Origin: an uncultured Bacilli bacterium
GTDB taxonomy: Bacteria; Bacillota_I; Bacilli_A; RF39; UBA660
Length of the DNA stretch: 35,368 nucleotides
Assembly (NCBI GenBank): GCA_947627435.1
Contig: CANQWB010000012.1
Span: forward strand, 1-35,368
Direction of reading: 5' to 3'
This document shows positions 1 through 35,368 of this stretch, one piece after another. The position numbers and the translations under genes are program-made. Positions within the stretch are counted from its first letter, which is position 1. Every line of letters begins with the position of its first letter. The notes under the pieces are model-generated. The model had not been told where the DNA came from. It ran no database searches and worked only from the letters and a program-made list of their open reading frames with translations.

Positions 1-90
1 TTGTTATATTTTCAAATCTATTATAACACTGGTCTTTCTTTTTTTGTGTCTTCCCCCAAATAATTTTACACTATCTTCACTTCTTTTTGT

Positions 91-119
91 TTGACTTTGA
101 AAATGCTTTTCACTATAAT
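91..119 (+). promoter_or_regulatory. Sigma-A-type promoter for the SDR gene
   Basis: TTGACT at 91-96 and TATAAT at 114-119 are separated by 17 bases. The start codon lies at 137, so the 5' leader is only about 10 bases and begins nearly at the ribosome binding site. The 90 bases before it show no gene; a leftward extended -10 (TGTTATAAT on the minus strand near 20-28) might serve a gene outside the window. Confidence 0.7.
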
Positions 120-136
120 GATAATAGGGTGATGGT

Positions 137-901
137 ATGAAAGCATTAATTACAGGTGCATCATCTGGTATTGGCCGAGAAATGGCTAAAATTCTTAGTG
201 AAAATGGCTATGATTTAATATTAGTTGCTCGACGTAAAAATCGTCTCGAATTACTTAAAAAAGAATTAAAAACAAATGTAGAGATTATTACAAAAGATAT
301 TTCATCTACTGATAATTGTATAGAATTATATCATCAAGTAAAAAATCAAGATATTGATATTTTAATTAATAATGCAGGATTTGGGGTATTTGGAGAATTT
401 GTGGAAACCAATTTGAATAGAGAATTGGATATGATTGATACTAATATCAAGGCAGTACATATCTTAACAAAGTTATTTTTAAAGGATATGAAAGATAAAA
501 ATAGAGGTTATATTTTAAATGTTGCTTCTTCAGCTGCCTTTTTACCAGGTCCGTTAATGGCAAGCTATTATGCCTCAAAAGCTTATGTATTGCATTTGAC
601 AGAAGCTATTTATGAAGAATTAAAACATCAACATAGCAAGGTTTATATAGGTACTTTTTGCCCCGGACCAGTGAATAGTGAATTTAATGATGTTGCACAT
701 GTCCAATTTGGTATAAGAGGAATTTCATCAAAATATGCTGCACAATATGCGATTAAAAAAATGTTTCAAAGAAAACGAATCATTGTACCAACATTACTTA
801 TGAAATTGAATTGTACATTTAATCGTTTCATACCTCGATTTTTATTATTAAAAATATGTTATAAAATTCAAAAACAAAAGGAAGTGTCTCATGAAAAATA
901 A
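137..901 (+). CDS. Short-chain dehydrogenase/reductase (SDR)
   Basis: A cytosolic NAD(P)-dependent oxidoreductase of the classical SDR family, 254 aa, the usual length. The Rossmann motif TGASSGIG is at residues 6-13, NNAG at 78-81, the catalytic serine in the SS pair at 131-132, and the YxxxK pair at Y144 and K148. The start is preceded by GGGTGATGG. The basic C-terminal tail resembles DltE/YqjQ-type SDRs, but the substrate cannot be told from sequence. The 3' end overlaps the next gene by 11 bases, so the two are probably co-transcribed, although no functional link with a pilin-like protein is evident. Confidence 0.93.
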   Translation: MKALITGASSGIGREMAKILSENGYDLILVARRKNRLELLKKELKTNVEIITKDISSTDNCIELYHQVKNQDIDILINNAGFGVFGEFVETNLNRELDMIDTNIKAVHILTKLFLKDMKDKNRGYILNVASSAAFLPGPLMASYYASKAYVLHLTEAIYEELKHQHSKVYIGTFCPGPVNSEFNDVAHVQFGIRGISSKYAAQYAIKKMFQRKRIIVPTLLMKLNCTFNRFIPRFLLLKICYKIQKQKEVSHEK

Positions 902-1265
902 TAAAGGATTAACATTAGTAGAATTAATTGCCGTTTTAGTAGTGCTCACAATTGTAGGGGCTATTGCAGTTCCCAATGTTATAAAAAAAATTAATGAATA
1001 TTATGAACAAATGTATCAAGATCAAATTGCTATTATAGAAGCTGCTGCCAATACATGGGCTGCAGATCATACGGATGTTTTACCTACTGATGTTGGAGAT
1101 ATATATAAAATTACTTATCAAAGTTTACAAGAAGGTGGATATTTAGATAGTGATTTTAAAAGCGTTATGGAAAATCAACCATTTTCACCAACTTCCTATG
1201 TTGAAATTCGTTGTACTTTGTCTATGGAAACAAATTATCAATATGAGTATACTTATGTTCCTTAA
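891..1265 (+). CDS. Type IV prepilin-like protein
   Basis: A 124-aa protein with a class III (prepilin) signal: a short basic leader ending in G6, then a hydrophobic helix beginning LTLVEL with the conserved Glu at position +5 (E11). A prepilin peptidase would cut after G6; such proteins form type IV pili or competence/secretion pseudopili. The globular part (residues 45-124) contains AANTWAADHTDVLP, a segment also seen in the membrane protein at 18277-19368. The ribosome binding site AAAAGGAAG lies inside the end of the SDR gene. No other pilus gene is nearby, so assembly partners must be elsewhere. The promoter following it belongs to the ecf operon. Confidence 0.85.
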   Translation: MKNNKGLTLVELIAVLVVLTIVGAIAVPNVIKKINEYYEQMYQDQIAIIEAAANTWAADHTDVLPTDVGDIYKITYQSLQEGGYLDSDFKSVMENQPFSPTSYVEIRCTLSMETNYQYEYTYVP

Positions 1266-1280
1266 AAATTTCAGGTTTCA

Positions 1281-1309
1281 TTGTAAATTCCAAAAATATA
1301 TACTATAAT
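1281..1309 (+). promoter_or_regulatory. Promoter of the ecfA1-ecfA2-ecfT-truA operon
   Basis: TTGTAA at 1281-1286 and TATAAT at 1304-1309 with a 17-base spacer. It is followed by the strong ribosome binding site GGGGGTG just before the ATG at 1340. Confidence 0.7.
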
Positions 1310-1339
1310 AATAAATAGACCATTTTTGGGGGTGTTTGT

Positions 1340-2131
1340 ATGGAATCCATTATTCGTATTGAAAATTTGAATTATTATCCATTATTTTCTAATTTGACCT
1401 TAAAAGTTCGAAAAGGTTCTTTTTTGTCAATTATAGGACGTAATGGTTGTGGGAAAAGTATGTTATTTAAAATATTGCTTGGGTTAATTCCAACCGATAG
1501 TACAATTCAAATAGAAAATATGTCATTAAAAGAAAATAAGCAAGCAATTTTAAAACATATTGGTGTTGTTTTTGAAAATCCAAATTCTAATTTTATAGAA
1601 GAAACACCTAGAGAAAATATGAAAGTATATATGAAAAATTTAGGATATGCAGAGTCTAAAATAAAAAAAAGAATTGATGAAGTTTGTACACAATTTGAAA
1701 TAAGTTCGCTATTAGATTGTACTATTTCAAATTTAAGCGGTGGAGAAAAACAGTTAGTTACATTAGCACTAGCGTTGTTGCATGAACCTTCTATTTTATT
1801 GTTGGATGATGCATTTTCTATGATAGACGGAATTACAAAAGAAAAAATATTTAAAATATTAAGAAAATATAATCGTGAACAAAAACTAACTATTATTCAG
1901 ATTACACATGATATGGATGACATTTTATATGGAAAAGAAATTGCAATTATAGATGAACAAAAAATTATATTACATCAAAAAAAGGAAAAAGCATTGCAAG
2001 AAGAAATATTTAAAAAAGCCGGCTTAGAACTTCCCTTTATGGCTTCTCTATCTTCAAAGCTAAAATTTTATGATTTAATTGATGCTCCTATTTTAGATAT
2101 GGATAAGATGGTGAATACATTATGGAAATAA
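1340..2131 (+). CDS. ecfA1: Energy-coupling factor transporter ATPase EcfA1 (atypical active site)
   Basis: One of the two ATPases that, with EcfT, form the shared ECF module for vitamin and metal uptake. It has 263 aa. Walker A is GRNGCGKS (33-40), the signature is LSGGE (132-136) and the H-loop is H190. Two catalytic positions differ from the family norm. The Q-loop residue is Glu79 (VFENP, where EcfA normally has VFQNP). The Walker B is followed by Asp157 (LLLDD) rather than the catalytic Glu. It is the first gene of a four-gene run, overlaps ecfA2 by 10 bases, and gene order matches Firmicutes ecf operons, which supports the assignment despite the odd residues. Confidence 0.9.
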   Translation: MESIIRIENLNYYPLFSNLTLKVRKGSFLSIIGRNGCGKSMLFKILLGLIPTDSTIQIENMSLKENKQAILKHIGVVFENPNSNFIEETPRENMKVYMKNLGYAESKIKKRIDEVCTQFEISSLLDCTISNLSGGEKQLVTLALALLHEPSILLLDDAFSMIDGITKEKIFKILRKYNREQKLTIIQITHDMDDILYGKEIAIIDEQKIILHQKKEKALQEEIFKKAGLELPFMASLSSKLKFYDLIDAPILDMDKMVNTLWK

Positions 2132-2973
2132 AATTCAATGATGTCAGTTTTACTTATAATAAAGTCAATTATCAAAAAAAGGAAGTTTTAAAAAATATTA
2201 ATGTATCTTTTCCAGAATCTAAGATTACTGGAATTATAGGAAAAAGTGGAAGTGGTAAAACGACTATGGTTGAGCTTTTAGATGCATTATTATTGCCTAG
2301 TCAAGGAACTATTCAAATTGGAAAATTTGTGATTCAAAAACAAAGTCAATTGAAACAATTAAATGATCTGCATTTTCAAGTTGGGTTTTTATTTCAATTT
2401 CCTGAAGAACAGATTTTCAATACTACTGTAAAAGAAGAACTTGAGATGGGACTTAAATTTTATCATTATAAAACAGATCAAATTGAAAAACGTAGTGTAG
2501 ATGCATTAAAGATGGTGGGTTTAGATACCTCCTATTTAAGTAAAAATCCTTTTTGTCTAAGTCAAGGAGAAAAACGTAAAGTAGCACTTGCATCAGTGTT
2601 AATTTTAAATCCACAAATTTTGATTTTAGATGAACCAACGATAGGACTAGATGCAGAAAGTAAACAAAGTTTTATCCGATTAATTCGTTTACTGAAAAAT
2701 AGATTTCAAAAAACGATTATTATTGTGAGTCATGATACAGACTTTTTGTTACCAATTGTTGATTATGTAGTGGTATTACATGATAAGCAAATCGTAATGT
2801 CAGGGGATAAATATACAGTATTTAAGCAAGTGGATCAATTAAAAAAATATGGGATAAAACCTCCAAAAGTAATTGAATTTTCAGACAGAGTATTACGGAA
2901 AAAAGGTATTAAAATTGGGTATCGCGATGAAATAAATGATTTGATAAAGGATATCTATCGATATGTTAGATAA
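2122..2973 (+). CDS. ecfA2: Energy-coupling factor transporter ATPase EcfA2
   Basis: Second ATPase of the ECF module, 283 aa, the usual length. Walker A is GKSGSGKT (40-47). The Q-loop is FLFQFPEEQIF with Q92, the classic EcfA2 form. Walker B is ILILDE with catalytic E171, and the H-loop is H204. The signature is LSQGE (146-150) instead of LSGGQ/E. Because each ATP is held between one protein's Walker motifs and the partner's signature, the changed signature faces the changed Walker B and Q-loop of EcfA1. It overlaps ecfA1 upstream and ecfT downstream, implying translational coupling. Confidence 0.95.
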   Translation: MEIKFNDVSFTYNKVNYQKKEVLKNINVSFPESKITGIIGKSGSGKTTMVELLDALLLPSQGTIQIGKFVIQKQSQLKQLNDLHFQVGFLFQFPEEQIFNTTVKEELEMGLKFYHYKTDQIEKRSVDALKMVGLDTSYLSKNPFCLSQGEKRKVALASVLILNPQILILDEPTIGLDAESKQSFIRLIRLLKNRFQKTIIIVSHDTDFLLPIVDYVVVLHDKQIVMSGDKYTVFKQVDQLKKYGIKPPKVIEFSDRVLRKKGIKIGYRDEINDLIKDIYRYVR

Positions 2974-3715
2974 AATTTCTATTAGTAGATATTATTATGG
3001 GAATTCACTTATTCATCAATGGAACCCAATAAGTAAATTAATTTGTAGTTTATGTTTTATTATTTGTACATGTTTAATACAACAAATGTCCGTAATTATT
3101 TTACTTATGATCGTTTTATTACTTTTATTATTTTCAAGTAACATTCCATTTTCATATTATGGGAAAGCAGTTTGGAATTTTCGCTATTTTTTACTCTTTT
3201 TCTTTTTGTTTAACTACGTATGTCAGATGCCGATAGAGCAAAATATCTTATTACTTTGTAAATTAATTTTAATTGGTTTATATAGTACAATGATATTATT
3301 TACAACACCTATTGGTGAGTTTACTTTGGCAATATCGGTTTTGTTATATCCACTCACATGGATTCATATTCCTGTAAATTTAATATCTAGAATGATTAGT
3401 TTATCTATTTCCTTTTTGTCAACATTAATGCAACAGGCAAATAATATATTAAAAACCTTGGCAGTGCGTGGGATTCATTATGATAGTGGTTCAGTCAAGC
3501 AAAAATTGTATATATGGCGTATAATACTTCTTCCTATATTTATAGGTGCATTTCGTCATGCCGATGATATTGCGTACACTATGGAGATACGTTGTTATTC
3601 ACTGGAGGTAAATAACCAAGGTATGTGTAAAATATCTTTGAGATTTTTTGATTTACTACAACTCGCATTACATGTGTTGATAATTGTGTTAGTGTGGAAA
3701 GAAGGGATGTTATGA
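2963..3715 (+). CDS. ecfT: Energy-coupling factor transporter transmembrane protein EcfT
   Basis: The membrane scaffold that links the two ATPases to exchangeable substrate-binding S components, 250 aa. Hydrophobic segments occupy about 27-58, 72-87 and 98-155. The two coupling-helix motifs that contact the ATPases are seen as AVRG (167-170) and EIRC (208-211); the second is usually an RG pair, here RC. The ATG at 2963 overlaps the end of ecfA2 and the stop overlaps the truA start as ATGA. No S component is encoded here, so this is probably a group II module shared by several S proteins encoded elsewhere. Confidence 0.92.
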   Translation: MLDKISISRYYYGNSLIHQWNPISKLICSLCFIICTCLIQQMSVIILLMIVLLLLLFSSNIPFSYYGKAVWNFRYFLLFFFLFNYVCQMPIEQNILLLCKLILIGLYSTMILFTTPIGEFTLAISVLLYPLTWIHIPVNLISRMISLSISFLSTLMQQANNILKTLAVRGIHYDSGSVKQKLYIWRIILLPIFIGAFRHADDIAYTMEIRCYSLEVNNQGMCKISLRFFDLLQLALHVLIIVLVWKEGML

Positions 3716-4455
3716 GATTCTTAATTACGTTTTCTTATGACGGAACCAATTATAAAGGATATCAAAAACAACCGAATGAAAGAACAGTACAAAGTGAAAT
3801 CGAAAGTAAGTTAACTAAATTAAATAGTGGAAAAAAAGTCATACTCAATGCTTCTGGGAGAACGGATGCGCATGTCCATGCATTAGGACAAACGGCTCAT
3901 TTTGATTTAGAAAAAAATATGGATCCCAAGAAGTTAAAACATTCATTGAACAAGTTATTGCCAAATGATATTTATATAATCAGCATAAAAGAAGTTTCTT
4001 CTGAATTCCATGCAAGATTTTGTGTTAAAGCAAAAGAATATATTTATAAAATTAATATGGGTGAGTATAATCCTTTTGAACGTAATTATATTTATCAATA
4101 TAATGCACCTTTAGATGTTTGTGAGATGGAGCGTGCTCTTCAATATTTAGAGGGAACACATAATTTTAAGTCCTTTACAAAGGTGGATGAAGAAAAAGAA
4201 ACCTATGAAAGAACTATCATAAAAGCGAGTATAAATACAGATTCTAAAAATCTTAATCAGTTGACTTTGTCTTTTTTAGGAACTGGTTTTTTGAGATATA
4301 TGGTTCGTAATATGGTGGGGACTTTAATTGAGATAGGCGAAGGAAAATATAAAGCAGAGGATATTATTTCTATATTAGAATCTATGGACCGTACAAAGGC
4401 TGGGAAGACAGCTCCTCCCGAAGGTTTGTATCTTAAAAATGTCTTTTATGAATAG
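3712..4455 (+). CDS. truA: tRNA pseudouridine(38-40) synthase TruA
   Basis: Isomerises uridines 38-40 in the tRNA anticodon stem to pseudouridine. It has 247 aa. The catalytic Asp is D52 in the motif GRTDAHVHALGQ (49-60), and the second half carries the typical FLRYMVRNMVGTL segment. I chose the ATG at 3712, which overlaps the ecfT stop as ATGA and has GAAGGG upstream; an in-frame GTG at 3694 is possible but gives an unusual N-terminus. The order ecfA1-ecfA2-ecfT-truA-rplM-rpsI is conserved in many Firmicutes. Confidence 0.95.
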   Translation: MRFLITFSYDGTNYKGYQKQPNERTVQSEIESKLTKLNSGKKVILNASGRTDAHVHALGQTAHFDLEKNMDPKKLKHSLNKLLPNDIYIISIKEVSSEFHARFCVKAKEYIYKINMGEYNPFERNYIYQYNAPLDVCEMERALQYLEGTHNFKSFTKVDEEKETYERTIIKASINTDSKNLNQLTLSFLGTGFLRYMVRNMVGTLIEIGEGKYKAEDIISILESMDRTKAGKTAPPEGLYLKNVFYE

Positions 4456-4490
4456 TAGAGTGTAAATTTGTTTGAAATGTCATATTTTCC

Positions 4491-4519
4491 TTGACTTTTC
4501 ATATAATTTTTAGTACAAT
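4491..4519 (+). promoter_or_regulatory. Promoter of rplM-rpsI
   Basis: TTGACT at 4491-4496 and TACAAT at 4514-4519 with a 17-base spacer. The transcript would begin near 4526 and carry an approximately 80-base structured leader before rplM. Confidence 0.7.
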
Positions 4520-4541
4520 CTTAATTGGTACATTTTATATA

Positions 4542-4575
4542 TCCCAGCGAAATAAGTATTGGGAACACTTATTTC
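4542..4575 (+). promoter_or_regulatory. L13-leader-like RNA structure with a pseudoknot
   Basis: GAAATAAGT (4549-4557) pairs perfectly with ACTTATTTC (4567-4575). The 9-base loop contains TGGGA (4560-4564), complementary to TCCCA (4542-4546) just upstream of the stem, giving a possible 5-bp pseudoknot. It lies between the promoter and the rplM ribosome binding site. Leaders of this kind upstream of rplM in Firmicutes are known as the L13 leader and are thought to mediate autoregulation by ribosomal protein. Pairing is seen directly; assignment to that family is from memory of its position and shape. Confidence 0.6.
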
Positions 4576-4605
4576 AAATATAATATAAAAGAAAGGGAAA
4601 TATTT

Positions 4606-5037
4606 ATGAAAAACACATATATGCAAAAGAAAGAAGACATTGTACGCAATTGGTATGTAATTGATGCAAAAGGTCAAAATCTTGGACGTGTTGCTACTAA
4701 AGTTGCACATATTTTAAGAGGAAAACACAAACCAACTTTTACACCACATGTAGATTGTGGAGACTATGTAATTGTAATTAATGCTTCTAAAGTCAATTTA
4801 ACAGGGAACAAGTTAGATGACAAAATCTATTACAATCATAGTGGATACACAGGTGGTTTAAGAGAAAGAGCAGCACGTGAAATGAAAGAAAATTATCCAG
4901 TAGAGATGATTGAAAGAGCTGTAAAAGGAATGCTTCCAAAAGGAAGACTTGGACGTCAAATGTATAAAAAATTATTTGTTTATGCGGATGAAAATCATCC
5001 ACATGCTGCTCAACAACCTGTTGAGTATACAAAATAG
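4606..5037 (+). CDS. rplM: 50S ribosomal protein L13 (uL13)
   Basis: Component of the large ribosomal subunit, 143 aa, normal length. Typical features are the N-terminal [20 protein letters not shown] block, [29 protein letters not shown], and the [10 protein letters not shown] motif. The ATG at 4606 was chosen because it follows GAAAGGGAAA at suitable distance and matches the family N-terminus; reading further upstream would run through the leader hairpin. It is followed after 11 bases by rpsI, the conserved partner. Confidence 0.98.
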
Positions 5038-5048
5038 GAGGTTTATGA

Positions 5049-5459
5049 ATGGCAAAAGTTTATATTGGAACTGGTAGAAGAAAATCATCTGTAGCGCAAG
5101 TAAAGATGGTACCTGGTAAAGGTAAAATCACAGTTAATGGTAGAGATGTTAGAGAATTCTTTCCATACGAAACTAACGTTATGGATTTAATGCAACCTCT
5201 TACTGCAACAAATAATGAAGAAACATTTGATATCGACGTTAAAGTATCTGGTGGTGGATTCACTGGTCAAACAGGAGCAATTCGTTTAGGAATTGCTAGA
5301 GCGTTATTAGAATATGATGCTCCAAATGCCGAAAGTGAAGGAAATTATAGAAGTATTTTGAAAAAAGCTGGATTTATTACGAGAGATTCTAGAGTAAAAG
5401 AACGTAAGAAACCAGGTTTAAAAGCTGCTCGTCGTGCACCACAATTCTCAAAGAGATAA
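5049..5459 (+). CDS. rpsI: 30S ribosomal protein S9 (uS9)
   Basis: Small-subunit protein whose C-terminal tail reaches the P-site tRNA. It has 136 aa. Seen are the N-terminal [12 protein letters not shown] segment, [19 protein letters not shown], and the conserved C-terminus ending RRAPQFSKR. The ribosome binding site TAGGAGG overlaps the rplM stop region. A terminator follows at 5473-5496. Confidence 0.98.
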
Positions 5460-5472
5460 TATGCATATATTC

Positions 5473-5496
5473 AAAAGCCAAGAAATTGGCTTTTTT
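5473..5496 (+). terminator. Rho-independent terminator after rpsI
   Basis: Stem AAAAGCCAA (5473-5481) with TTGGCTTTT (5486-5494), GAAA loop, then further T. Ends the ribosomal protein operon. Confidence 0.85.
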
Positions 5497-5510
5497 GTTA
5501 TCCTTTTTTT

Positions 5511-5519
5511 TGATATAAT
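5511..5519 (+). promoter_or_regulatory. Extended -10 promoter for the methyltransferase gene
   Basis: TGATATAAT (TGn plus TATAAT at 5514-5519) with no well-spaced -35. The ribosome binding site AGGTGATA begins about 7 bases after it, so the leader would be near minimal. Confidence 0.55.
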
Positions 5520-5535
5520 ACTTTTAGGTGATAAT

Positions 5536-6402
5536 ATGCGTTTAAGCAATGAGTGGAAATCTTATAAAATTATAGATGCAGGAAATGGAGAAAAATTAGA
5601 AAGTTGGGATGGAATTATCTTAAGAAGACCAGACCCTCAAGCGATTTGGCCAATTCAAAATAGTTACATATGGCAAGAAGTAGATGGCTTTTATCATCGT
5701 AGTTCTAAAGGTGGAGGACAGTGGGAATTTCGGAAAAAACTTCCTGAATATTGGACAGTACAATATAAAGAATTAACTTTTAAAGTATCACCTACTAATT
5801 TTAAGCATACTGGTTTATTTCCAGAACAGGCTGTGAATTGGGATTATATGATAGAAAAAATTCGTAATAGTAAGCGACCAGTAAAAGTTCTGAATTTGTT
5901 TGCTTATACAGGAGGAGCTACTATGGCTTGTGCAGCTGCTGGAGCAAGCGAAGTGGTACATGTAGATGCTTCTAAAGGAATGACGGAATGGGCGAAAGAA
6001 AATATGCATCTTTCACATTTAGAAGATCATAAAATTCGTTTTATTGTAGAGGATTGTTTGAAATTCGTAGAACGTGAAGCAAGAAGAGGAAACCAATACG
6101 ATGTAATCATTATGGATCCTCCATCATATGGTAGGGGTCCTAATGGTGAAGTATGGAAATTTGAACATAATATTTTTCATTTGATTCAAGCGTGTATGAA
6201 GATATTAAGTGATAACCCATTATTCTTCTTAATTAACTCTTATACTACAGGTATTTCGGCGACTGTATTAGAAAATATACTAAAAACAACAATGCTGCAA
6301 GCTTATCCAAATGGTAAGGTAGAAGCGGGTGAAATTGGGTTGCCAATTGAAACGAATTCTTTGGTATTGCCATGTGGAATTTATGGTAGATGGGAAATGT
6401 AG
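5536..6402 (+). CDS. Class I SAM-dependent methyltransferase, RlmI/RlmK-like
   Basis: A probable RNA or protein methyltransferase of 288 aa. The SAM-binding motif I is LNLFAYTGGATMACAAAGA (about 119-137), the acidic motif II is VVHVD, and motif IV is DPPSYG (194-199), a form shared with 23S rRNA cytosine/guanine methyltransferases and amino-methyltransferases. It lacks an N-terminal PUA domain; residues 1-90 form another small domain instead. The ATG at 5536 follows AGGTGATA; earlier in-frame ATG codons lie within rpsI or the terminator. The exact substrate is unknown. Confidence 0.85.
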   Translation: MRLSNEWKSYKIIDAGNGEKLESWDGIILRRPDPQAIWPIQNSYIWQEVDGFYHRSSKGGGQWEFRKKLPEYWTVQYKELTFKVSPTNFKHTGLFPEQAVNWDYMIEKIRNSKRPVKVLNLFAYTGGATMACAAAGASEVVHVDASKGMTEWAKENMHLSHLEDHKIRFIVEDCLKFVEREARRGNQYDVIIMDPPSYGRGPNGEVWKFEHNIFHLIQACMKILSDNPLFFLINSYTTGISATVLENILKTTMLQAYPNGKVEAGEIGLPIETNSLVLPCGIYGRWEM

Positions 6403-6465
6403 ATGAGAAAAAACTAAATCATACTATATTCAATTTTTAAATTTATTTGTTTAAAATTAAAATTA

Positions 6466-6573
6466 TTCCAAATGAAAATCTTAACTATCAATTTTAATTA
6501 TAATATATCTGTATCAAGCAGATATTTTTTTAAACATTTATAAAATAATATTTCAATTTTTCCAAATGAAGAT
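6466..6573 (+). repeat. Direct repeat pair upstream of the sortase promoter
   Basis: TTCCAAATGAAAAT (6466-6479) recurs as TTCCAAATGAAGAT (6560-6573), 13 of 14 matching, with starts 94 bases apart (close to nine helical turns). Both copies are followed within about 12-20 bases by a TCAATT(TTA)ATTAT-like sequence. They could be operator sites or a duplicated fragment; function is unknown. Confidence 0.5.
6505..6531 (+). terminator. Rho-independent terminator, 100 bases after the methyltransferase
   Basis: ATATCTG (6505-6511) pairs with CAGATAT (6519-6525) around a 7-base loop, followed by T6. The 273-base gap 6403-6675 also contains a direct repeat (TTCCAAATGAARAT at 6466 and 6560) and the sortase promoter; no gene was seen in it. 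Confidence 0.7.
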
Positions 6574-6600
6574 TGTTCATTTTCAATTATGCAGAACAAA

Positions 6601-6629
6601 TTGACAAAATTTGAATGCATAGATATACT
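6601..6629 (+). promoter_or_regulatory. Consensus promoter of the sortase gene
   Basis: TTGACA at 6601-6606 and TATACT at 6624-6629, spacer 17. The strong ribosome binding site GGAGGAG (6637-6643) follows, but the start codon lies 32 bases beyond it. Confidence 0.8.
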
Positions 6630-6643
6630 TTACTATGGAGGAG

Positions 6644-6664
6644 AAAACAATCATATATTGTTTT
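6644..6664 (+). promoter_or_regulatory. Hairpin between Shine-Dalgarno and start codon
   Basis: AAAACAAT (6644-6651) and ATTGTTTT (6657-6664) are perfectly complementary around loop CATAT. The hairpin begins immediately after GGAGGAG (6637-6643). Folding it out would reduce the SD-to-ATG distance from 32 to 11 bases. The stem has only one G-C pair, so stability is modest. The alternative is that CGTGAT directly before the ATG acts as a weak ribosome binding site. Confidence 0.45.
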
Positions 6665-6675
6665 GATATCGTGAT

Positions 6676-7416
6676 ATGAAAAGAAAAAGATTAATCATTA
6701 AAAATATTATATTCGTGTTTCTTATTGTAATATTTTCAGTTTCAACAGTGATTTTAGGTAACTATTTTATACAAATGTATCAGAATAAGAAAAAACATCA
6801 ATCACTTGTTAATAAGGTAGTACAAGTAGAGAAAAATTCTGGGCAGGAAGAAAGAGTTAAAATTGATTTTGAAACACTACACTCTATTAATAGTGATATT
6901 ATTGGTTGGATTCGTTGGAATCATAATAAGGTAAATTATCCTATTGTTCATACAAGTAACAATAATTATTACTTAACACATTCATTTGATAAAAAATATA
7001 ATCAATCTGGGACTATTTTTATGGATTACCGTAATACATCACTCGATAATCAGAATGTAGTTTTGTTTGGTCATTCTATGTTAGATGGTAGTATGTTTGC
7101 TTCCATTGCGGATGTATTTGAACAAGGATTTTTTGATACCAAAGATAATGATATTATTGAGATTATTGATACTAATAACACTGTATATCATTATCAAATA
7201 TTCAGTTACTATCGTATTGAAAAAGAGGAATACTATATAACTCCCGCATTTGCAAATAATCAAGAATATATGTCATTTTTAAATACTTTGAAACAAAGAA
7301 GTTATAAAGATTTTGGAATAGAGCTTTCTACCAATGATATTATTTTAACATTGTCAACATGTTATGGAATTGGTAACACATCACAACGTATGGTGGTTCA
7401 CGCAAAAAAAATATAA
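6676..7416 (+). CDS. srtB: Class B sortase
   Basis: A membrane-anchored transpeptidase that cleaves sorting signals and joins surface proteins to peptidoglycan. It has 246 aa. Residues 7-27 are the signal anchor. Catalytic residues are H133 in LFGHSM, C229 in TLSTC and R238 in QRMVVHAK, and the 225-229 TLSTC form with the long segment before it fits class B. The start is ATG 6676; an in-frame stop lies 12 bases upstream, so no earlier start exists. The following gene encodes its likely substrate. A strong terminator separates the two, so they are separately transcribed. Confidence 0.92.
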   Translation: MKRKRLIIKNIIFVFLIVIFSVSTVILGNYFIQMYQNKKKHQSLVNKVVQVEKNSGQEERVKIDFETLHSINSDIIGWIRWNHNKVNYPIVHTSNNNYYLTHSFDKKYNQSGTIFMDYRNTSLDNQNVVLFGHSMLDGSMFASIADVFEQGFFDTKDNDIIEIIDTNNTVYHYQIFSYYRIEKEEYYITPAFANNQEYMSFLNTLKQRSYKDFGIELSTNDIILTLSTCYGIGNTSQRMVVHAKKI

Positions 7417-7445
7417 AGATATTTGCATAAGGCAAATATCTTTTT
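7415..7445 (+). terminator. Rho-independent terminator after the sortase
   Basis: A 12-bp stem, AAAGATATTTGC (7415-7426) with GCAAATATCTTT (7432-7443), followed by T residues. It overlaps the stop codon. Confidence 0.9.
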
Positions 7446-7458
7446 GTAAAAATAATAA

Positions 7459-7489
7459 TTGACAAAAGAACTCGGGGGGGGGGTATACT
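7459..7489 (+). promoter_or_regulatory. Promoter with a poly-G tract in its spacer (putative phase-variable switch)
   Basis: A perfect -35, TTGACA (7459-7464), and a good -10, TATACT (7484-7489), are separated by 19 bases, of which the last ten (7474-7483) are all G. In this AT-rich window I saw no other G or C run longer than five. Homopolymer G or C runs between -35 and -10 are the classic switch for slipped-strand phase variation, as in Neisseria porA/opc and Bordetella fim. A tract of eight G would give the optimal 17-base spacer, so the copy sequenced here is probably in a weak or off state. Confidence 0.85.
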
Positions 7490-7514
7490 ATTATTGAAAG
7501 AAAGGAAAGTTGAA

Positions 7515-8897
7515 ATGAAAAGAATAAAAAAAATATTATTATCTACAATTGCTTTATTTGGAATGGTATTTATGACAAGTGGAGCAAAAGCGGCAGAAAC
7601 GGAATCTCAATTTATTGAAAATTTATGTGTTACGAAAGTAGAAAATCAATTTACTGTTCAGTTTGATGCCAAAAAAGAAATAAGTCTGACGAAATCTGAT
7701 GAAATAGGTTCTCGTATTGATATTGATGTATATGATAATCAAAACGATAACCATCTAATTTATGGACGCACATGTAATGATGGCATCTGTGATACTACCG
7801 TTACAAAAGTCATTGCAAAAAGTAATACATGTAGTATTCAAGAAGCTGAAGGAACTCTTGTTGATGGACAAAAGATTGCGAAAGGTGCAACTGTAGCAAG
7901 TTATAATACCATTATTTATAATAAAGAATCATTTGCAAATGCCGAAAATTTGATGATAGAAATTTCTATCTATGATGACAATGCAGATTGGGAAAGAATT
8001 GTCTACAGTGTAAAAGAACAAAAAATAGTAGCTATTTATAATGGACATGATATTACTCCTGCATTATATAACCGAATTGTGGAAAAATATGGTGAAGATA
8101 CTTTTGGATTTGGAGGATCAGAGACTAGTTTGTATCTATCTTATAATGTCAAATTATCAGAAGCTGAATATGCTTATACTACAATTGAAATTACCGATCT
8201 TGATAAAAAAACAGAAGCAGATATTGATAAAATTATGGCCGATATTGAAGCAGCTGTATCAGGCAAATCACTTAAAAGCGAATTATATGAAGAACACTAT
8301 ACCATTGACAAAGAAACTTTTAACAATATAAAAAATAATGGATATAAGATCGATTATGAATATAGAATTTATGATGAAGAAGCAAAACAAGAATATGTAG
8401 GATATGCGTGGACATTTGATGGAAGCCAAATGGCATCAAGTAATTATGATTTAAATTTACAACTTACAGTAGGAAGTAGTAAAAATCAAGAAACAATTGA
8501 ATCATTAGTTGCAGATAAAGAAAAAGCACTTGTTTTAGAATTTGCTCACCACGGAGAATTACCAAAAGGAACTAGTGTAAAAGTATATGTTGGAAACAAA
8601 TATAAAAATGGAGACTATGTAACATTATATTATTATAATGAAGAAACGAAAACATTAGAAGAAGCAGTAGCTAACATAGAAGTGAAAGATGGGTATGTAG
8701 AATTTGGATTAGAACATTGTAGTGAATATGTATTAAATATTTCTGCAAAACCAGAAGTAGTTGAAACACAAGAAGTAAATAAAGCTCCAAATAATGCACA
8801 AACATCAAGTATGAATGTAATATTCTATGGAGGATTATCTATAGTTTCATTATTAGGACTTACATATTTACTAGTAAGTAAAAAGAAACAAGCATAA
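7515..8897 (+). CDS. Cell-wall-anchored surface protein, likely sortase B substrate, phase-variable
   Basis: A 460-aa exported protein. The signal peptide is residues 1-27 (basic start, hydrophobic core, cleavage near GAKA-AETE). The C-terminus is a sorting signal: NAQTS (427-431), a hydrophobic helix, then the basic tail SKKKQA. NAQTS resembles the NPQTN motif used by class B sortases, and a class B sortase is encoded directly upstream. The middle carries acidic, beta-rich sequence with four cysteines in the first third. A C-terminal region, roughly 330-415 (ALVLEFAHHGELPKG to HCSEYVLN), looks like a domain common in gut Firmicutes surface proteins. The start ATG 7515 has AAAGGAAAG upstream; an in-frame TTG at 7494 sits at the predicted transcript start. 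Ligand unknown. Confidence 0.85.
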   Translation: MKRIKKILLSTIALFGMVFMTSGAKAAETESQFIENLCVTKVENQFTVQFDAKKEISLTKSDEIGSRIDIDVYDNQNDNHLIYGRTCNDGICDTTVTKVIAKSNTCSIQEAEGTLVDGQKIAKGATVASYNTIIYNKESFANAENLMIEISIYDDNADWERIVYSVKEQKIVAIYNGHDITPALYNRIVEKYGEDTFGFGGSETSLYLSYNVKLSEAEYAYTTIEITDLDKKTEADIDKIMADIEAAVSGKSLKSELYEEHYTIDKETFNNIKNNGYKIDYEYRIYDEEAKQEYVGYAWTFDGSQMASSNYDLNLQLTVGSSKNQETIESLVADKEKALVLEFAHHGELPKGTSVKVYVGNKYKNGDYVTLYYYNEETKTLEEAVANIEVKDGYVEFGLEHCSEYVLNISAKPEVVETQEVNKAPNNAQTSSMNVIFYGGLSIVSLLGLTYLLVSKKKQA

Positions 8898-8907
8898 TAA
8901 AATTTAA

Positions 8908-8938
8908 AAAAGATATTCGCATGAAGAATATCTTTTTT
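8908..8938 (+). terminator. Rho-independent terminator after the surface protein
   Basis: AAAGATATTC (8909-8918) pairs with GAATATCTTT (8926-8935), 7-base loop, then T. Its T-run runs directly into the cwlD promoter region. Confidence 0.85.
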
Positions 8939-8939
8939 T

Positions 8940-8947
8940 CATATATT
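8940..8947 (+). promoter_or_regulatory. CATA-type -10 upstream of cwlD (possible sporulation sigma site)
   Basis: CATATATT sits 7-10 bases upstream of the ribosome binding site AGGTGA, where the -10 must be. It resembles the mother-cell sigma -10 pattern CATACAAT known from Bacillus sigma-E. GCAT at 8919-8922 is a weak -35 match. The 17 bases 8931-8947 are identical to those before the LysM gene at 23882. Confidence 0.4.
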
Positions 8948-8962
8948 GAATTAGGTGAATTT

Positions 8963-9655
8963 ATGCTAAGATATAAGTTAGGGACACTTTTATTATTAGT
9001 GTTTGGAATATTTAGTTTTTATTTTGTCTCAATCGGTGCAGAAGAAAATGAATTTCCTTTACTAGGAAAAGTGATTTATATAGATCCTGGTCATGGTGGG
9101 GCCGATCCTGGTGCTATGTACAAAAATATAAAAGAGGCAGATTTAAATTTAAAAATCAGTGAAAAATTGGAAGAAAAATTAGTTTCATTGGGTGCAATTG
9201 TTTATTTAACTCGTTATGGAGATTATGATTTATCAGTAAATCATACAATCAATCGCAAACGGAGTGATTTATCTAGAAGAGGTAATATTATTAATCGATC
9301 CGATTGTGACTTATTTTTGTCGATACATTTAAATGCTGAAGAGTCAGGTCAATGGCGTGGGGCTGAAGTTTATTATGACGATATTCATCCAGAAAATGAA
9401 ACCATTGCAAAAATTATACAGGCACAACTGAAAAAATATTTAAACAGTAAGCGTAATATAAAAAAAACAGACGTTTTATATCTACAAAAACGTATTGAAA
9501 GGCCGGGAGTTTTAATTGAATCTGGATTTTTAAGTAATAGTAGTGATCGTTATTTATTGATTCAGGATGAATATCAAGCTAAAATTGCAACTGCAATTAC
9601 AGAGGGTGTTTTGGAATATATTCGTACACGAGATTATTCCAAACAAGATAAGTGA
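8963..9655 (+). CDS. cwlD: N-acetylmuramoyl-L-alanine amidase CwlD (spore cortex)
   Basis: A zinc amidase (Amidase_3) of 230 aa with an N-terminal membrane segment (6-24), matching CwlD in size and layout. Zinc ligands are H44 (IDPGHGGADPG), E58 (IKEADL) and H122 (SIHLNAEES); the catalytic Glu is E186 (VLIESGFLSN). In Bacillus and Clostridioides, CwlD removes peptides from muramic acid as the first step of muramic-delta-lactam formation, which marks cortex for germination enzymes. The ATG at 8963 has GGTGAATTT upstream. A GerS/YdcC-like lipoprotein, a CwlD partner in Clostridioides, is encoded at 30941. Confidence 0.88.
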   Translation: MLRYKLGTLLLLVFGIFSFYFVSIGAEENEFPLLGKVIYIDPGHGGADPGAMYKNIKEADLNLKISEKLEEKLVSLGAIVYLTRYGDYDLSVNHTINRKRSDLSRRGNIINRSDCDLFLSIHLNAEESGQWRGAEVYYDDIHPENETIAKIIQAQLKKYLNSKRNIKKTDVLYLQKRIERPGVLIESGFLSNSSDRYLLIQDEYQAKIATAITEGVLEYIRTRDYSKQDK

Positions 9656-9670
9656 AACTTATCTTTTTTT
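9645..9670 (+). terminator. Rho-independent terminator overlapping the cwlD stop
   Basis: AAGATAAG (9645-9652) and CTTATCTT (9658-9665) with loop TGAAA that contains the stop codon, followed by a T run. The next promoter (TATAAT near 9692-9697) starts soon after. Confidence 0.85.
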
Positions 9671-9722
9671 ATTTGATTTTAATATAATGTGGTATAATTA
9701 TATTATAGTGGTAGGTGGAGAT

Positions 9723-10655
9723 ATGGCAAAAAGTAAAATATTTAAAACATTAGATGAACAATTAGAAATTTTAAAGTCAAAAGGTTTAGTGATCGAAGAT
9801 GAGGACAAGGCCCTTAATATTCTATTACGTGAAAATTATTTTTTTCTCAATGGTTACCGCCACATATTTATGCGTTCCATGAAAGATAATCAATTTATTG
9901 AGGGTACTACCTTTGATGAATTGTATGCTATGTTTTTATTCGACCGTAGATTGCGTAATATTATGTTTAAATATATATTGGTGATTGAAAATAATATTAA
10001 ATCTATTATTAGTTATCAATTATCAAGAAAATATGGTTTTAAAGAAAAAGATTATTTGAATCCTAAAAATTTTTGTCAAGATGGTTTAAAAACTAGACAG
10101 GTTCATGATGTAATAAATAAAATGAAAAGGCAGATACGTGTAAACGGTAAACAACATACAGCAACTATGCACTATATTAGTAATTACGGTTATATTCCAA
10201 TGTGGATTTTAGTGAAAGTTTTGTCTTTTGGAATTATCTCGGAATTATACCATATTCTAAAGACAGAAGATCAATTGAGTATTTCAGAAATTTACAATGT
10301 GGATGCTGAAACATTATCCATTTATTTAAATTTATTATCAAATTTTAGAAATTTATGTGCTCATGAGGAAATTTTATATGATCATAGGACACAACGTGTT
10401 ATACCAGATTGTAAATACCACTATTTATTATCAATCGATATGACCAATGATGAATATAATTTTGGTAAGAATGATTTATTCGCTATAATCATTATTATGA
10501 AACAAATGTTAAGTGAAACAGAATTTGTACAATTAATCAACGAAATTGGTTATGAAATTGATATATTAGCAGGAAAAGTAAATGTTGTACCTATCAATCT
10601 TATTTTAAATAAGATTGGATTTCCAGATAATTGGCGTGATATTAAAACTTTATAA
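9723..10655 (+). CDS. Abi family protein (AbiD/AbiF-like, Abi_2 HEPN RNase fold)
   Basis: A 310-aa protein of the abortive-infection Abi_2 family. The N-terminus (TLDEQLEILKSKGLVIED, then LLRENYFFLNGYRHIFM) is diagnostic, and the HEPN-type motif RxxxxH is seen at R209-H214 (RNLCAH). Such proteins are linked to phage defence and are thought to be ribonucleases that stop translation or phage growth. It is a single gene with its own promoter, lying between cwlD and an HtrA-like protease 11 bases downstream, with no antitoxin or other defence gene next to it. The ATG at 9723 follows GGTGGAGAT; earlier in-frame starts lie in cwlD. Confidence 0.85.
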   Translation: MAKSKIFKTLDEQLEILKSKGLVIEDEDKALNILLRENYFFLNGYRHIFMRSMKDNQFIEGTTFDELYAMFLFDRRLRNIMFKYILVIENNIKSIISYQLSRKYGFKEKDYLNPKNFCQDGLKTRQVHDVINKMKRQIRVNGKQHTATMHYISNYGYIPMWILVKVLSFGIISELYHILKTEDQLSISEIYNVDAETLSIYLNLLSNFRNLCAHEEILYDHRTQRVIPDCKYHYLLSIDMTNDEYNFGKNDLFAIIIIMKQMLSETEFVQLINEIGYEIDILAGKVNVVPINLILNKIGFPDNWRDIKTL

Positions 10656-10666
10656 GGAGAGATATA

Positions 10667-11743
10667 ATGAAACAGAAATTTAGTTATTTTGTTTTAGGTT
10701 TTATCTGTGTAGTGTTGGGAGTTTGTGGTACGATTATCACATATCATTATTATGAAGATAAGGAACCTAAGGAAACTGTAAAAACAGTGAATGAAGTAAA
10801 TATTCATGAAACCAATACGATTAAGTCCGCTATTGATAAAATATATGATGCAGTTGTTGTAGTACAAGCAACCGATGCAATGGGAAATCAATCAAGTGGA
10901 ACTGGTTTTATTTATAAAAAAGATGATCAACATGGATATGTTTTAACGAATCATCATGTTATAGAAGATGCTGTTTCAATACAATTGATTACAAGTGAAG
11001 AAAAATCAGTTACGGCAACTTTATTAGGTAGTGATGAATATTCTGATGTAGCTGTTCTATCTATGGATGCTGCTGAAGTACTTCAAGTTGCTGTTATGGG
11101 AGATAGTACTGTGCTTGAAATCGGTGATACTTTATTTACAGTAGGATCTCCATTGGGTAGTAAATATATTGGAACAGTAACCAAGGGTATTTTGTCAGGT
11201 AGAAATCGACAAGTAGAAGTTAGTGGATTAATTCAAGATGTATTACAAACTGATGCTGCTATAAACCCTGGTAATAGTGGTGGGCCACTTTTAAACATCA
11301 ATGGAGAAGTCATTGGAATTACATCGATGAAAATGGTTGAGGATGAAATAGAAGGTATGGGATTTGCCATACCGATCGAAATGGCCTTATCTGAGGTGGA
11401 TCAATTAGAAAAAGGTGAAAAGATTGTACGACCTGTTTTAGGTGTACAAATGGCCGAAATTGATAATCCATATTTAAGAAGACAATATCAAATTCAAATT
11501 CCAACAGATGTGGAAGAAGGAGTTGTTATTATTTCTGTAGAAAATGGAAGTGCAGCTGAAAAAGCAGGATTACAAAAAGGAGATATTATTGTAAAAATTG
11601 GTGATAAAAATGTGGCAGATTCAAGTCATTTTCGATACAATTTATATCAATATCAGGTAGGAGATACAATTGAAATTGAAATTATTCGTGATGGACATAA
11701 GAAGACAGTAAAAGTGAAACTAACTGATTCATATGGACAATAA
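10667..11743 (+). CDS. HtrA/DegP-type serine protease, membrane-anchored, with PDZ domain
   Basis: A surface quality-control protease of 358 aa. Residues 6-27 form the membrane anchor, the trypsin-like domain spans about 50-235 and a PDZ domain about 255-350. The catalytic triad is H97 (TNHHV), D127 (YSDVAVL) and S204 (NPGNSGGPLL). The ribosome binding site AAGGAGAG directly precedes the ATG. It follows the Abi gene closely and precedes a membrane thioredoxin by 17 bases, so it and the thioredoxin probably share a transcript and act together on extracytoplasmic protein folding. Confidence 0.93.
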   Translation: MKQKFSYFVLGFICVVLGVCGTIITYHYYEDKEPKETVKTVNEVNIHETNTIKSAIDKIYDAVVVVQATDAMGNQSSGTGFIYKKDDQHGYVLTNHHVIEDAVSIQLITSEEKSVTATLLGSDEYSDVAVLSMDAAEVLQVAVMGDSTVLEIGDTLFTVGSPLGSKYIGTVTKGILSGRNRQVEVSGLIQDVLQTDAAINPGNSGGPLLNINGEVIGITSMKMVEDEIEGMGFAIPIEMALSEVDQLEKGEKIVRPVLGVQMAEIDNPYLRRQYQIQIPTDVEEGVVIISVENGSAAEKAGLQKGDIIVKIGDKNVADSSHFRYNLYQYQVGDTIEIEIIRDGHKKTVKVKLTDSYGQ

Positions 11744-11760
11744 TAGTAAGGATGTGTGTT

Positions 11761-12444
11761 ATGAAAAAGAAACATGTAATTATAATAATAGTAATCGCAA
11801 TTATTGTCATTATTAGTTTCATTGGGTTGTGGATACTCCAATCTACTAATAATGATGCACTACAATTTAAAAAAGAGTATGAATCTTTAAATGGGCAAAA
11901 AAATGCGAGTGGAACAGAATATCTTGAAACAAAAATTGATTCCGACAATAAAATGTATTATGCAAGTTTTGATGAAATCATGGATTTATTAGATCATGGG
12001 ACAGGTGTGATTTATTTTGGATTTCCAGAATGCCCATGGTGTCGTAATGCTGCTCCTATCTTAGTAGAAGCTGCAAATGAAACTACGATTAACAAAATTT
12101 ATTACTTCAATGCACTTTCAATGCGTGATACTAAGAAATTAGATGAGAATGGAAATATTGTAACCGAAAAAGAGGGAACAGAAGAATATTATCAATTATT
12201 AGATGCATTAAGCTCTGTTTTAGGACCATATTCAGGACTTAATGATGATACCATTTTACGTTTGTATTTTCCAACCGTTGTATTTGTGAAAGATGGTACC
12301 ATTGTAGGAATGCATGAAGGTACCCTTGATTCTCAAGATAATCCTTATGTTGCATTAAATATGGAACAAAAAGAAGAACTAAAGAAAATATTTACTGATG
12401 CTATTCACGAAGTCATAGGAGATTTATGTGATAGTAAATGTTAA
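11761..12444 (+). CDS. Membrane-anchored thioredoxin-fold protein with CPWC active site
   Basis: A 227-aa protein with a signal anchor at 6-26 and a thioredoxin domain at about 65-215. The redox motif CPWC is at 91-94 (FGFPECPWC) and a cis-Pro site is seen in RLYFPTVVFVKDG. It resembles bacteriocin-transport accessory/thioredoxin-like proteins of Firmicutes and would act outside the membrane in disulfide exchange. A C-terminal C-x(3)-C pair is also present (DLCDSKC). ATG 11761 was chosen because AAGGATG sits 8 bases upstream; the ATG at 11752 is too close to it. A terminator follows. Confidence 0.82.
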   Translation: MKKKHVIIIIVIAIIVIISFIGLWILQSTNNDALQFKKEYESLNGQKNASGTEYLETKIDSDNKMYYASFDEIMDLLDHGTGVIYFGFPECPWCRNAAPILVEAANETTINKIYYFNALSMRDTKKLDENGNIVTEKEGTEEYYQLLDALSSVLGPYSGLNDDTILRLYFPTVVFVKDGTIVGMHEGTLDSQDNPYVALNMEQKEELKKIFTDAIHEVIGDLCDSKC

Positions 12445-12465
12445 GACGAGTATTCGTCTTTTTTT
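12443..12465 (+). terminator. Rho-independent terminator after the CPWC thioredoxin
   Basis: AAGACGA (12443-12449) with TCGTCTT (12454-12460), GTAT loop, then T run. Confidence 0.88.
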
Positions 12466-12484
12466 GAACTTTTATAGTGATTTG

Positions 12485-12493
12485 CATACTATA
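12485..12493 (+). promoter_or_regulatory. CATA-type -10 upstream of the amidase-LysM gene
   Basis: CATACTATA matches the mother-cell sigma -10 patterns CATACAAT (sigma-E) and CATAnnnTA (sigma-K) of Bacillus. An AC dinucleotide lies 15 bases upstream, one short of the sigma-K spacing. The start codon is 19 bases downstream. Confidence 0.35.
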
Positions 12494-12511
12494 TTATAGG
12501 GGGAAGGTAGG

Positions 12512-13474
12512 ATGAATAACTATAGGATTATCATTGATGCTGCTCATGGTGGAGAAGATGTAGGTTGTCTACTTTCTAATATTCCTGAAAAAAACATCAC
12601 TCTTGAATTATCAAAATATATGTATCAAAAATTTCAAGAATACAATGTTCCTGTTTCAATGGTAAGAGATCATGATGAAACAATTCCGCCAGCTAAAAGA
12701 CTTCAAATAATAACAGAACGTTATGGAGATCATAAACAGGTTATTGTCATTTCTAATCATATTAAAAATCAAAAGGATTATGAAATTATTTATGGAATTC
12801 AGCAACCATCACAACTATCCAATCGTATTGCATCATATTTAATAAAAAATCAAGAACAGGTTAAATCCTATTCAAAGCACTTAGGTCTAAATCCTAATTT
12901 AGATTATTATTGGATTCATCGTAATGTAGCTAATATGCAAGTATTACGAATTACTTATCCATTTATGCAAAATCGAGGAGATTTAGATAAAGGTGTGGAA
13001 CAAATTGTCAATGCTATTTATGAATATATAGGGGGAAGGGCACAGAATGATTTTTATAAAGTAGTTCAAGGAGATACACTTTGGAATGTTGCAAAAAAAT
13101 TTCATATAGATGTAGATACATTGAAATTAATGAATGGCTTCACAGATAATCTTCTTCGAACAGGCGAATCTATAAAAGTAAAAGAAAGTAAAGAAATCAC
13201 ATATATTGTAGGGAAAGGAGAAAATTTATATCAAATTTGTAAAAAGTATGATATAAAATTGGAAGAATTAATGAAATATAATCATAAAAAAAGCAATTTA
13301 GTACAAATGGGAGAAAAGCTTCTAATTCCAATTCATTCAACTCAACACAAAGTACAAAAAGGAGAAAATTTATATATGATTGCAAAAAAGTATAAAATAG
13401 ATGTCAAAGAATTAATGGAAAAAAATCATTTGACAGAATCAAAATTAAAAGTCGGAGATATTATTACAATTTAA
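12512..13474 (+). CDS. Signal-less amidase-like protein with three LysM domains
   Basis: A 320-aa protein starting directly with an Amidase_3-like domain (1-172) and no signal peptide or membrane segment, followed by three LysM peptidoglycan-binding domains (about 181-223, 229-273, 276-320). The zinc ligands appear kept: H12 (IIDAAHGGEDVG), E26 (IPEKNI) and H83 (ISNHIK). The catalytic Glu is not: where CwlD has VLIESGF, this has VLRITYPF (144-151). It may be an inactive amidase used for binding. Lack of export signals plus LysM suggests a mother-cell protein that coats the forespore, like SafA; this is inference. Ribosome binding site GGGGGAAGG. Confidence 0.8.
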   Translation: MNNYRIIIDAAHGGEDVGCLLSNIPEKNITLELSKYMYQKFQEYNVPVSMVRDHDETIPPAKRLQIITERYGDHKQVIVISNHIKNQKDYEIIYGIQQPSQLSNRIASYLIKNQEQVKSYSKHLGLNPNLDYYWIHRNVANMQVLRITYPFMQNRGDLDKGVEQIVNAIYEYIGGRAQNDFYKVVQGDTLWNVAKKFHIDVDTLKLMNGFTDNLLRTGESIKVKESKEITYIVGKGENLYQICKKYDIKLEELMKYNHKKSNLVQMGEKLLIPIHSTQHKVQKGENLYMIAKKYKIDVKELMEKNHLTESKLKVGDIITI

Positions 13475-13487
13475 ATTGTTTTCCATA

Positions 13488-13516
13488 AATAAAAGTAGAC
13501 AATGTCTACTTTTATT
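13488..13516. terminator. Bidirectional terminator between convergent genes
   Basis: A 13-bp perfect stem, AATAAAAGTAGAC (13488-13500) with GTCTACTTTTATT (13504-13516), 3-base loop, A-rich on one side and T-rich on the other. It serves the LysM gene (+) and the SleB-like gene (-). Confidence 0.85.
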
Positions 13517-13518
13517 GT

Positions 13519-13947
13519 TTAATGTATTGCTTTACATTCACCAGCATATGGTTGATAGAAACAATGATTTTTGTATCTTCCTGCATTTTCTTGTCCCCAC
13601 CATGTTGATTGACAACTTTGTCCAGTATTTGGTGCATAAAACCATAGGGCGTTAGTGGCTGGATAATAATATTCTCCGCGAATGACACGATCCGCTAGTT
13701 CTTGTTCTTTGGTAGTAGGTTTGCTAAAAAATAAAGGACTATCTTTTCCTGAAAATCCACCTGGTGTTTGGTATATCATTTGCTGAATTGTTCTAACATC
13801 GTTAAAAGTAAGGCAATCAGCTAATACACGGTTGACTCCTACATTGCCAACCATTAACATTCCTAAATCTCCCTCACCAATTGCTTCAGCGCGCATTAAA
13901 CGAGCGAGTAAATCTCTTTCAGCTGTTGTATATTTGATAATTGCCAT
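13519..13947 (-). CDS. SleB/CwlJ-type cell wall hydrolase (Hydrolase_2)
   Basis: A 142-aa catalytic-domain-only member of the family of spore cortex-lytic enzymes. The conserved acidic residue is E21 in ARLMRAEAIGEG, followed by GNVGVNRV and, near the C-terminus, FYAPN and WWGQENAGRYKNHCFY. No signal peptide is present, as in CwlJ, which reaches the spore from the mother-cell side. The start was placed at 13947 because AGGTGATATT directly precedes it on the minus strand; the reading frame extends upstream without a ribosome binding site. The likely role is cortex degradation during germination. Confidence 0.85.
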   Translation of the reverse strand: MAIIKYTTAERDLLARLMRAEAIGEGDLGMLMVGNVGVNRVLADCLTFNDVRTIQQMIYQTPGGFSGKDSPLFFSKPTTKEQELADRVIRGEYYYPATNALWFYAPNTGQSCQSTWWGQENAGRYKNHCFYQPYAGECKAIH

Positions 13948-13962
13948 AATATCACCTATAAC

Positions 13963-13970
13963 AGTATATG
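13963..13970 (-). promoter_or_regulatory. CATA-type -10 of the SleB-like gene
   Basis: Reading the minus strand, CATATACT lies just upstream of GTTATAGGTGATATT and the start codon. It matches the sigma-E -10 pattern CATACAMT at seven of eight positions; the -35 is poor. Confidence 0.4.
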
Positions 13971-14017
13971 CAAATTCTATATGAAAATGTCTTTTTAAAT
14001 TTTCTGAACATAAAATG

Positions 14018-14046
14018 TTGTGTTGAAACATATTTTGTGTTATAAT
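14018..14046 (+). promoter_or_regulatory. Promoter of tRNA-Trp
   Basis: TTGTGT (14018-14023) and an extended -10, TGTTATAAT (TATAAT 14041-14046), spacer 17. The tRNA begins 13 bases after the -10. Confidence 0.7.
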
Positions 14047-14058
14047 CTATATGTCTTT

Positions 14059-14132
14059 AGGGGTGTAATTCAATGGTAGAATGACGGTCTCCAAAACCGT
14101 TCATGTGGGTTCAACTCCTGCCACCCCTGCCA
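14059..14132 (+). tRNA. trnW: tRNA-Trp (anticodon CCA)
   Basis: A 74-base cloverleaf with CCA encoded. Acceptor stem AGGGGTG (14059-14065) pairs with CACCCCT (14122-14128), G discriminator, then CCA. D arm ATTC/GAAT, anticodon stem ACGGT/ACCGT with loop CTCCAAA giving anticodon CCA, and T arm GTGGG-TTCAACT-CCTGC. CCA reads UGG only, consistent with TGA being used as a stop in this window. It is a lone tRNA gene. Confidence 0.97.
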
Positions 14133-14233
14133 GAAGATTATGAAATGGCTTCGAAAAGTTAGAAAAAGAATGTATAATGAGAATATATTCTTTAACTTGG
14201 AAGGAGCTGTTTTTTTTATATAAAAAGAAAAAA

Positions 14234-14263
14234 ACATATTAAAATTCTTCAATATGTCTTTTT
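14234..14263 (+). terminator. Possible terminator after tRNA-Trp
   Basis: ACATATT (14234-14240) with AATATGT (14251-14257), 10-base loop, then CTTTTT. A further weak stem (AAAGAATGTAT near 14164 with ATATATTCTTT) lies between it and the tRNA. The 163 bases 14133-14295 hold no gene. Confidence 0.5.
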
Positions 14264-14638
14264 AGGAAGTAGAATATATAGGCTTTAGAATTTTGTCAAG
14301 TTTTCTTAGGCCTTTTTTTTGTATCTTGAAATTTTATATTTTGCATACTACAAAATTCTTCATATAATTCTAATAGTTTTTTATGTATAGAATCTGCTGT
14401 AGATTCTAATGCATGAATTGTTTCTTGCCATTTTCTATATGCTTTTTGTGAAAATTGGCATGGTTTTTCTTGTTTTATGATCATTAAGTTATAATAAATA
14501 TCTTTTTCTAATTGTTCACATTGTTCTATTAAATGGGTATCTTGATAATATAATTCTTTTTTTGTATTCAGATATTGCATAGCTGTTTCTATATTTTTAT
14601 CCATTAATTAGTAACTCCTTTTATAACCCTACTTCCTA
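14263..14638. repeat. 10-bp inverted repeat flanking the small gene
   Basis: TAGGAAGTAG at 14263-14272 and its exact reverse complement CTACTTCCTA at 14629-14638. No transposase is present and no target duplication was recognised, so a MITE-like or chance origin cannot be separated. Confidence 0.35.
14296..14604 (-). CDS. Small hypothetical helical protein
   Basis: A 102-aa protein I do not recognise. It is predicted helical, with a central charged region (LIEQCEQLEKDIYYNLMIIKQ) and a highly basic C-terminus (DTKKRPKKT). No signal peptide or membrane segment is present. It is supported by a good ribosome binding site on the minus strand (AAAAGGAG, 10 bases before ATG) and an extended -10 TGATATAAT at 14679-14687. 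A 10-base inverted repeat, TAGGAAGTAG, flanks the gene at 14263-14272 and 14629-14638, so it may be part of a small inserted segment beside the tRNA gene. Confidence 0.6.
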   Translation of the reverse strand: MDKNIETAMQYLNTKKELYYQDTHLIEQCEQLEKDIYYNLMIIKQEKPCQFSQKAYRKWQETIHALESTADSIHKKLLELYEEFCSMQNIKFQDTKKRPKKT

Positions 14639-14859
14639 GCACTACTATCGCATGATTGTTCGATTTTCGTGCACAATTATTATATCATTATTTCAAAGAA
14701 TTGAATAGTTTCTTGATTTATTTGTACGCAAATAGTAAAAAAATCGGTATCAAAATTCTTCATTTTTATAGTTTATAGAGTACTATTAGCAAACGAAGTA
14801 TTATTTTTGCTTAAAAATAATTAATATAGATTATTTTGAAGTAGAAAGGAGTATGTAGT
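14605..14859. other. Divergent intergenic region
   Basis: These 255 bases lie between the leftward small gene and the rightward metalloprotease. The minus-strand extended -10 TGATATAAT (14679-14687) serves the small gene, leaving a 67-base leader. On the plus strand a promoter for the metalloprotease is not clear: a weak TTGCTT (14807-14812) has no good -10 at proper spacing, which would fit use of an alternative sigma factor. AGCAAA (14788-14793) and TTTGCT (14806-14811) form a small inverted repeat. Confidence 0.5.
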
Positions 14860-15417
14860 ATGAAAAAAGTAGTATGTTGTATGCTGATCTGTATGATTTC
14901 AATCTTTGGTATTTCGAGTGTAAAAGCAGTTGATTTAAACAATCAAATTAAGTTTAATTATAAATATAATCGATCTATTACCAATGCTTGTTACTGGGTA
15001 GATAGTTCAGCTGCTGTATTTACTTCACAAATTAATGCGGCTGCTGCTGATTGGGCAGGTTATAGTAACCCTTTAAATATGACAGCGGTTTCTAGTAATT
15101 ATGCAACCCATATGGATTTTTATGGCAAAGCAGATAATTATTGGGGTAGTGATGGTACAATAGGCGAAACTTTACACTATTTAAATGGAGGATCTTACAT
15201 AAGTCCCAATAATGGAAGTTGGTTTTATGCAGATATTTATTTGAATGTTGGCCGCCAATATAATATACAGGGAACAACAGCTCATGAAATTGGACATGCC
15301 CTTGGTTTAGCTCATTGGAATTCTAATCCAAATAGTATTATGGCGCAATCAAATTATAGAATTGTAAATACTGTTAGACCAATCGATAACCAACATTTAA
15401 ATGAAATATATTCATAG
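14860..15417 (+). CDS. Secreted matrixin-type zinc metalloprotease (M10-like)
   Basis: A 185-aa exported protein with a signal peptide of about 23 residues (cleavage after VKA) and a compact catalytic domain. The metzincin zinc motif is HEIGHALGLAH: H142, E143, H146 and H152. The Met-turn is SIMAQ with M161. No propeptide and no C-terminal repeat or anchor domain is present, so it is about as small as a matrixin can be. Ribosome binding site GAAAGGAG. It is followed after 14 bases by an anchored protein of unknown function, and then by an ECF-type sigma/anti-sigma pair. Its substrate could be host matrix or a bacterial surface protein; sequence alone cannot say. Confidence 0.88.
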   Translation: MKKVVCCMLICMISIFGISSVKAVDLNNQIKFNYKYNRSITNACYWVDSSAAVFTSQINAAAADWAGYSNPLNMTAVSSNYATHMDFYGKADNYWGSDGTIGETLHYLNGGSYISPNNGSWFYADIYLNVGRQYNIQGTTAHEIGHALGLAHWNSNPNSIMAQSNYRIVNTVRPIDNQHLNEIYS

Positions 15418-15431
15418 AAAGGAGAAATAAA

Positions 15432-16094
15432 ATGAATAAACAGATAATATCAGTTGCTTCTATACTGATTATATTAGGAATCATTTGTACTGGTGTAGTC
15501 ATTAGTTCTAATAATAAAGATATGCAAGATAAGCAAGGTATTGATGATAATATAATGATGGAAATAGTTTCTGAATATGATTCTATTTATGATAACTCTA
15601 ATACAAGTGAATTAGAAGAACGTAGTGAACTTATTATAATTGGAACAATTCAAAGTATTGATGGTGCTATCAATTATAATGAAAAACTTCAAGAATATAT
15701 TATGACATCTACCATAGGAAAAGTTCAAGTCAACGAGATTGTAAAAGCAAATTCTGATATTTCAGTTAATGATACAATTGATTTTATTCGAAATGGCGGA
15801 ACCATCAGTGTTGCTGAATATGAAAAATCATTGGCACCTAGACAAGTTATGCGTCAAGGATTAAATAACATGACTCAAGAAGAAAAAGAAAATAGTTATG
15901 TGAAAGTTGCCTATATGGACGATGTTGAAATCGAAGAAGGCAAAGAATATTTAATGTATCTTCGATATGATGAAAATATAGATCGTTACCGCATTATTGG
16001 TATGCAATATGGTTTATTAGAATATAATGAGTCTACGAATAAGGTTAAAAATAATGAGACCCAATCATGGGAAAATATAAAATATAATATTTAA
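15432..16094 (+). CDS. Membrane-anchored protein of unknown function in the matrixin operon
   Basis: A 220-aa protein with a signal anchor at 5-26 and an extracytoplasmic domain. The region 62-110 (SELIIIGTIQSIDGA to VQVNEIVKANSDISV) and 165-200 (EEGKEYLMYLRYDENIDRY) look beta-rich, OB-like at best guess. I do not recognise a named family with confidence. It is co-transcribed with the metalloprotease (14-base gap, ribosome binding site AAAGGAG) and ends at a strong terminator. Possible roles are inhibitor, substrate or anchor for the protease; all are inference. Confidence 0.75.
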   Translation: MNKQIISVASILIILGIICTGVVISSNNKDMQDKQGIDDNIMMEIVSEYDSIYDNSNTSELEERSELIIIGTIQSIDGAINYNEKLQEYIMTSTIGKVQVNEIVKANSDISVNDTIDFIRNGGTISVAEYEKSLAPRQVMRQGLNNMTQEEKENSYVKVAYMDDVEIEEGKEYLMYLRYDENIDRYRIIGMQYGLLEYNESTNKVKNNETQSWENIKYNI

Positions 16095-16097
16095 TTG

Positions 16098-16123
16098 AAA
16101 TCTACCAATTGGTAGATTTTTTT
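16098..16123 (+). terminator. Rho-independent terminator ending the matrixin operon
   Basis: AAATCTACC (16098-16106), AATT loop, GGTAGATTT (16111-16119), then T. The outer palindrome is perfect. Confidence 0.9.
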
Positions 16124-16133
16124 AGTGCCTTTA

Positions 16134-16162
16134 TTGTGTTTTACAAAAATAATTGTTATAAT
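16134..16162 (+). promoter_or_regulatory. Promoter of the ECF-type sigma factor gene
   Basis: TTGTGT (16134-16139) and an extended -10 TGTTATAAT (TATAAT 16157-16162), spacer 17. It has the same architecture as the tRNA-Trp promoter, suggesting housekeeping-sigma transcription of the sigma gene. Confidence 0.65.
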
Positions 16163-16195
16163 GTATTCTTAGAGTGTACAATAGAAGGTGGCTGT

Positions 16196-16711
16196 ATGAA
16201 TTTAAAGGAAATATTATTAGATTTAAATGAAGAGAATATAACAAAATTATATAATTCATATAAGGATACTATCTTTCTTTTCATTTTAAATATTACTAAA
16301 AATTATCACATGAGTGAAGATATCACAGAAGAAGTATTCATGAGAATTCTAAAATATCATGATACATATGATAGATTTAAAAATCCAAAAACATGGATTT
16401 TTACAATTGCAAAGAATACAACATATTCTTATTTGAAAAAGAATAAAGATATTTCACTAGAAGATGAGAAATTAGAATTCTTACTTAATAAACATAACTC
16501 TATTAAAAATGAAGATTCTTTGTTAATCGAAGAATATTTAGTACATTTAAATGATATTGAGCGTACTATTATCATTTTACATATTTTTGGTGGATTAACA
16601 CATTTAGAAATATCTAAAATTTTGAACATGAAATATTCTCATGTAAGAGCAAGATATAATTATGCTTTGAAAAAGTTAAGAAAAAAACTGAAAGGAGAAA
16701 TTGAATCATGA
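16196..16711 (+). CDS. ECF-family RNA polymerase sigma factor
   Basis: A 171-aa sigma-70 family protein with only region 2 and region 4, the ECF layout. Region 2 is about 15-85 (YNSYKDTIFLFILNITKN, DITEEVFMRILKYHDTYD, PKTWIFTIAKNTTYSYLKK). Region 4 is about 115-165, with a helix-turn-helix in LTHLEISKILNMKYSHVRAR. The ATG at 16196 follows AAGGTGG. Its stop overlaps the next gene as ATGA, the standard arrangement with an anti-sigma factor. The matrixin operon immediately upstream lacks an obvious housekeeping promoter and is a candidate target; that is inference. Confidence 0.9.
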   Translation: MNLKEILLDLNEENITKLYNSYKDTIFLFILNITKNYHMSEDITEEVFMRILKYHDTYDRFKNPKTWIFTIAKNTTYSYLKKNKDISLEDEKLEFLLNKHNSIKNEDSLLIEEYLVHLNDIERTIIILHIFGGLTHLEISKILNMKYSHVRARYNYALKKLRKKLKGEIES

Positions 16712-17433
16712 ATAAGAAACAATTAGAAAAGAAAGTAAAAAATAGTATTAAGTTAGAATCTAAAGAATTTTTAAATGAATTATTAGAATATTCATTGCCT
16801 AAAAAGAACAAGTTCAATATAAAATCCATTTTTCAAATTTTGGTATTACCTCTCATTTTGATAATTGTATTGATTTCAAAGAATGTATGGGATAATAGTA
16901 GGATAGGTTTTACTGGCTCTCAACAAGATGAAATTTATTTTAATGAGATTGAATATGATGTTTCTATAAGTGAAAATAGTTTAGGAGTTGACAGTTTAAA
17001 AATTTATCCTCACACGGAAAATTTAGATTATATTAAACACTTATTAAATATAGATTTAACAAAAACATTAACTAATAATAATGTTGATGTCAAATGCCAA
17101 AGTTTTATTGATTCAGGAAAATTGTTCAATTGTAACATTAATATATTAGATATTAACGGTGATGATCTAAAATTACAAATTGGTATTCAAAAAAATGAAT
17201 TACCAAGGTTTGTAGATGAAGATGAAGATAAATGGACAAAACAAGTATCTGTAGATAAGTTAAATGAATCCATTATAAATAAAACTACCGTTGTGTTGAT
17301 TAAAAATACAAAAAGTGAGTTTAATAATTTTAGAACTAAGTTTATGAAAAATGATGTGGGAATTGCGATTAATAGCTATAATATTGATGAAAATGAATTT
17401 ATTGATATTTTAAAAGCTGTTATAAATAGTTAA
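16708..17433 (+). CDS. Probable membrane anti-sigma factor
   Basis: A 241-aa bitopic protein translated from the ATGA overlap with the sigma gene. Residues 1-35 are a charged cytoplasmic part, 42-59 a membrane segment, and about 65-241 an extracytoplasmic domain with two cysteines (in VKCQSF and LFNCNI) that could form a disulfide. It lacks a recognisable zinc anti-sigma (ZAS) motif. Assignment rests on gene order and topology. The large outer domain could sense a wall or host signal. Low GC and asparagine/lysine-rich sequence resemble neighbours in this cluster. Confidence 0.7.
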   Translation: MNKKQLEKKVKNSIKLESKEFLNELLEYSLPKKNKFNIKSIFQILVLPLILIIVLISKNVWDNSRIGFTGSQQDEIYFNEIEYDVSISENSLGVDSLKIYPHTENLDYIKHLLNIDLTKTLTNNNVDVKCQSFIDSGKLFNCNINILDINGDDLKLQIGIQKNELPRFVDEDEDKWTKQVSVDKLNESIINKTTVVLIKNTKSEFNNFRTKFMKNDVGIAINSYNIDENEFIDILKAVINS

Positions 17434-17499
17434 AATATTTATATATTAAATGGATTAGTTTAATAAATTTATATATGAAATAAAAAAATTCTTAATTAT

Positions 17500-17530
17500 A
17501 CTACATCAATATTTTATTGGTGTAGTTTTT
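17500..17530 (+). terminator. Terminator after the anti-sigma gene
   Basis: ACTACATCAATA (17500-17511) with TATTGGTGTAGT (17515-17526), one G-T pair, TTT loop, followed by T run. Confidence 0.85.
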
Positions 17531-17554
17531 TACTTTCATCAAATTTTATTATAT

Positions 17555-17592
17555 AAAAAATCTACACACTTTTTGTTTTATGTAGATTTTTT
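17555..17592. terminator. Second, bidirectional terminator between convergent genes
   Basis: AAAAAATCTACA (17555-17566) with TGTAGATTTTTT (17581-17592), 14-base loop. It serves the leftward YjdF-like gene as well. Confidence 0.8.
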
Positions 17593-17616
17593 TTTTAATT
17601 AATTTTTTAGGTTTTA

Positions 17617-18219
17617 TCATAATGAATCAATAAATTTTGTGATAAATCCATTAGAAGGTATAAGCATTTCATATAAATATGCACATAAGAATATAATACT
17701 GCCACTAAATGCTGCCAATATATCACACATGGTATCTTCTACACCTGTTTCAATTGAATGTTGCAAATTCATTCCTACTAATTGGTCCATTCCAAATTCG
17801 AAAAATTCCCATAAACATGCTACTAGGAAAACAATTCCTAAGATATAAGTAATATGAAAAAATATTTTTCTTTTAGGATTATATCCAAATAAATGCAATA
17901 AAATTAAAGCGACAAAACAAGTTAGGATTCCAGATAAAAAATGTGTAAATGTATCAAACCAACTGATACGTGCATATAGATTGATACCAGAACCTAAGAA
18001 CTGTGCTAATAATATAAATATAAAGTAGACGAGTTTTATTTCTGTACTCATTTTAAATTTTGTAAATTTTTGAATCAAAGATGGGATCATTAATAATAAA
18101 TACAAAGATAAATAAGTAGGAACTCGTGCAGTATTGCCATTATTGATGTCATATATTAATAAACATGTATTTCCAATTATCATAGTGAATATAAGAATAC
18201 TAGTTAAAAATTTTTTCAT
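17617..18219 (-). CDS. YjdF-like (DUF2238) integral membrane protein
   Basis: A 200-aa protein with about six membrane segments. The centre and C-terminal half contain a pattern I associate with the YjdF/DUF2238 family: WFDTFTHFLSG, then CLWEFFEFGMDQLVG and a following GVEDTMCDILAAFSG. Function of the family is unknown. The minus-strand start follows AAAAGGTGATATC. It is a single gene with a terminator at each end of the region. Confidence 0.75.
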   Translation of the reverse strand: MKKFLTSILIFTMIIGNTCLLIYDINNGNTARVPTYLSLYLLLMIPSLIQKFTKFKMSTEIKLVYFIFILLAQFLGSGINLYARISWFDTFTHFLSGILTCFVALILLHLFGYNPKRKIFFHITYILGIVFLVACLWEFFEFGMDQLVGMNLQHSIETGVEDTMCDILAAFSGSIIFLCAYLYEMLIPSNGFITKFIDSL

Positions 18220-18250
18220 GATATCACCTTTTCAATATATATCATATTTG

Positions 18251-18276
18251 AAAAAAGAGAAACTATGTTTCATCTT
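18251..18276 (-). terminator. Terminator of the pilin-module membrane protein gene
   Basis: On the minus strand GAAAC-ATA-GTTTC (18259-18271) with flanking AGA/TCT pairs and a T6 run. It lies between the two leftward genes. Confidence 0.65.
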
Positions 18277-19368
18277 TTATTTAATAATATATGGATTTTC
18301 TTTGCTTCCGTCTCCACTGATATAAGGTAAATTACCTGATAAATGTAAAACAATATAAGTAGCTGCTTCATCATTTGCTTCTGTTTTTCTTGCAATTCTT
18401 CCAATTGTATACACATAATTTGTAGAAGCAGAATCGGCTGTGACTGTCCAGATATCTTGTTGTAATTTTGACATCCAATTGTAATTAATACAGTTCATGC
18501 TATTTATTTTTGTACATTGTGGATCGATACTTGCTAGCATAATTTCGCTTGCACGTGGTAACGCAAGTGGTTGATTTTCTAGTACGTTAGAACATTCTGT
18601 TTCATTGCTATCATTTGCAGTTCTTTTTCCAATACAAACATCATGTGAAATAATATAAGAACGTTCGGTATCTGTAAATACCTTATCATTGTTATAGATT
18701 TCATTGACACGATCACGTACACGGCTTACTAAATAATTGTTAATACCATCTGAATCGCCTGTTTGACTATTGTATCGATTATCCCATTCATATTCATCTG
18801 TTTCAGAAACGCGAATTAAGCGAATAGATTGATCTGCAGTAACTTTAATAATTCTCCAAGGTTCTCCAGCAAAAGTAACATAGTTATTTACATATTCACC
18901 ACGGAAAATATATTCATCACCCATTTTATATAAGCCATTTCCAGAAGAAACAATATTTTTTGGTTCTATAATTTTAGATAAAATGGTAGATGTTTGATAA
19001 TTTTCACCACAATCCAAATATGGTAGGTACAAATAGTAACCGTTGTTATTCAAAATAGTAACTGTTCCTGTACAAGAATCTACATTGCTTAATTGATTGA
19101 GTGATTTGATCTTCTTAGCTTCTACTAAAGTATCTACCGTAATAGTTACTTTATCACCATCTTGTACTGGTAATTGATCAGTATGATCTTCATAATAATT
19201 TTGTGCAGCTGTTTTCATCTTTTGCTCTATTTTTGAAAAAGACATTTTATGATTGGTAAACAGACTTGCAATGGCAATTACCATAATAAACACTACCATA
19301 ATAATGCCAATGATGACAAATATTCTATATTTTGCATCTATTTTTTTTAATGGATTATTTAATTTCAT
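18277..19368 (-). CDS. Membrane-anchored protein with a pilin-like N-terminal module
   Basis: A 363-aa protein. Residues 16-37 are a membrane helix, 45-95 match the globular part of the prepilin at 891-1265 (both carry AA, an aromatic, DHTD and LP, then GD and a TxxxL segment), and 150-363 form a C-terminal domain (EPWRIIKVTADQSIRLIRVSE, later GDGSKENPYIIK). The C-terminal domain is a type seen in exported proteins of gut Firmicutes, with several cysteines. No prepilin cleavage motif is present. The start at 19368 was chosen for AGGAGG 5 bases upstream on the minus strand. Role unknown; surface display is likely. Confidence 0.75.
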   Translation of the reverse strand: MKLNNPLKKIDAKYRIFVIIGIIMVVFIMVIAIASLFTNHKMSFSKIEQKMKTAAQNYYEDHTDQLPVQDGDKVTITVDTLVEAKKIKSLNQLSNVDSCTGTVTILNNNGYYLYLPYLDCGENYQTSTILSKIIEPKNIVSSGNGLYKMGDEYIFRGEYVNNYVTFAGEPWRIIKVTADQSIRLIRVSETDEYEWDNRYNSQTGDSDGINNYLVSRVRDRVNEIYNNDKVFTDTERSYIISHDVCIGKRTANDSNETECSNVLENQPLALPRASEIMLASIDPQCTKINSMNCINYNWMSKLQQDIWTVTADSASTNYVYTIGRIARKTEANDEAATYIVLHLSGNLPYISGDGSKENPYIIK

Positions 19369-19479
19369 ATGAACCTCCTGTTTATACAAAGTTATTATAA
19401 CAAATATTGGTTTTGAGTACAAGATATATTGATTCTTCTTTTTTCTTTTTCATTTCATATATTTATGATAGGTGGTTTC

Positions 19480-20307
19480 ATGAATAGCAAAATCATTTTA
19501 ATGATAAAAGGTATGTTAATTGGTATTGGAAAAGTAATTCCAGGAGTCAGTGGTAGTTTAATTGCTGTTAGTTTAGGTATCTATGAGCAAGCAATGAATG
19601 CGATTGGTCATTTTTTTACACATATGAAAGAAAATATTGTGTTTTTAGGAACACTATCTATTGGTATTTTAATTTCAATTGTACTAGGAAGTCAATTTAT
19701 AGTCTATTTATTGGAATTTTGGTATGTACCAACTATGTTTTTATTTATTGGCTTTATTGCAGGTGCTATTCCAAATTTATATGAAAAAATCAATTATAAA
19801 AATAAACATATGTGGTTTTGCTTTTGTCTAGCGGTTTTATTTCTTTTTTGCCTCCAATTTTTTTCTACTCATGCCGATTTTGTCCCCCAAAAGACATTTT
19901 CCTCTTATTTTATCATTATGGGAATTGGTTTTTTAGATGCTGCTACAATGATTATTCCAGGAATTAGTGGAACGGCAGTATTTATGATATTAGGTTGTTA
20001 CTCTTTTGTCTTAAATTTATTTGCTAGTGCTTCCAATTTATATTATATTTTATCTCATTTCGCTTATTTTTTCTTTTTTGGAATTGGCTTAATCATTGGC
20101 ATCTTTATTGTATCTCGCATTATGAGTTATTTCTTTTCTCAATATAAACAGCCAACCTACGCTTTTATTATTGGTTTTACCATTTCTTCTATTTTGTTAT
20201 TATTACAAAAAGTGATTCAGTATGGAACTTCATTAGGAGAATGTTTTTTAGGATGTCTTCTTACAGTTATTGGTTATTGGATTTCTACGAAGTTTGGAGA
20301 CGATTAA
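19480..20307 (+). CDS. popT: DUF368 undecaprenyl-phosphate translocase (PopT-like)
   Basis: A polytopic membrane protein of 275 aa with about eight membrane segments. The twin family signatures are KVIPGVSGSLIAVSLGIY (about 18-35) and its inverted-repeat copy MIIPGISGTAVFMILG (about 165-180), each with a PGxSG motif. DUF368 proteins were recently shown to recycle the lipid carrier undecaprenyl phosphate to the inner leaflet. I chose ATG 19480 after AGGTGGTTTC; upstream in-frame ATG codons (19429, 19465) are less well placed. It is adjacent to coat-type genes but is probably for general wall synthesis. Confidence 0.87.
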   Translation: MNSKIILMIKGMLIGIGKVIPGVSGSLIAVSLGIYEQAMNAIGHFFTHMKENIVFLGTLSIGILISIVLGSQFIVYLLEFWYVPTMFLFIGFIAGAIPNLYEKINYKNKHMWFCFCLAVLFLFCLQFFSTHADFVPQKTFSSYFIIMGIGFLDAATMIIPGISGTAVFMILGCYSFVLNLFASASNLYYILSHFAYFFFFGIGLIIGIFIVSRIMSYFFSQYKQPTYAFIIGFTISSILLLLQKVIQYGTSLGECFLGCLLTVIGYWISTKFGDD

Positions 20308-20334
20308 CATTTTCTAATAGAATTCACATAGAAT
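20305..20334 (+). promoter_or_regulatory. Possible sigma-E-type promoter
   Basis: TAACATT (20305-20311) and CATAGAAT (20327-20334), 15 bases apart, match the Bacillus sigma-E patterns KMATATT and CATACAMT at six of seven and seven of eight positions. The start codon is at 20351, with the ribosome binding site at the predicted transcript 5' end. Confidence 0.45.
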
Positions 20335-20350
20335 ATATTGAGGTGAAAAT

Positions 20351-20683
20351 ATGGAGAAAAAATTACCAGAAATCTATGCCAATAAAGTGGAAAAATCAAG
20401 TGGAAATAATACAAAAGTAGCATATAGTTGGAGTGATGAAACACGTCAAGAAACAAAAAAAGAAACAAAACCAACACAAAATACACCAGAAATAAATATC
20501 AATCAAAAATTACACAATATTTTTAATTCAACACGTTATGTTTATAAAGCAGATGTTACTATTGTAACTAAAAATGAGACAAAAAATCGTAAAATTATAG
20601 GACAAAATAGTACCCATTTAATTACGATTGATAATGAACTCATTCCTATTTCTGATATTGTAGATATTTATTTTGCAGATTAA
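20351..20683 (+). CDS. Small hypothetical protein, possible coat-associated
   Basis: A 110-aa protein I cannot name. The first half (1-50) is polar and disordered (ETRQETKKETKPTQNTPE). The second half (58-110) looks like a small beta-barrel (VYKADVTIVTKNETKNRK, IIGQNSTHLITIDNELIPIS, DIVDIYFAD), reminiscent of the Sm/SH3-like domains of some spore coat proteins. The ribosome binding site is GAGGTGA. Its candidate sigma-E promoter and convergence on a CotZ-like gene suggest a spore role. That is inference. Confidence 0.65.
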   Translation: MEKKLPEIYANKVEKSSGNNTKVAYSWSDETRQETKKETKPTQNTPEININQKLHNIFNSTRYVYKADVTIVTKNETKNRKIIGQNSTHLITIDNELIPISDIVDIYFAD

Positions 20684-20686
20684 AAT

Positions 20687-20712
20687 AAAAATAGGCTTTT
20701 TAGCCTATTTTT
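20687..20712. terminator. Bidirectional terminator
   Basis: AAAAATAGGCT (20687-20697), TTTT loop, AGCCTATTTTT (20702-20712). The right arm overlaps the stop codon of the leftward CotZ-like gene. Confidence 0.88.
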
Positions 20713-21160
20713 ATAAACCTTCAACGTATGTATCTTGTAAGCATTTGATACAACAAACACAATTTAAATTCATTGTGAAGAATGAGTTTGTAGCTACATA
20801 AGGAACCATTGCAGCTTCTGCTGTATCAGGATTTGGTGCTAATACTCTAAATGTAGCACAGCAACCATCTATTTTTTCAACTCTGAATACATTTGAGCAT
20901 GTTGTTCCAACTTCGTCACATACAATTGGTTCTCTTGTAGTTGGCATTGACCATGGTGTTCCATTTCCTGCACAAGTATATAACATAATTGGTCTTGTGT
21001 TTAAATTAAATGTTGAAGTTGAGTATCCTAAGAAGCCACGATCACAAGAATCTAAGCATCCATCATTGCAATTTGCATTTTGTTGAAGAATGCAAATAAC
21101 AGTTAATATTTCAGCTATGCATTGACATTCATTGTTATTATTGTTATTGTTTTCACACAT
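20711..21160 (-). CDS. CotY/CotZ-family spore coat (crust) protein
   Basis: A 149-aa protein with 16 cysteines (about 11 percent). The C-terminal half contains the family pattern: VFRVEKIDGCCATFRVL, then SFFTMNLNCVCCIKCL. In Bacillus, CotY and CotZ self-assemble into the hexagonal outer coat/crust through disulfides. The N-terminus has an asparagine run followed by ECQC and CNDGCLDSC. The start at 21160 follows AAGGGGTGG on the minus strand. An extended -10-like TGCTATAGT lies about 30 bases upstream. This is the strongest single sign that the organism makes spores. Confidence 0.88.
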   Translation of the reverse strand: MCENNNNNNNECQCIAEILTVICILQQNANCNDGCLDSCDRGFLGYSTSTFNLNTRPIMLYTCAGNGTPWSMPTTREPIVCDEVGTTCSNVFRVEKIDGCCATFRVLAPNPDTAEAAMVPYVATNSFFTMNLNCVCCIKCLQDTYVEGL

Positions 21161-21300
21161 ATAATCCACCCCTTCTTTAATATTCACTATAGCATATTCC
21201 AAATTTACTAAAAAGTGTGAACGAATGACCTATAAACGAATGAAATATGTCAAAAGTATGTATTTATATCATGCAACTTTTAAAAATATAAAATTTGCCG

Positions 21301-21306
21301 TATAAT
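21301..21306 (+). promoter_or_regulatory. -10 element of the patatin gene
   Basis: TATAAT at 21301-21306, with a weak TTTTAA at 17-base spacing. AGAGGTG follows 7 bases later, so the leader is very short. Confidence 0.5.
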
Positions 21307-21324
21307 AAATATAAGAGGTGTCGT

Positions 21325-22584
21325 ATGAAAAGAGCGGTTGTATTATCTGGTGGTGGTTCAAAAGGCGCATATCAGATTGGTGTTTGGAAAGCATTGCGTA
21401 GATTGAATATATCCTATGATTTAGTAACAGGTACATCGGTTGGTGCATTAAATGGTATCCTAATGGTTCAAAAAGATTATTGGAAAGCATTATGGTTATG
21501 GTATAACATCGATTTTAAACGTATTTTTGAAGATAAAATAGAAGGAGATTATAGTACAAAAGATGGAAAAAATGCGATTTTAAAAACATATGCACAAGCA
21601 ATATTAGATGGTGGTATGAATGTTCAAAGATTGGAACATACGGTAGAACGAATGCTAAATATGAAAAAAGTTTATCAATCTTCAATCGATTTTGGCATGA
21701 TTACAGTCAAGTTTCCATCATTAAAACCTGTACAATTAACGAAACGTGATATTCCAAAAGAACAATTAAAAGATTATTTAATCGCTTCCGCTTCTTGTTT
21801 TCCAGCTTTTCAAAAGAAAAAAATTGGAGATAGTCAATATATTGATGGAGGATTTTATGATAACTTACCCATCAATTTGGCGATTAAAATGGGTGCTACA
21901 GAAGTAATCGCAGTGGATTTAGAAGAAATAGGTATTAAACGAAAGGTCAAACCTAACCAAATTCCTATTACATATATTTCTCCTAATAATGATATTGGTT
22001 CCTTTTTAGTCTTTGACAAAGCAGTTGCCAGAAGATGTTTACATTTTGGTTATTATGATACAATGAAAATATACGGTAAATTAGATGGGAAACAATATAC
22101 TTTTAAAAAGGGCAATTTAAAACGAAATTTTGACACTTATTATCCATCTTATATTCAAAATTTAAAAAATTATTTACAGTTGGATAAAGAAGCAATATTG
22201 GAAAAATTTTTAAAAATATCCATTTTAAAAAAATTTCTAACGATGGAAAAATCAGAAAAAGTATATATAGATTGGAATATGGAAATAGAACATTTGGGAA
22301 AAGTATTTCATCAAGAAGAATGTAAAATTTATGATATTGATAAATGGAACCAACAATTAATAGAATATTATCAAACTTTAAATCAAGATTTAACAATTGA
22401 ACAAACATTGAAAAAAAATCAAATCAAAAAATGGATTAAAAATGAACATATGATTCAATATTTATGTAATTTAATGCTGAATCATCCTAAATCACATAAA
22501 CAATTTATATATTTATCGCTACTATTTCCACATGAATTTTTACAAGCGCTTTATTTAAGAACAATTATGGGGGATGTGAAATGA
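21325..22584 (+). CDS. Patatin-like phospholipase
   Basis: A cytosolic serine lipase/acyl hydrolase of 419 aa. The oxyanion motif GGGSKGAYQIG starts at residue 9, the nucleophile is S38 in GTSVG, and the catalytic Asp is D174 in DGGFYDN. The patatin domain covers about 1-215; the remaining 200 residues are charged and helical and have no assignment from me. The start follows AAGAGGTG. The stop overlaps the next gene as ATGA, so translation of the two is coupled. Confidence 0.9.
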   Translation: MKRAVVLSGGGSKGAYQIGVWKALRRLNISYDLVTGTSVGALNGILMVQKDYWKALWLWYNIDFKRIFEDKIEGDYSTKDGKNAILKTYAQAILDGGMNVQRLEHTVERMLNMKKVYQSSIDFGMITVKFPSLKPVQLTKRDIPKEQLKDYLIASASCFPAFQKKKIGDSQYIDGGFYDNLPINLAIKMGATEVIAVDLEEIGIKRKVKPNQIPITYISPNNDIGSFLVFDKAVARRCLHFGYYDTMKIYGKLDGKQYTFKKGNLKRNFDTYYPSYIQNLKNYLQLDKEAILEKFLKISILKKFLTMEKSEKVYIDWNMEIEHLGKVFHQEECKIYDIDKWNQQLIEYYQTLNQDLTIEQTLKKNQIKKWIKNEHMIQYLCNLMLNHPKSHKQFIYLSLLFPHEFLQALYLRTIMGDVK

Positions 22585-23828
22585 AAAAATTATTGAAAGT
22601 ATTGGTAGTATTATGTATCATTTATTTTAGTATTATATGGATTCAAAGAAGATTGGTATCTAACCTTCATATTTCTTATATTATAAATACACAAAATGAA
22701 AAATTTGAAATTAATGAAATATATCATAAAAAGACAGATCAACAAGCACAGTATTGGTTACAGATTCAGGTGCATAATACGATATTTCCTATCCAAGTAT
22801 CTGCAAGTAAAGGGAAGAAAAAATTAGTCGAGGATGTCTATTATTTTGAAAATGAAGCATATACATGTATTTATCCCATTGGTAAAAATATGCCATCAGT
22901 CGATATTTTGTGTGCACAAGATCAAACGATTTATCCATATAGTAGTATTATTGGTATTGATAGTGAAGTAGATGCCTTTGCATCTTCGCTACAATATTAT
23001 GATGCAACTCAATTTGTAGATTATAAAAATCTTTTAAAAGTAGATCATAATATCTCTATTTATGATAGTTTTATAGAAAATCATATTATTGGTTTGGAAA
23101 ATTATAAGGGTTTATATGTATTGGATTCAACAGATTTGGTAAAGGAAAAGAAACTATTTACAAATGATATTTATCAAAAAAGTACTAAAATTTTTTATCA
23201 ACAGTATTATATTGTTGCCGATTATAATGAAAATTATGAATTTCATGAATTTTTTGTCATTAATATGCAGACATTAAAAGAAACAAAAATTATTTCTGAT
23301 ACACCGATATCTTTAAATTCATATATTCAAGGTATGGTAAAAGATTCTATCTATGTAATGGATCGTACCAATAAAAGACAATATCGTATTGATCTATCGA
23401 ATAAAACAGTTACGAAAATAGGGGAAATAGATTCAGGCGTACAAATATATAAGAATGGTGTCTGGTCAAAAATGACGATGTATGATGCATTAAAAGATGA
23501 TGTGTATTTTGTAAATACTGTATTGCCAAACGAGATTTCCGATACGTTATATGCTTTTTATCAACAAGTAGGTAACTATTATTACTTGTATCAAAAAAAT
23601 GAAAATGATTATACTGTATATCGTATACATGAACAAATGCCAAATATACGTTATTATATTACACGTGTAAGTGATATTCATCAGGTTAGTTATTTGGGAG
23701 ATTACTTTTATTGGAAAGAAAAAGATAGCATTTATTATTATCATGATTCTATTGGCAGTAGGGTTATTGTCAAAAATCCAGAGATGGAATTTAATTCAGA
23801 TTTACAATTTGGAATTTATACAAAATAA
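22581..23828 (+). CDS. Exported or membrane-anchored protein of unknown function
   Basis: A 415-aa protein with a signal anchor at 5-21 and an extracytoplasmic remainder rich in tyrosine, aspartate and isoleucine. It has short recurring blocks such as LNSYIQGMVKDSIYVMD and YHDSIGSRVIVK that suggest a beta-propeller-like fold, but I do not recognise a family. It overlaps the patatin gene (ATGA) and is followed by a terminator. Coupling to a cytosolic lipase is unusual and unexplained. Confidence 0.75.
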   Translation: MKKLLKVLVVLCIIYFSIIWIQRRLVSNLHISYIINTQNEKFEINEIYHKKTDQQAQYWLQIQVHNTIFPIQVSASKGKKKLVEDVYYFENEAYTCIYPIGKNMPSVDILCAQDQTIYPYSSIIGIDSEVDAFASSLQYYDATQFVDYKNLLKVDHNISIYDSFIENHIIGLENYKGLYVLDSTDLVKEKKLFTNDIYQKSTKIFYQQYYIVADYNENYEFHEFFVINMQTLKETKIISDTPISLNSYIQGMVKDSIYVMDRTNKRQYRIDLSNKTVTKIGEIDSGVQIYKNGVWSKMTMYDALKDDVYFVNTVLPNEISDTLYAFYQQVGNYYYLYQKNENDYTVYRIHEQMPNIRYYITRVSDIHQVSYLGDYFYWKEKDSIYYYHDSIGSRVIVKNPEMEFNSDLQFGIYTK

Positions 23829-23857
23829 AAGAAACAGTCGCCTATGTTTCTTTTTTT
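23828..23857 (+). terminator. Terminator after the patatin operon
   Basis: AAAGAAACA (23828-23836) with TGTTTCTTT (23845-23853), 8-base loop, T run. Confidence 0.85.
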
Positions 23858-23866
23858 CATATATTA
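23858..23866 (+). promoter_or_regulatory. CATA-type -10 of the LysM-only gene
   Basis: CATATATTA fits the sigma-K pattern CATAnnnTA and lies 6 bases upstream of GAGGTG. The overlapping TATAAT (23865-23870) would put the transcript start after the ribosome binding site, so it is the poorer candidate. No -35 is evident. Confidence 0.35.
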
Positions 23867-23881
23867 TAATGAGGTGATAAT

Positions 23882-24328
23882 GTGTATAAGGTATATCAAG
23901 TACAAAATGGGGATACCATAGAACGTGTAGCTCAATTATTTCATACAAGTCCAGAAACTCTTAGGAAGCTGAATGGAATGACTGGTAGTATGATGTTAAG
24001 ACCAGGTAGTTTTATTATTGTACCAACAGAAGAAGAAAATTTATTTGATACATATATTGTCCAAAAAGGTGACAATATGTATGCGATCGCAAGAAACTAT
24101 AATGTAGATTATGATATGTTATTGGAACTAAATGGTTTAGATCGTGATGATTATATTTATCCAGATCAAGAAATTTTGATTCCCAAAAAAGGAGTTAACA
24201 TGTATCGTGTCAAAGAGGGAGATACAGTTTCATCTGTCGTAGATAATTTGAACACCAATTATGAAGAACTGAGCAAACAAAATAAAAATTTATTTTTGAT
24301 GCCAGGACAAATTCTATTTTATCTATAA
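23882..24328 (+). CDS. Protein of three LysM domains, no signal peptide
   Basis: A 148-aa protein consisting almost only of three LysM domains at about 3-47 (VQNGDTIERVAQLF), 53-97 (VQKGDNMYAIARNY) and 102-148 (VKEGDTVSSVVDNL). The GTG start is fixed by AGGTGATAAT just upstream. Without export signals, a LysM protein must reach peptidoglycan from the mother-cell side during engulfment, as the coat morphogenetic protein SafA does; that is inference from family knowledge. A terminator separates it from the transglutaminase-like gene downstream. Confidence 0.85.
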   Translation: MYKVYQVQNGDTIERVAQLFHTSPETLRKLNGMTGSMMLRPGSFIIVPTEEENLFDTYIVQKGDNMYAIARNYNVDYDMLLELNGLDRDDYIYPDQEILIPKKGVNMYRVKEGDTVSSVVDNLNTNYEELSKQNKNLFLMPGQILFYL

Positions 24329-24337
24329 ATATCTGAT

Positions 24338-24365
24338 AAAGACGAGCCAAACTTGTCTTTTTTTT
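24338..24365 (+). terminator. Terminator after the LysM-only gene
   Basis: AAAGACGAG (24338-24346) with CTTGTCTTT (24352-24360), one G-T pair, CCAAA loop, T run. Confidence 0.85.
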
Positions 24366-24392
24366 GATATAATTTTAAATAGAGGTGAAAGA

Positions 24393-24953
24393 GTGAAATA
24401 TAGTGAAATTAGTACACCACAAGTATTATTAGAATATATGATACAAAATATGCAATATGGTTTTGTAGATGAAAATAACCAAATATATAGACCTGAAAGT
24501 GAAGAATTTCAAAATTATGTCAAGACAAAGTGGCATTTATCAAGCCCAGATCGTTTGTTACAAGTTGGATATGGTACTTGTTTTGATATGGTAGAATTAG
24601 AGCGAGATTGGTTTTCAAAGCATGGGTATCATTTTAAAACAATGTTCATTTGGTTTCAACTTCCATATAATAATACTTATTCGATGCATACCTATTTGTT
24701 ATATGAAGAAAATGAAAAATGGAATTATTTTGAGGTGTCTGATATGAGTCAGCGTGGCATTCATACTTTTGATACATTCAAGGATGCAATTGCATATCAA
24801 AAAGAAAAACATATAGAACAAAATTGTCAAAGAAATCCAGTCAGTGAAGATGAATTAAAATGTATTCATATTTACCAATATAAAGAACCGAAATACCAAT
24901 GTTCTTTCAACGAATTTATAGATCATATCGTGGAAGATGCGAAAGAAATTTAA
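24393..24953 (+). CDS. Transglutaminase-like superfamily protein
   Basis: A 186-aa cytosolic protein with a papain/transglutaminase-like core. The probable catalytic triad is C63 (GYGTCFDMVELE), H99 (SMHTYLLYEE) and E114 (NYFEVSDM). No signal peptide. The GTG start follows GAGGTGAAAGA. Such proteins act as proteases, peptide transferases or crosslinkers. In Bacillus the coat crosslinker Tgl is also a small cytosolic-type transglutaminase, and the gene here lies next to a LysM coat-like gene, but no direct evidence ties it to spores. Confidence 0.75.
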   Translation: MKYSEISTPQVLLEYMIQNMQYGFVDENNQIYRPESEEFQNYVKTKWHLSSPDRLLQVGYGTCFDMVELERDWFSKHGYHFKTMFIWFQLPYNNTYSMHTYLLYEENEKWNYFEVSDMSQRGIHTFDTFKDAIAYQKEKHIEQNCQRNPVSEDELKCIHIYQYKEPKYQCSFNEFIDHIVEDAKEI

Positions 24954-24985
24954 TGAATGAAGATTTTTTTGATAAAAATATATAG

Positions 24986-25006
24986 AGATGAAAAAACATC
25001 TTTTTT
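24986..25006 (+). terminator. Short terminator before the thioredoxin lipoprotein
   Basis: AGATG (24986-24990) with CATCT (24997-25001), A6 loop, T6. The stem is short, so efficiency is uncertain. Confidence 0.55.
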
Positions 25007-25054
25007 AATTTTTTAATTTATTATATAATAATTATAATATGAGGTGAAAAGAGT

Positions 25055-25501
25055 ATGAAACGAATATTCATATATGGAGTTTGTTTTATGATGATCTTAT
25101 GTTTAACAGCGTGCTCCACTACACAGAAAAAATCTTTAATTGAAATTGGATTTGAAGAATACCAAAAAAAAATCGAAAATCAAGAAGATTTTATTCTTTA
25201 TATTGGTTCTGCAACTTGTCAGCATTGTCAAAAATTTAGACCTATCTTAGAAGAAGTTGTTGCAGAATATGATTTGGAAGTTTTTTACTTAGATATGCAT
25301 ACATTATTAGAAGCGGATAAGAATATTACAGTAGATGCAGATAAACAAACAACATATGTATATAATACTTCTAAAACAGAAAGAACACCTACTGTTGTTT
25401 TTGCAGAAGATGGAAAAATTAAATTATTTCCTAGAATCGAAGGGGAAGTATCTAAATCTGTTTTAGTTAATAAATTGAAATCAGCAGGATATATTAAGTA
25501 G
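25055..25501 (+). CDS. Thioredoxin-fold lipoprotein with CQHC motif
   Basis: A 148-aa lipoprotein: signal peptide with lipobox LTAC ending at C20, then a thioredoxin domain. The redox motif CQHC is at 55-58 (IGSATCQHC) and the cis-Pro loop is ERTPTVVFAEDG. It would carry out thiol-disulfide exchange at the outer membrane face. Ribosome binding site GAGGTGAAAAG. The AAA+ gene follows after 8 bases, so both are on one transcript, joining an extracytoplasmic redox protein with a cytosolic ATPase. Confidence 0.85.
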   Translation: MKRIFIYGVCFMMILCLTACSTTQKKSLIEIGFEEYQKKIENQEDFILYIGSATCQHCQKFRPILEEVVAEYDLEVFYLDMHTLLEADKNITVDADKQTTYVYNTSKTERTPTVVFAEDGKIKLFPRIEGEVSKSVLVNKLKSAGYIK

Positions 25502-25509
25502 GTGAAATT

Positions 25510-26484
25510 ATGGAACAAAACGAATTCAATTTAGATCATTTTTCAGTCATGGAGCAATATGGTGAGGATTTAACAAGCAAAGTATATGTAACGAATCCTG
25601 CAATTGCACGTGAAGAAGAAATCAAACGACTTATGTTAGTTTTAATGACGCCTGAAAAATCTGCTTTATTAATTGGAAAGCCAGGAATTGGAAAAACAGC
25701 TATTGTAGAAGGGCTTGCATATCTCGTTCAAAATCATCAAGTACCAGATGTTCTTAAGAACTATCGTATCGTTAAAATCAGTTCTACTGCTCTTTTGGGT
25801 TCTGTACAAATACAAGGAAAGAGTGAACTGATGATTCAATTATTGGTAGATGAATTAAAAGCATGTGAAAAAACAATTTTATTTATAGATGAAATTCATA
25901 CTTTAATTGGTGGACGTGATGATGGACCTATGGATCTTGCCAATATTTTAAAACCTGGATTAGACCGTGGTGATATTAAAATGATAGGTGCTACTACTAC
26001 CAATGAATATGATACATATATCATTCGTGACCGTGCGTTTTTACGTCGTTTTGAGCGAATTGATGTTACAGAGCCAGATGAAAAAACGACGATTAAAATT
26101 TTATTAGAATCTTTACCTAAAATTGAACAGCAAACAGGAATACGTATGAAATATAATGCATATGTCAATGAACTTTTGATGGAGTCTATTGTTAGTGCTA
26201 CATCTGAATTCAAGCGTATTTATGGGTTATCTGCTATGTATCCAGATGTTGCCTTTTCAGTTTTGACAGGTGCTTTTTCACAAGCGTTATTGCAGAATAA
26301 AAAAGAAGTAGATTTATCAGATGTGTATCAAGCAATTTTGTTTAGTAAACGAATTTATCCAGACAGTATTGTAAAAGAATTGACTGCATTTCGTGATAAA
26401 TTTGCAAAATTGGCGGAACAAGAAGGCATTGTATTTCCGATTATAACGATTGATCAAATTCCAACGAATGATGAAATTTATTAA
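25510..26484 (+). CDS. Single-ring Clp-type AAA+ ATPase (D1 only)
   Basis: A 324-aa protein resembling only the first ATPase domain of ClpA/B/C. Walker A is GKPGIGKT (56-63), Walker B is ILFIDE (D127, E128), sensor 1 is IGATTTNEY (159-167), and the arginine finger region is RDRAFLRRFER (173-183). The Clp N-domain, middle domain, second ATPase ring and ClpP-docking loop are all missing. The pore loop that in Clp is KYRG here reads VQIQG (99-103), so the substrate-gripping tyrosine is absent. It may be a remodeller or adaptor rather than an unfoldase. The ribosome binding site is TAGGTGAAATT. Confidence 0.85.
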   Translation: MEQNEFNLDHFSVMEQYGEDLTSKVYVTNPAIAREEEIKRLMLVLMTPEKSALLIGKPGIGKTAIVEGLAYLVQNHQVPDVLKNYRIVKISSTALLGSVQIQGKSELMIQLLVDELKACEKTILFIDEIHTLIGGRDDGPMDLANILKPGLDRGDIKMIGATTTNEYDTYIIRDRAFLRRFERIDVTEPDEKTTIKILLESLPKIEQQTGIRMKYNAYVNELLMESIVSATSEFKRIYGLSAMYPDVAFSVLTGAFSQALLQNKKEVDLSDVYQAILFSKRIYPDSIVKELTAFRDKFAKLAEQEGIVFPIITIDQIPTNDEIY

Positions 26485-26503
26485 GTAATTGATGCATAAA
26501 AAA

Positions 26504-26532
26504 TTGTCAATCGCATATTCGTATGTTAAAAT
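26504..26532 (+). promoter_or_regulatory. Promoter of the CxxC-less thioredoxin-fold gene and trmL
   Basis: TTGTCA (26504-26509) and TAAAAT (26527-26532), spacer 17. Confidence 0.55.
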
Positions 26533-26555
26533 AACAATAGAATGGTGGTGTCTAT

Positions 26556-27065
26556 ATGCACACAAGAAATATTCCAACTCGTAATTATTTTATTTTAGCC
26601 ATAGTGGCAATTTTGACCTTTGTTTTATTATATGTTTTAGTATCATATTTTGAAAAAAGAAAAGAATATGAAAATAGTACACATGTAAGAATGAATTTTT
26701 TATCAGAACTCAAAGAAAGTGAATTATCTAATTACTTGTTAGATAATCCAGATACGATTATCTATATATCTGATAGTACGGATTCTAATTATGCGTCTTT
26801 TGAAAATGAGTTAAAAACACTTATTTTAAATGAAAATTTAGCCAAAAATATTGTATACATGGATGTGTATAAATTAAGTTCATCTTTTTTTCAAAATTGG
26901 AAACAAGGTATGTTTGCAAGTACTGTGACACTTCATCAATTTATCTATCCTAATGTATTTGTAGTTCGCGATCGCCAAGTCGTTTCAGTTTTATATACAA
27001 CAGATCAGGAACGAAAACCAAGAGATGTCATAGAGTATATTAAGAATGAGTTGGATAGTGAATGA
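26556..27065 (+). CDS. Membrane-anchored thioredoxin-fold protein lacking CxxC
   Basis: A 169-aa protein with a membrane helix at 11-31 and an outer thioredoxin-like domain. It aligns by eye with the lipoprotein at 25055: TIIYISDSTDSNYASFENEL stands where that has ILYIGSATCQHC, so the cysteines are replaced by serine and asparagine. The cis-Pro loop is kept (IYPNVFVVRDRQVV). It has no cysteine at all, so it cannot do redox chemistry and may bind or chaperone partners. Its stop overlaps the trmL start as ATGA. Confidence 0.75.
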   Translation: MHTRNIPTRNYFILAIVAILTFVLLYVLVSYFEKRKEYENSTHVRMNFLSELKESELSNYLLDNPDTIIYISDSTDSNYASFENELKTLILNENLAKNIVYMDVYKLSSSFFQNWKQGMFASTVTLHQFIYPNVFVVRDRQVVSVLYTTDQERKPRDVIEYIKNELDSE

Positions 27066-27568
27066 TTCATATTGTATTATTTGAACCAGAGATTCCACAA
27101 AACACAGGTAATATTATGCGTACATGTGCTGGAACTGGTGCGAAATTACATTTGATTGAACCTCTTGGATTTTCATTGGATGAAAAGTATTTGAAACGAT
27201 CAGCGGTAAATTATTTAAAATATTGTGATTATACAGTGTATCCAAATTTTGAGGATTTTCGATCTAAAAATAAAGGAACATATTATTATTTGACCCGTTA
27301 TGGGAAAAAACCACATACAAGTTTTAATTATTCTGATACCAATGAAAATATTTATCTTATTTTTGGAAAAGAAAGTACAGGAATTCCTAAAGAGATTTTA
27401 CAAGAAGATTTAGACCATTGTATGCGTATTCCTATGAATGCAAATATACGTGCACTTAATGTGTCTAATGCGGTTGCAATTATGTTATATGAAGTACTTC
27501 GTCAACAAAACTTTCCTAACTTGTTGTGTACAGAACCTTTTAAAGGAGAAAATTATTTAGAAGATTAA
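27062..27568 (+). CDS. trmL: tRNA (cytidine/uridine-34-2'-O)-methyltransferase TrmL
   Basis: A SPOUT-class methyltransferase of 168 aa that methylates the wobble ribose of tRNA-Leu isoacceptors. Family landmarks are the N-terminal VLFEPEIPQNTGNIMRTCAG, the knot motif LIFGKESTGIPKEIL, and IPMNANIRALNVSNAVAIMLYE near the C-terminus. Translation is coupled to the thioredoxin-fold gene by an ATGA overlap. Length and motifs are normal. Confidence 0.95.
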   Translation: MIHIVLFEPEIPQNTGNIMRTCAGTGAKLHLIEPLGFSLDEKYLKRSAVNYLKYCDYTVYPNFEDFRSKNKGTYYYLTRYGKKPHTSFNYSDTNENIYLIFGKESTGIPKEILQEDLDHCMRIPMNANIRALNVSNAVAIMLYEVLRQQNFPNLLCTEPFKGENYLED

Positions 27569-27575
27569 AAAAATA

Positions 27576-27604
27576 TTGTCAGATTACGTATTTGATGTTA
27601 TGAT
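27576..27604 (+). promoter_or_regulatory. Promoter of the acidic bitopic protein gene
   Basis: TTGTCA (27576-27581) and an extended -10 TGTTATGAT (TATGAT 27599-27604), spacer 17. Confidence 0.65.
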
Positions 27605-27631
27605 AATATAGAGAATAGGAGGATAAAAAGT

Positions 27632-28150
27632 ATGGAATATGTGGATTTTGTGATAGAAAATTATATATGGTTTATATTAGGCGGTGTAGTGATTTTAATG
27701 ACCGTAATTGGTTATTTTGCTGAAAAAACAGAGTTTGGAAAGACGACAAACAAAAAAGAAAAAAAAGAGCAGGCTGCTCCTATTACACAAACAGAATCAA
27801 TTCCAACAGAAGAAGTTTTATTGGATGACGAATTAGAATCTATGCCGAATGAAGTAGAGGAAGAACCAATGGCTAATTTAGATGCAATTGAAATTGCGGA
27901 GCCTAAGGTAGAAGAAGAATCAGACAGTGTACCTGTTGAGGAACCAAAGGAAGAATCAAATGATATTCATTATGAACAATTAAAGAAAGAAGAAGAGACG
28001 GATGAAATTCCAGAGGATTTGTACTCTGGATTAGATGGTACTCCTAATACATATAAAAACAATTCAAATAGTAGCGAAATTGATATGGATTTGCCTAATA
28101 TTGATTCCTTAAAAGATGATATGAATGACGATGATATTTGGAAATTCTAA
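27632..28150 (+). CDS. Bitopic membrane protein with long acidic tail
   Basis: A 172-aa protein with a short N-terminus, one membrane helix (about 11-29), a basic patch (TTNKKEKKEQ) and then over 120 residues of glutamate/aspartate-rich disordered sequence. It ends in a short hydrophobic-acidic motif, DDDIWKF. The positive patch after the helix predicts a cytoplasmic tail, a topology like that of EzrA or ZipA-type membrane tethers. No family recognised. Ribosome binding site AGGAGG. It stands alone before cdaA. Confidence 0.75.
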   Translation: MEYVDFVIENYIWFILGGVVILMTVIGYFAEKTEFGKTTNKKEKKEQAAPITQTESIPTEEVLLDDELESMPNEVEEEPMANLDAIEIAEPKVEEESDSVPVEEPKEESNDIHYEQLKKEEETDEIPEDLYSGLDGTPNTYKNNSNSSEIDMDLPNIDSLKDDMNDDDIWKF

Positions 28151-28196
28151 ATTACAAAACTATAAAAATCAATCATAAGATAGTTTGTGTTTTAAC

Positions 28197-28218
28197 AAAG
28201 GGGGTCTCCCCTTTTTTT
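28197..28218 (+). terminator. Strong terminator after the acidic protein gene
   Basis: AAAGGGG (28197-28203), GTCT loop, CCCCTTT (28208-28214), T run. Confidence 0.9.
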
Positions 28219-28219
28219 A

Positions 28220-28360
28220 TTGAAGTGAATCGAGAATAAATATAAAAAAGGATTTCCATTGATAGAATGATTCATGGTAATGGGGATATAGGAAAGAAAG
28301 CAGCAATATCTTATGCATATAAATAAGTATTGTGTGACAGAAGTAGTCTTTCTGTTTTTT
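28220..28360 (+). other. Candidate small transcript / 19-codon ORF with its own terminator
   Basis: Between two terminators lies a possible unit: TTGAAG (28220-28225) and TATAAA (28241-28246) as a weak promoter (15-base spacer), AAGGA (28248-28252), a 19-codon reading frame 28267-28326 starting ATGATTCATGGT, and a terminator at 28337-28360. GATAT (28284-28288) and ATATC (28305-28309) flank a purine-rich loop. The peptide is basic at its end (IGKKAAISYAYK). It may be a small RNA, a small protein or a gene remnant. Confidence 0.35.
28337..28360 (+). terminator. Terminator in the cdaA upstream region
   Basis: ACAGAA (28337-28342) with TTCTGT (28350-28355), 7-base loop, T run. No annotated gene ends here, which is why a small transcript is suspected. 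It could also attenuate read-through toward cdaA. Confidence 0.65.
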
Positions 28361-28380
28361 CATGAATTGGAAGAGAGTTA

Positions 28381-28409
28381 TTTTCAAAATCTCATAACTG
28401 TGATATAAT
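28381..28409 (+). promoter_or_regulatory. Promoter of cdaA-cdaR
   Basis: TTTTCA (28381-28386) and extended -10 TGATATAAT (TATAAT 28404-28409), spacer 17. The leader to ATG 28436 is about 20 bases. No c-di-AMP riboswitch was seen. Confidence 0.6.
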
Positions 28410-28435
28410 TGAAAAGTAAATAATGGAGGTAGAAT

Positions 28436-29275
28436 ATGACTTTTGATAATATAATGACTTTTATTACAAAATTAATTGATGTAATATTAGTTTGGTTGGC
28501 ATTATACTACATTTTAAAAAATATTAGAAAAAATGTAAAAATGGTCCTACTATTTAAGGGAATATTAATTATTGTAGTGATTAAGTTAATTAGCGATTTG
28601 TTAGATTTAGTTACAATTGGTTATTTACTTGATTATGTAATTACGTGGGGACCACTTGCTTTGATTGTAATTTTTCAACCAGAAATTCGTAATGTCTTAG
28701 AACAATTAGGAAGAAGTCAATTGTTAGGGCGACATAAAGTACTAACAGTTGATGAACGTGAAAAAATGGTTTATGAAATTACAGGGGCAATGGAGGCTTT
28801 AAAAAAAGACCGTATTGGTGCTTTAATTATCATTGAAAGAGATAATAGTTTGAACGAATATATTCAAAAATCAAAGAAAATTTATGCTGATATTTCTGCT
28901 GATTTATTGGTATCTATTTTCTTCCCAAACAACCCATTACACGATGGTGGTGTTATCATTCAAGGAGATAAAATTACAAGTGCAGGGGCTGTATTTCCAA
29001 CAAGCGATAATTTAAAAATTAGTAAGCGTTTAGGAACACGTCACCGCGCTGCATTAGGAATTTCTGAAACAGGAGATTGTATCGCATTAGTTGTTTCAGA
29101 GGAGACAGGAAGACTTTCGATTGCGATGAATGGGGAATTAAACTATAACTTAACTATTGATGACGTAAAAATGATTTTGTTAGAAGAATTAAGACCTAAA
29201 AAATCATTGTTATTAGATGAAGAGGAATATGAAGAGGAGGCAGAGAATAGTGAAGAAACTCCTTCGGACAATTAG
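28436..29275 (+). CDS. cdaA: Diadenylate cyclase CdaA
   Basis: Makes the second messenger c-di-AMP from two ATP. It has 279 aa, with three membrane segments in the first 80 residues and a DisA_N catalytic domain at about 100-255. Active-site motifs are DGG (170-172, in PLHDGGVIIQG) and RHR (202-204, in GTRHRAALGISE). The C-terminal tail is acidic (LLLDEEEYEEEAENSEE) and longer than usual. It overlaps cdaR by 26 bases. c-di-AMP controls potassium and osmolyte balance and wall integrity in Firmicutes. Confidence 0.95.
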   Translation: MTFDNIMTFITKLIDVILVWLALYYILKNIRKNVKMVLLFKGILIIVVIKLISDLLDLVTIGYLLDYVITWGPLALIVIFQPEIRNVLEQLGRSQLLGRHKVLTVDEREKMVYEITGAMEALKKDRIGALIIIERDNSLNEYIQKSKKIYADISADLLVSIFFPNNPLHDGGVIIQGDKITSAGAVFPTSDNLKISKRLGTRHRAALGISETGDCIALVVSEETGRLSIAMNGELNYNLTIDDVKMILLEELRPKKSLLLDEEEYEEEAENSEETPSDN

Positions 29276-30608
29276 AATCGTATGCCGAAAATTAGCTCGT
29301 TTTATTGATAAAAAAATTGTAGTCCCTATTACTAAGCTAGTTGTATATACGACATCTAAATTTGATCGTTCTGGTAAAAAATTTGAAAATTGGTTATCTA
29401 AAACAAATACTTTATTATATGTATCATTATTTTTAGCAATTTTGATTTTTATCGTAATTGATCAAAAAATTATTTTGTTTACAGATAATTCTGCAGAAGT
29501 ATTAAAAGATAGACCAGTGAATGTAATTTATAATGAAGAAGCTTATGTGATTGAAGGACTTCCTGAAACAGTAGATATTACATTAATTGGAAGTAAAACG
29601 GATTTATATATTGCAAAACAGTCATCATCTCATAATGTAACTGTGGATTTAAGTGGATTAAAGCCGGGAACACATAAAGTAAATTTAGAATATACACAAA
29701 ATGCTGGAAAAATAGAACACATGGTTAATCCTTCTGTTGCAACCGTTGTAATTTATCAAAAAGTATCTGAAACTAGGACTTTGTCAGTTGATATTTTGAA
29801 TCAAGATAGTTTAGATTCAAAATATTCCATTGATCAAGTTTTATATGATACTGATAAAATTGTAATTAAAGGTGCTGAACATCAATTAAAAAAAGTGGTG
29901 TCTGTAAAAGCATTAGTTGATATCAATAATTTAGTTTCTACTGAAGTAGGAACAACTACATTAAAAGACGTACCTTTAAAAGCTTATGATGCGGAAGGTA
30001 ATGTTGTAGATGTAGAAATTGTTCCAGAAAAAATTGATGTCGATATTGTTATTTCTTCTCCAAGCAAAGAAGTTCCACTTAAAATTATTCCTGTTGGAGA
30101 AGTTAGTTTTGGGCAAGCAATTAGTGCATTTAACACGAGTGTAACAAGAGTGACTGTATATGGCGACGCAACAGCATTAGAATCTCTGAATTCTATTCCA
30201 ATTGAAATTGATGTTACTGATTTAAAATCTAATAAAGAATATAAAGTGGACATTCCAAAACCAGTAGGAGTTCGTTCTCTTTCTGTGAATAATGTAACGA
30301 TCAATGTAATCTTAGATACAGTGGATAGTAGAGATATTGACAATATTACAGTAGACCCAAGAAATGTGGCAGACGGATTGAGTCCACAAGCGGGAAATAG
30401 TCAAGCTGCTAATATCACTGTAAATCTAAAAGGAGTTACATCTGTTATCGAAGCGATTCGTAGTACAGATATTACTGCTTATGTAGATTTAGAGGAATAT
30501 ACAGAACCAGGAGAATATGAAGTAGAAGTACATGTAGAAGGAACAGATCCTAAAGTAAAATATACTTCTAAAACAAAGAAAATTAAAATTACATTGACAA
30601 GAAATTAA
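29250..30608 (+). CDS. cdaR: CdaA regulator CdaR (YbbR-domain protein)
   Basis: A membrane-anchored extracytoplasmic regulator of CdaA, 452 aa, with a membrane helix at about 54-72 and several YbbR repeats along the outer region. Examples of the repeated pattern are PETVDITLIGSKTDLYIAK, DKIVIKGAEHQLKKVVSVKA and VTRVTVYGDATALESLNSIP. I placed the start at GTG 29250, 9 bases after GAGGAGG; upstream in-frame ATG codons (29217, 29229) have poorer spacing. It follows cdaA as in Bacillus, where glmM usually comes next; glmM is not here. Confidence 0.92.
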   Translation: MKKLLRTIRIVCRKLARFIDKKIVVPITKLVVYTTSKFDRSGKKFENWLSKTNTLLYVSLFLAILIFIVIDQKIILFTDNSAEVLKDRPVNVIYNEEAYVIEGLPETVDITLIGSKTDLYIAKQSSSHNVTVDLSGLKPGTHKVNLEYTQNAGKIEHMVNPSVATVVIYQKVSETRTLSVDILNQDSLDSKYSIDQVLYDTDKIVIKGAEHQLKKVVSVKALVDINNLVSTEVGTTTLKDVPLKAYDAEGNVVDVEIVPEKIDVDIVISSPSKEVPLKIIPVGEVSFGQAISAFNTSVTRVTVYGDATALESLNSIPIEIDVTDLKSNKEYKVDIPKPVGVRSLSVNNVTINVILDTVDSRDIDNITVDPRNVADGLSPQAGNSQAANITVNLKGVTSVIEAIRSTDITAYVDLEEYTEPGEYEVEVHVEGTDPKVKYTSKTKKIKITLTRN

Positions 30609-30638
30609 AAAAACCTTCCATTGTGAAGGTTTTATTTT
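30607..30638. terminator. Bidirectional terminator after cdaR
   Basis: AAAACCTTC (30610-30618) with GAAGGTTTT (30625-30633), 6-base loop. It also ends the leftward DUF378 gene, whose stop codon lies in its right arm. Confidence 0.85.
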
Positions 30639-30832
30639 GATTCAATATGATTGAAAAGAAGTCCTATATTAATTAGTCCACAAATTCCTACAATAATGTA
30701 GATAATTCTGGCGATAATGTACATATCTTTGAATAGTGCATCGATAATATTAAAATCGAATAATCCAATCATTCCCCATACAATCGCACCGATGATTGTG
30801 AAGACTAAAGCTATTTTTTGTAATGCTTCCAT
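30632..30832 (-). CDS. DUF378 small membrane protein
   Basis: A 66-aa protein with two membrane segments, matching the DUF378 family (YuzA-like): ALVFTIIGAIVWGMIGLF in the first helix and ARIIYIIVGICGLINIG in the second. Function of the family is unknown. The minus-strand ribosome binding site AAAGGAG lies 6 bases before the ATG. Length is typical. Confidence 0.88.
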   Translation of the reverse strand: MEALQKIALVFTIIGAIVWGMIGLFDFNIIDALFKDMYIIARIIYIIVGICGLINIGLLFNHIESK

Positions 30833-30940
30833 ATGATTCTCCTTTCTATCTTACTATTATATTTACCCAATTTATAAAAATTATTCATAAATTTTTACAT
30901 TGTCCATATAATTTAGTGAACTATGATAAGAGGTGAAAGA

Positions 30941-31939
30941 GTGAAAAGCAAATTAATAGGGATTGGAATATTGTGTTGTTTGCTGGTAACAGGTTGTTTT
31001 GGAAAGGGAAATAAAGATATTACTCATACATTAATTGAGAAGATAGAAAAAGCAAAAAGTTATCATGTTACAGGTGAACTTGAAATTATTAATAATGAAG
31101 ATAGTTATCAATATGATGTTGAGGTCTCTTATAAAGAAGAAGATTATTTTCGTGTCAGTTTAAAAAATAAAATTAATAATCATGAACAGATTATATTGAG
31201 AAATATGGAAGGTGTATATGTTTTGACACCAAGTTTAAACAAAAGCTTTAAATTTCAAAGTGACTGGCCTTATAATAATTCCCAAAGTTATTTGTTACAA
31301 ATATTAGTCAAAGATATCAAAAATGATAATTCTAAAACGATAGAACAAAAAGATGATAACTATATTATTAATACATCTGTCAATTATGCGAATAATAAAA
31401 ATTTGAAAAAACAAAAAATTTATGTAGATAAGAAAGGCAATATTCAAAAAGTAGAAGTATTAAACGATGAAAATATCGTTCGTATGCGAATGACATTTAA
31501 ACATATTGATATGGGCGCCACATTTGATAAAGATTACTTTGAACTTAGTCAAAATATGAAAACAACAGAAACCATAGAAGAAACCTCAAAAACAATTGAT
31601 GATGTAATTTATCCAATGTATATGCCTGTTAATACTTACTTAGAAAGTCAAGATATTGTTAAAAAAGAAGACGGAGAACGTATTATACTTACATTTGGTG
31701 GAGCTTCTCCATTTATGTTAGTAGAAGAAACTGTAACCGTAGAAGATGATATGACCATTATTCCTGTATATGGAGAACCAGAATTATTATTAGATACTAT
31801 TGGTAGTATTACTGAGAATTCGGCTAACTGGATTAGTAATGGCATTGAATATTATGCTGTATCGGATACATTGAACGGAGATGAATTGTTACAAGTAGTA
31901 CAATCTATCAGTGTGATTCCAGTTGTCAATATGAAATAG
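30941..31939 (+). CDS. LolA-like lipoprotein, GerS/YdcC type
   Basis: A 332-aa lipoprotein. The signal peptide ends in lipobox LVTGC, followed by a LolA-like beta-rich domain (about 35-215: SYHVTGELEII, YQYDVEVSYKEEDYFRVSL, LKKQKIYVDKKGNIQKVEVL, FKHIDMGATFDKDYFELS). A second domain of 110 residues follows. In Clostridioides, GerS of this fold binds CwlD and is needed for cortex modification; Bacillus YdcC is a sigma-E lipoprotein of the same type. A CwlD gene lies in this window. The GTG start 30941 was chosen for GAGGTGAAAGA; the ATG 30923 has no ribosome binding site. Confidence 0.75.
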   Translation: MKSKLIGIGILCCLLVTGCFGKGNKDITHTLIEKIEKAKSYHVTGELEIINNEDSYQYDVEVSYKEEDYFRVSLKNKINNHEQIILRNMEGVYVLTPSLNKSFKFQSDWPYNNSQSYLLQILVKDIKNDNSKTIEQKDDNYIINTSVNYANNKNLKKQKIYVDKKGNIQKVEVLNDENIVRMRMTFKHIDMGATFDKDYFELSQNMKTTETIEETSKTIDDVIYPMYMPVNTYLESQDIVKKEDGERIILTFGGASPFMLVEETVTVEDDMTIIPVYGEPELLLDTIGSITENSANWISNGIEYYAVSDTLNGDELLQVVQSISVIPVVNMK

Positions 31940-31963
31940 ATATTTTCTATATCTATTTTTTTT
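31934..31963 (+). terminator. Terminator overlapping the stop of the LolA-like gene
   Basis: AAATAGATA (31934-31942) with TATCTATTT (31950-31958), 7-base loop, T run. The stop codon TAG is in the left arm. Confidence 0.85.
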
Positions 31964-31969
31964 AAATTA

Positions 31970-31978
31970 TGATATAAT
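31970..31978 (+). promoter_or_regulatory. Extended -10 for the second CxxC-less thioredoxin-fold gene
   Basis: TGATATAAT with TATAAT at 31973-31978; AGGTGATA begins 8 bases later and the ATG is at 31996, giving a leader of about 11 bases. Confidence 0.55.
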
Positions 31979-31995
31979 CATACACAGGTGATAAT

Positions 31996-32475
31996 ATGGA
32001 AAAAATGAATACAAATGAAGTAGGTAGATTAATTCGTATAATTGGAATTATTGTAATTATCTTTATTATATTTTATATGATTACAATGATTACGACAAAC
32101 GATAAAAAAGCACAATATCCTTCAGCAGAATCCATACCATCTGTTATTCAATATGATGAGATTATTTTATCAAAATTATACGATCAAAAAGAAAATGAAT
32201 ATTTTGTATTAGTAAAAGGAGAAGAAGACCCATATTTATCTTTGTTTGAAGATCTTCTTTTACAATTTTCATCAAAAGAGACTGGATGTGCTTACTATAC
32301 AGTAGATTTGACCTCAGCATTCAATCAAAGATTTGTAGGAGAAGTTGCTTCATTTGACCCAAATGCACTTCAATTCACAGATACTACACTTTTAAAAATA
32401 CAAGATCATACATTAATAGAATATTATGCAACAAGTGATAGTATATTGGAATATTTAAAAGCAATTAATCAGTAG
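31996..32475 (+). CDS. Membrane-anchored degenerate thioredoxin-fold protein
   Basis: A 159-aa protein with a membrane helix at about 13-33. The outer domain follows the thioredoxin plan (EYFVLVKGEEDPYLSLFEDL, CAYYTVDLTSAFNQRF, TTLLKIQDHTLIEYYA) but the CxxC position reads EEDPYLS and the cis-Pro loop reads DTTLLK, so both functional sites are lost. One unpaired cysteine remains. The assignment is by eye from the pattern of strands and helices and its likeness to the protein at 26556, so it is less certain than the others. Confidence 0.6.
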   Translation: MEKMNTNEVGRLIRIIGIIVIIFIIFYMITMITTNDKKAQYPSAESIPSVIQYDEIILSKLYDQKENEYFVLVKGEEDPYLSLFEDLLLQFSSKETGCAYYTVDLTSAFNQRFVGEVASFDPNALQFTDTTLLKIQDHTLIEYYATSDSILEYLKAINQ

Positions 32476-32495
32476 TCTATCTTGACTACTTTTTT
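32471..32495 (+). terminator. Terminator overlapping the stop codon
   Basis: AGTAGTC (32471-32477) with GACTACT (32484-32490), 6-base loop, T run. Confidence 0.85.
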
Positions 32496-32525
32496 GTCAA
32501 AAAATGTCCACTTGTTTTGAAAACA

Positions 32526-32555
32526 TAGACATAAAATATAAAAATATGTTATAGT
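32526..32555 (+). promoter_or_regulatory. Promoter of the CtpA-type protease gene
   Basis: TAGACA (32526-32531) and an extended -10 TGTTATAGT (TATAGT 32550-32555), spacer 18. Confidence 0.55.
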
Positions 32556-32570
32556 GAAGAAGGTGATATT

Positions 32571-33770
32571 ATGATAAGAAATACAGATAATAAAAATACA
32601 TTTCATACAGCAGAAGTTGTTTTTCTTATTGTAATGACTTGCGTTGTAAGTGTCCTAATGGGCTTTGCCGTTTCCGAACATTTTTTTCCAAATACAAGTA
32701 AACAAATGGAAAATGAGACTGTTAAAAAAATATGGCAACACTATCAATATATAAAAGATCATTATTACGAGGATATTGATGATGAAATACTATTGGATGG
32801 CGCAATTGCAGGAATGGTAAATGCTTTAGATGATCCATTCTCAACATTTATTGATGAAGAAGATGCGGAAGATTTTAATATGTCACTTGATGGAAATTAT
32901 AGTGGAATTGGAATTGAGATTGTAAATAATAGTGATGGTAATATTGTAGTGGTAGGTGTATTTGATGCTTCTCCTGCTAAAAAAGCGGGAATTGAAGTGG
33001 GAGATATCATTACAGCTATTAATGATGAAAGTTTAATTGGAAAAGATAAGTCTGAATTAACATCATATGTCAAAGAAAATGAATTAGATACATTTACTTT
33101 GACCATTTTACGTAATACAGAAGAGATGAAAATATCAGTACAAAAAGAGATTGTTGAAATTCCATCTGTTTCTTCCAAAGTGTTTGAACAAAATGGAAAA
33201 AAAGTAGGATATATTTATTTTAGTATTTTTTCAAGCACAACAAGTACACAATTTCAAGATGAATTAGAATCGTTAGAAAAACAAAATATGGATTCTATAA
33301 TTATTGATGTACGACAAAATTCTGGTGGACATTTGACAACTGCAGTTGATATAGTTAGTTTATTTTTGGATAAAACAAAAGTGATTTATCAAATTGAAAC
33401 CAAAGAAGGCGTGACAAAATATTATTCAACTGGAGAGAAAACAAAAACCTATCCGATTGTAGTCTTACAAGATGGAGCTAGTGCTTCAGCAGCTGAATTA
33501 CTCACTGCAGCTTTGAAAGAATCCTATGGGGCAACCGTTATTGGTACTACAAGTTATGGTAAAGGGACTGTGCAAAAATTGGTGACGGTCGATGAATCTA
33601 TAGAATATAAATTTACAACGAAAAAGTGGTTAACACCAAATGGCAATTGGATTCATAAAACAGGTATTGTACCAGATATTGAAATCACATTAGATGAAAC
33701 ATATTATACAGATCCAACGGATGATAATGACAATCAATTACAAGAAGCCATTCGCTATTTAACAAAGTGA
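32571..33770 (+). CDS. C-terminal processing peptidase, S41 family (CtpA/CtpB type)
   Basis: A 399-aa serine protease with a signal anchor (16-36), a PDZ domain (about 100-190) and an S41 catalytic domain (200-370). The catalytic Ser is S306 in GASASAAE and the Lys is K331 in SYGKGTVQ; RQNSGGHL precedes them. It would cleave exported or membrane proteins at their C-termini. In Bacillus, CtpB acts in sigma-K activation during sporulation, which would suit this organism, but CtpA and CtpB cannot be told apart here. Ribosome binding site AAGGTGATATT. Confidence 0.92.
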   Translation: MIRNTDNKNTFHTAEVVFLIVMTCVVSVLMGFAVSEHFFPNTSKQMENETVKKIWQHYQYIKDHYYEDIDDEILLDGAIAGMVNALDDPFSTFIDEEDAEDFNMSLDGNYSGIGIEIVNNSDGNIVVVGVFDASPAKKAGIEVGDIITAINDESLIGKDKSELTSYVKENELDTFTLTILRNTEEMKISVQKEIVEIPSVSSKVFEQNGKKVGYIYFSIFSSTTSTQFQDELESLEKQNMDSIIIDVRQNSGGHLTTAVDIVSLFLDKTKVIYQIETKEGVTKYYSTGEKTKTYPIVVLQDGASASAAELLTAALKESYGATVIGTTSYGKGTVQKLVTVDESIEYKFTTKKWLTPNGNWIHKTGIVPDIEITLDETYYTDPTDDNDNQLQEAIRYLTK

Positions 33771-33833
33771 AAATGCTTCTTTTCTTTTTGCTGAAAATTT
33801 TGTATAATGAATATTAGGAAGAAGGCGAAAGCA

Positions 33834-34367
33834 ATGAAACAAATTTGTATCGGCGATCAATTTCAAATCCATTGTTATAAGCATGATGGCAAAATTCACT
33901 GTACTTGGGAAGAAGCTATTGTACTTGATATCAAAAAAGAATATATTGTTTTTGGCAATGATCATACTTTAGTAACTGAAGCAGACGGTAGAACTTGGCG
34001 TACCAAAGAACCGGCTGTGATTTATTTTTTCCATAACAAATGGTATAACGTGATTGCACAATTAAAGAAAGATGGCATATCTTATTATTGTAATATAGAA
34101 TCACCTTATATTATAGAAGAGGGTGCGATTAAATATATTGACTACGATTTAGATATTCGCATATATCCATCTGGAGATTATCGTATTTTAGATCGTATGG
34201 AATATAAATATCACAAACAGCTGATGCATTATTCTGAACAATTAGATGAAGCTGTTCATAATGGACTGAATGAACTCATACATTTATATAAAAATGGTTC
34301 TCCTATATTTCAGGCGGAACCAAATAAGAATTATCATGCAATCTACGAAAATTTAAAAACAAATTAA
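33834..34367 (+). CDS. DUF402 nucleoside tri-/diphosphate phosphatase (Ntdp-like)
   Basis: A 177-aa cytosolic protein of the DUF402/YgaC family, shown in staphylococci to hydrolyse nucleoside tri- and diphosphates. Family features are WEEAIVLDI, the KWYNVIAQL segment, YYCNIESP, and the acidic metal-binding stretch YIDYDLDIRIYP. The start ATG 33834 follows GAAGGCGAAAG; the upstream ATG 33807 overlaps the -10 TATAAT (33803-33808). Length is normal. It lies just upstream of the rRNA operon but is a separate unit. Confidence 0.87.
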   Translation: MKQICIGDQFQIHCYKHDGKIHCTWEEAIVLDIKKEYIVFGNDHTLVTEADGRTWRTKEPAVIYFFHNKWYNVIAQLKKDGISYYCNIESPYIIEEGAIKYIDYDLDIRIYPSGDYRILDRMEYKYHKQLMHYSEQLDEAVHNGLNELIHLYKNGSPIFQAEPNKNYHAIYENLKTN

Positions 34368-34443
34368 ATTTATGAATATATACATCATTTTGACATATAA
34401 TTAAGAGAAGTTAAGAATTTTTTCAAAAACTGAAAAAAAGTTC

Positions 34444-34472
34444 TTGACACAACCATTTTCTTCTGTTATATT
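34444..34472 (+). promoter_or_regulatory. rrn promoter P1
   Basis: TTGACA (34444-34449) and TATATT (34467-34472), spacer 17. The start region after the -10 reads GGTGCTTTCAC, very like that of P2. Confidence 0.85.
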
Positions 34473-34635
34473 AATGGTGCTTTCACGAAAAAAGAACTGC
34501 AAAATCATACAACTTAGGTTTTTTATTTTTGTTTCGAATTTCGATGTTATTTGTGAAATAAAACACTTCAAATTGTCAAAATTTGGCAGATGAAATCGAA
34601 AAAGAAAGAAAAATGTAAAAAAGTCAAAAAAGTTC

Positions 34636-34664
34636 TTGACACGAAAGGCAACATTTGATATATT
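34636..34664 (+). promoter_or_regulatory. rrn promoter P2
   Basis: TTGACA (34636-34641) and TATATT (34659-34664), spacer 17, followed by AGTGCTTTGAC. Both promoters are preceded by AGTTCT, so P1 and P2 look like a tandem duplication 192 bases apart. Confidence 0.85.
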
Positions 34665-34693
34665 AGTAGTGCTTTGACCAAGAAAGCATGAAA

Positions 34694-34710
34694 TGATCTT
34701 TGAAAACTGA
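34694..34710 (+). promoter_or_regulatory. boxA-like rRNA antitermination site
   Basis: TGATCTTTGAAAACTGA resembles the boxA region (TGCTCTTTGAAAACT) seen in leaders of Firmicutes rRNA operons, where Nus factors load. Confidence 0.65.
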
Positions 34711-34767
34711 GCAAAAAGTCAATTCGAAAGTTAGGATAAAACAATTCAAATGAACAAAAATTATTTT

Positions 34768-35368
<601 letters not shown>

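Follow-up and report, generated by a model that had tools for sequence, protein, structure and literature searches.

Why does a bacterial promoter carry a run of ten guanines between its -35 and -10 hexamers? We analyzed such a promoter in a 35,368-base stretch of DNA (hereafter the window) on contig 12 of a draft assembly of 1.21 Mb (55 contigs, 87% complete), from an uncultured, reduced-genome Bacilli-type bacterium of an apparently commensal group. The run (G10) could be a slippage-prone switch, a fixed part of the promoter, or an accident of chance or assembly. Comparison of sequences within and between genomes makes it highly probable that the run serves a surface-protein gene as a slipped-strand contingency element within the promoter spacer, and that it is one unit of a genome-wide repertoire.

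A poly-G promoter upstream of a putative sortase-linked surface protein

The tract sits between recognizable -35 and -10 hexamers, and the 19-base spacer ending in ten G that an initial annotation had described between TTGACA and TATACT is correct in every coordinate (Table 1). The same annotation saw no other G or C run above five bases, which holds across the full window: of all 35,368 bases scanned, only those at 7474-7483 form such a run. The three matches to G8 in the window overlap and all come from this one tract, against a mean of 0.07 in dinucleotide shuffles. The promoter has no match in Rfam, whose hits in the window are limited to a tRNA and a 16S rRNA; the start of the 16S rRNA gene lies at the contig end (34768-35368). 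We also considered a G-quadruplex and rejected it by reasoning, as a two-tetrad intramolecular fold with three one-base loops would need one base more than a lone G10 provides.

Table 1. Features of the surface-protein locus, in window coordinates
Feature	Position	Strand	Basis and context
Sortase's promoter-like site, TTGACA-17-TATACT	6601..6629	+	Pattern scan
Class B sortase gene, directly upstream	6676..7416	+	PF04203; TIGR03064; also upstream in congener (L041)
Hairpin and T run between sortase and surface gene	7417..7446	+	-10.6 kcal/mol, z -4.1
-35 hexamer TTGACA	7459..7464	+	Sequence; identical hexamer in congener's orthologous promoter (L041)
Promoter spacer, 19 bp (AAAGAACTC + G10)	7465..7483	+	Sequence; congener spacer 18 bp
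G10 homopolymer, proposed slippage site	7474..7483	+	Sequence
-10 hexamer TATACT, abutting the tract, without TG extension	7484..7489	+	Sequence
Shine-Dalgarno-like GAAAGGAAAG	7500..7509	+	Sequence; ATG at 7515
Secreted surface protein gene, 460 aa	7515..8897	+	Signal peptide; ortholog in congener G003
Sorting-signal-like C-terminal region (NKAPNNAQTSSMN, hydrophobic helix, KKK tail)	8778..8894	+	Ortholog; model
Terminator-like hairpin 3' of surface gene	8906..8940	+	-12.1 kcal/mol, z -6.0

The protein encoded behind the tract matches no Pfam family, and its AlphaFold model is beta-rich and of low confidence (pLDDT 55). In that model a C-terminal hydrophobic helix spans residues 444-459, with the tail KKKQA. 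The protein and its ortholog in G003 are conserved at their ends and divergent in the middle, and NKAPNNAQTSSMN near the C-terminus is identical between the two. The upstream sortase matches TIGR03064 at 185.7 bits (cut-off 153.75), placing it in class B. The signal peptide, hydrophobic helix, KKK tail and class B sortase agree with the earlier description of a signal-peptide protein with a C-terminal sorting signal beside a sortase, and the gene at 7515 has the signal peptide, anchor-like C-terminus and sortase neighbor of a surface structure.

The sortase's promoter-like site has the same hexamers as the tract promoter at the normal 17-bp spacing, without a G tract. The hairpin and T run that follow the sortase gene, terminator-like on the minus strand only according to a pattern scan, probably separate the sortase and surface-gene transcripts. 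Since stable hairpins with T runs follow both genes, the surface gene is probably a monocistronic unit that depends on the G-tract promoter. Two genes downstream of it lies an Abi_2 (abortive-infection-like) gene (9567-10652).

Poly-G tracts are abundant in the genome and recur across bacteria

Although unique within the window, the tract belongs to a genome-wide set of about 39, which corrects the scale of the original observation. The source genome contains 39 runs of G9-G11 against 0.28 expected (Markov estimate for runs of at least 9, whole genome), an excess over chance of more than 100-fold, and the lengths are tightly clustered, with 31 of the 39 being G10. In the 261 kb around the tracts the run spectrum is bimodal: 36 runs of length 5, three of 6, none of 7 or 8, six of 9, 31 of 10 and two of 11. 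Tract counts are 33, 12, 11 and 8 in the congeners and 0-14 in the remaining genera of the family; elsewhere in the class, most families have 0-3 and one has 7. MutS is present in the genome, so nothing obvious marks the lineage as a mutator.

We searched other genomes with the pattern TTGACA-N6-10-G9-N0-4-TATAHT, using the reversed pattern as a control. In the class, 23 of 395 genomes carry the pattern, with 49 matches in all; in a phylum draw that overlaps the class draw, 18 of 392 genomes carry 32 matches. The reversed control has none in either. A collection of genomes from 84,980 species holds at least 119 stretches with the pattern, and the matches listed include Clostridia, Bacilli, Saccharibacteria, Selenomonadaceae, Streptobacillus, Helicobacter and others. 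Among these listed matches, 63 of the 87 first genes after the tract (72%) encode a signal-like N-terminus, compared with 134 of 531 (25%) other open reading frames at the same loci (odds ratio 7.8, p = 4e-17). The commonest assembled spacers among the matches listed are 18 and 19 bp, with 19 foremost, a length that the geometry of the pattern itself favors.

Tract length varies between otherwise near-identical sites

The genomes compared represent one per species, so tract lengths were compared between species or paralogs, each assembled length being a consensus in which a homopolymer can be mis-sized. At the window locus there is a single ortholog, in congener G003 (62% identity; L041), whose promoter reads TTGACA-8 nt-G10-TATACT with a sortase likewise upstream; the tract is G10 in both species and the spacer 18 rather than 19 bp. 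Elsewhere length does vary. Genome G016 has eight promoters of the form TTGACAAATATGC-Gn-TATCCT with almost invariant flanks, in which n is 9, 9, 10, 11, 11, 13, 14 and 14, and G033 and G377 have promoter copies whose sole difference is n. Two leader tracts in congeners G002 and G004 (L077 and L087) follow an identical 75-bp sequence but measure G10 and G9, respectively. A near-allelic pair at contig ends of G003 (L064 and L051; 98.7% identity over 236 bp) also differs as G10 versus G9; this is weak evidence, as the difference could lie between strains or between tandem paralogs. Since near-identical promoters and leaders differ in n, tract length changes much faster than the flanking bases. 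The comparison across relatives that the initial annotation had proposed thus reveals length variation among promoter copies and leaders, with the window's ortholog staying at G10.

Coding tracts point in the same direction. In the source genome, a G10 at L031:3992-4001 (contig 18) places an Acyl_transf_3 gene out of frame, with the frame running on for 305 codons in another phase. The gene is apparently a contingency locus of the translational kind, and is the strongest sign within the source genome that tract lengths change. In G018, the genes of a surface-protein family have tracts of 9-12 immediately downstream of the start codon, and only some of these genes are in frame. Judged by their reading frames, the tracts in both genomes would be the classical translational form of contingency. 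Separately, a region of about 47% GC in a contig of 27% GC (L039:1713-2560, contig 47 of the source genome) resembles an IS256-type transposase by eye, and two G10/C10 runs lie within or close to the coding frame.

We weighed these data against a fixed structural element, in which the promoter, weakened by a long, stiff, underwound spacer, is activated by a regulator or by supercoiling, as with MerR-type regulators on 19-bp spacers, and in which length is under selection without switching. The 19-bp spacer is indeed suboptimal and the commonest bacteria-wide among the matches listed, the ortholog retains G10, and the G10 mode in the source genome is tight. However, the window spacer lacks the dyad or inverted repeat that a MerR-type operator would need, the near-identical G016 promoters span spacers of 16-21 bp, and the lineage's coding-frame and leader tracts are unable to play such a role. 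We therefore consider a fixed element unlikely. A neutral homopolymer arising by chance is very unlikely: one G10 by itself proves little, but the more than 100-fold excess, the near-perfect flanking hexamers, the conservation in the ortholog and the enrichment upstream of secreted proteins all speak against it. An artefact of poly-G read ends in two-color sequencing, or of mis-assembly, is the least credible of these disfavored readings and extremely improbable, since, although the assembly is a draft of 55 contigs with several tracts near contig ends, tracts occur at homologous sites with both flanks conserved in several species, appear in independent projects and in the named isolates Streptobacillus notomytis and Helicobacter sp. 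16-1353, and have no reversed-control counterparts.

Proposed effect of slippage on the promoter

If the tract is a contingency element, as we favor, it would gain and lose single Gs during replication. Such changes would alter the spacer length (19 bp here) and how the two hexamers are rotated relative to each other, and with both of these promoter strength would change between cells in graded, reversible steps. Slippage in living cells, its effect on transcription, and any assignment of a high-expression length are what we infer from these comparisons. The initial proposal of a phase-variable spacer driving a surface protein finds good support in the congener's tract, the length variation in G016, the absence of reversed matches, the enrichment for secreted products and the out-of-frame G10 gene. 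Its ranking of expression levels, with G8 high, G9 intermediate and G10 low, assumes a 17-bp optimum and is not supported: 19 bp is the commonest spacer among the matches listed, and G tracts have an unusual helical geometry. In Moraxella catarrhalis uspA1, an adhesin gene with a G(n) tract upstream of its open reading frame, transcript level follows n and the high-expression length differs between strains (PMC7302503).

Leader tracts of pilin-like genes are predicted to form terminator-like hairpins

Some 30 pilin-like genes in the source genome (L009-L038), and fewer in its congeners (L048-L075 in G003; L076-L092 in G002 and G004), are each preceded by a promoter, then a hairpin in the leader and a tract of G9-G12, with about 30 copies of the leader tract in the source genome and 74 in five genomes. 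The promoter is sigma-70-like, with a -10 that starts about 74 nt upstream of the tract. The predicted leader hairpin closes on AAAC in 95% of cases (mean z -3.1 versus mononucleotide shuffles). After it come the tract, a loop that is usually 2-5 nt long, the sequence CCC(C)TC and a run of T. For this second segment, the predicted fold is a stem like that of an intrinsic terminator; the G run is its 5' arm, and pairing extends into the U run. A second promoter lies downstream of the leader hairpin in 16 of 64 leaders. The genes behind the tracts mostly start with MKKKGFTLIELLAVIV, an N_methyl pilin motif, or with MKKKGFATSAILYT.

RNAalifold found no compensatory changes in 61 leaders, and a G arm cannot covary, so the predicted hairpins rest on single-sequence folding. 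The poly-G leaders have no match in Rfam, which did detect a T-box in L024. On the folding model, a terminator-like hairpin would lie about 62 nt into the leader with the tract as its 5' arm, and tract length may tune termination, setting read-through past the hairpin as a phase-variable attenuator. If leader tracts act in this way, they would offer one more route for slippage to set gene expression. By the genes that lie behind them, the roughly 39 tracts would mainly control pilin-like surface proteins.

Several neighboring loci extend this picture of the leaders and promoters. Variant poly-G leaders precede a Fic-domain protein (L015:4100-4849) and a 389-aa protein (L035:2830-3996) in the source genome, taking the leader type beyond pilins. 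Four tandem short pilins adjoin a valS-like gene at L016:3517-5805 (contig 4), two of them with TTGACA-7 nt-G10-T-TACAAT promoters; in the homologous cluster of G003, the contig ends exactly at the tract (L050). G003 also encodes tandem peptides of 32-40 aa (MEKYVEAELEM.TF.AED.ITTS...; L051:1-2966 and L064:2046-2225), each behind a TTGACA-G9/10-TATACT promoter, with a radical SAM/SPASM peptide-maturase-like gene downstream. These peptides are possibly phase-variable RiPP precursors.

A retroelement-like signature in the pilin variable domain

At the 3' ends of ten pilin genes in the source genome (L011, L012, L017, L018, L024, L025, L026, L029, L032 and L036), the encoded C-terminal GLWxW...GARLIK domain is hypervariable. 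Codons ending in C or T occupy 74% of positions in this domain compared with 39% in the gene body (p = 1e-21), a codon signature known from the targets of diversity-generating retroelements. The source assembly yielded no reverse transcriptase. In G001, a prophage-like region (L231:4232-7878, contig 2) has a gene encoding the same domain at its C-terminus (GLWLW...GARLLK), followed by some four to five template-like copies in an array and then a reverse transcriptase. From this arrangement, the region looks like a multi-template diversity-generating retroelement whose variable domain also occurs in the bacterial pilins described here. If the pilin domains are such targets, some of these pilins would combine expression switching with sequence diversification. 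A multi-mode contingency system, joining promoter spacing, reading frame, leader attenuators in about 30 pilin-like genes and retroelement-like diversification of some pilins, is a tentative extension that we judge possible but rather doubtful.

Discussion

Poly-G slippage switching has usually been described in pathogens, the promoter tract of the Mycoplasma hyorhinis lipoprotein genes is poly-A, and the tracts of Campylobacter and Helicobacter lie mostly in coding frames. In Neisseria porA and fetA, a poly-G or poly-C tract lies between the -35 and -10 elements and spacing sets promoter strength (PMC3899988; PMC5320596). The window shares with these genes a homopolymeric G/C spacer tract at a surface-protein promoter; unlike them, it belongs to an unrelated Gram-positive-type bacterium, encodes a putative sortase-linked protein, and has a tract that abuts the -10 hexamer. 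The uspA1 tract resembles the window's in being poly-G at a surface gene, but is placed upstream of the open reading frame and not specifically in the spacer (PMC7302503), and the leader-type tracts of the source genome may be its nearer counterpart. M. hyorhinis, a reduced-genome relative of Bacilli, has contingency repeats in the promoters of its variable lipoprotein family (cited in PMC3899988). It thus resembles the window in having promoter repeats at surface-protein genes, and differs in its tract base and in its lipoproteins, where the window's lineage has poly-G at sortase-linked proteins and pilins. Campylobacter and Helicobacter phasomes comprise many homopolymer tracts in small AT-rich genomes (PMC6321876; PMC2823697). 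The source genome is likewise small and AT-rich with many tracts, but these lie mostly in promoters and leaders.

G/C tracts in promoter spacers are already known from porA and fetA, and the window adds a further case from an unstudied lineage. The poly-G repertoire stands out for its size and variety, and a literature search of partial coverage found no paper on it for these bacteria. Taken with the length variation among relatives, this repertoire makes it very probable that slippage raises and lowers the expression of many surface genes in the lineage. With about 39 tracts in an uncultured Bacilli-type bacterium of small genome, and 8-33 in its congeners, such switching is testable with existing metagenomic reads.
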